A stretch of 64,000 bases of DNA from contig JAAFYY010000001.1 of assembly GCA_014284505.1 (NCBI GenBank), positions 4,154,001 to 4,218,000 of the forward strand, written 5' to 3'. Source of the DNA: Streptacidiphilus sp. 4-A2. GTDB lineage: Bacteria; Actinomycetota; Actinomycetes; Streptomycetales; Streptomycetaceae. A model generated the notes under the pieces. The model made no database searches. It was given only the letters and a program-made list of their open reading frames with translations, and was not told where the DNA came from. How positions within the stretch are numbered: position 1 is the first letter of the stretch; every line of letters starts with the position of its first letter. The position numbers and the translations under genes were made by a program. Of the stretch, positions 1 through 64,000 are shown one piece after another.

Positions 1-161
1 AGCACCGCCTCGCGGTTGCCCACATGCCAGTAGATCGCGGTCACCGCGGTGCCCAGCTCGGCGGCCAGCCCACGCATGGTGAGCGCCCCGGGCCCGCTGC
101 GCCGGACCAAGTCGGCGGCGGTCGCGACCACCAGCTCCCGACTGATCTGACTGTCAGTCAT
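1..161 (-). CDS. TetR-family transcriptional regulator, N-terminal part (cut by window edge)
   Basis: Reading leftward from the ATG at 161 gives about 53 codons of a typical TetR DNA-binding head: a first helix followed by the helix-turn-helix segment TMRGLAAELG and the recognition-helix region AIYWHVGNRE, a standard TetR pattern. The ligand-binding C-terminal domain lies outside the window. The gene is divergent from the acetoacetate decarboxylase/SDR/amidohydrolase operon and shares its upstream region, so it is probably the local repressor (inference). A 13-bp odd palindrome overlaps its first codons and a second lies between the two genes, which fits autoregulation. The ligand cannot be predicted. 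Confidence 0.85.
   Translation of the reverse strand, partial: MTDSQISRELVVATAADLVRRSGPGALTMRGLAAELGTAVTAIYWHVGNREAV
148..160. promoter_or_regulatory. 13-bp odd palindrome at the TetR start codon
   Basis: The sequence TGACTG-T-CAGTCA is a perfect inverted repeat with a single central base. It overlaps codons 1-5 of the leftward TetR gene. TetR dimers commonly bind such short palindromes, so it is a candidate autoregulatory operator; binding is inferred only. Confidence 0.4.
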
Positions 162-223
162 CTCTTCTCCGCCGACAGGCGAATGATCTCCGGCATGACT
201 CTTCACCCTTCGCGAGCAACGGA

Positions 224-236
224 GTAACAGTGTTAC
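224..236. promoter_or_regulatory. 13-bp odd palindrome in the TetR/ADC intergenic region
   Basis: GTAACA-G-TGTTAC is a perfect inverted repeat with one central base, lying between the divergent TetR gene and the rightward operon. It sits about 50 bp before the preferred start codon at 287. Its position suits an operator controlling the rightward operon. Its half-site differs from that of the palindrome at 148-160, so the two may not bind the same protein. Confidence 0.45.
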
Positions 237-286
237 AGAGCTTCGCCAGGCCGGTGGCGGCCTTGTGGAAGAAAGGCGGAACAGCC

Positions 287-1108
287 ATGGCACGAGTACG
301 GTACGGCCCGCGCCCGGAGGCCGGGACGACGGCGGCGGCAGGCGAACGGGCCGCCCTGCCCGACATCTGGTCCACCGGGGTGGTCGCCGTCTGGGAGACC
401 GACCCGGACGCGGTGGCCCAGGTGCTGCCGCCCCCGCTGAAGCCCGCCGAAGAGGCGCTGGTGCGGGTGAACATCAGTCAGGTCGACCTGTTCGGAACCC
501 CGCTGGGGGCGGGATCGTTCGCGGTGAGCGCCCAGCACGGGCCGCACCGCGGCTGGTACCCGCTGGTCATGCCGATGACCACCGAACGGGCGCTGATCGG
601 CGGCCGGGAGGTCTACGGCGAACCGAAGAAGCTGGGCGAGGTCGTGGTGGAACGGCTGGCCGATCCCGCGGGCGACCAGGTCCGGGCCCGGCTGGCCCGG
701 CACGGCATCAGCTTCGCCGAGGTGCGCGGACGCGTCGCGGGCGAGCTGCCGCTGCCCGAACCGGCGGAGAAGCTGGACTTCTACTTCAAGTTCCTGCCCG
801 CCGTGGACGGCTCCGGCTTCGACCTGGACCCGGTGCTGGTGCACTGCCTGCGCAAGGAGCGGGTGCGGCGGCTGGAGCGGGTGGACGGCGAGGTACTGCT
901 GCGCGAGTCGCCGTTCGACCCGGTCGCGGACCTCCCGGTGCTCCGGCTGCTGGAGATCACCATCGGCGAGAAGACCAGCGACCAGCGCGGCCGGGTGGTG
1001 GAACGGGTCAGCGCCCAGGCCCTGCTGCCGTACATCCACCAGCGCTACGACGACCCGCAGCAGCTGCTGGACGCCCCGCTGCCGCCCGCCCCCGGACCGG
1101 AGGCGTGA
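287..1108 (+). CDS. Acetoacetate decarboxylase family protein
   Basis: The product of about 273 residues belongs to the acetoacetate decarboxylase (ADC) superfamily. It carries YGEPKK at residues 110-115, matching the ADC segment whose adjacent lysines form and tune the Schiff base with a beta-keto acid. The family also includes aldolases and dehydratases, so the true substrate is open. I prefer the ATG at 287 because GAAAGGCGGA lies just before it and the candidate operator at 224-236 lies upstream; the frame is open back to 230. It is the first gene of an operon whose next gene starts within its stop codon (TGATG). A role in degrading a keto-acid intermediate is inferred from the operon. 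Confidence 0.85.
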   Translation: MARVRYGPRPEAGTTAAAGERAALPDIWSTGVVAVWETDPDAVAQVLPPPLKPAEEALVRVNISQVDLFGTPLGAGSFAVSAQHGPHRGWYPLVMPMTTERALIGGREVYGEPKKLGEVVVERLADPAGDQVRARLARHGISFAEVRGRVAGELPLPEPAEKLDFYFKFLPAVDGSGFDLDPVLVHCLRKERVRRLERVDGEVLLRESPFDPVADLPVLRLLEITIGEKTSDQRGRVVERVSAQALLPYIHQRYDDPQQLLDAPLPPAPGPEA

Positions 1109-1997
1109 TGGAACTCGTCCCGGGACAGGTCGCCGTGGTGACCGGCGCGGCCGGAGGAATCGGGCTGGCCATGGCCGAGCGCTTCGCCGCCGAGGGGCTG
1201 CGGGTGGTCCTCGCCGACGTGGAGCAGCCCGCGCTCGACAAGGCCGTCGGCAGCCTGCGCGAACGCGGCGCGCAGGCGGTCGGGCAGGTCACCGACGTGT
1301 CCGAGCGCGACAGCGTGGAGGCCCTGGCGGACGCGGCCTACAGCGCCTTCGGCGCGGTGCATGTGCTGTGCAACAACGCCGGGGTCGGCTCCGGGGCCGA
1401 GGGCCGGATGTGGGAGCACGAGCCCAACGACTGGAAGTGGGCCTTCGCGGTGAACGTCTGGGGCGTCTTCCACGGCATCCAGGCCTTTGTGCCCCGGATC
1501 GGGCGGGCGGCCCGGGTCACCTGGTCAACACCTCCTCTTCGGACGGCGGCATCGCCCCGCTGCCCACCGCGTCGGTGTACGCGGTGACCAAGTCGGCCGT
1601 GGTCACCATGACCGAGTCGCTCTACGCGCATCTGCGGGCCGAGCAGGCCCCGATCGGCGCATCGGTGCTGTTCCCCGGACCGCACATGCTGCGCACCGGC
1701 TTGTGGGAGTCGCACCGCAACCGCCCCGAGCGGTTCGCCAAGCAGCGCCCCCGGCGCACCCCGTACCGCAGCCTCGCCCAGTGGGAGGCGGCGATGGCGG
1801 CCGCCGGCCGGCCGGTCGAGTTCACCCCGGTCGAGGAGGTCGCCGCAGCGGTGGTCGACGGCATCCGCGCCGACCGCTTCTGGATGCTGCCGCCGAGCGA
1901 GCACAGCGATCTTCAGATCCGGGCCCGCTCGCAGTCGATGCTGGACCGCAGCAACCCCGCCTACCTGGAACGCTTCATCCTGGAGGAGGAGACGTGA
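1108..1997 (+). CDS. SDR family NAD(P)-dependent oxidoreductase (one frameshift)
   Basis: This is a classical short-chain dehydrogenase. The cofactor glycine motif TGAAGGIG is at residues 12-19, NNAG follows near residue 92, and the catalytic YAVTK (Tyr-x3-Lys) follows an NTSSSDGG strand. The frame changes near 1490-1515, between VPR and GHLVNTSS; one base appears to be missing, and both halves are conserved SDR sequence, so this looks like a sequence error. The ATG overlaps the stop of the decarboxylase gene, and the next gene starts on its stop codon as GTGA. The tail after the catalytic core (about 90 residues) is typical of the actinobacterial SDRs found beside amidohydrolases. The substrate is unknown. 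Confidence 0.85.
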
Positions 1998-3338
1998 CCG
2001 CCACCGCCAACGCCGCCGCAGCCCGGGACCACGACCACGACCAGCCCTATCTGGTGGTCTCCTCCGACTGCCATGCGGGACTGCCGACCGAGCTCTACCG
2101 CCCCTACCTGGAGCAGGCCCACCACGCGCCTTCGACGAGTACCTGGGCCAGGACCAGCAGCGCCGGGAGGAGGCAACCCGGCTCGGGGTCCGCAACGAGA
2201 CCTTCGCGCAGAAGTGGTTCGAGGAGCATGAGGAGGGCCTGCGCGGCGGCTGGGACCCGATCCAGCGGGACAAGGAGCTGGACGGCGACGGGGTCGCGGC
2301 CGAGGTGGTGTTCCCGGACGCGGACGCGGTCGACAGCCGCACCGCCGCGCCCTTCGGGTCGGCCTGGGACTGCGCGGCGACCAGGACCCGGTGCTGGGCA
2401 TGGCCGGGGCCCGGGCCCACAACCGCTGGCTCGCCGAATTCATCACCGGCGGAGCCAACCCGGAGCGCCGCTGCGGCGTGGCCCTGCTGCCCATCACCGG
2501 CGAGGTGCAGGCCGTGGTCGCCGAGGTCAGGCGGGCACACCGATCCGGCCTGGGCGCGGTCATGATCCCGTCGATGTGGGTGGACCAGCCGCCCTACCAC
2601 GACCGCAGGTACGACCCAGTGTGGGCCGTGTGCCAGGAACTGCGGATGCCGGTGCTGACCCACTCGGGCGCGGCCCCGCGCCACGAGTACGGCGACCACC
2701 TGGGCATCTATGTCACCGAGGTGACCTTCTGGCCGTCCCGTCCGCTGTGGTTCCTGCTCTGGTCGGGGGTGTTCGAGCGCTTCCCCGGCCTGCGCTTCGG
2801 CGTGGCCGAGTCGGGCTGCTGGTGGCTGCCCAACCTGCTCTGGTTCATGGACCGGCTGTACCTGGGCGCGCACGGCGGCAAGAAGCTGTCACCGTTCGCC
2901 GAACTGTCGATGCCCCCGAGCTCCTATGTGGACCGCAACTGCTTCATCGCCGCGACCAACACCAAGCGGCGGGAGCTGGCACAGCGCTACGAGGCCGGGG
3001 TCGGCAACATCTGCTGGGGCAGCGACTTCCCGCACCCGGAGGGGACCTGGCCGAACACGCGTGAATGGCTGCGCACCACCTTCCATGACATACCCGTCAG
3101 CGAGACCAGGCAGATGCTGGGGCTCTCCTGCGCGGAGCTCTTCGGTTTCGACCTGGACAAGCTCGCGCCGATAGCGCGGCGGATCGGGCCGACCCCGGCC
3201 GAGCTGGGGCAGCCGGCGGACCAAGCCCCGGTGACGGCCGCCTGGGCCCCGGCCAGGGAGGTCGGACGGCACTGGCTGACCGGCAATGACTTCCCGTTCG
3301 TCGGTACCGCCGCACCGACCCCGGGGAGCACGCTGTGA
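1994..3338 (+). CDS. Amidohydrolase family (ACMSD-like TIM barrel) protein 1 (two frameshifts)
   Basis: The GTG at 1994 overlaps the SDR stop. The product is a metal-dependent hydrolase of the amidohydrolase-2 family: SSDCHAG near the N-terminus matches the D-x-H metal-binding strand, AHNRW marks the middle, and WGSDFPHPEGTWP near the C-terminus carries the late metal-ligand aspartate. The frame moves by one base near 2128 (after EQAHHA) and again near 2370 (before MLGMAGARAHNRW). Each can be explained by a single missing base. The family includes decarboxylases as well as hydrolases. It is closely related to the following gene, so the two may be tandem duplicates or a heteromeric pair acting on a ring-cleavage-type intermediate (inference). 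Confidence 0.8.
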
Positions 3339-3402
3339 CTGGGCAGCACGCTGTGACCAGGAAGCCCGCTGTGACCAGGCAGCCCGCTGTGACCAGGCAG
3401 CA
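3331..3402 (+). repeat. Four tandem 18-bp units across the start of amidohydrolase 2
   Basis: Four imperfect 18-bp copies (CGCTGTGACCAGGCAGCA type) run from 3331 to 3402. Each contains CTGTGACC, so in-frame GTG codons occur at 3335, 3353, 3371 and 3389. Each unit adds six residues (V-T-x-x-x-A). The first GTG overlaps the stop of the previous gene. The expansion multiplies possible translation starts without changing the reading frame. Confidence 0.9.
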
Positions 3403-4642
3403 CGAACCGGCCGAGCAGCCCCGGCGATACACCGTGATCTCCGCCGACTGCCACGCCGGCGCCGATCTGCTCGACTACCGGCCCTATCTGGAGGCGCGCC
3501 ACCACCAGGCCTTCGACGCCTGGGCGGCCACCTATGTGAACCCGTACGCCGACCTCCAGGCACCGGAAGCGGAACGCAACTGGGACTCCGCCCGGCGGCT
3601 GGCCGAGCTGGAGGCGGACGGGATCGTCGCCGAGGTCATCTACCCGAACACCGTCCCGCCGTTCCATCCCAGCGCCGGGCTGACCGCGGGTCAGCCCAGC
3701 AGCGAGGAGTTCGAGCTGCGCTGGGCCGGCCTGCGGGCCCACAACCGGTGGATGGCCGACTTCTGCGCCCAGGCCCCGGGCCGCCGGGCCGGCACCTTCC
3801 AACTGCTGCTGGGCGATGTCGACCAGGCCGTGGCCGAAGTCCGGCGCTGTCAGGCGGCCGGGCTCACCGGGGGTGCGGTCCTGCCCGGCGTTCCCCCGGG
3901 CTCGCCGGTGCCCGAGCTGTATTCGCGGGTCTACGACCCGCTGTGGGCGGTCTGCGCGGAGCTGGGCGTGCCGGTGAACCACCACGGCGGCTCGGCCGGA
4001 CCGGAGCTGGGCACGGAACCGGCGGCACGGGCGGTGTTCATGGTGGAGACCACCTGGTTCTCGCACCGGGCCCTGTGGCACCTGGTCTTCGGCGGGGCGT
4101 TCCGGCGCCACCCCGGGCTGCGGCTGGTACTGACCGAGCAGGGCTCCGGCTGGATCCCTGGCGTGCTGGACATGCTGGACTACTACCATCAGCGGCTGGT
4201 CGGCGGGGCCACGGACGCGGCGACCGCCGAGTCCAAGTTCGGCGCTGGCCTCGCCCAGTCCATGGGTGAGCGCCCGGGTGCGGTCTGGGAACACAACTGC
4301 TTTGTCGGCGCCAGCTTCATGCGCGCCCACGAGGTGCCGCTGCGATCCCGGATCGGCCTCGACAAGATCATGTGGGGCAGCGACTACCCCCATGACGAGG
4401 GAACCTGGCCGTACACCACCGAGGCCCTGCGCACTGCCTACGCCGGGCTGCCGTACTCCGAGGTGGCGGCGATGGTCGGTGGCAACGCCGCCCGGGTCTA
4501 CGGTTTCGACCTGCCCGCCCTGGAGTCGCTGGCCTCCAAGGTCGGCCCGCTGGTGTCCGAGGTCGCCCAGCCGCTGGATCAGCCACCGGCGGGCGCGACC
4601 AGTCCGGCCTTCGCGACCGGATCCGGGGTCCGCGTCTGGTGA
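3335..4642 (+). CDS. Amidohydrolase family (ACMSD-like TIM barrel) protein 2
   Basis: This is an intact ORF of 435 residues from the first GTG. ISADCHAG near residue 37 is the first metal-binding strand, AHNRWMADF follows mid-protein, and WGSDYPHDEGTWP near residue 365 contains the catalytic metal-ligand aspartate, all as in the preceding paralogue. Four in-frame GTG codons in an 18-bp tandem repeat make the exact start uncertain; 3335 overlaps the upstream stop (GTGA) and suits translational coupling. It ends the operon TetR // ADC - SDR - amidohydrolase - amidohydrolase. Known family members decarboxylate or hydrolyse aromatic-ring cleavage products; here the substrate is not predictable. 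Confidence 0.85.
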   Translation: MTGQHAVTRKPAVTRQPAVTRQHEPAEQPRRYTVISADCHAGADLLDYRPYLEARHHQAFDAWAATYVNPYADLQAPEAERNWDSARRLAELEADGIVAEVIYPNTVPPFHPSAGLTAGQPSSEEFELRWAGLRAHNRWMADFCAQAPGRRAGTFQLLLGDVDQAVAEVRRCQAAGLTGGAVLPGVPPGSPVPELYSRVYDPLWAVCAELGVPVNHHGGSAGPELGTEPAARAVFMVETTWFSHRALWHLVFGGAFRRHPGLRLVLTEQGSGWIPGVLDMLDYYHQRLVGGATDAATAESKFGAGLAQSMGERPGAVWEHNCFVGASFMRAHEVPLRSRIGLDKIMWGSDYPHDEGTWPYTTEALRTAYAGLPYSEVAAMVGGNAARVYGFDLPALESLASKVGPLVSEVAQPLDQPPAGATSPAFATGSGVRVW

Positions 4643-4750
4643 CCCGGCGGACGGCGGTCCAACGGTGTGGCGAGCGGCGGCCCGCCACGCCGCGTACCAG
4701 TCGGTAACGACCTCTAGCCAGTGCCGATACGACCGCCTACGCTTCCGGCC

Positions 4751-5621
4751 ATGCCTAACCTGCCCAATGCCGTGCTCTGGTCGATACCCGCGTTCGTCCT
4801 GCTCACCGCCATCGAGATCGTCTCCTTTCTGATCCACCCCGACGAGACCGAGCAGGGGTACGCGGGCCAGGACACCGCGACCAGCCTCACCATGGGCCTG
4901 GGCAGCCTGGTCACCAACCTGGGCTGGAAGATCCCCGCGTTCGCCCTCTACAACCTGCTGTACGCGGCGACCCCGCTGCGGCTCCCGGTCCAGTGGTGGA
5001 CCACCGTGCCGCTGATGCTGCTCGGGCAGGACTTCTGCTACTACTGGTCGCACCGCAGCACCCACCGGGTGCGGCTGCTGTGGGCCCAGCACGTGGTGCA
5101 CCACTCCAGCCAGAACTACAACCTGTCCACCGCGCTGCGCCAGCCCTGGAACCGACCTGACCTTCGGCCTCTTCTACGCGCCGCTGGTGCTGGGCGTCTC
5201 CCCGGCCGCGGTGGCCTTCTGCTCCTCGGTGAGCCTGGTGTACCAGTTCTGGATCCACACCGAGCGGATCGACCGGCTGCCCCGCCCGGTCGAGTTCCTC
5301 TTCAACACCCCCTCCCACCACCGGGTGCACCACGCCTCGCAGGGCGGGTACCTGGACCGCAACTTCGGCGGCATCCTGATCGTGTGGGACCGGCTGTTCC
5401 ATTCCTTCACCTCCGAGACTCTGCGGCCGGTGTACGGCCTGACCAAGAACATCTCCACCTTCAACCCGCTGCGCGTGGCGACCCACGAGTACGCCGCCAT
5501 CGGCCGGGACCTGGCCTCGGCCAGGAGCTGGCGCGAACGCGCGGGCTTCCTGTTCCGCGGCCCGGGCTGGCGCCCCGAGTCCACGACCACCGGGGCCGCG
5601 GACATCCGGATCGCCGCGTGA
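4751..5621 (+). CDS. Sterol desaturase / fatty-acid hydroxylase family membrane protein (one frameshift)
   Basis: This multi-pass membrane protein has the diiron histidine clusters of the ERG3/FA-hydroxylase superfamily: HRSTH, HVVHH and, after the break, SHHRVHH. The frame shifts near 5150 in CAGCCCTGGAACCGACC; removing one A restores a continuous RQPW-TDLTFG reading, so an inserted base is likely. I prefer the ATG at 4751, although the frame is open to a GTG at 4721 and no strong ribosome site is visible. Such enzymes hydroxylate or desaturate lipids such as carotenoids, sterols or fatty acids. The next gene starts on its stop codon (GTGA), so the two are translationally coupled. Confidence 0.8.
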
Positions 5622-6343
5622 CCCCTGCCAACCGGCTGCCGGCCGTGTACGCGCTGGTGTCGGTGGGGTATCTCGGCTGCATACTGGCCGGCCTGACACC
5701 GGCGCAGGACATCACCAAGCCACTGCTCATGCCACTGCTCGCGCTGGCCGTGAGCCGGCGAGCACTCCCCTCCGGCGCCGCACGGCTGCTCCTCGGCGCG
5801 CTGATCGCCTCCTGCGCCGGGGACACCCTGCTGCTCTTCGGCGGCAACTGGTTCCTTGTCGGGATGGGCGGCTTCGCCGTCGCCCATGTCTGCTACATCT
5901 CGCTGTTCGTGCGCGGCGGGGCGCTGCGCGACCGCGGCCGACTGCTCTGTGCCGCTGCGGGATACGGCCTGCTCTGGCTCGTCCTGATCACCTCCCTGTG
6001 GCCGGACCTGGCCCCTGGCCTGCGCCTGCCTCTCGCCGGGTACAGCCTGCTACTGGCCGGCACCGCCGTCACCTCGGCCTGCCTGAGTCGCCGCACCGGC
6101 CTGGGCGGCGGCCTGTTCCTGCTCTCGGACAGTCTGATCGCCAGCGGCCTGGCCCACTGGCCGCAACTGCCGGTGGCCGACTTCTGGGTGATGTCCACCT
6201 ATCTGGTCGGGCAGTACCTGCTGGCGTCGGGCACCGTCCGCACCATCGGGTGCAACCACAGGGTTGCACAAAGTCCGGCCGATGTGCAACCATCAGGTAG
6301 CACATCATCAAGAGGGGGTTCCAGATGGAGCGTGCATTCCTGA
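5618..6343 (+). CDS. YhhN (TMEM86/lysoplasmalogenase-like) family membrane protein
   Basis: The GTG at 5618 overlaps the stop of the desaturase-like gene. The product of about 241 residues is almost entirely hydrophobic helices (about eight) with the acidic LPxAGDxxLLFGG-like element (SCAGDTLLLFGGNW) typical of the YhhN family. Eukaryotic members (TMEM86) hydrolyse lysoplasmalogen vinyl ethers; bacterial function is uncertain. The last 25-30 residues are hydrophilic and overlap both the ArsR operator and the start of the next gene, so the true C-terminus may be nearer 6250 if there is an undetected shift. Pairing with a lipid hydroxylase suggests a membrane-lipid role (inference). Confidence 0.7.
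   Translation: MTPANRLPAVYALVSVGYLGCILAGLTPAQDITKPLLMPLLALAVSRRALPSGAARLLLGALIASCAGDTLLLFGGNWFLVGMGGFAVAHVCYISLFVRGGALRDRGRLLCAAAGYGLLWLVLITSLWPDLAPGLRLPLAGYSLLLAGTAVTSACLSRRTGLGGGLFLLSDSLIASGLAHWPQLPVADFWVMSTYLVGQYLLASGTVRTIGCNHRVAQSPADVQPSGSTSSRGGSRWSVHS
6250..6291. promoter_or_regulatory. Triple half-site operator for the SRPBCC-ArsR operon
   Basis: Three copies of one 8-bp half-site alternate in orientation: GTGCAACC at 6250-6257, GGTTGCAC at 6262-6269 and GTGCAACC at 6284-6291. The first pair has a 4-bp spacer. The second pair extends to 9-bp arms (6262-6270 and 6283-6291). The array lies 35-75 bp before the SRPBCC start and is a strong candidate binding site for the ArsR protein encoded downstream. 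Confidence 0.65.
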
Positions 6344-6924
6344 ACGACACAACCCCAGAGCCGGAGCACAAGCCCGAACCGGAGCACAAGTCCGAGCACA
6401 AGCTCAAGCACGGCCCGGAGCACGGCCCGGAGCACGCAGGCAGGAGCGGTCGGCCCGTCCACGCGCCGGAAGGCAACCAGCGCGAGGTCGAGCGGGAGAT
6501 CGTCATCGACGCGTCCGCCGAGCGGGTCTGGCGGGTCCTCACCGACCCCGCCTTCCTCGGCTCATGGTTCGGCGCGGGCGCCCCGGCAGAGATCGATCTG
6601 CGCCCGGGCGGCCGACTGCTCTTCGACCGCGGGGCGCAGGGCCCGCTCCCCGCCCGGATCGACCAGGTGCAGCCGCCCAGGCTGCTCTCCTTCCGCTGGT
6701 CGCGCAGCGCCCCGGAGCAGGAGTTGGCGACGGACAACGGAACCCTGGTGGAGTTCCAGCTGGTGCCGGAGGGTTCCGGCATCCGGCTGCGGGTCCGCGA
6801 GAGCGGCTTCACCCACCGGCCCATAGCCGGGCCCGCGGTCATGGGCTGGCGGCCGCGGCGCGACGCGGGCTGGCCCGGGAAACTGAACGAACTGCGTGAG
6901 CATGTGGAGCGGCAAGCGGTATGA
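6325..6924 (+). CDS. SRPBCC (AHSA1-type) domain protein with charged His-rich N-terminus
   Basis: The 199-residue protein has an unusual N-terminal tail of about 50 residues rich in Pro-Glu-His-Lys repeats (PEHK, PEPEHKSEHK), then an AHSA1/START-like SRPBCC fold from about residue 53 (REIVIDASAERVWRVLTDP, GSWFGAGAPAEIDLRPGG). These folds bind hydrophobic ligands or act as small lyases or cyclases. AGAGGGGG precedes the ATG at 6325. The ArsR gene starts within its stop codon (ATGA), and the operator array lies upstream. In ArsR-AHSA1 pairs the repressor controls its partner; the ligand is unknown. The histidine-rich tail could bind metal (inference). Confidence 0.85.
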   Translation: MERAFLNDTTPEPEHKPEPEHKSEHKLKHGPEHGPEHAGRSGRPVHAPEGNQREVEREIVIDASAERVWRVLTDPAFLGSWFGAGAPAEIDLRPGGRLLFDRGAQGPLPARIDQVQPPRLLSFRWSRSAPEQELATDNGTLVEFQLVPEGSGIRLRVRESGFTHRPIAGPAVMGWRPRRDAGWPGKLNELREHVERQAV

Positions 6925-7250
6925 CACTCGAACCGGGGGCTGTCGACGCGGTGCTGTCGGGACTGGCCGACCCGACCCGCCGCGCGGTGCTGGACGCACT
7001 CGCCACCCAGGGCGGGGCCACTGCCACGACGCTCTCGGCCCAACTGCCGGTGAGCCGTCAGGCCGTGGTCAAGCATCTCGCCGTCCTGGAGCGCGGCGGC
7101 CTGGTCACCTCCGCCCGGAGCGGACGCGAGGTCCGCTACACCGTCCGACCGGACCGGCTGGACGAAGCCGCCCACTGGATGGCAGCGCTCGCCACCCAGT
7201 GGGAGACCCGGCTCCAGGCGATCAAGGAGCTCGCCGAGAGCGAGGACTGA
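6921..7250 (+). CDS. ArsR-family winged-helix transcriptional regulator
   Basis: This intact 109-residue protein is an ArsR/HxlR-like winged helix: LADPTRRAVLDAL at residues 16-28, the recognition region LPVSRQAVVKHLAVLERGGL in the middle, and a wing REVRYTV. There is no cysteine metal-site motif, so it is not a classical arsenic or cadmium sensor. It belongs to the ArsR group that travels with SRPBCC proteins. It is coupled to the upstream SRPBCC gene by an ATGA overlap. The triple GTGCAACC half-site array upstream of the operon is its likely target. Confidence 0.9.
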   Translation: MTLEPGAVDAVLSGLADPTRRAVLDALATQGGATATTLSAQLPVSRQAVVKHLAVLERGGLVTSARSGREVRYTVRPDRLDEAAHWMAALATQWETRLQAIKELAESED

Positions 7251-7272
7251 CGGGCGCGCGCCCGGCGGTCGG

Positions 7273-8070
7273 TCAGGGCTTGCGGGCGACGCCCACCGCC
7301 GCCAGGCGCAGCACCGGGTTGTCGACGAGCGAGGGCGTGTCCTCGTCCGGACGCCATTCGGTGACGGTGACCACCCCCGGCTCGACCAGGTCCAGGCCCT
7401 CAAGGAAGGCCGCGACCTCGGGCAGAGTACGGAACTGCCCGCGACCGACCCCCTGGCGCAGCGCCGCCTCGGCGGCGATGGTGCCTTCGTCCGCGGAGTC
7501 GTCGGGGGTGATCAGGTGATGGATGAACACATAGCTGCCCGACGGCAGGGCGTCGATCAGCTGCCGGACGATCCGCAGCGGCTCCTCGTTGTCCAGCACA
7601 TAGTGCAGGATTCCGCAGAGCAGCAGCCCCACCGGCTGCTCGAAGTCGATGTGCTCGCGCAGCGTGGGCTCGGCGAGGATCGCTGCCGGGTCGCGCAGGT
7701 CGCCGACGGCGACGACGGTTTCCTTGCTGTCGGCGAGCAGTGCCCGGGCGTGGGCGAGCACCACCGGATCGTTGTCGACATAGACCACCCGGGTCGACGG
7801 TTCGAGCTGCTGAGCGATCTGGTGGACGTTGTCCGCCGTGGGCAGACCCGAGCCGATGTCCACCAGCTGGCGCAGCCCGGCCTCCCCCACCAGGTAACGC
7901 ACCACCCGGCGCAGCACCGCCCGCTGCTGCCGGACCCCCAGGTGGACAGCGGGAAGTGCCTGCTCGATACGGTCACCGACCTGCCGGTCGGAGGCATAGT
8001 TGTCTTTTCCGCCGAGCAGATAGTCGTAGATCCGAGCGATGTTCGGCTGCGGCATATCGAATTCCGTCAC
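7273..8070 (-). CDS. SAM-dependent methyltransferase (DUF574 / Methyltransf_19 type)
   Basis: This intact protein of about 265 residues has the N-terminal signature PNIARIYDYLLGGKDNY of the actinobacterial S-adenosylmethionine methyltransferase family formerly called DUF574. A Rossmann motif (VDIGSGLPT) and the acidic ribose-binding strand VVYVDNDPVV follow. The frame is open to an ATG at 8115, but the GTG at 8070 has GGGGAGGA seven bases upstream and is preferred. The substrate is unknown; many paralogues occur per streptomycete genome. It converges with the ArsR gene, with a GC-rich self-complementary stretch at 7251-7264 between them. Confidence 0.85.
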   Translation of the reverse strand: MTEFDMPQPNIARIYDYLLGGKDNYASDRQVGDRIEQALPAVHLGVRQQRAVLRRVVRYLVGEAGLRQLVDIGSGLPTADNVHQIAQQLEPSTRVVYVDNDPVVLAHARALLADSKETVVAVGDLRDPAAILAEPTLREHIDFEQPVGLLLCGILHYVLDNEEPLRIVRQLIDALPSGSYVFIHHLITPDDSADEGTIAAEAALRQGVGRGQFRTLPEVAAFLEGLDLVEPGVVTVTEWRPDEDTPSLVDNPVLRLAAVGVARKP

Positions 8071-8157
8071 TGCGGTCCTCCCCGGACATCCAGCCAGACA
8101 CTGGATGATGATCATAGGGCAGTGGTGTTCGATCGACCCCGGGGGCGCCGCGCCGGC

Positions 8158-8984
8158 TCACAGCGCCAGGTCAACCACCACCGGGGCGTGGTCGGAGGTG
8201 CCCTTGCCCTTGCGGGCCTCCCGGTCCACATAGGAGTCGCTCACGGCCGCGACAAAGGGCTTGTTGCCGTAGGTGAGGTCGATCCGCATGCCCTTGTTCT
8301 TCGGGAAGGCCAGGGCCCGGTAGTCCCAGAAGGTGTAGGCACGGTCGTACTTCAGTGCGCGGGGGTGGACATCGGCGAGGCCGGTGTCCCGCAGCGAGGC
8401 GAGGGCCTGGCGTTCAGCCGGGGTGACATGGGTGCTGCCCTCGAACACTGCGGGATCCCAGACGTCCTCATCGTGGGGGCGACGTTGAAGTCCCCGAGCA
8501 CGGCGAAGGGCCTGCTCCCTGCGGCGTCGTCGACCACGGCCGCCCGCAGGGCCTCGAACCAGCGCAGCTTGTAGGCGTAGTGGGGGTGGCCCAGCTCGCG
8601 CCCGTTGGGGACATAGACCGACCACACACGGACCGGGCCGCAGGTCGCGGCGATGGCGCGGGGCTCCTGCTCGGGCTCGGAGGCGATCAGGGCGTCCTCG
8701 GCCCCGGCCTCCTCCGCGAGGTAGCCGGGCTGGTCGGGCAGTCCGCGCACCACCTCGTCCAGGCCGATGCGAGAGAGGATCGCGACACCGTTCCAGCGCC
8801 CGGTCCCGTGTGCCGCGGTCTGGTAGCCGAGCTCGCTGACCGCCTCGTAGGGGAAGGCGTCCGTGGCGCACTTCAGCTCCTGCAGGCAGAGCACATCGGG
8901 CGAGGCGGTGCCCAGCCACTCCAGCAGCTTGGGCAGCCGGGCGTTGACCGAGTTGATGTTCCAGGTTGCAACACGAACAGTCAT
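8158..8984 (-). CDS. xthA: Exodeoxyribonuclease III (one frameshift)
   Basis: The protein is a Mg-dependent AP endonuclease/3'-5' exonuclease of base-excision repair. The N-terminal segment ATWNINSVNARLPKLLEWL, the metal-ligand CLQELK, the WSVYVPNG strand, LGDFNVAPT and the C-terminal TSDHAPVVVDL are the usual endonuclease/exonuclease/phosphatase motifs in order. The frame changes near 8484, where APT should be followed by DEDVWDP; a single missing base explains it. Both halves are highly conserved, so a sequencing error is far more likely than a dead gene. The ATG at 8984 is the family start. It is divergent from the CtaG gene. Confidence 0.9.
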
Positions 8985-9130
8985 CAGGAGCGCTCTTCCG
9001 TGCGGTGACGCGGGAGGGTCGGATCCAACTTACCGCCCGCCACCGACAGCGGACGGGACACCAGTCCGGCGGGCTTACGGGGGTCGGCTGAAGATCGCGG
9101 CAGCAGGAGGGGCAGAATCGGTTCCCGGGA

Positions 9131-10227
9131 GTGCCGGGTTCCGGCACCCCGTTCGGCAGCGAACGGAACGGCGTGGTGGGCGTGCAACTGGCAGCGGCGG
9201 CGGCATCGACGGTGTACACGGGGCCACCGGCCTGGACCCTGGGGCGGGTCTTCAGCGAGTGGCAGGCCGAGCCGGTGGTCCTGGCGATCGCCGTCCTGGG
9301 CACGGTCGGCTATCTGGCCGGACTGGTGCGGCTGCGCCGGTTCGGGGTCTCCTGGGCGTTCGGACGCACCGCGGCCTTCCTGCTGGGCATGGCGCTGTGG
9401 GTCTTCACCGTCTGCTCCGGCCTGGGTGTCTACGAGAAGTACCTGTTCACCGACGCGCGGTGCAGTCGGTGGTGCTGCTGATGGTGGTCCCGCTGCTGCT
9501 GGCGATGGGCGCCCCGGTCACGGTGCTCCTGGAGGCGGCCCCGGAGCGGTTCCGGTCCGGGATCCGGGCGGCGCTGCAGGGGCGGGGCCCAGGTGCTGAT
9601 GTTCCCGCTGTGTCGACGGTGGTGCTGATCATTCCGCCGTGGCTGCTGTACTTCACCGCCTGGTACCGGCTGTCGCTGACCACCGACCTGTGGAACATCG
9701 TCTTCCATGTGGCCTTTGTGCTGTTCGGCCTGGCGTACTACTGGCCCCGGCTCCAGCTGGACCCGGTCGGTCGGCACTACCACCCGCTGCTGGGCGTGGT
9801 GATCACGGTGGCCGAGGTGATCTTCGACGCGGCTCTCGGATTCATCCTGGTCTTCGGCTCGCACATGCTGGTGCCGGACTACTGGGCGTCGCTGCACCGC
9901 CCGTGGGGGATGTCTCCGCGCACCGACCAGTCCTGGGGCGGAGCGGTGCTCTGGGGCCTGGGCGACATCGCGGGGGTGCCCTTCCTGGTCGCGCTGATCA
10001 TCCGGGTGGTCCGCGAGGACCGGATCGAGACGGCCAAGGTCGACCGCCGCCTCGACGAGGAGGCTGCGGCCAGGACCGCGGCCCAGAGCACCGAGGCGGT
10101 GGCCGTGCCCGAGGCGGACCGTCCCCGGAGCCCCGCCGCGCCGGCCCCGCAGGACGAGGACAACATGCGCCCCTGGTGGCTGGACGACCCCAATCTGGCG
10201 CACCGCTTCGGCGGCGGCGAGGCCTGA
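9131..10227 (+). CDS. Cytochrome c oxidase assembly factor, caa3/CtaG family membrane protein (frameshifted)
   Basis: This polytopic membrane protein matches the actinobacterial caa3_CtaG family: GVSWAFGRTAAFLLGM, then VYEKYLFTD, PWLLYFTAWYR, YYWPRLQLDPVG and the conserved LGFILVFGSHMLVPDYW. The frame changes near 9462, where one C seems to be missing. A second disturbed stretch around 9590-9612 returns to the same frame, so a pair of compensating errors is likely there. The GTG at 9131 is only provisional because AGGAGG lies about 17 bases upstream. The charged tail ends in RPWWLDDPNLAHRFGG. Family members help copper delivery to cytochrome oxidase; no respiratory genes lie nearby. Confidence 0.75.
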
Positions 10228-10289
10228 CCCGGCAGGCGGCCGCCGGGACAGGTAGCCGACAGCAGCCGGGCCGGGGCCGGCGGCGGCGC

Positions 10290-11177
10290 TCAGCCGCGGC
10301 CGTACTCCTCCTCGGCCCGCCAGAAGAACACATATCCGGCGAGGCCCACCAGCAGCGCCCAGCTGACGGCCACCGGCCAGACATGGCGGGGCAGCAGCGA
10401 GGCGGGCACCGACATCATCAGCGCATAGCGCATCAGGTCGTTGAAGATCAGCGCCGGATTGAGGTTCAGCACGGTCGACACCAGTGCGGCGCGTTCGAGG
10501 TGAAGCTGCTGACGCTCCAGAAGACCCCGGACAGGTACATCCAGGTGCGCAGCACAAACGCATCAGCTGCGCCAGGTCCGTGGTCTTGGCGCCGATCCGG
10601 GCCATGAACAGGGCCAGCCCGGCATTGAAGACCGACTGGAGCAGCAGCACCGGGAAACACCAGCAGCCAGTGCCAGGTCAGCGGCTCGCCGGTGACCAGC
10701 ACGATCACCCCGAGCACCCCCATCGAGAAGATGAGCTGCTGGAGCTGGATCACGGTGAAGGCGATCGGCAGGCGCGGGGGAAGTGCAGCGCCCGGATCAG
10801 CCCGAGGTTGTCGGCGATCGAGCGGGTGCCGGCCAGCACGCGGACTGGGTGAACTGGAAGACGAAGACGCCGGTGCAGAGGTAGGCGATGAAGTTGGGGA
10901 TGCCCCGGTTGGTGCCCAGCAGCAGCCCGAAGATCAGATAGTAGACAGCCGCGTTCAGCAGCGGCGTCATCACCTGCCAGATCTGACCGAGCCGGGCCGC
11001 GGTGTACATCGCGGTGAGCCGCGCCGTCGCGAAGGCGACGATGAAGTGCCGCCGCGACCACAGCTGCCGGGTGTAGACCGGCAGCTGTGGTCGCTTGCCG
11101 GAGATGGACAGACCGTGCACAGCCGCGAGTTCGGCGCTGCCCAGGGCGGTGTCGACGCTGCCGGTGTAGTCACTCAC
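10290..11177 (-). pseudogene. ABC-2 type polysaccharide/teichoic-acid export permease (about five frameshifts)
   Basis: Pieces in different frames join into one TagG/Wzm-like permease: MSDYTGSVDTALGSAE at the start (11177), WSRRHFIVAFATARL, QIWQVMTPLLNAAVYYLIFG, then VIVLVTGEPLTWHWLLV, FVLRTWMYLSGVFWSV and the C-terminal NPALIFNDLMRYALMMS. Breaks fall roughly every 100 bases from 10480 to 10860. I call it a pseudogene in this sequence, but given breaks in neighbouring essential genes it may be intact in the organism. No ATP-binding partner is present in the window. It lies downstream of the glycosyltransferase/CDP-alcohol cluster and probably exports the polymer made there (inference). Confidence 0.7.
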
Positions 11178-11239
11178 TCTCCGACGTTCTCATGAGAGCG
11201 GCCCCTTGGCAGCGCCGACACCCGGCCGGGCGGCGGCGG

Positions 11240-12120
11240 TCAGATCACCGGGGGGCGCCCCAGCCGGGTCATCCGCCAGACCGTGCGCCAGCGCATCGGG
11301 CGGCGCGGGCCGCAGGGCGCGCGCCACCCCTCGGCGAAGCCGCCGAACCAGGCCCGCAGCGCATCACCCGAAGGCCGCCGGCCAGGGTGAGCAGGATCCA
11401 GGTGCCCAGATAGACCGGGACCAGTGGCGCGGGCAGGTTCCGCCGGGCGAGCCAGACCCGGTTGCGGGCGATGTTCCGGTGGTAGACGGCGTGCCTGCTG
11501 GGTCTTGGGGTGGTACAGCAGGATGTCCGCGCGGTACTCGATCTCCCAGCCGGCGTCCAGGGCGCGCCAGGCCAGGTCGGTCTCCTCATGGCCGTAGAAG
11601 AACTCCCCGGGGAGCTGTCCGGCCTGGGCGAAGACGGTGCTGCGCACCGCGCTGGCGCCGCCGAGGAAGGTGGTGACCTTCGAGGAGCGCAGCGGGTCGG
11701 CGGCGCGCAGCCTCGGGACGTGGCGCGCTGGGTCTCCCCGCTGTCGGGGTCGGCGATGCGGAAGCTGACGATGCCGAGCCGGGGGTCCGCGGCGAACGCG
11801 GCCCGCAGCTTCTCGGCGTCGTCGGGCTGCGGCAGCCCGTCGTCGTCCAGGAAGAGCACCACGTCGACGTCGGAGCCGTCGCGGCCGAAGGCCTCGATGC
11901 CGACGTTGCGCCCGCCGGGGATGCCGAGGTTCTCGTCGGTCCTGATGCGCGTACCCCGTCCGGCAGGCGGCACCGCCACACCGTTGGCGACCACCACGAC
12001 CTCGACCGCCGGACCGCGCTGCGCGGCCACGGAATCGAGCAGCGCGGTGAGTTCGGCGGGGCGGTTGCCCATGGTGAGCACGACCGCGCCGAGCCTCAGT
12101 TCGTCGGACACCGCGGTCAC
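11240..12120 (-). CDS. Glycosyltransferase family 2 (frameshifted)
   Basis: The GTG at 12120 overlaps the stop of the CDP-alcohol phosphatidyltransferase gene (GTGA). A GT-A nucleotide-sugar fold is visible: LGAVVLTMGNRP at the start, LGIPGGRNVGIEAF, the metal-binding FLDDDGLPQPDD, and the acceptor-site GHEETDLAWRAL. Breaks occur near 11720, 11500 and 11370, each joining recognisable GT2 sequence in a new frame. The C-terminal segment includes a hydrophobic stretch (YLGTWILLTLAGGL), so the enzyme is probably membrane-associated. It likely adds sugars to the phosphodiester polymer or lipid predicted for this cluster. Confidence 0.8.
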
Positions 12121-12953
12121 CTCAGCCGGCTGGAGAGGACGATGCTGAGCAGGTGCAGGCCGGTCTGCAGCACGGCGATGGCGGCCAGCACCGCGACCGC
12201 GATCCGGGTGAACAGCAGGTCGCCGTGGACGCTGTCGGCGATCCCGGCCGCGAGCAGCACCAGGGATGCCTCGACGCCGCCGATCAGCCGGTGGAACTTG
12301 AGCGCGGCCGCGAGCTTGCGGGCCCTGGCGACGCCTGCCGCGCGGGGCACCGAAGCGGTGTCCTCCACCGCGGCGAGACCGCGGCGGATCCGGGCGACGT
12401 CCACCAGGTCGGTCTCGGCCTTGATCAGGATCGCCCCGAGCGCGGCGACGGTGCCGAGGAAGGCCCACATCCACGCCGGGCCGCCGTGCTGCTTGAACAG
12501 GTCGGCGGCGCGCAGTCCGGCGCCGGTGAGCAGCGCGGCCTCGGCCAGGTAGTGGCCGACCCGGTCCAGGTAGACCCCGGTGGTGGAGGTCTGCTTGCGC
12601 CAGCGGGCGAGCTCGCCGTCGACGCAGTCCAGGCCGAGGTACGCCTGGATCAGCAGGGCGGCGAGGACGGCGCCGGTGAGTCCGGGGATGAGCAGCGCGG
12701 CGCCGCCGAGGACGCCGGTGAACATCATCAGCCAGGTCAGCTGGTTGGGGCTGACCGGGGCGTTGATCAGGTGCCGGGTGATGCGGGAGGAGATCCGGCG
12801 CATGTAGATGCGTCCGGCCCAGTGCTCGCCGGAACGCCGGTCCAGCAGGCCCTCGGGGTGGGCGACCGCGCGGAACTCGGCGATCGTGGGCTTGCCGCCG
12901 GGGCGACCGGGCTGACCGGATCGTTCAGGAGCAGGAGCTGACGTGTTTGACAT
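12117..12953 (-). CDS. CDP-alcohol phosphatidyltransferase family protein
   Basis: This intact ORF of about 278 residues has several membrane helices and the CDP-alcohol phosphotransferase signature, read here as D-x2-D-G-x2-A-R (LDCVDGELARWRKQ) with the following GVYLDRVGHY supplying the D-x3-D part. Such enzymes move a phospho-alcohol from a CDP carrier to an acceptor lipid or polyol. The ATG at 12953 lies inside the 3' end of the glycerol-1-phosphate-dehydrogenase-like gene (29-bp overlap). With that gene and the nucleotidyltransferase upstream it forms a plausible route: make a polyol phosphate, activate it with CTP, transfer it. The exact alcohol is unknown. Confidence 0.85.
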   Translation of the reverse strand: MSNTSAPAPERSGQPGRPGGKPTIAEFRAVAHPEGLLDRRSGEHWAGRIYMRRISSRITRHLINAPVSPNQLTWLMMFTGVLGGAALLIPGLTGAVLAALLIQAYLGLDCVDGELARWRKQTSTTGVYLDRVGHYLAEAALLTGAGLRAADLFKQHGGPAWMWAFLGTVAALGAILIKAETDLVDVARIRRGLAAVEDTASVPRAAGVARARKLAAALKFHRLIGGVEASLVLLAAGIADSVHGDLLFTRIAVAVLAAIAVLQTGLHLLSIVLSSRLR

Positions 12954-13991
12954 AGTCGTTGTACGCGTCCCGGATGGCTGGGGTGTCGAGGTCGAGGTGC
13001 TCCAGGATGGTGAAGCGTCCTGGGCGGGTCTGTGGAGCGTAGTGCACCGCGGCGATGAACTCTCGTCGCTGAAGTCGATCTGGTCCGCCGTCACCGGCAG
13101 CCCGTGGCGCCGCAGCACCTGGATCATCTGCCCGGACAGTTCCAGCTCGCCCCGCAGATAGGTGGCGAACGCCGCGCCGAGGCCCACCTGTTCGCCGTGC
13201 TGGGCGGAGCGGGTGGGGTACAGGATGTCCAAAGCGTGGCTGATCTCGTGGCAGCCGCCGCTCGCGGGTCGGCTGCTGCCGGCCACGTTCATGGAGATCC
13301 CGGTCAGCACCAGCGCCTCGGCGAGCGCGCCGAGCAGGTCGTCGTCCGCTATGTCGCCGGGGTGTCGCAGGATCGAATGGCCCGCGGTGCGGGCCATGGC
13401 CGCGGCCAGTCCGTCGACGACCTCACCGGTCTCCCGCTGGGAGAGCTCCCAGTCGGCGATACAGGAGATGTTGGAGACGGCCTCGCCGATGCCGGAGCTG
13501 ACGAAGCGCCTCGGGGCCTGCCGGATCACATCGAGGTCGACGACGATGCCGATCGGGCTGGGCACCCCGTACGAGCCGCGGCCGGCGTCGTTGTCCAGGG
13601 TGGAGACCGGGGAGCAGATGCCGTCGTGGGCGAGGTTGGTAGCCACCGCGACCATGGGCAGGCCCACCCGGGCGGCCGCGTACTTGGCGGCGTCGATGAT
13701 CTTTCCGCCGCCCAGGCCGACCACCGCGTCGTAGTGGCCCGAGTGCATCTGGTCGGCCAGCTTGACGGCCGAGTCGAGGGTGCCTCCGGCGACGGAGTAC
13801 CAGTCGGCGCCCGGCAGCTGCGGGGTGAGCCGGGCGCACAGGGCCGCCCCGGAGCCGCCGCTGACCGCGACCGCGATCCGGCCGGAGGCGGAGATCCGCT
13901 GGTCGGCGAGGACCAGCCCGAGGTCGTCCAGGGCTCCGGCACGGATGTCGACGACCAGCGGCGAGGGAACCAGCCGGGTCAGTACAGGCAT
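12925..13991 (-). CDS. Iron-containing alcohol dehydrogenase / sn-glycerol-1-phosphate dehydrogenase-like protein (one frameshift)
   Basis: The protein resembles the AraM/G1PDH branch of the glycerol-dehydrogenase superfamily: VVGLGGGKIIDAAKYAA is the NAD-binding loop, VATNLAHDGICSPVS the substrate loop, and GGCHEISHALD plus QHGEQVGLG carry the metal-binding histidines. The frame changes near 13068, where DFSDE should continue as EFIAAVHYAP; one G appears lost. Restored, the gene stops at 12925. Because of the shift, the uncorrected frame runs on into the next gene. G1PDH enzymes reduce dihydroxyacetone phosphate to sn-glycerol-1-phosphate, but related members act on other polyol phosphates. 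The ATG at 13991 overlaps the upstream gene by 13 bp. Confidence 0.8.
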
Positions 13992-14733
13992 GCGATCTCC
14001 CGTCCCCTGGCGAGGTCGTCGTGGTTGTCGATCTCGACCCAGGAGACCTCGCCGATGGGCTGGACGTCGACGCGCTGCCCGCGGTTCACCATCTCCTGGT
14101 AGCCGTCCTCGTAGTAGAGCTGCGGGTCGCGCTCGAAGGTGGCCTGGAGCGCGGAGGCCAGGTTGTCGGCGGCGGGGGGTTGATCACAGTGAGGCCGATG
14201 TACTCACCGGTGGCCTCGGCCGGGTCCATCAGCTTGGTGATCCGGCGCATCCCGAGCTCGGGGTCGACCACGACCTTCATCTCCTCGTCGGCGAGCTTCT
14301 TCACCGTGTCGAGGGCGAGCAGGATGCCGGGGGCGTTGCCCTCGGCGGCGAGCCGGGCATTGGCGTCGAGCATGGTGCGCTGCACCGAGGCGGGGTGCAC
14401 CGTGTCGCCGTTGGCGAGCAGCAGGCCCTCGCCGAAGAGCTCACGGGCGCACCAGAGGGAGTAGGCGTTGTTCCACTCCTCGGCCTTGTCGTTGTCGACC
14501 AGGGTGAGCGTCAGCCCGTACTGGGCCTCCAGCGCGGCCTTGCGCTGGTACACGGCCTCGGCCCGGTAGCCGACCACGATCGCGACAACCTTGATGCCGA
14601 CCTCGGCGAAGTTGCCGAGAGTGAGGTCGAGAATGGTCCGCTCGCCGTCCACCGGCACCAGCGCCTTGGGGAGGGTGTCGGTGTAGGGGCGCAGGCGGCG
14701 TCCGGCGCCGGCGGCCAGGACAAGGCCGATCAT
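13979..14733 (-). CDS. NTP transferase family protein, phosphocholine/polyol cytidylyltransferase-like (one frameshift)
   Basis: The N-terminus IGLVLAAGAGRRLRPYTD and LPKALVPVDG is the classic nucleotidyltransferase loop and lysine motif; LLANGDTVHP is the metal-binding aspartate strand. The frame shifts near 14175 in a G-run, and the other frame supplies the C-terminus through VSWVEIDNHDDLARG to a stop at 13979. The ATG at 14733 is chosen over an upstream in-frame start because the family begins MIGLVLAAG. It is the first gene of the leftward cluster, divergent from idi. A cytidylyl donor is inferred from the CDP-alcohol transferase in the same operon. Confidence 0.8.
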
Positions 14734-14945
14734 GGGGCGTCTCACTCTCTGTACTTCAAGCGTCAGTGCATCAGGCAACGGTGCAAGCTACCCGCGATCG
14801 TAAGCGAATGTGAAGGTCATGCGGGACGCGGGACCCTCTTGTGACTGTCTCGCTGAGAGCTGGGGCGCGCGTACGGCAGACTGTTCGGAAGCGATATGAC
14901 CGGCAGCTACCAGCCCTGCAGCTACGAGCCGAGAGGTCCTCATTC

Positions 14946-15518
14946 ATGTCGATCAGCGAACCGTCGACCCTGACCACGACCGAGATCCTGCTGGAACTCG
15001 TCGACACCGAGGGGCGGACCATTGGTACGGCCGAGAAGCTGTCGGCTCATCGGAGCCCCGGCCAGCTGCACCGGGCCTTCTCGGTCTTCCTGTTCGACGT
15101 CCAGGGGCGGATGCTGCTCCAGCAACGGGCGCTGGGGAAATACCACTCCCCCGGAGTCTGGTCGAACACATGCTGCGGGCATCCATACCCGGGCGAGCCG
15201 CCCTTTGTCGCCGCGGCCCGTCGTACAGCGGAGGAGCTGGGCGCGGGCCCGGTGCGGCTGCAGCAGGCGGGGACGGTGACCTACAACCACCCGGACGAGG
15301 CGACCGGGCTGGTGGAGAAGGAGTACAACCACCTGTTCGTCGGGGTGGCCGAGGCCGAGCAGCACCCGGATCCGGCGGAAATCGCGGACGTGCTCTTCGT
15401 CACCCCCGCCGAACTGGCCGAGCTGCGGGCGGCCAAGCCGTTCTCGGCGTGGTTCGGCACGGTGCTGGAGGCGGCGCTGCCGACCGTCCGCGAGGTGTTC
15501 CCGACCGCCGGCTGGTAA
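14946..15518 (+). CDS. idi: Isopentenyl-diphosphate delta-isomerase, type I
   Basis: This intact protein of about 190 residues carries the type I (Nudix-fold) catalytic motifs: the cysteine in WSNTCCGHP and the glutamate in VEKEYNHLFVG, with HRAFSVFLFD before them. It interconverts IPP and DMAPP for isoprenoid synthesis, in the cytosol and with divalent metal. The ATG at 14946 follows GAGAGG; the frame is open further upstream without conserved sequence. It stands alone, divergent from the polymer cluster, and is followed by a strong hairpin. In streptomycetes, whose main pathway is MEP, type I idi often supports specialised isoprenoids. Confidence 0.93.
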   Translation: MSISEPSTLTTTEILLELVDTEGRTIGTAEKLSAHRSPGQLHRAFSVFLFDVQGRMLLQQRALGKYHSPGVWSNTCCGHPYPGEPPFVAAARRTAEELGAGPVRLQQAGTVTYNHPDEATGLVEKEYNHLFVGVAEAEQHPDPAEIADVLFVTPAELAELRAAKPFSAWFGTVLEAALPTVREVFPTAGW

Positions 15519-15890
15519 CGGCTGCCGCGGTCCCGCGCCCGGTGAACCCAGCCGTTCTTACCCTGCTCCGACAGGTCTTCACCTCCCGTTCGGAGCAGGG
15601 ACGCCGTGCCGAAGCCATATTTCTTTTCCAGGGCACTTGTGACGTGGGATAACGACAGGGCACCATGGCCAACATCTGCTGGCGTTCGCAGCGCGGCCCG
15701 TACGTCCGTCGGCATGTACCCGCCTGTCGCTTTTCTTGTCCTGCCTGATCTTCTTGCTTTACCTGCCCCTCTTGCTTACCCCCTTGCCTGCCCATGTGCC
15801 GTTACTGGACGCAGCCCCCGCTGGAGGACCCCTTGGCCCCGCCTCCCCGGGAAATTCAAAGTCCTCTCACATGCTTCCCATTCGAATCCC
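15519..15890. other. Intergenic region between idi and the secreted protease
   Basis: No convincing gene is seen in this 372-bp stretch. It holds the hairpin at 15561-15600. After that the sequence is pyrimidine-rich and noticeably lower in GC (15720-15790), unlike its surroundings. The frame of the protease is open through most of it from 15606, but that reading lacks a signal peptide at its start and looks non-coding. It probably carries the protease promoter. Confidence 0.5.
15561..15600 (+). terminator. Hairpin terminator downstream of idi
   Basis: CCCTGCTCCGA at 15561-15571 pairs perfectly with TCGGAGCAGGG at 15590-15600 around an 18-nt loop, 43 bp after the idi stop. There is no T-run, as is usual for actinomycete terminators. 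Confidence 0.65.
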
Positions 15891-16689
15891 ATGGTGGTCG
15901 AGGATGCTCACGGGGTGAGAGTCCTCCAACTGCCCACCCCGTGGGCCACACCGGCGCGCTGGGCGCTTGCCGTGCTCGCCTGGCTGGTGGTGATGTCGGT
16001 CGGCAGTGCCACCGCGGTGGCACTGGACCCGGTGGGGCTGGGCCGGTCCTGGACGGTCTCGGAGACCTCGGCGACGGTGCGGATCGGCGCGCTGTTCAAC
16101 GGCAGCCCCAGCAACGGGCACTTCTGCACCGCGAGCGTGGTCGACAGCCCCGGCGGTGACGTGATCATCTCGGCGGCGCACTGCCTGTCCACCACCCCGG
16201 GGAACACGGTCTTCATCCCCGCTTACCACAACGGCCAGGAGCCGTACGGTGTCTGGCCGGTGCTGCACACCATCGAGGACCCGAACTGGACCGCCAACAC
16301 CGACCCGGACTACGACGTGGCCTTCGCCGTGGTCGGTCCGCTGCACGGCAAGGAGATCCAGCAGGTGGTGGCGGCAACACGCTGGCCGTGAACCAGTCAC
16401 CGTCCCAGCTGATCACTCTCACCGGTTATCCGGAGACCGCCAACGCCCCGATCACCTGCAGCAACTACAGCGCCTCGTTCAGCGCCACGCAGATGCGCAT
16501 CACCTGCGCCAACTACACCGACGGCACCAGCGGCAGCCCTGGTGATCCCGGCAAGCACGGCACCGGCACGGTGATCGGCGTGATCGGCGGCTTCGAACAG
16601 GGCGGCTACACCCGGACATCTCCTACAGCGTGTACTTCGACGGCGCGGTGCAGTCGCTGTACCAGCAGGCCATCACGATGGTTCGCTGA
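15891..16689 (+). CDS. Secreted trypsin-like serine protease (two frameshifts)
   Basis: A signal peptide is visible (WALAVLAWLVVMSVGSATAVA). The catalytic histidine is in VIISAAHCLS, the aspartate in DYDVAFAVV and the serine in DGTSGSPG, in chymotrypsin-fold order. Shifts occur near 16375 (VVGGNTLAVNQSP across the break) and 16612 (GGYTP-DISYSVYF). The start is either the ATG at 15891 or the GTG at 15915, which has GAGG 12 bases upstream and places the signal peptide at the N-terminus. Related streptomycete proteins are exported endopeptidases. The last 84 bases overlap the convergent DMT-transporter frame. No partner gene is evident. Confidence 0.8.
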
Positions 16690-17687
16690 CCTGTTCGGAG
16701 ACGCCCGGACCGCCGGGCGCCTCCGTGCTCCCCCCGTTTCCCCCACCGGCCGCGCTGCTTCCACCGGCGGCACTGCTTCCACGGCCGTACTGCCTCCACC
16801 GGCCGCCGGCTGCCCGGACGCTCCGCTGTCGCGGCGCATCGAGTCGAGCCGCGACAGCCCGACCGCGCCCAGGAGCACCAGACCCGCGCCGAATATCTGC
16901 GGGACCAGCCACCAGCCGGTCCGCACCGACTCGTTGTAGAGGGTGACCCCCAGCGAGAGGCTGATCAGCGCGTCGCCGAGGGTGAGCGCCGGCTGCGAGG
17001 CCACCAGCGGCCCGGCCTGCATGGCGTTCTCCAACAGGAACAGGGCGCAGACGCCGACCGCGGCGAATCCGTAGGTCTGCCAGGACTGGAAGAAGACGGC
17101 CACACCCTGGTGGTCGAGGGTGTCGGTGGCGGACTTCATCAGCGCGGCGGTCAGCGCGTAGCCGATGGCCGCAGCCGTGCCCAGGCAGACCGCGCGGGCC
17201 GGGCCGACCGGGCGCCGCAGCGCCGCGGCGGCCAGCACCACCATCGCTCCCCCGCAGCTGCCGACCGCCAGCACCCACAGCGCCATGGACGGCTGGAGAT
17301 CCCCGCCGCGCGGGGCGGCCGCGAACAGCGCGATGCCCAGCCCGAGGACGATCGCCGCGACCGAGAGCCAGCCCGGCCGGGCATCCGTTTGCGGAACACC
17401 AGACCCGAGATGAGCAGAGCGAACGGAAGTTCGAGCACAAAGATCGGCTGGACCACCGCGAGCGGGCCGGTCGCCAGTGCCAGGGCCTGGAACAGCGCCG
17501 CGAAGATAACGCCGAGTATGCCGCCGAACCACACCGGGGTGCGCAAAAGGTCCAGCATCAGCCGCAGCCGGAAGCTGTCGGACTGCGGGACGATCAGCGC
17601 GGCCCGCCGCTGCAGCACTGTACCCAGCGCATTGCTCACCGCTGCGAGCACCGCGAAGAGCACCGACAGTACGGCTGTAGGTGTCAT
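16606..17687 (-). CDS. DMT-superfamily (EamA-like) membrane protein (one frameshift)
   Basis: About nine to ten hydrophobic helices are visible, beginning MTPTAVLSVLFAVLAAVSNA and including QPIFVLELPFALLISGLVF and QPALTLGDALISLSLGV, a repeat layout typical of DMT exporters. The frame shifts near 17390 after VFRKRMP. GGAGGGGG precedes the ATG at 17687. The C-terminus is uncertain: one frame runs to 16606, overlapping the convergent protease, while another ends at 16673; a tail ending between these is more likely than a real overlap. It lies downstream of the XRE-cupin gene. The substrate is unknown. Confidence 0.7.
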
Positions 17688-17790
17688 CTGCTGGGTCACC
17701 CCCTCCCCTCGGCCCTCCTTACCCTTCTGGATGCTACCGGCCCCTGGGACAGTCCACGGGAGCGATCCCAACGACGGGCGCGCCGCGCCC

Positions 17791-18365
17791 TCAGGAGGCC
17801 GGCAGCGGGACCGAGACCACCATGGTGAGCCGGGCGACCGCGGTCCCCCGGTTGCGGTAGCCGTGCGGCCGGCCGGCGTCATAGGTGGCGGTGGCGCCCG
17901 TTGGCAGCTCGTGCCGGACACCGTCCACCAGCAGCTCGACCTCTCCTTCGTCCACCCGGACGATCTCGGTCGTCCCGGCCGGGTGGGCATCGGAGTCATG
18001 GCCCTCGCCGGGCTGGAGCGTCCAGCGCCACAGTTCCAGCGGCCCGGGCGACTCCACCCGGCCAGCAGCACCCCGGCACTGCCCTGCTCCGTGGACCACA
18101 GGGTCACCGCCTCCTGCTCCGGGACGATCCGGACGACCGGGCCCTGGTCGTAGTCGAGCAGCCGGGCCAGGCTCACACCGAGGGCGTCGGCCACCCGGAC
18201 CACCGTGCCGACGCTGGGGTTGGTGCGTGCCTGTTCGATCTGGATGAGCATCCCGCGGCTGACTCCGGCCCGAGCGGCCAGGGCGTCCAGGGTCAGGGCA
18301 CGGTCCGCACGGAACCGGCGCACATTGCGCGCGAGGGACTGGGCGACCAGGTCGAGGTCGGGCAT
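17791..18365 (-). CDS. XRE-family HTH regulator with C-terminal cupin sensor (one frameshift)
   Basis: An N-terminal XRE helix-turn-helix (LARNVRRFRADRALTLDALA, then GVSRGMLIQIEQARTNPS) is followed by a cupin_2 barrel (WTLQPGEGHDSDAHPAGTTE, GEVELLVDGVRHEL, HGYRNRG). The frame changes near 18063 between the halves. The ATG at 18365 opens the family consensus MPDLDLVAQ. The cupin barrel normally binds a small ligand or metal. It is divergent from a DMT transporter with operator-like repeats between, so it probably represses or activates that exporter and perhaps the DMT gene downstream on its own strand. Confidence 0.85.
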
Positions 18366-18396
18366 GGGGCGGTCCAGTGGAGTAGAGGGACAAGAT

Positions 18397-18457
18397 ATTG
18401 CACTTAGCAGTTCATCAGCATGAACTACAGTGAGCTGTACCCAGCGTCCATTGCACT
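18397..18457. promoter_or_regulatory. Palindrome and flanking direct repeats between XRE regulator and DMT exporter
   Basis: A perfect inverted repeat AGTTCAT-CAGC-ATGAACT lies at 18409-18426. The octamer ATTGCACT occurs on both sides, at 18397-18404 and 18450-18457. All lie in the 111-bp gap between the divergent starts, so they are likely operator sites for the XRE-cupin regulator. Confidence 0.55.
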
Positions 18458-18476
18458 GTACTGCGAGGTTCAGCAC

Positions 18477-19342
18477 ATGACTGCCGTCTATGCCCTGCTG
18501 TGCAGCCTGCTGTGGGGGGCCTCCGACTTCGGCGGCGGGGTACTCACCCGGCGGCTGCCCGCACTGGTGGTCGTGGTGGTGTCGCAGGGCGCCACCACAC
18601 TCGTACTGCTGGCCGCGGTCACCGCGACCGGCGGCTTCACCGACGGCTCGCCGAGGCTGCTCTACGCCGTGGGCGCCGGTCTGATCGGGCCGGTCGCGCT
18701 GATCGCCTTCTACCGGGCGCTGGCCCTCGGCCCGATGGGGGTCGTCTCACCGCTCGCCACCATGGGGTGGCGGTCCCGGTCGGCGTCGGCCTGGCGCTGG
18801 GCGAACGGCCCGGACTGATCCAGGGCGCGGGGATCGCCGTGGCCGCCGTCGGGGTGGTGCTCGCGGGCGGGCCGCAGCTGCGCGGGGAACCGGTGCAGCG
18901 GCAAGCGGTCCTGCTCACCCTGGTCGCGGCGGCCGGGTTCGGCGGAGTGATGGCGCTGATGGCCCAGGCCACCACCGGCAGCTCCGGGCTGCTGCTGGCA
19001 CTGCTGGTGCAGCGGAGCTGCAACCTGGCGCTGGGCGGAAGCGTGCTGCTGCGGGCCGCGCGCCGGCAGCCCGAGGTGTACCGGCCGGCGGACCTCACCG
19101 GAGCGGGCGTCCGCGGCTTCGCCGCGCTGACCGCTGTGGGCATCGGTGATGTCTCCGCGAACGGCATGTTCGTCCTGGCCAGCCATTCCGGGTCGATAGC
19201 GGTCGCGGCGGTGCTGGCCTCGCTCTACCCGGTGGTGACCGCGCTGTGCGCCTGGCTGGTGGTCGGCGAGCGGCTGCGGCCGGTGCAGGCGGCCGGTTCG
19301 GGGCTGGCCCTGGCCGGAGCGATCCTGCTGGCCGCCCACTGA
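18477..19342 (+). CDS. EamA-family DMT transporter (one frameshift)
   Basis: The protein begins MTAVYALLCSLLWGASDFGGG and has about ten hydrophobic helices in two EamA halves, the second ending ASLYPVVTALCAWLVVGERL and SGLALAGAILLAA, typical drug/metabolite exporters. Near 18766 one G appears missing in ATGGGGTGGCG; restoring it joins LATMG to VAVPVGVGLALGE. GAGG lies nine bases before the ATG at 18477. It is divergent from the XRE-cupin regulator and likely controlled by it. The substrate is unknown; amino acids, metabolites or drugs are typical of the family. A strong hairpin follows. Confidence 0.85.
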
Positions 19343-19352
19343 CCCACGAACA

Positions 19353-19380
19353 CGGGCCCCGCCCGGAAGGGCGGGGCCCG
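19353..19380. terminator. Bidirectional hairpin terminator between DMT gene and lgt
   Basis: CGGGCCCCGCCC (19353-19364), loop GGAA, then GGGCGGGGCCCG (19369-19380) forms a perfect 12-bp stem between two convergent genes, 11 bp after one stop and 4 bp after the other. Confidence 0.85.
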
Positions 19381-19383
19381 GCG

Positions 19384-20418
19384 TCAGGCCTTGAGTCCGG
19401 CGTCCGCCGGTTCACCCCGGTCGTCGTCGCCGGCCGAATCCCCGGCGGCGCCGTCGTCCTCGCCCGGGTCGGCGGCTCCGGCGGGCGGCTCCGGGTGGGC
19501 CGGGTCGTCCGCTGCCTCCCGATCCGCGCCCCCGGCCGCGGCGCCGTCCAGGTCCGGGAGAGCTGCGACGGCTCCGTCCGCCGCCGGTTCGGTGATCCGG
19601 GAGCGCCCGATCGGATTCTCCGGCGCCGGCTTGTCGCGGGTGGCGATCAGGAAGGCCACCGCGCACAGGGAACACGATCACCGAGGTCCAGTCGTTGAGC
19701 CGGAGCCCCAGGAACCGGTTGGCGTGGTCGTCGCGCAGCGCCTCGATCCAGCCGCGCCCGGCCGTGTAGGAGGCGGCGTACAGGGCGAACAGCCGCGCGG
19801 AGTGCATGCTCCACCTGCGGTCGGCCCACAGCAGCAGGAAGACGCAGCCGATGTCCCACAGCGACTCGTAGAGGAAGGTCGGCTGGTAGGTGGCCAGGCC
19901 GGGGTCGCCGGCGGGCGGTGCGCCGGGTCGATCAGCAGGCCCCAGGGCAGCTTTGTCGGATCCCCGTAGAGCTCCTGGTTGAAGTAGTTGCCCCAGCGTC
20001 CGATCGCCTGCGCCAGGATCAGCCCCGGTGCCAGCGCGTCCGCGAAACCGGCCAGCGGGACCCCCTTCCTGCGGCAGCCGATCCACGCGCCGACTGCGCC
20101 CAGGGCCACCGCCCCCCAGATCCCGAGACCGCCGTCCCAGATGTAGAGGGCCCGGATGGGCTGCTCACCGGCCTTGAAGTAGAGCTCGGGGTCGGTGATC
20201 ACGTGATAGAGCCGACCGCCGACGATGCCGAAGGGCACCGCCCACAGGGTGATGTCCAGGACGTCGTCCGGATTGCCGCCGAGCTTCACCCAGCGGCGGC
20301 GGGTCAGCCACAGGGCGGCGGCGATGCCCGCGAGGATGCACAGCGCATAGGCCCGGATCGGGATCGGACCGATATGCCATACGCCCTGGGAGGGGCTGGG
20401 GATGTAGGCGAGTTCCAT
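19384..20418 (-). CDS. lgt: Prolipoprotein diacylglyceryl transferase (two frameshifts)
   Basis: This membrane enzyme transfers diacylglycerol from phosphatidylglycerol to the lipobox cysteine. The start [20 protein letters not shown], the H-V-I loop [16 protein letters not shown] and the Lgt signature [15 protein letters not shown] are all present, then [14 protein letters not shown] and [13 protein letters not shown]. Frames change near 19917 and 19672. As an essential-type housekeeping gene it is strong evidence that the shifts are sequence errors. The C-terminal tail of about 90 residues is rich in Ala, Asp, Gly and Glu, as in other actinobacterial Lgt proteins. Confidence 0.92.
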
Positions 20419-20527
20419 CAGGCGGGCCGTCTCCGTCGCTAACGGGCGGGTTGTCTCGGACCCGCTGTGCGCGGCCAGACTACAACGGGGGCCCGAAGAG
20501 ACCGCTGTGCATTCACCCGAAAGGGGG

Positions 20528-20576
20528 TTGACAGCGAGCCGGACGGGGTTACAGTTAACCGAGAAGTTAATTAACT
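20528..20576 (+). promoter_or_regulatory. Promoter and AGTTAA operator of the ArsR-SRPBCC operon
   Basis: A consensus -35 TTGACA (20528-20533) is followed after 16 bp by TACAGT (20550-20555), a reasonable -10. The perfect 12-bp palindrome AGTTAATTAACT lies at 20565-20576, near the expected transcription start, and a further AGTTAACC half-site overlaps the -10. This arrangement suits repression by the ArsR protein encoded 16 bp downstream. Confidence 0.65.
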
Positions 20577-20591
20577 AGGTGGTTCACTAGC

Positions 20592-21101
20592 ATGGCAGCC
20601 GAAACGGACCCGCTCAGCACCGTCTTCGCGGCCCTCGCCGACCCGACTCGGCGGGCCATCCTCGCCCGGCTGGCGTCCGGCGAGGCGACGGTCACCGAAC
20701 TGGCCGAACCGTTCGCCATGAGCCTTCCCGCGGTGTCCAAGCACTTGAAGGTGCTGGAACGGGCCGGCTTGATCACTCGGGGGCGGTCCGCCCAGTGGCG
20801 GCCCTGCCGTCTGGAGGCGGAGCCTCTGGGTGAGGCCTCGGCCTGGCTGGGTCAGTACCGGCGACTGTGGGAGCACAGCTTCGACCGGCTCGCCGACCAT
20901 CTGGCCGAGCGCATGGCCGAGTTCCAGACACCAGCACCGGCACCAGCACCAGCGCCGGACCCCGCCGGGGCGATGGGGCCAGATGCCGGGCCGACGGGGA
21001 CGGCAGAGGAGGCGGGCGCGACCGAGCAGGCCGCGCGGGGAGCCGCGCAGTCCGAGCGGCTGCGACAGCAAGAACAGGAAGAGCAAGGAGAGGGATCATG
21101 A
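20592..21101 (+). CDS. ArsR-family regulator with long Pro/Ala/Gln tail
   Basis: The 169-residue protein has an ArsR winged helix in residues 1-110: FAALADPTRRAILARLAS, the recognition helix FAMSLPAVSKHLKVLERAGL, and a conserved LGEASAWLGQYRRLWEHSFD segment typical of SRPBCC-linked ArsR regulators. Residues 115-169 form a low-complexity PAPAPAPDP and Gln/Glu-rich tail absent from usual family members of about 110 residues. The SRPBCC gene starts within its stop (ATGA). An AT-rich operator palindrome lies just upstream, in contrast to the GTGCAACC array used by the other pair in this window. Confidence 0.9.
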   Translation: MAAETDPLSTVFAALADPTRRAILARLASGEATVTELAEPFAMSLPAVSKHLKVLERAGLITRGRSAQWRPCRLEAEPLGEASAWLGQYRRLWEHSFDRLADHLAERMAEFQTPAPAPAPAPDPAGAMGPDAGPTGTAEEAGATEQAARGAAQSERLRQQEQEEQGEGS

Positions 21102-21664
21102 CCAACAGCTTCAGCATCACCAGGATCTTCGACGCGCCTCGCGAGCTGGTGTTCGCGGCCTGGACGGAGCCTGCCCAGTTCGCCCGGTGGTTCGGCGCCG
21201 CCAACGATGTCCCACTGGAGACGGTGTCACTCGATGTACGCCCTGGCGGCAAGTGGAGTGTGATCATGCATGTCGACCCTGCGCCGACCACACTGCCCTT
21301 CCACGGTGAGTACCGGGAGGTCGTACCGCCCGAGCGGCTGGTACTGACCTTGAAGAACCCCTTCGACCCCAATGACCCGCAGGTCGAGCTCGTGACCGTG
21401 GTGTTCAACGACCTCGGCGGCAAGACCGAGATGCTCTTCACGCAGGAGGGCCACCTCGGCGCGGAGGAGTACATAAGGACCAAGGAGGGGTGGTCCCAGT
21501 TCTTCGACCACCTCGCCGGGGGCTGCCGCGCAGCTGAGAGCCCTGTCAAGGAAAGCTGCGGCGCCGGGAGCCCGGACACCGGGAGCCCCGGCGCCAAGAG
21601 CCCTGGCGCCGGGACCCCACAGCCGAGCAGCGCTCCGGAGTCCAGGGGCCGCCGGACCGAGTGA
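21098..21664 (+). CDS. SRPBCC (AHSA1-type) domain protein
   Basis: Residues 1-145 form an AHSA1 fold (ITRIFDAPRELVFAAWTEP, ARWFGAAN, VRPGGKWSVIMH, FHGEYREVVPPERLV, EGWSQFFDHLA). Residues 146-188 are a Ser/Pro/Gly/Ala-rich low-complexity tail with repeated GSP/GAG blocks. It is translationally coupled to the ArsR gene. These proteins bind hydrophobic ligands or act as small lyases; here the ligand is unknown. Gene order is ArsR then SRPBCC, the reverse of the pair at 6.3-7.3 kb. Confidence 0.87.
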   Translation: MTNSFSITRIFDAPRELVFAAWTEPAQFARWFGAANDVPLETVSLDVRPGGKWSVIMHVDPAPTTLPFHGEYREVVPPERLVLTLKNPFDPNDPQVELVTVVFNDLGGKTEMLFTQEGHLGAEEYIRTKEGWSQFFDHLAGGCRAAESPVKESCGAGSPDTGSPGAKSPGAGTPQPSSAPESRGRRTE

Positions 21665-21767
21665 AGGCGGCCGTCGGCAGCGGGCACTGCCATCGGTGGA
21701 TCCGCCGCTGTGCGAATGGCCGCTCCGTCGTCGACGGCGGATCAGCCGACGACGGAACTGCCCCGGG

Positions 21768-22199
21768 TCACTCGGCCACGGCCTCGCGGATCCGGGCCAG
21801 CAGCTCGCGCAGCCGGGCGCGCTCCTCCGGATCGAGCCCGCCGGTGGCCGCAGCCAGCGCCTCCCGGTCGACTTCCTCCGCCTCGGTATGGCAGCTCAAC
21901 CCCATCGGGGTGAGGCGCAGCAGGAAGGCCCGGCGGTCGACCGGGTGCCGGACCCGCTCGACCAGGCCGTCCCCTCAGGGAGTCCACAGGGCGGTGGTCG
22001 TCCGGGCGGCAACGCCCAGCATCTCGCTGAGATCCCGCATCCGCAGCGGCTCCGGCGAGGAGGCGAGCATTCTCAACGCGCGCAGCCGGGCCACCGAGGC
22101 CCCGTGCACACGCAGCCGGGCGTTGACGAACGTCTGCAACCGCTGCGTGGTGGCGAAGAGCTCGTCCACCAAGATGTCACTGCTCCCCGGTACTCCCAT
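21768..22199 (-). CDS. MarR-family transcriptional regulator (one frameshift)
   Basis: The N-terminal half has a MarR dimer helix and winged-helix entry: FVNARLRVHGASVARLRALR, PLRMRDLSEMLGVAARTTTAL. After a break near 21977 another frame gives the wing and last helix: GDGLVERVRHPVDRRAFLLRLTPMG and EERARLRELLARIREAVAE. The ATG is at 22199. It is divergent from an EmrB/QacA-type exporter with 129 bp between, containing the palindrome CAATATTG at 22219-22226. It is likely the local repressor of that pump, with a toxic ligand as inducer (inference). Confidence 0.85.
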
Positions 22200-22328
22200 A
22201 TGCGCCGATCCTCGTTCCCAATATTGTGAGACCGTTCATAGTGAGTAAGCTCAGCATATGTCGGCCGGGTCAGTGCGCCCGTTCTGACGCCTCCTCATGA
22301 TGTCCTGACTCTCCCCCTGGACCGAGCC

Positions 22329-23865
22329 GTGCCCCAGCGCCTCAGCCAACGCACCGTGGTGCCCATCATGGTGGCCGCGACCATCTTCCTTGCCATTGTC
22401 GACGGCGCGATCACCACCGTCGCCCTGCCCTCCATCGGCCGTCAGTTCCACCTCGCCGCCACCGGACTCGACAGCGTGGTGGTCGTCTATCCGGTCTGCG
22501 TCGGGATGCTGCTTCCCGCTTCCGCCTGGCTGGGCGACCGCTTCGGGGGCAAGCGGGTGCTGCTGCTTTCCCTCTCCTTGTTCACTTTGGCCTCCGCACT
22601 GTGCGGGGCCGCGGACAACCTCGGCGAACTGGTCGCCTACCGTGCGCTCCAGGGCTGCGCCGCGGGGCTGCTCCTGCCCGTCGCCAACGCGATGCTCTTC
22701 CGTACCTTCTCCGCCCGGGAGCGGGTGCGCGCCTCACGACTGATGATCTTCCCGCAGCAGATCGCGCCGGCGATGGCGCCGATACTCGGCGGTGTCCTGG
22801 TCGACAGCCTCTCCTGGCGCTGGGTGTTCTATGTCAACCTGCCGGTCGGCATCGGCGCCGCCCTGTTCGGGCTGTTCTTCCTCACCCCGCACCGCGACCA
22901 CCCGCCCGGCCGCCCGGACATACCCGGGCTGCTGCTGTCGGCCGCCGGGCTCGGCTCGCTGATGTACGGGGTGTGCGAGGGCGCCCAGCAGGGGTGGTCC
23001 GCGACCCCCGTGCTGACCTCGCTCACCGGCGGGGCGGCGCTGCTGACCGCCGCCACGGCAGTGCAGCTGCGCACCGGCGAGCCGGCACTGCGGCTGCGGC
23101 TCTTCGGCAACCGGCTGTTCCGCGACACCAATGTGATCTGCCTGGTCGGCCTGGTGGCGATCATGGTGCGATGTTCCTGGGGCCGCTGTTCATCCAGGAG
23201 GCGCAGGGGCGGAGTGCTCTGGCGTCGGGCACCAGCACCTTCCCGAGGCCTTCGGGGTGGTGCTGACCGTCCAGATCGGGGGCGCGGTCTATGCCCGGAT
23301 AGGGCCCCGGTTCATCATCGCCGGCGGCCTGGGCATCGTGGCCGGGGTGCTGCTCCTGCTGTCGACCTGCGATCTGCACAGCAGCCTGTGGACCTTCCGG
23401 CTGTACATGTTCCTGCTCGGGGTCGGCATGGGCGGGGTGTTCATGCCGACCGCGGTGGCCTCGCTGAGCACGGTGGCCAGAGCCGATCTGGCCCATGCGT
23501 CGACTCTGAACACAGTGGTCCGGCAGACCGCGGGGGCGCTGGCCCCGGCGGTGGTGGCCACCCTGCTGGTACTGGAGTCCGGGCCGAGGGCGCGCCTGGC
23601 TCCACCGCTGGCCGCCTATCAGGACGCCTACCGGGGGCTGGCGGTGATCGCCGTGGTGGCCGCACTGTTCAGCCTGACCATGCCGGACGGCGCCGCCCGC
23701 CGAGCGGCACTGGGCGAGAGCGAACCACAGCCGGAACCGGTCGCGGAGCCGATGGCCCCGCCCGGAGCGACGGCGGAGTCGGTGCGGCTTCCCGGGCAGC
23801 GGTTGGACCGCTCGCCCGGGGCGAGCGATGAGCACCCGGCCGCCCCACCCAGGGCAGGCGGGTAG
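22329..23865 (+). CDS. MFS drug exporter, EmrB/QacA (DHA2) type (two frameshifts)
   Basis: This 14-helix proton-drug antiporter family member shows FLAIVDGAITTVALPSIG in helix 1, AWLGDRFGGKRVLLLSLSLF (motif A), QIAPAMAPILGGVLVDSLSW (motif C) and LGVGMGGVFMPTAVASLSTV late on. Shifts occur near 23168 and 23243, each consistent with one lost base. The GTG at 22329 is the first start in frame; no clear ribosome site is seen. A 50-residue Pro/Ala tail ends the protein. It is divergent from a MarR gene, so substrate-induced derepression is likely. Confidence 0.87.
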
Positions 23866-23882
23866 GGCCGGAGCCAGGGACG

Positions 23883-23901
23883 GCACCCGCACTGCGGGTG
23901 C
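23883..23901. terminator. Short hairpin between convergent MFS and mug genes
   Basis: GCACCCGC (23883-23890), loop ACT, GCGGGTGC (23894-23901) forms a perfect 8-bp stem 18 bp after the MFS stop. The following 50 bp contain several GGGCGTGCGGGCAG-like repeats. Confidence 0.55.
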
Positions 23902-24016
23902 GGGCAGGGCGTGCGGGCAGCGGGGCGTGCCGACAGCAGGGCGTGCGGGCAGGGCGGAGGTCGTTGCGGGGGCTGACGCCAGGCCCAGGGCCTGGGGGCA
24001 GGGACGCCGGGCGCGT

Positions 24017-24588
24017 CTACTCGACTGCTCGGCGCAGGGTGCGGAACTCGTCCGCGATGCCGTCCAGCGTGTAGTGGGCGTTCAGGCCGCTGGGGTTGGG
24101 CAGCACCCAGACCTGGGTGTCGCCCAGGTCATCCGGCTGGCGGCCGACGACGGCCCGGGGGCGGCCGAAGGCGGTGCGGTAGGCGCCTATGCCCAGCACC
24201 GCCAGGGCCCGGGGGCGGAGCCGGTCGACCCGTTCGACCAGGGCGAGGCCGCCCGCGCGGTACTCCTCGGCGGTCAGCTCGTCCGCCTTGGCGGTGGCCC
24301 GGGCAACGACATTGGTGATGCCCAGACCGAGGGCCGGGAGCTCCGTCTGCTCGTCGGGGCGGAACTGGCGGGGGTGAAGCCCGACCGGTACAACGCCGGC
24401 CAGAAGCGGTTGCCCGGGCGGGCGAAGTGCTGGCCGGTCGCCCCCGACCACAGGCCGGGGTTGATCCCGCAGAACAGGACATGCAGCCCCGGCCCGGTGA
24501 CATCCGCGATGGTGGTGCCATGGGCCTGAGCCAGCTGCTCGGCGTTGGGCCGGAAGGGGGCGGGCCCCTGAGTGGACTGTGTGTGCAC
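24017..24588 (-). CDS. mug: G/U mismatch-specific DNA glycosylase, MUG family (one frameshift)
   Basis: The uracil-DNA-glycosylase superfamily motifs are clear: LFCGINPGLWSGATGQHF (motif 1, GINPG with the catalytic Asn), then FARPGNRFWPALYRSGF, and NPSGLNAHYT (motif 2). The frame changes near 24358, between TPASSA and the restored FRPDEQTELPALGLGITN. The enzyme removes uracil or ethenocytosine mispaired with G. The ATG at 24588 begins with a Gln/Thr-rich lead; the conserved domain starts about residue 15. It lies alone between the MFS and YceI genes. Confidence 0.88.
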
Positions 24589-24613
24589 CGGCCCAGTCTG
24601 CCAGCGCCCGGCC

Positions 24614-25168
24614 TCAGGCCGCCTTGATCAGCGAAAGGTCGAACTCCAGGACGATCTTGTCGCCGACCAGCACGCCACCGGTCTCCAGCGGGGCGTTCCA
24701 GGAGACCCCGTAGTCCTGGCGGCTGATGGTGTGGCTGCCCTCGAAGCCCAGCCGCTGGTTGCCGAACGGGTCGGTGGCCGCGCCCTGGTAGTCGAAGTCG
24801 ATGGTGACCGGCTTGGTGACGCCCTTGATGGTCAGGTCGCCGGTCAGGGTGACATTGCTGTCGCCGTTCAGCTTGACGTCGGTGGACGCGAAGGTGATCT
24901 CCGGGTAGCTGGCGACATCAAGGAATTCGTTGGTGCGCAGGTGGTTGTCCCGGTCGGCGTTGCGGGTGTCGACGCTGACTACCTGGATGGTGACCTTGGC
25001 GGAGGACTTGGTCGGGTCCTCGGCGTCGACCACGACGGTGCCGGACACGTCGTTGAACGAGCCGCGGACCTTCGTGACCATGGCATGGCGGGCGACGAAG
25101 CCGATCCGGCTGTGGGCGGGGTCGATGCTGTAGTTGCCGGACAACTCAGGGGTGATGGCAGTGCTCAC
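24614..25168 (-). CDS. YceI family protein
   Basis: This intact protein of about 184 residues has the lipocalin-like YceI fold: SIDPAHSRIGFVARHAMV, RGSFNDVSGTVVVD, HLRTNEFLDVASYPEITF and a GDLTIKGVTKPVTIDFDY core. YceI proteins bind long-chain isoprenoids such as polyprenyl chains in a hydrophobic barrel. No signal peptide is seen, so this one is cytoplasmic. The GTG at 25168 has GGGAG nine bases upstream; the frame is open to 25204. It is divergent from a MarR gene with two TGACG palindromes between them, indicating MarR control. Confidence 0.92.
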   Translation of the reverse strand: MSTAITPELSGNYSIDPAHSRIGFVARHAMVTKVRGSFNDVSGTVVVDAEDPTKSSAKVTIQVVSVDTRNADRDNHLRTNEFLDVASYPEITFASTDVKLNGDSNVTLTGDLTIKGVTKPVTIDFDYQGAATDPFGNQRLGFEGSHTISRQDYGVSWNAPLETGGVLVGDKIVLEFDLSLIKAA

Positions 25169-25225
25169 GATGCTGCTCCCTGCGGGTAGTAGTTGAAGGC
25201 TCACCTAAATCCTAGCCGGATTCGA

Positions 25226-25260
25226 TGACGCGTCAACCAATGTAGCTAGAATGACGTCAT
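25226..25260. promoter_or_regulatory. Two TGACG palindromes between yceI-like and MarR genes
   Basis: TGACGCGTCA (25226-25235) and ATGACGTCAT (25251-25260) are perfect 10-bp palindromes sharing the TGACG half-site, with centres 25 bp apart. The second overlaps the MarR start codon at 25259. They are likely MarR operators controlling both divergent genes. Confidence 0.55.
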
Positions 25261-25732
25261 GGACAACCCCGACACCACCTGGCTCGACGAAACACAGGCA
25301 CACGCCTGGCGCACCTTCCTGACCATGCACACCCAGCTGATGGCACGGCTGGGCCGCCAGCTCCAGGCCGATTCGGACCTCTCCCTGGCCGACTTCGACG
25401 TGCTGGTGCAGCTGACGGACATAGCCGACGGCCGGCTCCGGGTGCTGGAGCTGGCGAAGGCACTGCGCTGGGAGAAGAGCCGGTTGTCGCACCATCTGGC
25501 GCGAATGGTCGGCCGGGGACTGATTGTCCGCGAGGAGTGTCCCAACGACCGGCGCGGCTCCTTTGTGGCAATCACGCCGCAGGGCCGGGCCGCGATCGAG
25601 GCGGCGGCCCCCCGACATGTCGACACAGTGCGCCGGCTTGTCTTCGACGCGCTCACGCAGGAGCAGGTGGACACCCTGGCCTCGGTCTCCGAGGAGGTAC
25701 TGCGGCAGCTGGAGGATTCGCCCGCGCGCTGA
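25259..25732 (+). CDS. MarR-family transcriptional regulator
   Basis: This intact 157-residue MarR protein has a dimer helix ([20 protein letters not shown]), the winged-helix segment [20 protein letters not shown], and the wing [20 protein letters not shown]. The ATG at 25259 overlaps a TGACGTCA palindrome. Divergence from a YceI gene is a common streptomycete arrangement. Similar TGACG dyads occur before the LLM oxidoreductase and beside the FMN reductase in this window, so a wider regulon is possible (inference). Confidence 0.92.
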
Positions 25733-25851
25733 GCACGCCGCCAAGCGCAGACGGGCGAGCGCAGACGGGTGCGCGCAGGCCAGCGAGCACACCGGTGAGC
25801 GGCCGCCGGGCCCGCCGTCACCCGGCCGGTACCGGCGGGGTCGCGCTCCGC

Positions 25852-25926
25852 GCCCGACCGGTGAATGCTGGAGCGGTGGATGCCGGAGCGGTGAAGGCCC
25901 GAGCGGTGGACGCCGGAGCAGTCCCG
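25852..25926. repeat. Five 15-bp tandem units upstream of the L31 gene
   Basis: Five imperfect copies of GCCGGAGCGGTGGAT run from 25852 to 25926 in the gap after the MarR gene. The units keep a 15-bp period with point differences. No gene is supported here. Confidence 0.8.
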
Positions 25927-25970
25927 TGGGCGCACCCTGCCGACCACCGACGAAACGGGAGCCGCAGCTG

Positions 25971-26411
25971 ATGACCAAGGACAAGCACCCCGACTACCAC
26001 GCGGTGGTCTTCCGGGACCGCTCCGCCGGCTACGCCTTCCTCACCCGGTCCACCGCCACCAGCGAGCGGACCATCGAGTGGGACGACGGGAAGACCTACC
26101 CGGTGATCGATGTGGAGATCTCCTCCGAGAGCCACCCCTTCCACACCGGCAAGGCCCGGGCGGTGGACCCGGAGGGTGAGATCGCGAAGTTCCAGCGACG
26201 CTACGGCACCGAGGGGACGGATGCCGTACGCCGCCCCACCCCGGACGAGGTCACCCCGGACCGGGTGCTGCACACCGGGGCCGAGGGGGAGGTGTCCGCC
26301 GAGGACCTGGTGCTCGCCAGCGGGCGGGACCTCACCCCCGACAGCCTGGAGTGGGCCCGCCGCAAGCTGGCCGCGGAGGGGCGGGCGGCGATGGAGAAGC
26401 AGTTGCCCTGA
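25971..26411 (+). CDS. rpmE2: Type B 50S ribosomal protein L31 with C-terminal extension
   Basis: Residues 1-80 match type B L31: [57 protein letters not shown]. There are no cysteines, so this is the zinc-free (C-minus) paralogue, which in other bacteria replaces zinc-bound L31 under zinc limitation. The usual protein stops near residue 85-90; this one continues about 65 residues with [20 protein letters not shown] and [14 protein letters not shown], an acidic-basic helical tail. GGGAG precedes the ATG at 25971. No Zur-type box is recognisable upstream, where a 15-bp minisatellite lies instead. Confidence 0.85.
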
Positions 26412-26490
26412 CCCGGCGACCCGGGTCCCGGCGATGGTGGAACCGCCGTGCGCTGGGCACGGCGGTCGGGGATGTCTGCTCAGCTCCGGC

Positions 26491-26544
26491 AGACAGGGAA
26501 CCACCAGACGGGGAACCGCCAGGCAGGGATCACCAGGGCAGGCC
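26491..26544. repeat. Degenerate 14-15-bp repeats after the L31 gene
   Basis: About four copies of a CCAGACAGGGAACCA-like unit run through the 135-bp gap between L31 and the convergent dehydrogenase. They resemble no known site. Confidence 0.6.
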
Positions 26545-26546
26545 TG

Positions 26547-27632
26547 TCAGAGCAGCACCACCGAGCGCAGCACCTCGCCCCGGCCCATCCGGTCGAACGC
26601 CGCTTCGACGCCGTCGAGCGGGATGGTCTCGGACACGAAGGCGTCGAGGTCCAGTCGGCCCTGGAGGTAGAGGTCGACCAGGGTGGGGAAGTCGCGCGAG
26701 GGCAGGCAGTCCCCGTACCAGGAGGACTTGAGCGCGCCACCGCGTCCGAAGACGTCGAGCAGCGGCAGCTCCAGGGTCATCTCCGGGGTGGGCACGCCGA
26801 CCAGGACGACGGTTCCGGCCAGGTCACGAGCGTAGAAGGCCTGCTTGTAGGTCTCCGGACGGCCGACCGCGTCGATCACCACATCCGCGCCGTGGCCGCC
26901 GGTGAGGGCCCGGACGGCCTCGACCGGATCCTGTGAACGAGAGTTCACCGTGTCGGTGGCGCCCAGGCGCAGCGCGGTGGCCAGCTTGCGGTCGTCGACG
27001 TCGACCGCGATGATCTTGGCCGCTCCGGCCAGCCGGGAGCCCATCACGGCGGCGTTGCCGACCCCGCCGCAGCCGATGACGGCCACCGTGTCGCCACGGC
27101 TGACGCCACCGGTGTTGACGGCCGCGCCGAAGCCGGCCATCACCCCGCAGCCGAGCAGTCCGACCGCGGCCGGGGAGGCGGCCGGATCGACCTTGGTGCA
27201 CTGCCCGGCGGCGACCAGGGTCTTGTCCGCGAAGGCGCCGATGCCGAGGGCGGGCGACAGCTCGGTGCCGTCCTCCAGGGTCATCCGCTGCTTGGCGTTG
27301 TGGGTGTTGAAGCAGTACTGGGGGCGCCCGCGCCGACAGGCGCGGCACTGGCCGCAGACGGCGCGCCAGTTCAGGATGACGAAATCACCCGGGGAGACCT
27401 CGGTGACGCCGGGGCCCACCGACTCCACGATCCCGGCGGCCTCGTGGCCGAGCAGGAAGGGGAACTCGTCGTTGATGCCGCCCTCGCGGTAGTGCAGGTC
27501 GGTGTGGCAGACCCCGCAGGCCTGGACCTTGACCAGGGCCTCGCCGGGCCCGGGGTCGGGCACCAGGATGGTCTCGATCCGGACCGGCTCGCCCTTTCCG
27601 GGCGCGATCACTCCGCGTACTCGCTGGGCCAT
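26547..27632 (-). CDS. S-(hydroxymethyl)mycothiol dehydrogenase (mycothiol-dependent formaldehyde dehydrogenase)
   Basis: This intact 361-residue zinc MDR dehydrogenase has [19 protein letters not shown] and LLGHEAAG for the catalytic zinc, the structural-zinc loop [15 protein letters not shown], an NAD motif GCGGVGNAA, and [20 protein letters not shown] near the end. Length and motifs match MscR of mycobacteria closely. It oxidises S-hydroxymethylmycothiol, or reduces S-nitrosomycothiol, and so handles formaldehyde and NO stress. GAGGGAGAA lies before the ATG at 27632. Mycothiol dependence itself marks an actinobacterial host. Divergent from the LLM oxidoreductase. Confidence 0.93.
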
Positions 27633-27887
27633 GGCTGCTTCTCCCTCGACGTGTCCGGACGGCTGTGCTGCGGGCGGTACGACCCGTGCCCCAGGAGCGC
27701 GGGCGGGCGGGGCGGACCACGGGCGGGGCGCGGACGGCCGGGCCGCCAGGATGGCCGGACCGTCCGCTGCTCCCCACTCTGCCTGATCCGGCGGTGGATC
27801 ACGACGTGTCCCCAGCGGGAGGCTCCGGCCGGGGCACCGGCGGGCGGCGCCGCGGCGCTTCCGCTTCTTCCCCAGGCGTGGTACCCC

Positions 27888-27910
27888 TGACGCAATATGA
27901 CGCATCGTCA
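27888..27910. promoter_or_regulatory. TGACG dyad upstream of the LLM oxidoreductase
   Basis: TGACG-CAT-CGTCA (27898-27910) is an inverted repeat, preceded by another TGACG at 27888-27892. It lies 30-50 bp before the LLM start. The half-site equals that of the MarR/yceI operators at 25226-25260. Confidence 0.45.
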
Positions 27911-27940
27911 GTCTTTTTCGGCGTTGGAGGTGCACACCCC

Positions 27941-28948
27941 GTGACCGTGACGACACTGCGCTTCAACCAGGTGGTTCCCGGGCTGGAACGGAGCGAGGTC
28001 GCCGCCCGCTACCAGGCCACCGTGGAGATGGCCCGCTATGCGGACACCGAGGGGTTCGACCTGATCAGCCTGGAGGAGCACCATGGCGCCGACGACGGCT
28101 GGAGCCCTTCGCCGCTGGTCACCGCCGGTGCGCTGTTCGGGGCGACCCGGCGGGTCCAGGTGATGCTGTGCGCGGTGATCACCCCGCTGTACGACCCGCT
28201 GCGGCTGGCCGAGGACCTGGCGGTGCTGGACCATCTCAGCGGCGGCCGGCTCACCGTCGTCGCCGGGATCGGCTACCGTCCGCAGGAGTACGCCCTGCTC
28301 GGCCGGGACTGGGCGGCGCGAGGTGCGGCCCAGGACGAGGCGCTGGCCACGCTGCTGGCCGCCTGGACCGGAGAGCCCTTCGAGTACCGGGGCCGGACGG
28401 TGCGGATCACCCCGCCGCCGCTGACCCGGCCGCACCCGGGGCTGCTGGTCGGCGGCTCCTCGCGCGCCGCCGCGCGCCGGGCGGTCCGGCTGGGGCTGCC
28501 GCTGTTCCTCGCGGCGCACCTGCCGGAGCTGGCGGCGTACTACCAGCAGCTGGCCGCCGAAGCCGGGCTTGAGGGGGGCTTCGCGCTGCTGCCGCCGGAG
28601 CGGACCCGGATCGTCCACTGCACCGAGGATCCGGACAAGGCCTGGGCCGAGTACGGCCGGCACTTCCTGCACGAGGCCAGCACCTACGCCGCCTGGCAGA
28701 CGGCGGGGGTGACCTCGGCGGTCAGGTCGGCCGCGCGGACCCCGGAGGAGCTGCGGGCCGAGGGGATCTACAGCTGCCTGACCCCCGAGGAGTGCCTGGC
28801 CGAGGCCCGGGCCGCGGGGCCGATGGGCGCGCTGGTCCTGCATCCGCTGTGCGGCGGGCTGCCGGTCGAGGCCGGATGGGCGAGCCTGCGGCTGTTCCGG
28901 GAAGCGGTACTCCCCCGGCTGGCCGCACCCGGCCCGGACCCGGCCTGA
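27941..28948 (+). CDS. LLM-class flavin-dependent oxidoreductase
   Basis: This intact protein of about 335 residues is a bacterial luciferase-like TIM barrel: [20 protein letters not shown], the conserved [20 protein letters not shown] with GIGYRPQEY, and [20 protein letters not shown] in the C-terminal half. Such enzymes use FMNH2 or F420 to oxygenate or reduce diverse substrates; which one cannot be told here. The GTG at 27941 has GGAGG ten bases upstream. It is divergent from the mycothiol dehydrogenase and followed by a strong bidirectional hairpin. Confidence 0.9.
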
Positions 28949-28968
28949 GAACAGCCTGCCCAGGCCCA

Positions 28969-29030
28969 GGCCCGGGACCCGCCCCCGAACCCGCCCGGGC
29001 CGGGCCGGGCTCCGAGGCGGGTCCCGGGCC
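28969..29030. terminator. Bidirectional hairpin between LLM and DrrB-type genes
   Basis: GGCCCGGGACCCGCC (28969-28983) pairs perfectly with GGCGGGTCCCGGGCC (29016-29030) around a 32-nt GC-rich loop. It lies between two convergent genes. Confidence 0.75.
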
Positions 29031-29048
29031 CGGAAGGGGCCGGGCGGG

Positions 29049-29929
29049 CTATTTGGCCAGGCGGCCGAGCAGCGCCGAGGCAGCCAGGATCCCGAGCAGT
29101 GCGGCCACCACCAGCACGCCGAAGTCGGTCCCCAGGTGCGAGGGGTGCCGAGCAGCAGTCCGCGCAGCGCGTCCACCTGGTAGCTGAGCGGGTTGCACTT
29201 GCTGATGGCCTGTAGCCAGCCGGGCATGACGCTGACCGGGTAGAGCGCGCTGGAACTGAAGAACAACGGCATCGTGATTGCCTGGCCAATGCCCATCAAC
29301 CGGTCGCGGGTGAGCACGATCCCGGCGATGGTCATCGACAGGCAGGAGAAGAACGCCCCGCCGAGGATCACCACCAGCGCCACCCCGATCAGCTTGAGCG
29401 GGTTCCAGGTGAGGCCGACGCCCAGCAGGGCGGCGATCACCACCACCACGACCGCCTGGATGGTCGCCTTGACCCCGGCCGCGAAGGCCTTGCCGGTGAT
29501 CAGTGCGGCCCGTGGGGTCGGCGTGACCAGCAGTTTGGTGAGCACCCCGGCGTCCCGCTCCCAGATGATCATGATGCCGTAGAAGATGGCGATGAACATC
29601 GCGGACTGGGCGATGATGCCCGGCGCGAGGAAGTCCAGGTAGGGGATCCCGCCGGTGGGTATCGCATGCAGCCGGGTGAAGGTCTCCCCGTAGATCAGCA
29701 GCCACAGCGCGGGCTGGATCGCCCGGGTGTACAGCTCGGTGCGGTCGTGGCGCAGCTTCTGGAGCTCCACGATGCACATCGCGCCGACCCGGGCCGGGAT
29801 CACCCGCCAGCCGGTCCGGGGCCGGGGCGGGGTGAGCAGCAGACTGAGCGCCGGAGCGGAGGTCCCGCCGACGGCCCCGGGGACGGCCTCAGCGGACGCG
29901 GTTCGCGGTGTTGCGGGTACGGCGGACAT
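29049..29929 (-). CDS. ABC-2 transporter permease, DrrB (daunorubicin-resistance) type (one frameshift)
   Basis: A six-helix permease: IQPALWLLIYGETFTRLHAI, FLAPGIIAQSAMFIAIFYG, VTPTPRAALITGKAFAAGVK and PLFFSSSALYPVSVMPGWLQ, then NPLSYQVDALRGLLLG are DrrB/ABC2_membrane hallmarks. The frame changes near 29145 and the last helix (GVLVVAALLGILAASALLGR) is in another frame. The ATG at 29929 (MSAVPATPRT) has GAGAGG nine bases upstream and overlaps the ATPase gene by 41 bp. It pairs with the ATPase as an exporter, probably of a hydrophobic drug or lipid. Confidence 0.87.
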
Positions 29930-30779
29930 CGCGGAAATCCTCTCCATCGGACTGGGCGTCACTCGCGAAGCCGCTGCCGGCGAAGTGCCGGAAGACGTCC
30001 TCCAGGGTGGGCGCGCTGAAGGACCCCAGCAGCTTCGCCTTGAGTTCCTCGGGGGAGCCGAGCGCGCGGATCCGGCCCTTGTGCATCAGGGCCACCCGGT
30101 CGCAGTACTGCTCGGCCTCGTCCATGTAGTGGGTGGTGACCAGGACAGTCATCCCGGTGGCGTTCTTGATCTCGGTGATCCGCTCCCAGACGCTGGTGCG
30201 GGCGATCGGGTCCAGGCCGATGGTCGGCTCGTCCAGGATCAGCAGTCTGGGGGCGCTGACCAGGGCCTGGGCCAGCTCCAGCCGACGGACCATGCCGCCG
30301 GAGAAGGTCCCGGCGAGCCGGTCCGCCTCCTGGCTGAGGGCGACCGCCTCCAGCGCCTCGGCCACCCTGGCCTCGCGCTCGCGCCGGGGCACGTCGTAGA
30401 CCCGGGCGAACAGCGACACGTTCTCGCGGCCGGTCAGCCCGGCGTCGGCGGACAGTTGCTGGGGCACATAGCCGAGCAGCCGGCGCACCGACATCTTGTC
30501 CCGGGCGACATCGGTCCCGAAGACCTGGATCATGCCGGCGGGCACCGGCAGCAGGGTGGTGATGGCCCGGATGGCGGTGGTCTTGCCCGCCCCGTTGGGA
30601 CCGAGCAGGCCGAAGGTCTCCCCGGTCCCGACGGTGAGGTCCAGGTTGTCCACGGCCTTGGTGGAGCCGAAGGCGTATGCGAGGCCGGTGCACCGCACCG
30701 CCGCCTCCCCCGCCTCCCCCGCCCCGGCCGCCCCGGCCGCCCCGGCCGACTCTGCCGACTGGCCCGATTCTTCGGTCAT
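29889..30779 (-). CDS. ABC transporter ATP-binding protein, DrrA type
   Basis: This intact protein of about 296 residues has Walker A LLGPNGAGKTTAIRAITTLL, Q-loop VPQQLSADAGLTGREN, signature FSGGMVRRLELAQAL, Walker B LLILDEPTIGLDPIAR and the switch histidine in VTTHYMDEAEQYCDR. The C-terminal segment APTLEDVFRHFAG is characteristic of DrrA-type exporters. A 25-residue Ala/Gly/Glu-rich lead precedes the domain. The ATG at 30779 overlaps the MarR stop (ATGA), so the operon is MarR-ATPase-permease. Confidence 0.93.
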   Translation of the reverse strand: MTEESGQSAESAGAAGAAGAGEAGEAAVRCTGLAYAFGSTKAVDNLDLTVGTGETFGLLGPNGAGKTTAIRAITTLLPVPAGMIQVFGTDVARDKMSVRRLLGYVPQQLSADAGLTGRENVSLFARVYDVPRREREARVAEALEAVALSQEADRLAGTFSGGMVRRLELAQALVSAPRLLILDEPTIGLDPIARTSVWERITEIKNATGMTVLVTTHYMDEAEQYCDRVALMHKGRIRALGSPEELKAKLLGSFSAPTLEDVFRHFAGSGFASDAQSDGEDFRDVRRTRNTANRVR

Positions 30780-31229
30780 GCGCCCTCCAACTCCTCGTGC
30801 AGGCCCTCGGCGAGCCTGCGCAGCGCGGGGATCGCGGCGGCGATCGCCGCCTGGTCCCGGTCGGTCAGCTCGGCCACCCGGCGGCGCACCAGCTCGCTGC
30901 GGCGCGTCCCAGTCCACCAGCCGCTCGGCTGCTTCGGCGGTGATCGTCAGCCGGACCGCCCGGCGGTCCTGCGGGTCGGTGCGGCGCTCCAGCAGTCCGG
31001 CCGTGACCGACTGGTTGACCAGGGTGGAGACGGAGTTCCCGGCGAGGTGCAGTTCCCTGGCGGCGGCGGAGACCCCTATGCCGGGCTGCGCCGCGACCAG
31101 CCGCAGCAGTTCCACCTGCGCGCCGCGCATCCTCGGCCCGGCCAGATCCTGCCGCAGCCGGCGGCGGATGACCCGGTGGATACCCAGCAGCAGATCGCCC
31201 AGATCCTCAGGCAGCTCAGCATCAGCCAT
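30776..31229 (-). CDS. MarR-family repressor of the DrrAB-type exporter (one frameshift)
   Basis: The N-terminal 110 residues are MarR-like: LLLGIHRVIRRRLRQDLAGP, VSAAARELHLAGNSVSTLVN, ERRTDPQDRRAVRLTITAEA. Near 30903 the frame changes; the other frame gives the C-terminal dimer helix ending LAEGLHEELEGA and stops at 30776. It is the first gene of the exporter operon. A perfect 7-bp inverted repeat (TTAGCTC/GAGCTAA) lies in the divergent promoter region with the ADP-ribosylglycohydrolase gene, the expected site of autoregulation. Confidence 0.85.
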
Positions 31230-31238
31230 ACGATAATT

Positions 31239-31259
31239 TTAGCTCCTGATAAGAGCTAA
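31239..31259. promoter_or_regulatory. MarR operator between exporter operon and ADP-ribosylglycohydrolase
   Basis: TTAGCTC (31239-31245), spacer CTGATAA, GAGCTAA (31253-31259) is a perfect inverted repeat beginning 10 bp from the MarR start and ending 27 bp before the divergent gene. It could control both directions. Confidence 0.6.
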
Positions 31260-31285
31260 CTGTCCATAGCCAAGGGGAGATCGCC

Positions 31286-32296
31286 GTGAAGCAGGCTGCG
31301 ACCGGGGCACTGCTGGGGCTGGCGTTCGGGGACGCCATGGGCTTCCCCACCGAGTTCAGCACCGTGCCGCAGATCGAGGCGAAGTTCGGGCCCTGGCGGG
31401 ACATGCCGCTGCCGGTGGCAGCCGGGACCGCCTTTGTCACCGACGACACCCAGATGACGCTGGCCCTGGGCGAGGGCCTGGTCCGGGCGCTGGCGGCGGG
31501 GCCGCTGAGCGCCGGGCTGATGGAACCGCCGGTGCGGGCGGCGTACCTGGAGTGGTGGCGCTCCCCCGAGAACAACCGCGCGCCGGGGATGACCTGTCTG
31601 CGGGCCTGTGAGTCGCTGAGCCGGGGCGGCGCCTGGCAGGACGCCTCGGTGATCGGCTCCAAGGGCTGCGGCGCCAATATGCGGGTCGCGCCGCTGGGGC
31701 TGCTGCCCGGGCTCACCCAGGAGCAGCGCTCCGGGGCCGCCCAGCTCCAGTCCGCGCTCACCCACGGGCACCCGACCGCGCTGGCGGCCAGCGAGCTGAC
31801 CGCGCAGGCGGTGTGGCTGCTCGCCCAGGGCGCGGCCCCGGAGCGGCTGCTGCCGCTGCTGCGGGAGCATGTGCGGGAGCAGCGCGAGGTCTACCGCGCC
31901 GACTGGCTGGGCGGACTGGCCGCCCGGGCGCAGGACCCGGATCCGGTCCGGTTCATCGCCCGGGGCTGGGACGACTGCTCGGCGGCGCTGGACCGGCTGG
32001 AGGCGGCGCTGCGGCGGCCCGACCCGGAGGCCGATCCCTGCCTGGCCGCCGGGGAGGGCTGGATCGCCGAGGAGGCGCTGGCCTGCGGGCTGCTGTGCTT
32101 CCTGCTGTTCCCGGACGACCCGCAGGCGGTCGTCCGGCGGGGCGCGTACTCCAGCGGCGACTCCGACTCGGTGGCGGCGCTGGCCGGGGCCTTCGTCGGG
32201 GCGCACCTGGGAGCGGGGGCCTGGCCGGCCGAGTGGATCCAGGTGATCGAGTACCGCGAGCGGCTGCTGGCGCTCGGCGCGGCCTGGGACCACTGA
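31286..32296 (+). CDS. ADP-ribosylglycohydrolase family protein
   Basis: This intact 336-residue all-alpha protein has the dinuclear magnesium site of the DraG/ARH family: GLAFGDAMGFPTEF near the N-terminus, FVTDDTQMTLALGEGL (TDDT ligands) and AYSSGDSDSVAALAGAFVGA (GDSDS ligands) near the C-terminus. The enzymes remove ADP-ribose from proteins or other acceptors. The GTG at 31286 follows AAGGGGAG. It is divergent from a MarR-controlled efflux operon and shares its operator region, which may link removal of ADP-ribose to drug or stress response (inference). The target is unknown. Confidence 0.93.
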   Translation: MKQAATGALLGLAFGDAMGFPTEFSTVPQIEAKFGPWRDMPLPVAAGTAFVTDDTQMTLALGEGLVRALAAGPLSAGLMEPPVRAAYLEWWRSPENNRAPGMTCLRACESLSRGGAWQDASVIGSKGCGANMRVAPLGLLPGLTQEQRSGAAQLQSALTHGHPTALAASELTAQAVWLLAQGAAPERLLPLLREHVREQREVYRADWLGGLAARAQDPDPVRFIARGWDDCSAALDRLEAALRRPDPEADPCLAAGEGWIAEEALACGLLCFLLFPDDPQAVVRRGAYSSGDSDSVAALAGAFVGAHLGAGAWPAEWIQVIEYRERLLALGAAWDH

Positions 32297-32372
32297 GCCG
32301 CCCGGCCCGGGCGCGGGCGCGGGGCCGCCGCCCGGCCCAGCCCGGCCCAGCCCGGCCCGGGCGCGGCGCCGG

Positions 32373-33926
32373 TCAGCGCTCGGCGGCGCTCACCGGGACG
32401 TCCGGGTTGCGGAACCAGGAGCCCTGGATCATCCGCTGGACGAACATCAGCACCACCCCGAGCAGCAGCGAGCCGATGCCGATGACGGTGACGCCGCCGG
32501 TGTCGCCGAAGAACGGCAGGTTCACCGAGGTGAAGCCGTAGCTGGGCTTGGCGTAGACGTCAAACGCCGCGTAGCAGAAGAAGAACAGCAGCATCACGCC
32601 GCCCAGGCCGGGCATGACGCCCTTCACCCAGAAGTCCCGGACGCTGCGGGTGAGCACCCGGCGGAAGTACCAGACGCAGGAGAAGCCGGTGAGGCCGTAG
32701 TAGAAGGCGATGCCCAGGCCGACCGAGGAGATGGAGTCGGCGAGCACATTGCTGCTGACCCTGACCAGCAGCACGTAGAAGGCGATCGAGACCAGGCCCA
32801 TCGCCACGGTGGACCAGGTCGGGGTGAGGAAGCGGCGGTGCACCTCGCCGAACTTGGCCGGGATGGCCTTGTGCAGCGCCATCGAGAAGGTGGTGCGGGC
32901 GGTCGGCAGGATGGTGGTCTGGGTGGACGCCGCCGAGGAGGTGAGCACCATGAAGATCAGCAGCTTGGCCAGGAACCAGCCGAAGCCGTGGCTGCCGAAG
33001 ACCGCGTTGCCGAGTCCGGAGAGCACGTCGCCGGCGTTCGCCGGGTTGGCCAGGCCCCGGCCGGTGGTGCCGACCCCGGCGAAGGCCTGGGCCGAGGTGG
33101 ACACCAGGGCGTAGATGAGCAGCAGCAGCACCGTGGAGATCACCGCCGCGCGGCCGGGGGTGCGTTCCTTGTCCGCGGTCTCCTCGTTGACCGAGACCGC
33201 GGTGTCCCAGCCCCAGTAGATGAACACCGCGGAGAGGATACCGGCCGTGAAGGCGCCGGAGGAGTGCACGTCGAAGGGGTTGAACCAGGCACCGGCGATG
33301 TGCAGCGAGCCGGCCGGCGGGTGCGTGGAGTACACCTTGACCAGGGCCCACACCGAGAACAGCACCAGCATGAACACCTCGACGCAGAGCAGCCAGCGTT
33401 GCAGCGCCGCGGAGACCTCGATGCCGACGTAGCAGATGGCGGTCATCACGATGATCCAGACGACCCCGGCGACCGTGGTCCACAGGCTGCTGCCGGCCAG
33501 CCCGGGGAAGCCCAGCAGCTGGAAGCCGTAGGCTCCGGCGATCTGGGCCAGGTTCGCCATGACGATCACGTCGGCCACGATGATGCCCCAGCCGCCCATC
33601 CACCCGGTGTGCGGCCCGAAGGCGCGGGCGGCCCAGGTGAAGGTGGTCCCGCAGTCCGGGTCGACCTCGTTGAGCTCCTTGTAGGCGTAGGCGATGAGCA
33701 GCATCGGGATGAACGCCAGGATGGTGATGATCGGCGCCTGGAGCCCGACCCCGACCACGATCAGGCCCAGGGTCGCGGCCAGGCTGTAGGCGGGCGCGGT
33801 GGAGGCGATGCCGATGGCGATCGAGGAGAACAGCCCGAGCGCGTCGCCCTTCAGCCCCTTCTCGCCGGCGCCCGAGCCGGTGCCGAGAGTGGTGATCGAG
33901 GAGGATTCGTCATGCGGTGAGCTCAT
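32373..33926 (-). CDS. APC-family amino-acid/polyamine permease
   Basis: This intact 517-residue protein has about 12-13 helices. GLFSSIAIGIASTAPAYSLA is the helix-1 unwound substrate site, ELNEVDPDCGTTFTWAARAF and FIYWGWDTAVSVNEETADKE are typical of the actinobacterial APC permeases. The N-terminal 30 residues are Ser/Gly-rich and cytoplasmic. The ATG at 33926 is the only plausible start. It shares a convergent, repeat-rich 76-bp gap with the ADP-ribosylglycohydrolase gene. The substrate is probably an amino acid or amine; the neighbours do not refine this. Confidence 0.92.
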   Translation of the reverse strand: MSSPHDESSSITTLGTGSGAGEKGLKGDALGLFSSIAIGIASTAPAYSLAATLGLIVVGVGLQAPIITILAFIPMLLIAYAYKELNEVDPDCGTTFTWAARAFGPHTGWMGGWGIIVADVIVMANLAQIAGAYGFQLLGFPGLAGSSLWTTVAGVVWIIVMTAICYVGIEVSAALQRWLLCVEVFMLVLFSVWALVKVYSTHPPAGSLHIAGAWFNPFDVHSSGAFTAGILSAVFIYWGWDTAVSVNEETADKERTPGRAAVISTVLLLLIYALVSTSAQAFAGVGTTGRGLANPANAGDVLSGLGNAVFGSHGFGWFLAKLLIFMVLTSSAASTQTTILPTARTTFSMALHKAIPAKFGEVHRRFLTPTWSTVAMGLVSIAFYVLLVRVSSNVLADSISSVGLGIAFYYGLTGFSCVWYFRRVLTRSVRDFWVKGVMPGLGGVMLLFFFCYAAFDVYAKPSYGFTSVNLPFFGDTGGVTVIGIGSLLLGVVLMFVQRMIQGSWFRNPDVPVSAAER

Positions 33927-34140
33927 CGGGGGACCAGTGCCTTTCGCAGTCGGCGCCTCGCGCAGCCGGCCCGGGGCGCGGACGACAGGGTGCGGCGTCG
34001 GCCCGGCTGGTCTCTGACACCACGACAGTCAACGGATGGTAGACCCGTCAGGCCGTGGAGCAGCAGAGGCAGGGCGCTACGAATCCTGCGAAACGGGCAG
34101 GGGGTGGCCCCGGTCGGCCGAATGGCCCACCGCCGGTCCG

Positions 34141-35049
34141 TCAGCGCAGGGAGTCCTCGCTTCGCCGGGCCCGGGCGCGGTCGGTGGCGGCGGCGGTGAC
34201 CGCGGAGGGCTCGCAGCCGTAGCGGAACACCGCGCCGAGGGCGCGGACCGCCGGGCGGTCCACCAGGATCCGCACCGGGGCCGGACGGCGCAGGTCCAGC
34301 ATCCCGGCCGCCCAGTCCGGGAGCAGGTCGGTCGCGCCGTGCGTGAGCGCGCGCATCACCAGCCGCTCGGCCGGGTCGCCGACCGCGCCGGTGAAGCCGA
34401 GCAGCAGCCCCACCGCCTCGACCGCGACCGCGGAGCGGGTCAGTTCGGGGCGGATCTCCCGCAGGTAGCGGCGGACCTCTCCGGCCGAGCCGGGGACTTC
34501 GGTCGCGCCGAGCCGCTCGGCCAGCACCGCGACCTCGCGGAAGTAGTCGTCGCACTCCCCCGGGGTCAGCGGGGCGCGCCCGTAGCGCTGGTGGCCCGCC
34601 AGGAAGCAGGCGGTCTCGGCGACATGGACCCAGCGCAGCAGCGCCGGGTCGCCCGCGGCGTAGGGGCGGCCGTCCGGCGCGGTGCCGCGCACGTACTCGT
34701 GGATGCGGCGGACCCTGGCCAGGGCCGCCTCCGCCGCCTCGGTCGAGCCGTAGCTGGTCACCGAGACGAACCCGGCGGTCCGGTTGAGCCGGCCCAGCAG
34801 GTCGCCGCGGAAGTCGGAGTGCTGGTCGACCCCGGCGATGGCCAGCGGGTGCAGCGACTGGAGCAGCAGTGCGGCGATGCCGCCGGTGAACATCCCGGGG
34901 AAGTCGCCGTGGACCCGCCAGACCACGCTGTCGGGGCCGAACAGCCCGGCGTCCCCGGCCGGGTGGTCGTAGGGGCCCAGGTCGGGGACGCCGCCGTGCA
35001 CGGTGGCGTTGACCCGCCTGCGAATGCGTTCCGCCACTACCCCTGCCAT
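34141..35049 (-). CDS. Oxygenase MpaB family (DUF2236) protein
   Basis: This intact 302-residue helical protein matches the DUF2236/MpaB family: DSVVWRVHGDFPGMFTGGIA, LLLQSLHPLAIAGVDQHSDF, RIHEYVRGTAPDGRPYAAGD, WVHVAETACFLAGHQRYG. Family members (MpaB, latex-clearing protein) bind heme b through conserved histidines and cleave isoprenoid or olefinic chains; the role here is inferred only. The ATG at 35049 follows GAGGGGG. It stands alone between the APC permease and the DUF779 gene. Confidence 0.87.
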   Translation of the reverse strand: MAGVVAERIRRRVNATVHGGVPDLGPYDHPAGDAGLFGPDSVVWRVHGDFPGMFTGGIAALLLQSLHPLAIAGVDQHSDFRGDLLGRLNRTAGFVSVTSYGSTEAAEAALARVRRIHEYVRGTAPDGRPYAAGDPALLRWVHVAETACFLAGHQRYGRAPLTPGECDDYFREVAVLAERLGATEVPGSAGEVRRYLREIRPELTRSAVAVEAVGLLLGFTGAVGDPAERLVMRALTHGATDLLPDWAAGMLDLRRPAPVRILVDRPAVRALGAVFRYGCEPSAVTAAATDRARARRSEDSLR

Positions 35050-35144
35050 CGCCGCCCCCTCGGTCCGGGTCCGCCGCGGCGCCGCGCTCCGGGCGCCGCA
35101 ACCGACCATACGCCGGTCGCGGCGCCCGGTCCGCAGACGGTTCC

Positions 35145-35587
35145 TCATCCGGCGGAATCGCTCGGGGCGGTCAGGCCGGTTCGGGCGGCTGCCGGCCCGG
35201 CCCGGTCCAGGGCGGCGGTCTCGGCCGGGGTCAGCAGCCGGGAGCGGATCAGGAAGCGCACCCCCTCCGGCGCCTCCAGTGAGAAGCCGCTGCCCCGCCC
35301 GGCACCACATCCACCGTCAGGTGGGTGTGCTGCCAGAGCGCGAACTGGGCCCTGGACATCCAGAAGGTCACCGGCTCGGGCACCCCGTCGACGGCCAGGG
35401 CGGCGAGCAGTATGTCGGCGTCGCCGGTGCGGAACTCCCCGGCCAGGTAGCACATCGGCGAGCTGCCGTCGCAGCAGCCGCCGGACTGGTGGAACATCAG
35501 CGGGCCGTTGGCCGCGTACAGCGTGCGCAGCAGCGCCGCGGCGGCATCGGTGACGGCGACCCGGGAGACCTCGTCGGTGTGGGACAC
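35145..35587 (-). CDS. DUF779 domain protein (one frameshift)
   Basis: The conserved segment LMFHQSGGCCDGSSPMCY near residue 30 and FWMSRAQFALWQHTHLTVDV define DUF779. Near 35300 the frame changes; the downstream frame contributes GSGFSLEAPEGVRFLIRSRL. The protein (about 147 residues, usual length about 125-150) is almost always next to an acetaldehyde-type aldehyde dehydrogenase, as here. The paired cysteines suggest metal or redox chemistry, but the function is unknown. It follows the aldehyde dehydrogenase gene by 6 bp. Confidence 0.85.
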
Positions 35588-35593
35588 GGCGGT

Positions 35594-37113
<1,520 letters not shown>

Positions 37114-37159
37114 TGGTGGTGACCTCCGTCGGGCTCGACTGCCGTCCTCCGTTGGACGG

Positions 37160-38522
37160 TCAGGAGATGTGCCGCAGGCTATTCCGGTTACGTTGCAGAA
37201 GGGTTGCGTCCGGTGACACCGCGTGGCCGGGGCGGACGCCGGCGCCGGGCGTGCGGGCCGGCAGGCCGTAGTCGGCCCGCAGTTGGCGGATCCGGGCGGC
37301 CGCGACGGCCCGGTCCGGCGACTGCCGCGGGGCGATCAGTGCCAGCCGCTCCCACCCTGGGGTCCCCGAAGCCACCGCGCTCCGCCCAGGCCCGCACCGG
37401 GGCCGGATCCGGGCAGGTGAGCGCGGCCGCACGCAGGCCGGTGTCCAGCCGGCGGCGCTGCGCACACACCCCGGGCGCCTCCGAACTGGGCAGCAGCGGA
37501 CCGCGGTAGGCGGTGACCGCGGCGCCGAGATCACCCGCGTGCAGCGCGTCGGCGACATCCAGGAAGTCGGCGCGGACCGGCCGGGTCAGCCGGTAGGGGC
37601 GGGAGGGCGAGCAGGTCGCCCGACCCGGCGCAGCCGCGACAGTTCGACCCGGAGCGTGGTGGGGCTGGACGGCTCCGGATAGAGCAGGTCGGACAACTGC
37701 TCGCCGCTCAGTCCGTCCTGATGAAATCATCAAAAGGACCAGATTTCGGCGTGCCGCCTGGTCAGCCGCAACTCCGGCGGCTCAGAGGATCGCTGACCAG
37801 CCGTCCGGATCCGCAGCAGGCCCTCGCTGCGGCCCAGAACTCGCCGCTGCTGTGTTCTGCGGACGCGGCAGCCAGAGCTCGCCCTCGGCGGCCCTGGCCG
37901 CCGCGCGCACCAGCGCCAGGCTGTACGGGTGGGCGACGGTGTCGCCGCCGGTGATGTCGACGACGCCCAGCCGCCGCCCGGTCGCCGGGTCGTGGATCGG
38001 CGGCGCGGCGCAGGTCCACGACTGCACCGGGGGGCGGTGCTCGGTGGCGAAGATCTGCACCGCGTGCTCCAGGGCCAGCGCGGTGCCCGGGGCATTGGTT
38101 CCGGCGTGGGCCTCGTCCCACAGCGCGCCCTCGACGAAGTTGATCCGGGCGGCGCGCTCCCGGGCCGCGCGGCCGCCCTCGACCCAGAGCAGCCGCCCGG
38201 CCGCGTCCGCGACCGCCATCAGCTGCTCGCCCTCCTCGGCGGCGCTGCCGACCAACTGCCTGAGCACGTCGATCACCTGGGCCAGCGGGTGCGCCGCGCG
38301 GTAGCCGCGAAGCTCCTCGCCGCCGAGCAGCACCGGCGGCCCGGCGTCCGGGCCGACCTCGGCATGTGCCGAACGCTGCCAGGATCTGGCCACCACCTCG
38401 CGTAATCCCGCCGCCGGGGACGGTAGTTGACGCGTGGTCATAAATGCGGAGTGCACCCGGCCGATCTCGCGCGCACGTGCGTGCGGATCCGCGCCGACCT
38501 CCGCCAGCCAGTCGCTGCCCAT
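37160..38522 (-). CDS. GAF-domain transcriptional regulator of the aldehyde dehydrogenase (several frameshifts)
   Basis: The N-terminal part (VVARSWQRSAHAEVGPD, GYRAAHPLAQVIDVLRQLV, FVEGALWDEAHAGTNAPGTA, VQSWTCAAPPIHDPATGRRL) is the GAF sensor of AcoR-like regulators. There is no AAA+ domain; the C-terminus carries a winged-helix segment (DGLSGEQLSDLLYPEP) and RPVRADFLDVADALHAGDLG. Breaks occur near 37830, 37745/37718 (compensating) and 37610. ATG at 38522 is tentative. In streptomycetes this protein type sits upstream of ALDH-DUF779 and presumably activates it in response to alcohol or aldehyde (inference). Confidence 0.8.
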
Positions 38523-38895
38523 GGGGCTCCCAACCGTCGGACCACCAGGCTTCGATACTGTCGCCGCGCGCAGCCCCGCGCAAGCCCGCACGCGCGGCGC
38601 GAACCGGGTGCGGCGCGGCACGCCGGGGCCTTCGTCCCGCACAGCGGGCGCACACACGCTGAGGCGCGGAGCGGTCACCCAGATGAATGGCTCCATGCAA
38701 CCCCTTGTGTGGCGACTACATCTATGCGAGATTCCTGGCATCCGGCGCGTCCAGGCAGGCCGGGAGGCGTCCCGGCAGGGACCGCGACCCGGCCCGCGTG
38801 GCACGCGGTCCGTCAGCACGGCCCGCACGACCAGAAACTGGCCCAGAAACAACGGTCATTGAACGCGGTCAATACCGCCCAGAACGAGGTGGCCC
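38523..38895. other. Intergenic region with inverted repeat before the NCS1 permease
   Basis: No gene is supported in this 373-bp divergent gap. An inverted repeat ATTGA-ACGCGG-TCAAT lies at 38858-38873, with near-matching flanks (GGTC on the left, ACC on the right), 22 bp before the permease start. It is a candidate operator for that gene. Confidence 0.5.
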
Positions 38896-40272
38896 ATGCA
38901 GAGTCCGGCGTCCCTGTCCGTGGAGCGGCGCTCCATCGACCAGATTCCCGAGGACGAACGGCACGGCCGGCCGTCCAGCCTGTTCTCGGTCTGGTTCGCC
39001 GCCAATATGCAGGTCACCACCGTGGTCACCGGAGCCTCGGAGTGATCCTGGGCCTGCCGCTGGCCTGGGCGCTGCTGGCGATCACCGTGTGGCAACCTGG
39101 TCGGCGCGGTCTTCATGGCCCTGCACTCCGCGCAGGGCCCAAGCTCGGCATCCCCGCATGATCCAGAGCCGGGCCCAGTTCGGCTTCTACGGTGCGCATC
39201 CCCGCTGATCCTGATCGTCATCATGTATGTGGGCTTCTTCGCCACCAGCGCCGTGCTCGGCGGATCGGCGCTGGCCGCCTGGTGGGGCATCGGCACCACC
39301 CCGGCCACGATCCTGGTCTCGGCCGTCTGCGCGCCCTGGCGATCTTCGGCTACCAGCTGATCCACCAGGTGGCGCGGGCGATCAGCTGGCTCAGCGGGGC
39401 AGGGTTCCTGTTCCTCACCGTACGGCTGTTCACCCAGCACAGCGTGGGCCCGGCCTGGCACTCGGGGCAGCTGCACCCCGGAACCTTCCTGCTGTCGCCG
39501 CCATCGGCGCGACCTGGCAGATCACCTACGCGCCCTACGTCGCCGACTACTCGCGCTATCTGCCGGTGGACACCAGCACCGGGCGACGTTCTGGTGGACC
39601 TACGCCGGATCGGCCGTCAGCAGCATCTGGATGATGGCCTTCGGCTGCGTCGCGGTCGCCATCGCCGAGCAGTCCTTCAACGGCGGCTCGGTCTCCTTCG
39701 TGGTCGGCCTCGGCCCCTCCGGCACGCACTGGCTGTTCTCGCTGATCATCGTCCTGGGATCGTCGCGGTGAACGTGCTGAACCTCTACGGCATGTTCATG
39801 TGCGTCACCACGACACTCACCGCGCTGCTCCGGATGACCGTGCACGGCGGGGTGCGGATCGCCTTCGTGCTGGGCTCCGCCGTGGTCGGCACCGTCATCG
39901 CCCTGGCCGGAAGTGCCAACTTCCTCAGCAACTTCGAGAACTTCATCCTCTTCCTGGCGTACTTCCTGATCCCGTGGACGGCGATCAACCTCGCCGACTT
40001 CTACCTGGTGCGCAAGGAGCGGTACGACATCGCCGCGATCTTCGACCCAACGGCCGGTACGGCGGGATCAACCTGCGGGCGGCCGCGGCCTATGTCATCG
40101 CCGTGCTGGTCGAGATCCCGTTCATGAGCACCACCTTCTACACCGGGCCGATGGTGGCCCACCTCGGCGGCGCGGACATCTCCTGGCTGATCGGCTGGTC
40201 CTCGCGGCCGCGATCTACACCCTGGCGATGCGCCCGGTGATCCGCCGTGAGCTCGCCGACAGCGGCTCCTAG
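38896..40272 (+). pseudogene. NCS1-family nucleobase:cation symporter (about ten frameshifts)
   Basis: Fragments in all three frames join in order into a purine-cytosine permease: QIPEDERHGRPSSLFSVWFA with NMQVTTVVTGA, ALHSAQGP, QMIQSRAQFGFYGA, WQITYAPYVADYSRYLP, VAVNVLNLYGMFMCVTTTLT, FFLIPWTAINLADFYLVRK-like sequence, then WLIGW and PVIRRELADSGS. About ten breaks occur in 1.4 kb, a higher density than elsewhere, so true decay cannot be excluded. The ATG at 38896 follows CGAGGT. The intact family imports cytosine, purines, allantoin or hydantoin with a cation. Confidence 0.8.
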
Positions 40273-40308
40273 CCGGTCGTCCCAGCCGGTCGTCCCAGCG
40301 GGTCGTTC

Positions 40309-40332
40309 GTCCGACCCGGCCGGCCGTCGGAC
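40309..40332. terminator. Hairpin between convergent permease and downstream gene
   Basis: GTCCGAC (40309-40315) and GTCGGAC (40326-40332) form a 7-bp stem around a 10-nt GC loop, between two convergent genes. A direct repeat AGCCGGTCGTCCC x2 precedes it. Confidence 0.45.
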
Positions 40333-40341
40333 CCGGCCGGG

Positions 40342-41443
40342 TCAGAAGTGCCCGGCCGGGGCGGCGGGCGGGGCCGGGGCCAGGCCGGTGGCCAGCGGCA
40401 GGGTGTGGGCGGACAGATGGTGCTCGCGGTCGGTCCACTCCAGTTGCAGCGGCGCCTCGGGCGGCAGCAGCCGCCGCAAGCCGACCCGCAACTGCTGCAA
40501 CTCGGCCGGGGTGCGGGCGCTGACGGCGAGATAGCCGGCCGCCCTCGGCTGCTCCTCCGGCGCCAGCGCCAGCACCAGCGCGGTGGTCCGGGGCAGCGGC
40601 AGCCTGGGCAGCCGCAGCGGCGCGCTGAGGTCGAGCCCCTGCGCGCCGGAGGGCCAGGCCTTCACCCAGGCCGTCGCGTGGTACCAGCCGACCGTACGGC
40701 CGCCGCCCCCGGCCGCGGTCGTGGTGCGCAGATGCAGATGGTGGGTGGCGTCGACCTCCGTCGGCCACGGCGAGGCCGCGGGCTCGCCCCACCCGGTGTA
40801 CCCGGGGTCGTAGCGCGAATGGATCAGCGCGGTCAGCGCGGCGTTGTCGAGGCAGCCGTGCAGCGGCAGGCCGCACACTCGGCCAGCTGGCGGCACAGGT
40901 CCAGGGTGGCCCGGCCCGCGCGCAGCGCCAGCCCGTCCCCGGAGCGGTCGTGGGTCCCGCGCTCCCCCGCCGCCCGGGCCGCGGCGACCACCTCGCGGGT
41001 CAGCGGCAGCGCGGCGACCAGATGCACCCGGCTGGTCCGGGCCGGCGGGCGGCTGCTGACCAGGATCTGGAGCCGGGAGAACGGCGAACCGGCCGCGGCG
41101 AGGCGCCCGAGCAGCGCCCGCAGCGCCGGTGTCTCGCCCGGCTGGAGCGCGCGCGGGTCGTACCTGGACACGTCAGCCAGCAGTTCCCCGGCCTCCGCGG
41201 CCAGCTCCAGGACGGTGGTGGCGGTGCCGCGCTCGGGGTGCACCAGCACCGCGAGCGGACGCCCGAGCAGCCGGGTCTCATAGCGCAGCAGATGGCCGAC
41301 CCCGGGTGGCGGACCCTCCCGGACCAGCTCGGCGCCCCGTCGGGGCCGCCTCCGGTGCCCGGCCCCACGGCCGACTGAGCCGGTACGCCGCCGAACGGTT
41401 CGCGGGGCTCGGCCGACGCGCGCCGGGAACGCCTGGTGCTCAT
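40342..41443 (-). CDS. Hypothetical protein, distantly EccE/SCO6880-like (two frameshifts)
   Basis: No firm family match. Joined across breaks near 41340 and 40870, the product is about 365 residues with no signal peptide or membrane helix. It has RYETRLLGRPLAVLVHPERG, a strand-rich middle (LQILVSSRPPARTSRVHLVA) and WYHATAWVKAWPSGAQGLDL. The order of elements, especially the tryptophan-rich strand followed by a proline-delimited loop, recalls the soluble part of EccE or SCO6880-type secretion proteins; this is weak. GGGAGGGGAG precedes the ATG at 41443. It may be a secretion accessory for the nearby Tad/LysM genes (inference). Confidence 0.5.
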
Positions 41444-41499
41444 CGATCCGCTCCCCTCCCGCCCCGGCTGCCGGCCCTCACGCAGGACCTTCCCCCGTG

Positions 41500-41582
41500 C
41501 GGCACGGGATACACCGTGCCGGTGTGGCGGCAGTTTCGGCTGGGCCGGGTGGGGACGCACTCAGGATGCGACAGTCCCCACC
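41500..41582. promoter_or_regulatory. Two perfect inverted repeats in a divergent promoter region
   Basis: CGGCACGG (41500-41507), spacer GATACA, CCGTGCCG (41514-41521) is operator-like. GGTGGGGAC (41548-41556) and GTCCCCACC (41574-41582) form a 9-bp stem with a 17-nt loop ending 18 bp before the small gene at 41601, and might be an RNA hairpin in its leader. Confidence 0.5.
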
Positions 41583-41600
41583 GCGCCCGATGCTGGAGCC

Positions 41601-41842
41601 ATGGACAGTGCATACGAGGGCCACACCATCCAGGTCCGCCCGGCCGAGGACGCTGCCCGCGCGATCTGGCGGCGCAGGTCTATGACCGGGACGGCCGCCC
41701 GGTGGGCGGCGCGGTGACCGTGTCCACCTGGGCCCAGGTGGAGCTGCTGGAGGAGAAATTCCACATCCGGACCGAGACCACCCAGGTGGAGCAGTCCGCC
41801 CGGGCGGTCCTGGACAAGAACTCCGGCACCACCAGCGGCTGA
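41601..41842 (+). CDS. Small hypothetical protein of about 80 residues (one frameshift)
   Basis: From the ATG at 41601 the product begins MDSAYEGHTIQVRPAEDAAR and, after a break near 41665, continues AAQVYDRDGRPVGGAVTVST and LLEEKFHIRTETTQVEQSAR. It is soluble with no known domain. It is the only rightward gene between two leftward blocks. Its first ten residues and hydrophilic body suggest a small regulatory or adaptor protein, but no function is assigned. The upstream hairpin at 41548-41582 may affect its expression. Confidence 0.5.
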
Positions 41843-41860
41843 GCACCCAGGGCCGGCTCG

Positions 41861-41895
41861 GGGTCGCGGGTCGCGGGTCGCGGGTCGCGGGTCGC
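41861..41895. repeat. Five tandem GGGTCGC heptamers
   Basis: Five perfect copies of GGGTCGC run from 41861 to 41895, followed by two degenerate copies reaching the stop codon of the next leftward gene. The tract sits in a convergent 69-bp gap. Confidence 0.9.
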
Positions 41896-41911
41896 GGGGC
41901 TGGGTCGCGGG

Positions 41912-43032
41912 TCAGGCCAGGGTCACCCCGCGGTCGGCCAGCCAGGCCAGCGGGTCGGCCGCGGTGTCCCGCCGGGCGGGCTGCTCGACGGCGAAGTGCA
42001 GGCTCGGGCCGGTGACACTGCCGGTGGCCCCGGCGTCCGACCGTGGTGCCCGCGCTGACGCTCTCCCCGGTCCGGACGTCGAACCCGGACAGGTGCCCGT
42101 AACGGCTGTAGGCGCCGTCCGCATGGCGGATCTCCACCAGGTTGCCGTAACTGCCGCCCCAGCCGGCGAAGACCACGGTCCCGGCCGTGGCCGCACGGAC
42201 CGGGGTACCGATCGGCACGGGCAGTTGCACGCCGCTGCCGCCGTCGCTGATCGGCGCGCCCGGTGCTGGTCAGCGTGGTGTGATGGATGATGCTGCGGCC
42301 GAATGTGGGCAGACCGGAGACCGGGGCCGGCCCTGGCCCCGGGGATGGAGTCCGCCGTCCAGCTGAGCTGCTCACCTGGACGGATGAGATCGGGGTCCGC
42401 GCCCACCACGACCCGGTTCTGCGCGTACAGCGACTGCCAGCCGCCGGGGACCTCCGACTGCTCGGCGATGGCCGAGAGGGTCTCCCCCGGGCGGACGGTG
42501 TGCCGCTCCACCCTGGCCTGGGTGTGCGTGGGCTTCCGCTGCGGCGTGGTCGTGCTCTTCGCCGGGGTTTTCGCGGTCCTGACCGGCGCCTTGGGCTGGG
42601 CTCGGGGCGGGGCGGGGCGGGGCCAGGGCCGACGTCGGCGGCACCGTCGGCCCGGGTCAGGCCCGCGCGCACCGAGCACACCGGCCAGGCACCCGGGCCC
42701 TGCGAGCGCAGCACCCGCTGGGCAACGGTGATCTGCTCGGACTCACTGGCCAGGTCGGCGCTGGACGCGTACTCCCCGCCGCCGAAGGCATCCCAGGTGG
42801 AGGCGGAGAACTGGAGTCCGCCCCAGTAGCCGTTGCCGGTCGCGGCCGCCCAGTCGCCGCTGGACTCGCAGGCGGCGACCCGCTGCCACACACCGGGCTC
42901 GGAGGCATGCGCGGCGCCTGCGGTCAGCACCGGGATCGCCGCGCCGACGGCGGTCACCCCGGCCGCCCTGGCCAGGACAGTCCCGCCGGTCGGTGCCGAC
43001 GGCCTGCGGTGACGCCCGTGTCGGGTTGCCAT
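41912..43032 (-). CDS. Rpf-like transglycosylase - LysM - M23-like wall protein (frameshifted)
   Basis: A signal peptide (VLARAAGVTAVGAAIPVLTA) is followed by a resuscitation-factor/SLT domain: WQRVAACESSGDWAAATGNG with the catalytic Glu, then YWGGLQFSASTWDAFGGGEY. A LysM domain (HTVRPGETLSAIAEQ, GGWQSLYAQNRVVVGADPDL) and an M23/LytM fold (GTPVRAATAGTVVFAGWGGS, YSRYGHLSGFDV, GPSLHFAV) follow. The M23 part lacks key zinc ligands: the H-x3-D region reads DGGSGVQL and the H-x-H reads SLH, so it may be inactive. Shifts lie near 42640, 42255 and 42040. AAGGAGAT precedes the ATG at 43032. Confidence 0.85.
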
Positions 43033-43045
43033 GACGTGATCTCCT

Positions 43046-44003
43046 TCAGGGTGAGGTGAGTTTCGCCGCGCTCGTCCAGTCGAGGGAGAGTTGCTGGTCG
43101 TGGGCCAGTCCGACGATGTACGAGGCATGGCCGAACAGCCCCAACGGGCCCCGCTGGTAGACCCACCACGGGTTGGTAGGCCCGGCCGGAGGGCGCGGGC
43201 TGCCAGCTGACGCCGTACTCGTCCCTGCCTCCCCGCTCGGGACGTCCGCGACCCGGAGCGGTCCCGGCGGGCCGGGCGGGGTGCTGACGTAGTAGAAGAC
43301 CCTGCTCGGCCTGGCCGGGCTCGGCAGCACGGTGGTGGACCTGCGGCTGCCGTCGGCGGCGGTGTACCAGATCGCGGCAGCCGCCGGGGCGGGCTTCGGA
43401 GGCGGGGTGGGTTTGGGGGCTGGGTGGGTTTGGGGGGCTGGGTGGGCTTCGGAGGCGCGGTGGGCGCTGAGGTCGGGATGGGCGCTGAGGTCGGGATGGG
43501 CGCTGAGGTCGGGATGGGCGTGGACGTCGGGGTGGACGCTGAGGTCGGGACAGGGGAGGTAGTTGGGGTCGTTGGGGGATCGGGGTGGGCCGAATGGGCG
43601 GAGCAGGAGGTGAGGTGGCGCAGCGGGGCATGGCGATCCGCAGACGTTCGCCGGGGCGGATCAGGTTGGGGTCAGGCCCGACCACGGCCTGGTTCCGCTG
43701 GTAGAGCGCCGGCCAGCCGCCGCGCTGGCAGAGCGCCTGGGCGATCTCACTGAGGTTCTCGCCGGTCCGCACAACATGCGTGCCGGTGGCGGAAGGGGCG
43801 TCCGGTGCGGGTGCCGGGTGCCCCGGCAGCGGGCGGGCCGGGGCCGCGCTGGTCACGGAGGACGGGGTGGCGGCGACCGCCGGGGCGGGCGCGGTGAGCA
43901 GCGGCAGCGCGGCTCCGGCGCCGGTCGCGGCCAGGGCGCCGAGAGCCACCCGCTGCGGGGTGAGCACGGGTTCCGGCGGACGCCGGTGCCGGGCACTGGA
44001 CAT
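43046..44003 (-). CDS. Secreted LysM protein with PIPTSA-repeat stalk (two frameshifts)
   Basis: The N-terminus has an export signal (RVALGALAATGAGAALPLLT). A LysM domain (THVVRTGENLSEIAQ, GGWPALYQRNQAVVGPDPNL, IRPGERL) is nearly identical in its second half to the LysM domains of both neighbours. A Pro-rich stalk follows, which in the coherent frame reads as repeated P-I-P-T-S-A units from the 18-bp DNA repeat at 43462-43551, then PPKPTQ units. The C-terminal 110 residues (IWYTAADGSRRSTTVLPSP, WVYQRGPLGLFGHASYIVGL) form a small domain I do not recognise. Shifts lie near 43610 and 43390. Confidence 0.75.
43462..43551. repeat. Five 18-bp tandem units encoding a hexapeptide stalk
   Basis: Three perfect copies of GGGCGCTGAGGTCGGGAT (43462-43515) are followed by two variants to 43551. 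On the leftward strand each unit encodes P-T-S-A-P-I. The period is a multiple of three, so copy number can vary without frameshift. Confidence 0.9.
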
Positions 44004-44067
44004 CGTCGTTCCTCTTCTCCCGCGCCCCCGGTCCCGCCGGAGCGGCCGGACCGGGGGAACCGGCGGG

Positions 44068-47000
44068 TCAGCGGGTCGGGTGGGCGGTCAGGTCTCCGAT
44101 CAGGGCCAGCGTCTCCGGCGAGAAGTCGCAGCCGAGGGCGGCGTTGACCTGGGCCAACTGGTTGATGGTGGCGGCCAGGTGCTCCCGTTGGCCGGTGGTC
44201 GCGTACAGCACCATCAGCCCCCGGTGCAGGATCTCCGCCTCGGGCACGGCGGCCAGGCCGCTGTGCAGGGCGGCCTCGCAGCCGGAGTAGTCGCCGCCCG
44301 CCAGGCGGCGCTTGGCGAGTTCGTGCGAGGCGTCGATGATCGCCGAGATCATGTCCTGCCGGTACGGCTCCGCCCACGGATAGAGGCCGTACGCGGCGTC
44401 GAACGGCCGGCCCCGGACCAGGTCCAGGGCGCGGCGCAGGGCCGCGTCGGCGGCCGGGGTGCGCTGGTTCATGCCCTGCCGGTAGAGCTGCTGGAAGTCG
44501 GTCCAGTCGCTGGTGACCGCCGGGTGCAGCCGCCAGCCGGCCGGGGGCAGGCAGAGGGTGCCGTCGGGCGCCTGGCCCAGCCAGTCCCGCAGTTTGCTGA
44601 AGGCCGAGGCGCGGCTGCGCAGTGAACCCTGGCCCGCGGTGCTGCCGGGCAGGGCGACATAGAACGGGCTGGGTGCCAGCACCGCATCCACATCGTGCGG
44701 ATCGGGCTCCGGGCGCAGGGTCAGCAGCGCGGCCAGGGCCGTGAGCTGACTGATCCTGGAGGGGTCGGCGGTGCCATTGGTGGCAATCACCCGGACCTGT
44801 CCGAGCAGCAGCACCCGCGGACCGGCCGCCGAGGGCGTACTGCCCCGCTGGGCGGGCGGCGGGGAGCTGATGTCGTAGCCCTGGGTGAGCGCGGCCAGCG
44901 GCATCACCCGCGGGTCGACCCGCCGGACCGGCGCCGGAGGGTCGGTCCGCACCGGCGGGACCGGGCGCACCGGGGCGGCCGCGCCGGGTGCGTCCCCCCG
45001 ATCAGCGGGACCGCGGTGATCGAGGTCGGGTCCCCGCCCACCACCGCCTGGGCGTTCGCGGCCAGGACCGGGATGTAGAACGGGTCGGGCTCGTCCTCGT
45101 GCAGTTCGGCCTCCAGCAGGGCGGGCTCGGCCGGGTCCGACAGGATGTCGAGCCCGCCCGGTCCGCCGCCGGAGCCGTGTACGCCTCCTCCGACTGCTGG
45201 CGCTGCTCGGCGTCGGGCGACCCGTCGGACATCCCGTCGGGCGACCCGTCCGGCTCGGACGCGGTGGGGTCGAACTCGGCCGGCTCGGACTGAGTCGGCT
45301 CGGAGAAGTGGCCGGTCCAGTCCGGGGGCAGGTCGGACGGGGGCAGCTGGCTGGTCTCCAGCACGCTGAGGGCGGCCGCGAAGTCGGACTCGCTCATCCG
45401 CTGGAGCTCGACCGCGAACGGGAGGTTGCTCGCGATGCGGTAGTGGCCCGGGCGGGCGTCCAGTCGCCAGCCCGCGCCCTGGGCGGCCGGGGTGACCGCC
45501 GCGATGCAGCGGTGCTCCCGTCCGGCGAGGACCCAGCCGAGCTCGTCCAACTGCTCCTGGTTCAGCGCCTGGTCGGTGCAGAGCAGTACCGACACCCAGG
45601 TGTCGGTGGCCACCCCCTGGGACCTGGCCGCGCGCGGATGCGAGATCTGACACTCGGTCAGCGCGTCCTCCAGCGAGCTGCGGTGGGCCACCAGATCGGC
45701 CAGCGCCTGCTCCGGCTGCTCCCGGGTACGGACCCGGTCGATGCCCACGCGGCCGACCAGCGGGGCGGCGCTCCCGAGCACGATCAGCCGCAGGTGGTCC
45801 GCGATCGGGCTGGCGGCCAGCTCCGCCACCAGGGCGCGGGTGACCGAGGCGACCTCCTCCTGCGTGCCGTCCAGGTGCAGATGCCGGACGGTCTCCAGGT
45901 CGGCGAGGACCTGGACTCCGTCGGGGGTGCGGCCGAGGGTGACCAGGGCCGGATAGGGGCGGGGATGTCGGCGGCCTCGGAGGTGGACAGCAGTTCCACC
46001 TCGTTGGTGCGGCAGCGCCACATGCGCCCGTTGGGCGAGGCGGTGAACGGGGCCGGGGCCGGGGCGGAGGAGGGCTCGATCAGATAGAGGTCGATGGTGC
46101 CGCCCGGACGCAGCGCCACCGCCGCCAGCGCCGGGAGCTGACCGCCATGGGTCAGGCAGGTCAGCGCGAGCGTGCGCATGGTGCGGTCGAGCAGGTCCAG
46201 GCCGGAGGGGTCGGCCATGGCCCGGAGATAGGTCTCGTACTGCTGCTCCTCGTCGCTGGGCATGGGGATGCGGCGGCGCGGCGGGCGGCGCTGCTGAAGG
46301 ATGCGGTTGCGGCGCAGCACTCCCAGCAGTCCGGCGGCGAGCAGGCCGCCGATGCCGAGCACCGGCAGCACGATCAGGTCCTCGTCGCCGCTGTCGTGGT
46401 GTCCGGCGGCGTCGGCGGGCGCGGCGTGCACGGTCGGGGTCCCGGCGGGCAGCCCTGGTTCGGTGGTGCCCTCGCCGCTGGGACGGGGGTCGGCGGTGGG
46501 GCTGCTGCCGGTCTCGGGGGAGGTAGTGGGCCTGGACCCGGGCGGAGCGTCGGCCTTGGGCGGGTCCGCCTCGGGCGGTGCGGCGGCGCGGGTGGTGCCG
46601 GTCGGTGCCGGGGCGGTGGTGGTCGCACCGTCGGCGCCCGGTGGGAGCGCCAGTCGCTCGCCGGGGCGGATCAGGTCAGGGTCGGCGCCGATCACCCCGC
46701 GGTTGGCCGCGAAGAGCGCGGGCCAGCCGCCGGGGACACGGTGCTCCTCGGCGATCTCGCTGAGCGTGTCCCCGCTGCGGACGGTCACCTCGGCGTGGCC
46801 GTTCCCGGCGGCCGGAACGACCGCGGAGTCCAGCACGACGGCGCCGGGGGCGGAGGAGTCGGCGGCATCGAGGGCGGGGGCGTCCAGGGCGGCGGCATCG
46901 AGGGCGGCGGCGTGCGGGACCGCGTCCGGGACGGTGGCGTCCGGGATCGCGTCGGGCGCGGCGGGCCGGGTGAAGGCGGCCGGGGCCGCGGTGAGTGCGA

Positions 47001-47816
47001 CCGGGTGGGCCGCGGGCACCGACGCCGGGGCCTGGGGCACCGCGGCCTGTGGCACCACGGCCGGGTGGGACGCGGCGGCGGGCAGCAGGGCCGGGGCGGC
47101 CTCGGCGGGCATGAGCAGGTCCCAGCCCGGCTGGATGGTGCCCTCGGCCTGGAAGACCCGCCCCCCGGCGTCCATGACCCGGCCCTCGTTGAGCCGGGCG
47201 ATGTCCTTCCAGCGTTCGCCGCTGCCCAGTTGGGATTCGGCGATGGACCACAGCGACTCCGCCGGGCGGGTCGCCCGCACCGTGTAGAAGTGCTGGTCGG
47301 CCTGCGGGCTCTCGGTGGCGGTCGACTGGTGCTCGGCCGGGCTGACCGACGCGGGGGCGGTGGCGACGGTGGTGGCACCGGCGTGGACCGGGGTGGCGGC
47401 GAAGGCCCCGGTGGTGGGCAGCAGCGCGAAGATGGCGCCGATCAGCCCGGCGGCGGTGCGCTGGGACCAGCCCATCGCGGGCAGTCGGCGCGGCATCCGG
47501 CCGCGCAGCTGGGCCGGGATCTCCACCACGACGCCCAGCGCGAAGCAGCCCCAGGCGATCCAGCCGACCGCGACCAGTGCCCAGGCGAACAGGCCGCCTG
47601 GTCCGGACTGGTGAGCAGGGCGGAGACGCTCTCGTGCACGGGCAGCGGATTGCTCCCGGCCAGCACCAGCGTCCCGTAGAGCAGCCCGGCCGGCAGGGCG
47701 ATCAGCAGCAGCGCCAGCAGCAGCAGGCTGCCGCCGGCGCGTAGCAGGGCCCACAGCATGCCCGGCTTGCTGCGTGGGAGCGGGTGCGGGCTCGCGGCGT
47801 CCCGGTTTCTGGTCAT
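44068..47816 (-). CDS. LysM/transmembrane/BTAD (SARP-like) giant regulator of the Tad operon (four frameshifts)
   Basis: Joined across breaks near 47605, 45955, 45165 and 44990, this is one protein of about 1,250 residues. Three N-terminal helices (LLLLALLLIALPAGLLYGTL; ALVAVGWIAWGCFALGVVVE; AAGLIGAIFALLPTTGAFA) precede LysM 1 (PAESLWSIAESQLGSGERW), an Ala/Asp/Pro linker and LysM 2 (VTVRSGDTLSEIAEEHRVPG, GVIGADPDLIRPGE). A fourth helix (LIVLPVLGIGGLLAAGLLGV) leads into a cytoplasmic part that ends in a winged helix plus BTAD domain (RASAFSKLRDWLGQ, DWTDFQQLYRQG, LHRGLMVLYATTGQREHLA). The ATG at 47816 overlaps the stop of the TadG-like gene (ATGA). A wall-bound sensor that activates transcription is inferred. 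Confidence 0.85.
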
Positions 47817-48289
47817 GGCTGCTCCGAATTGGGCTGCTGCTGGCCGGTGACGAGGGTGGCTTCGCCCTGGCCGGTGATCGGGATGTTGTCGACACCGATG
47901 ATCGAGAGCATCTTGGTGGCATAGCTGGTCCTGATGGTGACCGCGAGCGTCCTGGGGCCCTCGCAGACCGGTGTGCCGGCCAGACCGAGGCCCGCAAGGT
48001 AGTGCTCGGCGGCCGACTTCGCCTGCGCGCAGTCGATCTGGATGGACTTCCCGCTGATCGCGTCGGCGGCGTTGATCTGCTGGATCCCGGCCCGGGCCGC
48101 CTCGTTGGCGTACTCGTCGGCCTGGACCCCGGCGTCCAGGCGTCCGCTGGAGTCGACGATCAGGGCGAGGGCCAGGACCATGCCGGTGAAGGTGATCGCG
48201 ACAAACAGCGACAGCGCCCCGCGCTGGGGGTCGTCAGTTGCGGCCCGGCGCCGGAGCGCACGCGCGAACTGGATCTGATGCAGCCTCAA
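47813..48289 (-). CDS. TadG-like pilus assembly membrane protein
   Basis: This intact protein of about 158 residues has a positively charged lead, a single N-terminal helix preceded by RGALSLFVAITFTGMVLALA (the TadE/TadG-type pseudopilin element) and an extracytoplasmic domain with two cysteines (QIDCAQAKSAAEHYLAGLGL, GTPVCEGPRTL). The start is uncertain: the TTG at 48289 has GGGGGAG seven bases upstream. The next gene overlaps its stop by 4 bp. It is the last of three TadE/TadG-like proteins in the operon. Confidence 0.75.
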   Translation of the reverse strand: MRLHQIQFARALRRRAATDDPQRGALSLFVAITFTGMVLALALIVDSSGRLDAGVQADEYANEAARAGIQQINAADAISGKSIQIDCAQAKSAAEHYLAGLGLAGTPVCEGPRTLAVTIRTSYATKMLSIIGVDNIPITGQGEATLVTGQQQPNSEQP

Positions 48290-48331
48290 TCTCCTTCTCC
48301 CCCCTCTGTTTCAGTCGCAGTGAGCGTCGAG

Positions 48332-48748
48332 TCACTGCGAGCGGTAGGTGTCGATGACTGCGGTGAAGCTGTACTTGACGGGGGCGCTCCCCGGCAGGCC
48401 GCGTACCAGCAGGTCGGCCAGCGGTACCTGGCAGTTGATGGTGGCGGTGACCGTGCCCTCCTGCCCCGCCCCGCCGCCGGGATGGGAAATGATCTGTGCG
48501 GGCGGGCAGTTGAACCCCTGACCGCCGAGGGTGGCCTGCGCCGCCTGCTGGCCGGCGGTGACCGGGTCGCCCTGGGTCATCGACGCCGCCCGGGCGGCGT
48601 CCCGGGTGGCCTCGGCCACCACTCCGTCGGCCGTGCGGACCCGCCCGGCCGCGACGATCAGGCCCACCAGCACGATGAAGACCGGTACCAGGATCGCCGC
48701 CTCGATGGCGACCGAGCCGCGCTCGGCCCCGACTCGTCCTTGCCTCAC
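48332..48748 (-). CDS. TadE-family pseudopilin
   Basis: This intact protein of about 138 residues begins VRQGRVGAERGSVAIEAAIL and continues PVFIVLVGLIVAAGRVRTAD, the canonical TadE motif in which a Glu five residues into the helix follows the prepilin-type cleavage site. Exported cysteines occur in FNCPPAQIISHPGGGAG and INCQVPLADL. The GTG at 48748 overlaps the stop of the upstream TadE gene (GTGA). TadE-like proteins are processed pseudopilins needed for Flp pilus assembly. Confidence 0.87.
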   Translation of the reverse strand: MRQGRVGAERGSVAIEAAILVPVFIVLVGLIVAAGRVRTADGVVAEATRDAARAASMTQGDPVTAGQQAAQATLGGQGFNCPPAQIISHPGGGAGQEGTVTATINCQVPLADLLVRGLPGSAPVKYSFTAVIDTYRSQ

Positions 48749-49166
48749 GGCAGCCACGCCTCCTTGGGGCTGGTGACCGAGGAGGTGATCCAGCCCCCGC
48801 CGGGCAGCGGCAGCAGCGACTGCGCCTGGACGTGCACGGTGACCCGCACCGCCTTGGTCTGCGGCAGCTGCGTTTCGACGGAGGGCGTGGTCTTCAGGCC
48901 GGCTGCGTACTGCGCGAGGATCTCGTCGGACCGGTGCGCGCCGTCCTTGGGGCCGGACTGGTAGGAGCGGGCCACACTGGCGCCGTCGCGGGCAGCCGTG
49001 AGCGCCACGGTCCGCGCCCACCACCACAGCATGCCCTGCACCACGAGCATGATCAGCAGCAGGACGACCGGGAAGACCATGGCGAAGGTGATCGAGGTAC
49101 TGCCGCCGTCGTCCCCCGCAGCCGGTCCAGCGCTGCGAGGGGACGTGGCGGATGATGATTCGTCAC
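48745..49166 (-). CDS. TadE-family pseudopilin (one frameshift)
   Basis: The GTG at 49166 overlaps the stop of the Flp-like gene. The short basic lead (VTNHHPPRPLAALDRLRG) meets a shift near 49110 and continues GGSTSITFAMVFPVVLLLIM, a TadE helix, then WWWARTVALTAARDGASVAR and an exported domain ending TSSVTSPKEAWLP. The uncorrected frame starts only at the internal ATG at 49080. It is the partner of the downstream TadE gene. Confidence 0.75.
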
Positions 49167-49438
49167 TTAGTGCCCGGGACGGGCGGGGTGGTGATCTGGC
49201 CGTTGAGCTTGGTGACCACCGCGTAGATGCTGCCCAGGATCAGCACCGCGAAGGCGATCACCGCGATGGTGATCAGCGCCTGCTCGATGGAGACCGCGCC
49301 CCGCTCGCCGTCCTCGCGGGCCTTCTTCGTCCGCTCGGTGACCGAGTGCACCAGGTTCGTCGCCAGCAGTACCGGCAGGAACTCCAGCGGCACCGCCTGG
49401 TTCCACAACGCGCCGAGCCGGTTCTTCATTGCGTTCAT
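49163..49438 (-). CDS. Flp-type pilin-like small membrane protein
   Basis: This intact 91-residue protein has a basic amphipathic lead (MNAMKNRLGALWNQAVPLEF), the class III prepilin-like junction GERGAVSIEQALITIAVIAF with Glu at position +5 after the Gly-Ala, and one helix ending ILGSIYAVVTKLNGQI. GAGGAG lies seven bases before the ATG at 49438. It is the best candidate for the major pilin, though the pre-helix lead of about 48 residues is longer than in typical Flp and includes a second hydrophobic stretch. Confidence 0.75.
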   Translation of the reverse strand: MNAMKNRLGALWNQAVPLEFLPVLLATNLVHSVTERTKKAREDGERGAVSIEQALITIAVIAFAVLILGSIYAVVTKLNGQITTPPVPGTK

Positions 49439-49476
49439 CGTGCACTCCTCAGCTGCTGTCGGATCTGTCGTGGCTT

Positions 49477-50364
49477 TCAGATGCCGGCGCCGCTGAACAT
49501 CACGGCGACGGCGGGGTAGGCGATCAGGACGGTCATCAGCATCACCAGGATGGTCCCGGGGATGACCATGCGCTCGGACTCGACGGAAGCCTTGGCCTGC
49601 TCGGCCGCCAGCAGTTCCGAACGCAGGTTGTGGGCACGGGCCCGCAGCGCGGTGTAGATCGAGGCGCCGTCGGTGCCGGACACCTGCATGATGTCGGCCA
49701 GGTCGGTCAGCGCCGACAGTCCCAGCCGCCGGCCCAGGGCGGTCAGCCCGACCCAGGGCGGCTGCCGGTCCAGCGCCGCGCTCTCCATGGCCGCCGCGAA
49801 CTGCCGGAACACCGGCGAACGCCCGACCGTGGCAGCCCGGCGCAGCGACTCGGCCGGGCCGTGGTCGGCGGCCCGCTCCATCGCCACCAGCTCCAGATAG
49901 GCGGAGATGGCGTGCAGATACTCGGTGCGGGCCTCCGCCGCCTGACCCTTGAGCGTCCAGTCGGGCAGGAACCACATCACCGCGGCCAGCGCCAGGGCCC
50001 CGCCCAGGGACAGCAGCAGCGGTGGATGGGCGCCGAACAGCACCGCGAACAGCTGGAGGTAGGGCGGGAAGGCGAGGCCGATCAGCGCGCACAGGGCCTT
50101 GGTCGCCATGAACCGGCTCGGGCTGCGCCCGGTCAGCGCGAGCTGCTGTTCGGGGATGCGCACCCCGGGCAGTTGCAGCAGCGGCACGCCCAGCCGGTCC
50201 AGCAGGGAGCCCGGCGGGAGCGCACGGCCGAGCCCGGAGGCGGGCTGCATCCGCTCCAGCACCGTGCCCAGGTCCGGCGGCGCGGCCCGGAGTTGGGAGA
50301 CCAGCAGGGCCAGCCCCAGGCCGACCACGGCGCCGGCCAGGATCAGCCAGGTCAGTTGCGTCAT
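49477..50364 (-). CDS. tadC: Type II secretion F / TadC-like inner-membrane protein
   Basis: This intact 295-residue protein has an N-terminal helix (TWLILAGAVVGLGLALLVSQ), two central helices (ALIGLAFPPYLQLFAVLFGA, LLLSLGGALALAAVMWFLPD), the T2SSF domain (ISAYLELVAMERAADHGPAE, LADIMQVSGTDGASIYTALR) and a C-terminal helix. It forms the platform with TadB on which the CpaF ATPase acts. The ATG at 50364 overlaps the TadB stop (ATGA). Confidence 0.9.
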   Translation of the reverse strand: MTQLTWLILAGAVVGLGLALLVSQLRAAPPDLGTVLERMQPASGLGRALPPGSLLDRLGVPLLQLPGVRIPEQQLALTGRSPSRFMATKALCALIGLAFPPYLQLFAVLFGAHPPLLLSLGGALALAAVMWFLPDWTLKGQAAEARTEYLHAISAYLELVAMERAADHGPAESLRRAATVGRSPVFRQFAAAMESAALDRQPPWVGLTALGRRLGLSALTDLADIMQVSGTDGASIYTALRARAHNLRSELLAAEQAKASVESERMVIPGTILVMLMTVLIAYPAVAVMFSGAGI

Positions 50365-51301
50365 CGGGCACCGCCCGCTTCTCCGGCCGGGTCGGCGCTC
50401 GGCTCGGGAAGCTTGACCGTGCTGCGCCGGTCGGCTTCGAGGAAGCGTGACACCGGGCGGGCGGTGGCCATGGACTGCATCCAGGCGACCACCGCCACCA
50501 TCGCGGCGACGACCCCGGCCAGCACCAGCTCCCCGGTCAGCGTGGAGTAGGGGCGGATGTAGGTGCGGTCGAACGAGCCCGGCGACCACGACCAGCAGGA
50601 TGATGATGGTGAGCCAGCGGACGGTGACCCGGTGCTTGGCCCGGTCGGCCTCGATGGCCCGGCGCTGCCGCACCTCCTCCCGCACCGACGCCGCGAGGTC
50701 CGTCAACGCCTGCGCCAGGCCCGGGCCGTGGTCGTTGGCTCGCAGTACCAGCGCGGCCAGCACCTTGTCGGCGGTGGCGTCGGAGAGTTCGTTGCCGAGC
50801 ACCCGCAGCGCGTCCTCCAGCCGCCAGCGGGCCAGCAGCCGCTCGGAGAGGTCGGTGATCTCCCGCTCCAGCGCGGCGGGCGCGGTGTTGCGGCTGGTGC
50901 CGACCACCTGCTCCAGACCGCCGCCGGCCACCAGCCGGTCGGACAGCCGCTGGGTCCACTCGGCCAGCGCCTCCAGCCGGACGATCGGACCTTCATGGGC
51001 ACTGGTGGAGGCCAGGAACCAGGGGATCACAAACACCAGCGGGCGCCGCCAGCACCGCCAGCGGGATTCCGGTGACCAGCCAGCCGGCCGGTCCGCCGAC
51101 GGCGGCCAGCGCCAGCTGGATCCGGCGGCGGCGGACCACGGCCGCCGAGGGGGTCCCGCTGGTGCCGAACCAGAGCCTGCGGGCACGCAGGGCCGAGGCG
51201 CTGGGCGCCCCCGGCGCACGGTCCGGGGAGCCCACGAAGAACAGCGCCAGGCAGGCCAGGCCGAGCGCCAGGGCCACTCCGCACAACAGGTAGTCGGTCA
51301 T
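50361..51301 (-). CDS. tadB: Type II secretion F / TadB-like inner-membrane protein (two frameshifts)
   Basis: The start MTDYLLCGVALALGLACLAL and VGGPAGWLVTGIPLAVLAAP are in one frame; after a break near 51040 the T2SSF domain follows (LEALAEWTQRLSDRLVAGGG, RWRLEDALRVLGNELSDATA, HGPGLAQALTDLAASVREEV). A second break near 50578 leads to the last helix and a stop at 50361. TadB and TadC form the inner-membrane platform. The ATG at 51301 overlaps the CpaF stop. Confidence 0.87.
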
Positions 51302-52930
51302 CGCCTGCCTCCGGTGACACGCAGATCCAGCGGACGGCCCCAGCTGCCGTACGGGTTGTCCAGCAGCGCCGGGTCGAAGCCGACCCGGCGCAGGTCGTCC
51401 AGGCAGGCCGGGGGCGTGTTGGGGACGGCCCGGGGTTCCAGGCCGCCCCGGTGCGGCCCGAACACGGTGTTCACCGAGGGGCGGCCGTTCTCGCCGATCC
51501 CGGTGAGCTCCAGCACATGGGAGACGAAGCGGTGCATCCGGCCGCCGATCGGGGTCTCGTCGATCAGCGACATGTGGACGATCAGGTGCACGCCGTTGGC
51601 CAGCAGCCGGTAGGCGAGGCCGTCGTTGATGTTGGCGCCGTACTCCGCGCAGAGCTGGGCGATCCGGTCGGGGACCATGTACGGGGTCTGTGCGTGCATG
51701 GTGGCCATGCCGCCGACGCCGTTGGTCATCGCCTGGAGCATCGGCATGACCTCGCGCGAGCGGACCTCGCCGACGATGATCCGCGACAGCGACATCCGCA
51801 GCGCGGCCGGCATCAGCTCGGTCAGCGTCAGCTCGCCCGAGGGCCGGCCGTCGATCCGCTCGCCGTTGCCCTGCCGCTCCTCGATCGGCACCACCTGCCG
51901 CAGATGGCCGAGGGTGTGCAGCCACAGCTCGTACTCGGACTCCATGGTCGCGACCCGCTCCTCCGCCGGGATCTCCGCGGCCAGCGCCCGCAGCAGCGAG
52001 GTCTTCCCGGCCCGCTGCACCCCGGTGACCAGGATGTGCTTGCGGGCCCTGATCGAGGCGGCGAGGAAGGCGGCCAGGGTGGAGTCGACGCTGCCGAGCC
52101 GCACCATGTCGCCGAGGGTGGCCGAGGCGACCCGGTGGCGGCGGATGGTCACATACGGCCGGGGGGTGACCCCGGTCAGCACCTGGACGCGCATCCCGCC
52201 GTCGAGGCGCATCGCCAGGGTCGGGCTGGAGGTCGACAGCGAGCGCTCGCCGCCGCCGTGCCGCCGGGCCAGGTCCTGGAGCAGCTCCACCAGTTCCTCG
52301 TCGCTGTCGGCGATCGGCGGGACCTGGCGCAGCGGTTCGTTGGAGCGCAGCACGGACACGTTGTCGCAGCCGTTGATGTAGATGTCCTCGACCTGTTCGT
52401 CGTCCAGGTAGGGCTGGAGCCGTCCGGCCCGGTACATCAGGTCGAACACGGCGTCGGCCAGGGCCCGGTCCATCTCCCGGGTCGGCGAGAGGCCGTGGGT
52501 CTGCGCGTAGGCGTCGGACCAGCGGGCCACCACGCTCTCGATCACGGCCCGGCCCCGCTGGCGGCGGGTCTCCTGGTCGGCCGGGGTGTCGCCGGACGAC
52601 TGCTCGTGCAGCTCGTCCGCGACCAGCTTGCGCACCTGCCGGACGGCGGGTAGTCCACCGCGGCTGGCGGCTGGCCTGGGTCCCGGCCCGGCTCCGGCGC
52701 ACGCAGTGGCGTGACCGGAAGCCGGGACAGCGGCGGCGCCGCGTGCCCGGGCGGCGGCCCGGCGTGGCGTCCGGAGGGCGGCGGGTACTGCGGGCCGGGG
52801 TAGGCCGGCTGCGGCTGGGTCCGGGGCGGCTGGGTCTGCTGCGGCTGGGCCTGGGCCTGCTGCGGCTGGGGCTGGCTCGGGGCACCGGCGGCAGGGTGAT
52901 CGGGGCGAGCGGCAGATGGTTAGCGCGCAT
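51298..52930 (-). CDS. cpaF: CpaF/TadA-type secretion ATPase with Pro/Gln-rich N-terminal tail (two frameshifts in the tail)
   Basis: The conserved 445-residue core is intact: LQPYLDDEQVEDIYINGCDN, RLDGGMRVQVLTGVTPRPYV, Walker A VTGVQRAGKTSLLRAL, ERVATMESEYELWL, Walker B SRIIVGEVRSREV and a GGMATMHAQ box. This hexameric ATPase powers Tad pili. Upstream, the frame from ATG 52930 (MRANHLPLAPITLPPVP) shifts near 52885, gives a tail of Gln-Pro repeats (QPQPQQAQAQPQQTQPPRTQ), and shifts again near 52650. The tail is longer than usual for CpaF. Confidence 0.9.
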
Positions 52931-52933
52931 GGC

Positions 52934-54011
52934 TCACCGCCTGCGGGCGCAGCTCGCCGGTCGGTCCGGCGGAGGAATCGGGGCGGTCGGCATCGGTCTT
53001 CCGGTGGGCATCGGGCCAGGAGCCGGGGGCGAGGGCGGCACCGGGCCGGGGTAGGGGCCGGTCATCGGGCCGGTGGTCGGGCCGGGTACGGGCGGGCGTC
53101 CTGGCGGCGTCATCGGGCGCGCCGGGCCGAACTCCCCGTACTCCTGCTCCGGCGCCGGGCCGGGAGCGGTCACCGGTATCGGCGCGGTGTCCTGCTCGTC
53201 GGCCGGAAGCGACACCGGGCGCTGGACCTGCGTCAGCTTGGCCCGGCGGCGGCCTACTTGGGCACGCACCTCGTCAACCACGGTGCGGGTGGCCCAGCAG
53301 CGGCGAGCGGACAAAGCGGCGGTCGTGGGTGTTGCCGCCGTCGGAGAGCACCCCGGCGACGGCGGGCGCGTACGGCAGCAACCCCAGGACCGGAGAGCCG
53401 AGTTGGGCACTGACGTCGGCGGCCTTGTAGGGGCCCTCCTCGACCAGGACCAGTCCGAGCGTGTCCGCGCCGCGGCCGTGGGCGTTCAGGTCGGCGCGCA
53501 GGGCCGCGATCCGCGGGTGGGTGGTGGTCAGCGAGCGCAGTGTCGAGCGGGCGACCACGAGCACCGCGTCCGCACGCCGGGCCAGCACCGCGCTGGGGCC
53601 GGCCGCTCCGGAGCGGCCCAGGTCCACCAGCACATCCACGCCCTGGCCCTCCAGCGCGGCCAGCAGGTTCGCCAGCGACTCCCAGACGTAGGCCAGCCCG
53701 GAGTACTGCGCCGGGTCGCTCACCCCGGGCAGCAGCAACCGGTCGGCGGTGCCGCCCGGCGAGACGTCGGTGAGCTGGGTCATCAGGGTCTGCGCCAACT
53801 GGCCCTGCCGGTCGGCCACTCCGAGCTGACCCAGGCCCCGGCTGGCGTCCAGCCGCCCCTCCAGCGCGCCGGAGAGGATCACCCCGTCCGGGTCGCACTC
53901 GGCCAGCAGCACCCGCCCGCCGCTCTGCAACGGCCAGGCATGCAGCATGGCCAGGGCGGTGACGGTGGCCCCGGGCGCGCCGTGGCCGCCGACGATCGCG
54001 AAGAGCGCCAT
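52934..54011 (-). CDS. CpaE-like / P-loop-fold protein of the Tad operon (one frameshift)
   Basis: The N-terminus MALFAIVGGHGAPGATVTAL occupies the place of a ParA/MinD-type Walker A but lacks the lysine. LLAECDPDGVILSGALEGRL and VLVDLGRSGAAGPSAVLARR occupy the later nucleotide-binding strands. Tad CpaE/TadZ proteins localise the pilus machine at a pole. After a shift near 53310 the C-terminal 130 residues are Pro-rich (GPMTGPYPGPVPPSPPAPGP). Because of a shift in the upstream SAF gene, the two read as one fused ORF here. The stop is 3 bp from the CpaF start. Confidence 0.78.
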
Positions 54012-54012
54012 C

Positions 54013-54712
54013 TCAGCCGCCGCCCTGGGGGCGAACACGACCGCGAACCCGCCGGAGGCGGCGAGCACCGCCAGTTGCGGGGCCTGGGCGCTGGGTACGG
54101 CGACATCGACCACCGTGGTCCCGTCGTTGTCCGCCGCGCCCACGGTGACCACGGTCGCGGCAATCTGCGAACCCACGGGCGGGAGCACCGAGCCGCCCGA
54201 GGTGGAGCCGCCGCCGGAACCGCCGGCCGAGCTGGTGCCGGTGGACACCACCATCACCTGGTTGCCCGGTTGCAGTGCGGCGGCCGGTAGTTGGGAGTCC
54301 TTGGCGGGCAGTCCGATGACCTGCTGGCCCGCCTGGACCAGGGACGAGCGGGTGACGTCGGTGGTGGTCAGGAACTGACCCTGCATCAGATCAGTGGTGG
54401 CGCGCATGCCGACGACGTTCTCCAGGCTGGCCGCGCCGACCGGTTGCAGGGAGGGGTCCAGCGAGATGTGCGCGATCACCAGGTCGGCGGCGCTGATCGA
54501 CTGCCCGGCGGTCACATTGTGCGCCAGCGCCAGCACCGCACTGCGGCGACCGGTGGTGTTGTAGAGGACCGCGCCGCCCAGGCCCCCGGCCGCGACCAGC
54601 GCGACCGCCAGCGCCAGCACCGCCGGGCTGCGCCGCCGTGCGCGGGGGCGCGCGGGGGTGCGGGGACAGTTCCGGTGGTGGCGCCGGGGAGGGGTGGGAG
54701 TGTGGTGGTCAC
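54013..54712 (-). CDS. SAF-domain (CpaB/RcpC-like) pilus assembly protein (two frameshifts)
   Basis: The GTG at 54712 overlaps the upstream stop (GTGA). The start VTTTLPPLPGATTG shifts near 54625 into a membrane helix (LALAVALVAAGGLGGAVLYN) and a SAF domain (VLALAHNVTAGQSISAADLV, MQGQFLTTTDV, GNQVMVVSTG). The end near 54025 needs one base fewer in a C-run to reach the TGA at 54013. CpaB/RcpC proteins are periplasmic parts of Tad secretion. The Ser/Gly-rich loop GGSGGGSTSGGSV is unusual. Confidence 0.8.
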
Positions 54713-55691
54713 TGTGTCTCCTGGGGCGCTACGTTCAGGGCCTGTGCCTGGTCGATGGTGAGGGTGATCCCCGAGTACTTGTGCATGATCTTCGGAACCG
54801 GGTTGCCGATGCCGATGTTGCTGGTCCAGGTGGCGCCCCAGACCGCGTCCGCGGTCACGTTGTAGGTGCCCGCGGCCCGGTAGCCCGACGCGTAGCCGCA
54901 GACCGGCTTCTCGGTCCCGAAACTGCTCCGGTAGGCGGTGGTGACGTTGTCGCAGCTGAAGTCCTGGCTGCCGTCGCCCATGTCCCATTCGACATGCCCG
55001 ATCACCGCGGTCATGCTGACCGTGACCCCGCCCACGGTCACGACCAGTACCGGAAGTTTCATCGGGCTGTGGGTCCACAACCAGACCGGCAGCCCGACCA
55101 GCCCGGTACCGGTGGGGCTGGCGAGGGGCGCGGAGCCGATGGCGACCGGGTAGGTCGCCAGGGTCGCGTACATCGCGGCCGCGATCTGGCCGGGGTCTCC
55201 TGGGCCGGCTGCCCGGGCGGCGGGGTGGGCAGATAGGCGAGGAAGTAGTCGGCCCCGGCCGCGCCACCTGTATAGGGGCAGTACTCCCAGTAGATGGCGC
55301 CGCCGTCGGCCGGGTTGTGCCCGTACCAGACCACCGCGCTCGGCGGGGGCTGCGGGTTGTCCAGTTGGTCGTAGCAGGCGACGCCGTCCCAGAAGCCGTA
55401 GTTGGGCAGCGAGCAGGGAACGGTGGTGCCCTGGTAGGAGCAGGTGCCGCCGCCACCACCTCCGCCGCCGCCGCCACCGGAGCCGCCGGAGCCGCTGCCC
55501 GAGGACGGCGGGGTGGACGCGCCGATGGTGCAGACCCCGGTGACCGGGTCGCAGCTGCCGCCGCCCCCGCCACCGCCACCGCCGTCCGCGACCGCGGTAC
55601 CGGTGGCGGACAGCACGCCGAAGAGCACTGCGCAGGCCGCGGCCACGGTCGCCGCACCGGCCCGCCCGGAGGTGAGGTGTCGAGTCAGCAC
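54709..55691 (-). CDS. Secreted Gly-rich protein of the Tad operon, function unknown (one frameshift)
   Basis: A signal peptide (AATVAAACAVLFGVLSATGT) is followed by two polyglycine runs flanking CDPVTGVCTI, a middle domain with paired cysteines (GTTVPCSLPNYGFWDGVACY, YWEYCPYTGG), and, after a shift near 55195, a PKD-like beta domain (VEWDMGDGSQDFSCDN, KPVCGYASGYRAAGTYNVTA). The GTG at 55691 overlaps the upstream stop. Its place between pilus genes suggests a surface or tip component (inference). Confidence 0.7.
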
Positions 55692-56247
55692 GGCTTGCTC
55701 CTGTTCACTTCGGTCTCGGTGATCCGCCAGCCGTCGGGGCCCAGTTGCGCCTGGGAGACGGACAGGAAGCGGCTGTGCGCGGAGGGCGCGGTGACGTCCT
55801 TGCCGGTGAACTGGTCGACCGTGTGCCAGCCGCTGACGTCCATGCAGTCGGTGACGGTGGCCGTGGGCGGCCGGGCGGCGAGGTCCAACGCGGTGACCCT
55901 GGGGTTGAGTTGCGGCATGCCGACCATGCGCCAGTCGTTGCTGGCGTCCTCCCCACCGCCGAGATGATCTCGACCAGGGCCTTCCCGCCCGCGTAGTCGC
56001 CGAGCGGGACGTTCTGGACGCTGCCCGCGTCCTCAGCGGCGGCCTGGGCCTGCCGCATGCCGGTATAGGCGGCGAGCACCTGGGCGGTGGCCGCCTGGGC
56101 CGGATTCTGGGAGGGGCTCGGCGCGGCGGACCCGGACGGCGCCGCGCCGATCTGCGCGACCTGCCCGGACTGGGCGGCGCAGCCGGCCGGAGCGGCCACC
56201 GCGATCGCGACCACCGGGAGCACCCGGAAAAGGACCTGATGCCTCAT
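55685..56247 (-). CDS. Exported, possibly lipid-anchored protein of the Tad operon (one frameshift)
   Basis: The start MRHQVLFRVLPVVAIAVAAP is a signal sequence ending APAGC, a weak lipobox; Cys would be the lipid anchor. A Gln/Ala-rich helical segment (VLAAYTGMRQAQAAAEDAG) follows, and after a shift near 55950 the C-terminal half (RVTALDLAARPPTATVTDCM, GWHTVDQFTGKDV, GWRITETEVNRSK) looks like an NTF2-like beta sheet. GAAGGGAAA precedes the ATG at 56247. No function is assigned. It overlaps both neighbours. Confidence 0.65.
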
Positions 56248-57204
56248 CAGCTTTCCCTTCGATGGTCGGGCCTGCCCTGGCCGGACCTTCCGTCGTCCGG
56301 CCTGGCCTGATCGGGCCTGCCGGAGTCTGGCCTGCCGGAGTCGGGCGGGTGCGGCGCAGGGCGTCGCGCAGGGCCGCCGGGAGCGCCTCGACCGGCAGCA
56401 CCCCCCGGCCCGCGGCCCGGTTGCGCAGGTGCACCATGCCGGAACCGGCAAACCGGCCCAGGGTGAGCACGGCGGCCTCCGGCTCGCCCAGCAGCGACTG
56501 GTGCAAGCCCTCCGGAGTGAGCACGGCCGGCGCCCCCGGCAGCCCGTCCCGCAGCCGGGTGGCGACCGCCTCCGCCCAGGAGTGGTCGGCCGCCCCGGAG
56601 CGCGCCCGGCGGCCGCCGAGCTGCCTGACCTGCCCCAGAGCGACGTGCCGTCGGCGAGCAGCCGGTCGGGGCCGGTTCCGGCATGACCGGGCTGGGCGTC
56701 GGTGAGCACGGCCCAGGCCCGTGGATCCGCCTCGACATCGACCATCAGCAGGCGGACCGGTGCGGCCGCGCGGCCGACCGCGTGCGTGATCCACTCCCAG
56801 CGCACCCCCAGCAGGTGCGCCAGCCGCAGCGGCAGCCCGGGCGCGGTGAGGTAGAGCTGCTCGTCGCCACCCAGCGACAACTGGCCGGTGGCGTAGACGA
56901 TCAGGCTGCGCGCCGTGGAGTCGGCGGTGGCCTTGAGACCGGCCAGCAGGCTGTCGGCGTCCCGTCCGTCCGGAGTGCTCACCCGGCACTGGGCCGGGCC
57001 GTCGAAGAGCCCGGTCGGCAGCGCGATGCTCATCGCCGCCAGCCGCGCGGCGTGGCGTTCCGGACCGACCCGCGCCCGCGCCGCGTTTGTGGGCAGCAGC
57101 AGCACGATCCGGTGCGGCGGCGCGGTCTGCCTGATCGGCGTGCCGTCCAGACTGTCGGCGGACGGGGTGCGCCAGCCGAAGCTCGCGGTACCGGTACTCT
57201 CCAT
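56247..57204 (-). CDS. Hypothetical first gene of the Tad operon (two frameshifts)
   Basis: No signal peptide or helix is visible; the protein (about 320 residues) reads IVLLLPTNAARARVGPERHA, SLIVYATGQLSLGGDEQLYL, LLGVRWEWITHAVGRAAAPV, then after a shift near 56645 LTPEGLHQSLLGEPEAAVLT. This alternation of strands and helices recalls caspase-like or Rossmann folds, but I cannot assign a family. The tail is a repeated RPDSG/RPDQA run. GGAGGAG precedes the ATG at 57204; the TGA at 56247 overlaps the next ATG (TGATG). It may be cytoplasmic and regulatory. Confidence 0.65.
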
Positions 57205-57398
57205 CGGCTGCTCCTCCCTTCCTGCCTCGGCCGGGTCCCTCTCGGTCGGGTCGCTCGCGGGCGGGTCCCGCACGGGTTGTTTCTGCGGGGGCGATCTGTC
57301 GGGTAGTGGCGGGTGGTGGTCTGTCGGGCGTCGGTTCGGTGGCGGCGGGGTTCGGTGGCGGCGGGGTGCGGGGGCGTGCGCGGGCGGCTGTGCTCCGG

Positions 57399-58688
57399 CT
57401 AGCCCTGGGCCTCCCGGGTGTGCTGCCGCAGCGCCGAGCCGGCCAGTTCGGCGACCCGGCACTGCATCTCGTAGGTGACCTTGCCCATGTCGACGTCCCT
57501 GGTGGCATACAGGGCGAGTACCGAGTGCCGCCCGGCGGGCAGGGCGAAGACATAGCCGTCGCCGGTCTCGACCACGATCTGCCGGACCTGTGCGCCGCGG
57601 TCCCCGCTGAGCCCGGCCGCAAGTGCGCGGGCCGCGCCCTGGAGCGCGGACATCATCGCCGAGGCGCCCTCGGCGGCCTCCCGCGCCAGGCTGGGCGACG
57701 CGGCCCAGACCATGCCGTCGGCGGTCACCAGGAGTCCGTGCCGGACACCCGGCAACCCGAGCAGCGGCGCCAGTGCTCCGGCCGCATCGCCCTGGCGCGG
57801 ATCGGTGCTGCCTGGTACGCGGTTCACCGCGGGCCCCCGTCTTGATGGCTCTCGGCCCAGTGGGATCCGGTCCCGCCCAGGCTCGTCACCCTGGCGCGGA
57901 CCGTCGCCCTGGCGGGAGTCGGCCGGGTACGGATCGGACCAACCGGAATCAGAACGGCCGGAATCAGAACGGCCGGAATCGGGTCGGCGCGATTCGGACG
58001 GAGGGAAATCGAACTGGTGCGGGTCCCCGGAGCGGGCGTCCGCGAAGTGGTGTTCGGTGGCGGCCCGGCCGGAATCGGTGCCGCTCTGGAAGGCGCTCCA
58101 GACCGCGCTGCTGCCGCGCAGCCCGGAGGCGGGCGGGACAGGCGGGGCGGGCGGGGTTAACGGATCGGGTGCCGTCGGCGGGTTGGCCGACGGCGGCTCG
58201 GGCCGGGTCCTGACCCACCCCGGTGCCGCCTGGTACCGGGGCCGCTGCGGCGGCGCCTGGGCGGCGAACTGCGGCTGCCCCAGATAGGGGCCTGCCGGGC
58301 CGGGCCGGGGTTTCGGCGCTTTGGCTCGAACCAGTCGGCGGAGGTGGTCCGGGTGTCCGTCCGCCGCCGGGCCTGGGCCGCGACCCGCGCCAGCTGGTCG
58401 AGCACAGCGAGATGGTCGGCCTCCAGCCCGCCGTCGGCGAAGCCCGGGTGCAGCGGGCCGGGGACGGGCAGGTGGGAAGCTGAGGCGGGCGAGCACGGCC
58501 GGAATGCGCACCTCGACCAGATGCCGGGTCTCGGCCGCGCGGGCCCGGCTCTCGGCCGCGCTGGCCGCCGCCTCCTGGGCCACCGCGGCGACCTGCTGCC
58601 GGGAGCGGAGCCAGAGCGGGGTGGTGACCATGCCGGACAGGGTTCCTGCGGCCAGCACCACGGCTACCGCGTCGGCCAGCGGTGTCAA
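57399..58688 (-). CDS. Membrane-anchored Roadblock/LC7 domain protein (two frameshifts)
   Basis: The C-terminal 130 residues are a Roadblock/LC7 domain (LAPLLGLPGVRHGLLVTADG, AEGASAMMSALQGAARALAA, VETGDGYVFALPAGRHSVLA), as in CvnB/MglB proteins that regulate small GTPases. In the same frame it is preceded by a Pro/Ser/Arg linker of about 200 residues with SDSGRSDSG repeats. At the N-terminus are a membrane helix (DAVAVVLAAGTLSGMVTTPL) and a charged coiled coil. Breaks near 58475 and 58330 cancel out. The TTG at 58688 follows AGGGA. A separate GTG start at 57829 for a free Roadblock protein is possible. Confidence 0.7.
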   Translation of the reverse strand: MTPLADAVAVVLAAGTLSGMVTTPLWLRSRQQVAAVAQEAAASAAESRARAAETRHLVEVRIPAVLARLSFPPARPRPAAPGLRRRRAGGRPSRCARPAGAGRGPGPAADGHPDHLRRLVRAKAPKPRPGPAGPYLGQPQFAAQAPPQRPRYQAAPGWVRTRPEPPSANPPTAPDPLTPPAPPVPPASGLRGSSAVWSAFQSGTDSGRAATEHHFADARSGDPHQFDFPPSESRRPDSGRSDSGRSDSGWSDPYPADSRQGDGPRQGDEPGRDRIPLGREPSRRGPAVNRVPGSTDPRQGDAAGALAPLLGLPGVRHGLLVTADGMVWAASPSLAREAAEGASAMMSALQGAARALAAGLSGDRGAQVRQIVVETGDGYVFALPAGRHSVLALYATRDVDMGKVTYEMQCRVAELAGSALRQHTREAQG

Positions 58689-59074
58689 CGGACGTTCCCT
58701 GGTGCGTGCCCGGCCGGTTCGGTGCGGACGGATCGGGCGATCCGGGCGGGTCGCGCGGCGCGCTCGGGCCGACCGGTTCGTCCGGAATCAACTACTCCAA
58801 TTGTGGAGAGCATGACAACTGCGGCCCGCAAGCGCGTGACCTGGTACATGGCTCCCCTCCCCTCGCCTGCGGGCTCCTCGCGACACTGCCGATAGCACGC
58901 GCCTCTACAGCCCCCAGGCGTCGTGCGAATGAAGGGAATCAGACATTGGCGGCCGACCAACAGCGCTCACAAGACGCGTACTTGTCAGAAGCCCGCGCAG
59001 AAGACGCGCATTCCCGGCCGCCAGAATGCCCATTCGCCCGACGCGTACGATCCAGGAGCATTACATTTCCGTAC
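58689..59074. other. Divergent promoter region between Roadblock and TPR-regulator genes
   Basis: No gene is supported in 386 bp. A short inverted repeat CTCCA-ATTG-TGGAG lies at 58795-58808. The regulator frame is open through the region but looks non-coding before the ATG at 59075. GC content dips locally, consistent with promoters on both sides. Confidence 0.45.
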
Positions 59075-60475
59075 ATGAGCCGTAACGCGGAGCCGCGGCC
59101 AGATCATGAACCGACCCCGAATCTCCAGCTCAGCAGCCTCCTTGACGAGGCCAAGCTGTCCAACATGGCCTTCGCACGCGAGGTCCGCGCGATCGCCGCG
59201 CACCACGGCCACACCCTCGCCTGCGACCACAACCACGTCCGCCGCTGGCGCGAGGGCCACGCCAGCCGCGCGGTCCCGCCGCGGTTCATCGCCGAGGCGC
59301 TCTCCCGCCGGCTCGGCCGGGGGCTGTCGCTCTCGGACGTCGGCATGGACGCCCAGGGCCGGATCCCCTCCGCCCAGGGCATGCTGGAGTTCGCCGGCTC
59401 CCCCGCCGAGATCCTCTCGCTGACCCACGCCCTGTGCGGCCCGGCGGAGTCGCTGGACCGCACCCAGCCGAACGGCCCGCTGACCGCGCTGGCCCCGGCG
59501 GTACTGCGCTGGCTGGTGGTCCCGCCGCCCAACGCCCCCGCCCGGCACCTGCCCGGACGCCCGGTCACCTCCGGCGACATCGACCGCGCCAGCACCATGA
59601 GCGCGTTCGACCAGATCGACCGCCGCAGCGGCGGGGCGGTCGCCCGGCTGCCCGCGGTGGAGTTCCTGCGCGTGGGCGTGGTCCCGCTGCTGGGCGCGCA
59701 CTACACCGGCCCCACCGGACGGGACCTGTACAGCGCGGCGGCGCTGTGCACCTACGGCATCGCCCGCTACACCTTCGACGCCGACCTGCCGGGCCTGGCC
59801 AGCCGCTACGCGGTGCTCGCGCTGAGCATGGCGCACCAGGCCGACGACCAGCTGCTCGGCGCGTACATCGTGGCGCTGCTGGCCGAGCAGGCGCTGCTGG
59901 CCGATGCCCCGCAGATCGCGCTGACGTATGTCAGCGCCGCGCTGACCGCCACCGGCGAGCAGGGTCCGCGCGCCCGCGCCGGGCTGCACGCGGTGGAGGC
60001 CCGGGTGCACGCCCGGCTGGACAACCCGGTGCCCGCCAGGGCGGCCACGGCCAGGGCGGAGCGCGGGCTGGCCAAGCCCTCGGCCGCACCCTGCCCGGCC
60101 TGGCTGGAGCACTACGACCACGGCATGGTGGCCCAGAGCGCGGCGCAGTGCGCGCTCGCGCTGGGCAACGCCGCCACCGCCAGGCGCCGGGCCGAGCAGG
60201 CGCTGGGCGCGATCCCGGCCGACCGGGTCCGGGACGCGGTGGTGATCCGGCTGTACCTGGCGGCGGCGCTGGCGCGGCAGGGCAGCGTGGAGGAGTCGTG
60301 CGAGCAGACGGAGGCCGCCCTGCTGCATGCCGACGGCATCGAGTCCAGCGCGGTGACGGTGGCCATGAGGCTGGTGGCCGAGGATCTCCAGAGCCTTTCC
60401 CGGGAGCCGCGGACGGCCTCGGTGCTGCAACGGATCGGCAAGGCGACAAGTCGACAGCCGAGCACCCCGTTGTGA
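59075..60475 (+). CDS. HTH/TPR regulator of the NsdA-like streptomycete family
   Basis: This intact protein of about 466 residues from the ATG at 59075 has an N-terminal helix-turn-helix-like part (LSSLLDEAKLSNMAFAREVR, CDHNHVRRWREGHASRAVPP, AEALSRRLGRGLSLSDVGMD) and a C-terminal array of TPR-like helical pairs (LLAEQALLADAPQIALTYVS, HARLDNPVPARAATARAERG, YLAAALARQGSVEESCEQTE). This layout matches the NsdA/NsdB group of developmental and antibiotic regulators. The start is tentative because AGGAG is 16 bases away. It may link the Tad cluster to differentiation (inference). Confidence 0.8.
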   Translation: MSRNAEPRPDHEPTPNLQLSSLLDEAKLSNMAFAREVRAIAAHHGHTLACDHNHVRRWREGHASRAVPPRFIAEALSRRLGRGLSLSDVGMDAQGRIPSAQGMLEFAGSPAEILSLTHALCGPAESLDRTQPNGPLTALAPAVLRWLVVPPPNAPARHLPGRPVTSGDIDRASTMSAFDQIDRRSGGAVARLPAVEFLRVGVVPLLGAHYTGPTGRDLYSAAALCTYGIARYTFDADLPGLASRYAVLALSMAHQADDQLLGAYIVALLAEQALLADAPQIALTYVSAALTATGEQGPRARAGLHAVEARVHARLDNPVPARAATARAERGLAKPSAAPCPAWLEHYDHGMVAQSAAQCALALGNAATARRRAEQALGAIPADRVRDAVVIRLYLAAALARQGSVEESCEQTEAALLHADGIESSAVTVAMRLVAEDLQSLSREPRTASVLQRIGKATSRQPSTPL

Positions 60476-60627
60476 AGAATTTGTCGATTTTCTGACTGAT
60501 CGGCAGCGGTGAACTGGACATTCCCCGGGGCGCATATGCCACGGGCCAGGGCGTGTCCCAACGACGGCGATTCCCGGTCCATACTGGGCGGCCACCGCCC
60601 AGAGCACCGCACAGCCCAGGGGCAGCC

Positions 60628-61058
60628 ATGCAGCAGAGCACCCAGCAGCCAATGCAGCAACTCGAGTTGGCCGCGCGCCTGAACCATCTCTTCTCGGTCG
60701 CGCACCCCGCGCACCGGCCCGCGTACGGGACCGAAGAGGTCGCCCACGCGATCAGTGCCACCGGACGCACGGTGATCTCCGCCAAGTACCTGGGCCAGCT
60801 CCGCAGCGGGCAGCGACGGCATCTGCCGGAGGCCCGGGCGGCGCCATATGCGAGTTCTTCGGCGTCCCGCCGCGCTATCTGACCGACCCGGACACGGCCG
60901 AGGAGACCGACCGGGAGCTTGCCCTGCTTGCCGCGCTGCGCAGCGAGCATGTCCGCCGGCTCGCGCTGAGCGCCGCCCGGCTGCCGCCCGAGGACCTGGC
61001 CGACGTGATCGCGGGCGTGGAGCGGTGCCTGATCGCGGCCGACGCCCTGCCGGGCTGA
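60628..61058 (+). CDS. EspR-like HTH transcriptional regulator (one frameshift)
   Basis: The N-terminal half (LELAARLNHLFSVAHPAHRP, YGTEEVAHAI, VISAKYLGQLRSGQRRHLPE) is the unusual helix-turn-helix of EspR-type nucleoid-associated regulators. After a shift near 60845 the C-terminal dimer domain follows (ICEFFGVPPRYLTDPDTAEE, LALLAALRSEHVRRLALSAA). AGGGG lies six bases before the ATG at 60628. Its length of about 142 residues is normal for the family. In mycobacteria EspR controls secretion and wall genes; a similar local role is inferred. Confidence 0.82.
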
Positions 61059-61110
61059 GCCGCGGGCGGCCCCCGGTGAGCCGCGGTGACCGAGCTGCCA
61101 GACTGGCCGG

Positions 61111-61817
61111 ATGACCAGTAGCAGCCCCTTCGCCGAGCAGACCGACGACCGCGACGCCGCACCCCAGTCGGTGCTGCCGCTCGTGGTCCGGATCGAGCGG
61201 GCCGACCCGCCCGAGCACACCGACGCCCTGGAGACCGCCGCCCGGGCGGTGCTCGCGCTGCTGTCCGATCCGCGCAGCACCGAGCCGGACGGCGAGTGGG
61301 CCGAGCGGGTCCGGGCCTGGCAGGACGCCCGGATCCGCAAGGTGGTGCGGCGCGCCCGGGGCTCCGAGTGGCGGCGGGCGGAGGAACTGCCGGGATCACC
61401 GTCGTCGGCGGCTCGGCCGAGGTGCGGGTCTTTCCGCCGGTGCCGCTGGACGGCTGGCCCAAGGAGCTGGTCAAGCTCCAGGTGTCCGGGACCGAGCTGG
61501 AGGACCCGAAGCCGCCCGCCGAGCCTGATCCGGCGCTGCCGGTGCTGTGGTTCAATCCGCAGATCGACATGTCCACCGGCAAGTCCATGGCCCAGGCCGG
61601 GCACGGTGCGCAGCTGGCCTGGTGGCGGCTGTCGGAGGCGGACCGCGCGGCCTGGCGCGACCAGGGCTTCGCGCTGGCGGCGCGCGCCGCCGACCCGGGG
61701 CGGTGGGCCGAGCTGACGGCCTCCGACCTGCCCACCGTGCACGACGCGGGCTTCACCGAGATCGCCCCGGGTTCCTGCACGGTGATCGCCGATCACCCGG
61801 CGCTGCGGCCGCGTTGA
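61111..61817 (+). CDS. PTH2-family peptidyl-tRNA hydrolase (one frameshift)
   Basis: The C-terminal half contains the PTH2 active-site segment MSTGKSMAQAGHGAQLAWW and LPTVHDAGFTEIAPGSCTVI. The N-terminal 100 residues (LPLVVRIERADPPEHTDALE, WAERVRAWQDARIRKVVRRA) are typical of the actinobacterial long form. A shift near 61397 joins the two. PTH2 enzymes release tRNA from prematurely terminated peptidyl-tRNA. The ATG at 61111 is preceded by a weak ribosome site. Confidence 0.82.
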
Positions 61818-61985
61818 CGCGTGTCCGCTCGGCCGGGTGGTCCCGGCCCGGCGGGACGGAGCGTGATCGGGCGCACCCACCGGATGGCTGCGCCCGGTGG
61901 CGCGCGCCGACCTGCCGGGCGACGGTGATGCAGGTACCCCCAAGCCCATTGCGGGGACGCTCACTGTTGGAACGAAGGAACACGT

Positions 61986-62603
61986 ATGTCCTTGCATCAC
62001 ACCCGCGTCCTGGCCACCAGCCTCGCCCTGGCCGCAGCCGTGACCGTGGGATCGCTGACCACCACCACCGCCGGAGCGGCAGTCCCGCCGGCCACCGGGC
62101 AGAGCAGTCCCGCTCTGCCGGTCGCCGCGCCGAGCCCGGCCTCGACCCTGCAGACCCTGGGAGCACTCGGCGGAGTGACCCAGGCGGTCGGCGCCCTCGC
62201 GGCGGCGGCCGGATCGACCACCGCCGCGCCGTCACCGGCGGACCTCCAGTCCAAGCTCTCCGCGCTTTCGACGGCGGAGCAGACGCTGTCCAGCTCGGTG
62301 CCGGCGGCGCCCGCGCTGCCGGTCGGCTCCCCGGCCCGGCAGACCAACACCGCCGCGCAGCGCGCGGTGGGCGGGCTGCCCTTGCCGGTCCCGGTGCCCG
62401 TACCCGCGCCCGGGGACGTCACCAGCGCCCTGCAGACCGCGCTGGCCAAGCTCCAGACCGATGCCACCGCCCTGGTCACGGCGGTGACCTCGGCCAACCC
62501 GACGGCGGTGACGACCGCGCTGACGACACTGGCCACCGACACCCTGGCCGTGGTCACCGGCACGGTCACCGCGCTCGGCCTACCCGTGCCCGCGCCGGTG
62601 TGA
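61986..62603 (+). CDS. Small secreted Ala/Thr/Pro-rich protein
   Basis: This intact 205-residue protein has a clear signal peptide (VLATSLALAAAVTVGSLTTT, cleavage after AGA). The mature part is low-complexity and helical: LQTLGALGGVTQAVGALAAA, LQSKLSALSTAEQTLSSSVP, and LQTALAKLQTDATALVTAVT with alanine/leucine heptads, plus a PVPVPVPAPGD hinge. GAAGGA precedes the ATG at 61986. It has no cysteine or known domain. It may be a wall-associated or amphipathic surface protein, but no role is assigned. Confidence 0.8.
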   Translation: MSLHHTRVLATSLALAAAVTVGSLTTTTAGAAVPPATGQSSPALPVAAPSPASTLQTLGALGGVTQAVGALAAAAGSTTAAPSPADLQSKLSALSTAEQTLSSSVPAAPALPVGSPARQTNTAAQRAVGGLPLPVPVPVPAPGDVTSALQTALAKLQTDATALVTAVTSANPTAVTTALTTLATDTLAVVTGTVTALGLPVPAPV

Positions 62604-62690
62604 CCGGACCAGGGCCAACAGCAGCCCCAGCCGTCACAGTGGTCATAGAGGTCACAGCCGTCCCGACGGTCACAGTGACCGGATGACCGT

Positions 62691-62722
62691 GTGGGCCGCA
62701 GCCGTCACCGGCTGCGGCCCAC
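62691..62722. terminator. Strong hairpin between the secreted protein and GNAT genes
   Basis: GTGGGCCGCAGCCG (62691-62704), loop TCAC, CGGCTGCGGCCCAC (62709-62722) is a perfect 14-bp stem between convergent genes. Confidence 0.85.
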
Positions 62723-62749
62723 GCCGCGTGCCGCGCTCACGTGCCGCGC

Positions 62750-63361
62750 TCACGAGCCGCCCGGCACCGGGCCGAAGTCGATCCGGGCCAACGGCGGGAA
62801 GTCCGCCGCGGTGAGCGGCCCGGCACCGGTCAGTGACTTGGCGAACGGCAGCCGGCCGATGCTCTCCGGGTCGGCCGCCAGATCGAACAGCGCGGTGTAC
62901 CCGGCGGCCAGATACAGTGCCCTGGCCTCCGGCTGCCGGGGCCCGGTAGTGAGGTAGACCTGCTGGTATCCGGCGGCCACCGCGGCCTGCTCCAGCTCCG
63001 CGACCACCGCCCGGGCCAGGCCGCGCCTGCGGTGCTCGCTGTGTGTCCAGATCCGCTTGAGCTCGGCGGTGGACCGGTCGAAGCGCCGGTAGGCGCCCCC
63101 GGCGACCGGTTCGCCCGCCTCCAGCAGCAGGAGCAGCTGACCGTGCGGCGGCTCGAACTGCTCGGCGGGGTAGCGCCGCAGCTCCCTGGATCCGCCGTCG
63201 CTGCCGCTGCGGCCCGGATAGCGGGTGGAGTACTCGTACTGCAACTCCTGGAGCAGCGGCTGGACCAGGGGGTCGGCGAAGGTGGTGCGGTGCACCCGGT
63301 AGCGGGGCGCGGTGGCGATCGTCGGGCCGTTGTCGGCGGCGGCCGCGGGACTCACGGGCAT
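62750..63361 (-). CDS. GNAT family N-acetyltransferase
   Basis: This intact 203-residue protein has the acetyl-CoA loop RRRGLARAVVAELEQAAVAA (R-x-x-G-x-A pattern), the preceding strand STAELKRIWTH, and the fourth motif QPEARALYLAAGY. The N-terminal YRVHRTTFADPLVQPLLQEL is typical of the GNAT that accompanies SsuE/LLM genes. It starts 44 bp after the FMN reductase gene on the same strand, so the two are probably co-transcribed. The substrate is unknown. Confidence 0.88.
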   Translation of the reverse strand: MPVSPAAAADNGPTIATAPRYRVHRTTFADPLVQPLLQELQYEYSTRYPGRSGSDGGSRELRRYPAEQFEPPHGQLLLLLEAGEPVAGGAYRRFDRSTAELKRIWTHSEHRRRGLARAVVAELEQAAVAAGYQQVYLTTGPRQPEARALYLAAGYTALFDLAADPESIGRLPFAKSLTGAGPLTAADFPPLARIDFGPVPGGS

Positions 63362-63394
63362 GCTGTTGCCTCTCTCCTCCCGTACAGCGTGAAT

Positions 63395-63407
63395 TGACGT
63401 AACGTCA
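63395..63407. promoter_or_regulatory. TGACGT-A-ACGTCA palindrome at the FMN reductase/GNAT junction
   Basis: A perfect 13-bp odd palindrome overlaps the stop codon of the FMN reductase gene, 34 bp before the GNAT start. It shares the TGACG half-site with the dyads at 25226-25260 and 27898-27910. Confidence 0.45.
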
Positions 63408-63965
63408 GCTGGCGGCGGCCAGAACGTGGCTGTAGTGGCCGACCAGGGCGTCCGAGAACTGGTCGACGATCTGCCCGAGCGACTCGCCGGTGCCCGGCTC
63501 CAGGGTCACCTCGCCGTCGGCGCCGACGGCGATGTGGCGGTCGAGCACGAACCAGCCCTGCACGATGTGCTTGGGCGCCATCGAGGACAGCACCGGGCGC
63601 AGCGCGTAGTCGATGGCCAGGACGTGCGCGGTGGAACCGCCGGTGGCCAGCGGCAGCACGGTCTTGCCGGAGAGCGCGTACTGCGGCAGCAGGTCCAGCA
63701 GGGACTTGAGCAGTCCGGAGTAGGCGGCCTTGTAGACGGGGGTGCCGATGACGACGCCGTCGGCCTGGGCGAACAGTTCGGTGGCGCGGACGATGGCCGG
63801 ATGTCCGAAGTCGGCTCCGAGCAGGGCCTCGGCGGGCAGGGTCCGGACGTCCAGCGGTACGACGGTGTGGCCCTGGGCGACCAGCCTGGCATCCAGATGG
63901 CGCAGCAGCCGCGCGGTGCGGGAGGTGGCGGAGGGGCTTCCGGAGACGGAAAGGACGGTGGCCAT
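63405..63965 (-). CDS. ssuE: NADPH-dependent FMN reductase (SsuE family)
   Basis: This intact 186-residue flavodoxin-like reductase has the phosphate loop VLSVSGSPSATSRTARLLRH, then DGVVIGTPVYKAAYSGLLKS and the conserved VLPLATGGSTAHVLAIDYAL and PVLSSMAPKHIVQGWFVLD, as in SsuE. It supplies reduced FMN to a monooxygenase of the LLM type for sulfonate-sulfur release. The monooxygenase partner is not visible to the left (the LLM gene at 28 kb is far away) and may lie beyond the right edge. The ATG at 63965 is preceded by GAGGGCCTC. Confidence 0.9.
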   Translation of the reverse strand: MATVLSVSGSPSATSRTARLLRHLDARLVAQGHTVVPLDVRTLPAEALLGADFGHPAIVRATELFAQADGVVIGTPVYKAAYSGLLKSLLDLLPQYALSGKTVLPLATGGSTAHVLAIDYALRPVLSSMAPKHIVQGWFVLDRHIAVGADGEVTLEPGTGESLGQIVDQFSDALVGHYSHVLAAAS

Positions 63966-64000
63966 GAGGCCCTCATTTCGGGGTCTGTTGCGTGCGGTCG

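Follow-up and report, generated by a model that had tools for sequence, protein, structure and literature searches.

What is a protein with LysM repeats, transmembrane (TM) helices and a BTAD domain doing at the end of a pilus operon? The question is raised by a Tad/Flp locus of Streptacidiphilus sp. 4-A2, found at positions 44068-57204 of the window (the 64,000-nucleotide stretch analyzed here, to which all positions refer). The locus is chromosomal, lying on an 8.77-Mb contig. A sequence-only reading had taken its last gene for a membrane-spanning transcription activator that would couple the state of the wall or pilus to gene expression. We asked which parts of that proposal hold when the gene is compared with its relatives.

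A leftward Tad/Flp run

Thirteen leftward genes were identified by comparison with an intact relative from the same genus (L039), and they lie in the order listed below, from p294 to the LysM/TM/BTAD gene. The CpaF/TadA ATPase, TadB and TadC, a small Flp pilin and TadE-type pseudopilins occur in a single run, as in a Tad/Flp (type IVc) pilus locus. Both the count and the identities agree with the sequence-only reading, but the run is longer than had been proposed, with two further genes before the thirteen and two after them.

58008-58646, minus strand: 252-aa-type protein, opens the leftward run
57414-57788, minus strand: Roadblock/LC7 protein, upstream part of the run
56345-57204, minus strand: 294-aa-type protein (p294), no Pfam match, frame change
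55688-56172, minus strand: lipoprotein-like, no Pfam match, frame change
54715-55628, minus strand: Gly-rich secreted protein, no Pfam match, frame change
54024-54712, minus strand: CpaB/SAF, frame change
53150-54011, minus strand: CpaE/TadZ, frame change
51307-52930, minus strand: CpaF/TadA ATPase
50370-51301, minus strand: TadB, two frame changes in the 4-A2 assembly
49477-50364, minus strand: TadC
49163-49438, minus strand: Flp-like pilin, weak DUF4244 match
48745-49116, minus strand: TadE (first)
48332-48748, minus strand: TadE (second)
47813-48289, minus strand: TadG-related; 4-nt overlap between its stop and the LysM/BTAD start
44068-47816, minus strand: LysM/TM/BTAD gene, end of the Tad run, four frame changes in the 4-A2 assembly
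43049-43967, minus strand: secreted LysM protein, downstream of the LysM/TM/BTAD gene
41915-42936, minus strand: transglycosylase-like + LysM + M23 peptidase (Rpf/M23-like wall hydrolase), downstream
59075-60466, plus strand: divergent TPR-containing regulator-like gene

The divergent gene, with TPR-like matches, also adjoins the operon in L039-L041 and is a candidate operon regulator. Between it and the operon, positions 58560-59100 are highly conserved among the window, L039 and L040 and contain short repeats such as TACGCGTC and CTTGTGACAAG. No operator was identified in this upstream region, for which the alignment shows only good conservation. A promoter/terminator scan of L039 returned no sigma-70-like promoters, and terminators at chance level; the scan is thus uninformative on operon structure.

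One gene, interrupted in the assembly

In the 4-A2 assembly, the LysM/TM/BTAD gene (47816-44068) falls into five stretches, split by frame changes near 47598, 45958, 45160 and 44997, and the other genes of the thirteen carry at least seven more. Most are one-base losses at G/C runs. Since the assembly is also just 76.5% complete and its other BTAD genes are split as well, sequencing error is the likely cause of the frame changes in this gene and its operon. In close relatives the gene is intact: one uninterrupted frame, 1247 aa long in L039 and 1229 aa in L040, starts at the TadG stop codon. LysM and BTAD thus belong to one gene rather than two, and an artefactual fusion of the two is ruled out by the intact frame in relatives. 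A true pseudogene in 4-A2, broken by real mutations, would account for four frame changes within one gene, but it is hard to reconcile with the frame changes in so many operon genes and other BTAD genes of the same assembly. It also fits poorly with the third-position bias kept by substitutions between the window and L039 (0.25 vs. 0.12 and 0.09), and we consider it very improbable. Judging by the split BTAD genes, frame changes occur genome-wide in this assembly, so any finding in the window that depends on reading frames needs to be checked against relatives.

Domains and predicted topology

The gene encodes one polypeptide, as had been proposed, in which three N-terminal TM helices, LysM repeats and a fourth TM helix precede ~740 cytosolic residues with an FtsK/EccC-like region and a C-terminal winged-helix (wHTH) and BTAD pair of SARP type. 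On the window, its parts are placed as follows.

47685-47729, minus strand: TM1
47545-47598, minus strand: TM2
47395-47454, minus strand: TM3
47116-47289, minus strand: first LysM-like repeat; its SLWxIAE motif is near-invariant in 25 members
46650-46794, minus strand: second LysM repeat, Pfam LysM E 1.6e-8
46285-46386, minus strand: TM4, followed by the basic stretch RRNRILQQRRPPRRR (inside)
45240-46020, minus strand: cytosolic region with no Walker A motif, suggestive of an ATPase domain of FtsK/EccC/TcpA type; the ~45958 frame change lies here
44518-44844, minus strand: winged helix (SARP DNA-binding-domain-like); recognition helix RSRASAFSKLRDWL partly retained
44101-44508, minus strand: BTAD (TPR-like) domain, Pfam E 4e-8

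Hydropathy and charge predict four TM helices with LysM outside and BTAD inside, consistently across members: the loop between TM2 and TM3 is positive, as expected of an inside loop, and the stretch after TM4 is strongly so. Of 25 diverse full-length members, 22 have a Pfam LysM match and 17 a BTAD match. With a LysM domain above the Pfam cut-off and predicted to lie outside the membrane, the protein fits the group of LysM peptidoglycan-binding proteins.

For the middle cytosolic region, the model built from a relative's sequence was of low confidence (pLDDT 56). Its structural and profile matches are weak: EccCb1-D2 at Z 7.5, TcpA at Foldseek E 0.032 and an FtsK profile at E 0.43, with an EccCa match at E 0.0033 in one member. 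The Walker A motif (G-x4-GK[ST]) was found in none of 86 members. These hints, weak but concordant, are suggestive of an FtsK/EccC/TcpA-type ATPase-like domain that lacks Walker A. A profile search against PDB sequences (A4) returned glycosyltransferase matches only, also weak.

A SARP-type module with unevenly retained DNA contacts

The wHTH-BTAD stretch of the window itself was modelled at pLDDT 91. The model matched AfsR with Z 15.8 (231 residues, rmsd 4.5) and EmbR with Z 15.0, against Z 10.5 for the best unrelated match, and Foldseek gave E 1.7e-5. On the strength of this model, the C-terminus can confidently be assigned to the AfsR/EmbR type, a wHTH followed by a BTAD fold.

Whether the module reads DNA is a separate matter. 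Pfam Trans_reg_C, the DNA-binding domain, matched none of the 25 diverse members. The DNA contacts of AfsR have been published (PMC10936776), and we scored six conserved ones (Q48, W74, P79, T88, R94 and K95). Six canonical SARPs of the 4-A2 genome keep four to six of these, whereas the window protein keeps three by a permissive count, the alignment being uncertain around the insertion that separates helices 2 and 3; with the same uncertainty, 42 of 87 family members keep none. In AfsR numbering, the recognition helix of the window retains S91, K92 and R94 and a net charge of +3, but it has A at R87 and D at K95, and W74 is absent. Deep-branching members and most of the plasmid-borne members read keep W74, S91, R/K92 and R94. 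Positions 92 and 94 are both non-basic in roughly 35-40 members, and these essentially form one clade: in the tree the loss maps to a derived, mainly Kitasatospora, group nested among basic members, with a few exceptions under what is a crude label. Conservation among the members without the basic residues reaches 95% in BTAD, against 76% in the recognition helix and 63% in the wing. The Kitasatospora loci keep the full Tad set while the conserved contacts mostly number zero. Given the conserved BTAD and intact Tad locus despite the lost basic residues, it appears unlikely from these alignments that the role for which this clade retains the gene needs DNA reading by the recognition helix. The earlier assignment of the last gene as a transcription activator is thus not borne out: the 25 members show no Trans_reg_C match, the contacts in the window are partial, and a whole clade has dispensed with the basic residues.

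Linkage to Tad genes on chromosomes and plasmids

Is the association with Tad genes peculiar to 4-A2? Among 78 distinct loci, which were collected as relatives of the LysM/TM/BTAD gene, that gene is directly preceded by five or more core Tad genes on its own strand in 64, a count that rules out chance linkage. TadG is the immediate upstream neighbor in 63 of the 78, and in 37 the gap between the two genes is -1 or -4 nt. Several loci without an upstream Tad set are contig ends; the real exceptions, with no Tad genes nearby, are L042-L044 (Streptacidiphilus), L069 and L075. In L042-L044 the LysM/BTAD gene adjoins a wall hydrolase, and a wall hydrolase lies downstream of it in close relatives.

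The linkage that the sequence-only reading noticed in the window is thus widely conserved in relatives, and it extends from chromosomes to plasmids. Relatives occur in 192 plasmid records, mostly typed as non-mobilizable, and all five plasmid regions read contain the Tad cassette, one of them near a conjugal transfer gene. Streptomyces, Micrococcus luteus and Brachybacterium all have plasmids with the cassette from SAF to LysM/BTAD (L127-L131), suggesting that it travels as a module.

What the protein may do

We favor, with a probability of about 0.5, a wall-anchored component of the pilus apparatus that uses SARP-derived protein contacts, over a tethered activator and over a DNA tether. On this account, the actinobacterial Tad/Flp (type IVc pilus) locus has the gene as its final conserved component. 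LysM would tether the base of the pilus to the peptidoglycan that surrounds its exit site. On the cytosolic side, BTAD, which is TPR-like, and the ATPase-like region would dock CpaE, CpaF, TadB, TadC or pilins, and the wall would be opened by the neighboring hydrolases. The wHTH would have bound DNA ancestrally, an ability that some lineages keep and others have given up, and that is hence not part of the conserved core of the function. This reading is supported by the single frame in relatives, the Tad linkage, the consistent topology and the frequency of LysM and BTAD; by the loss of basic residues in a clade that keeps BTAD and the full Tad set; and by the lack of Walker A despite FtsK/EccC/TcpA-like matches, together with the downstream wall hydrolase in close relatives. 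Against it, the loci without Tad genes indicate that the protein can exist apart from the Tad locus, a fold that matches AfsR as closely as this model does would be a surprising scaffold in a protein that had never needed to bind DNA, and the recognition helix of the window keeps S91, K92, R94 and its positive charge.

The alternative closest to the sequence-only reading is a membrane-tethered one-component activator whose LysM and TM parts would sense the state of the wall or pilus and whose SARP module would recognize promoters of this operon or of adjacent genes. The complete SARP fold in the window's own sequence, the predicted placement of LysM outside and the module inside, and the residues kept by deep-branching and most plasmid-borne members all favor it. 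It has to contend with the missing Trans_reg_C match, the absence of W74, R87 and K95 equivalents in the window, the loss of DNA-reading residues across a whole clade with intact loci, and the lack of an identified operator. As a general account of the family we regard it as rather unlikely; a tethered activator may still apply in lineages that keep the basic helix, including 4-A2. The proposed feedback from wall or pilus to transcription thus keeps its structural premises (a SARP-type fold, the topology and the Tad linkage) but gains no support for the activator role, and is not the best-supported general reading. A version confined to the basic-helix lineages, 4-A2 among them, in which a tethered SARP and an inactive FtsK/EccC-like relay pass the state of the wall or pilus to transcription, seems a shade more doubtful still. 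A non-regulatory use of the same parts would be a membrane DNA tether, in which the FtsK-like and winged-helix regions keep plasmid DNA, or DNA entering the cell, close to the Tad apparatus so that it can be transferred or taken up. Beyond the plasmid carriage described above, it draws on the conjugation functions encoded by Cutibacterium acnes Tad plasmids (PMC5696575) and on the chromosomal Tad loci needed for natural transformation of M. luteus (PMC4322843). The latter paper mentions no LysM or BTAD gene, the plasmid records are mostly typed non-mobilizable, Walker A is missing, and the DNA-contact residues are lost in the Kitasatospora clade; we hold this reading to be improbable.

The wall-anchored component would matter because, in wall-thick bacteria, a Tad machine must be anchored to peptidoglycan and its pilus guided through; the LysM/TM/BTAD protein points to a conserved, apparently unstudied part of it. 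A BTAD annotation need not imply a transcription factor, and because some members of the family keep DNA-reading residues while others lack them, anchor and tethered activator can be told apart by direct test.

Comparison with known systems

The sequence-only reading knew of no described mechanism of this kind. The architecture is already on record: Table 2 of a 2013 study (PMC3666418) lists a 'LysM, BTAD' gene in the Tad locus of the C. acnes plasmid pIMPLE-HL096PA1. That study labelled the gene a TadB homolog and left its LysM/BTAD content undiscussed, and public annotation calls relatives LysM or BTAD proteins. The function is apparently unstudied, in that our search, mostly of literature outside subscription journals, found no functional study of a LysM+BTAD Tad gene. 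Nor did the searched literature describe a complete SARP fold in such a setting, the FtsK/EccC-like region that lacks Walker A, or the loss of DNA-contact residues across a clade. The pIMPLE-HL096PA1 locus resembles ours in its gene order, with SAF, TadZ, TadA, two TadB/C genes, an unassigned ORF and three TadE followed by the LysM+BTAD gene, and differs in being plasmid-borne, in coming from a skin bacterium and in having an RcpB-like-labelled gene after LysM+BTAD (PMC3666418).

The likeness of the middle region to FtsK/EccC/TcpA ATPases is weak in both fold and profile, and all 86 members lack the Walker A motif. AfsR and EmbR (PMC10936776; PDB 8hvr, 8k60, 2fez) have a wHTH followed by BTAD and match the window's model over nearly its whole length, but they carry the module N-terminally and have no LysM/TM part. 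In the window protein it is C-terminal, behind LysM and four TM helices, and its recognition helix is partly eroded. CadC/ToxR-type activators have an N-terminal wHTH and one TM helix, and join a cytosolic winged helix to an outside sensor. The window protein is like them in linking a cytosolic winged helix to an outside part, but its wHTH is C-terminal, it has four TM helices rather than one, and it adds a BTAD domain.
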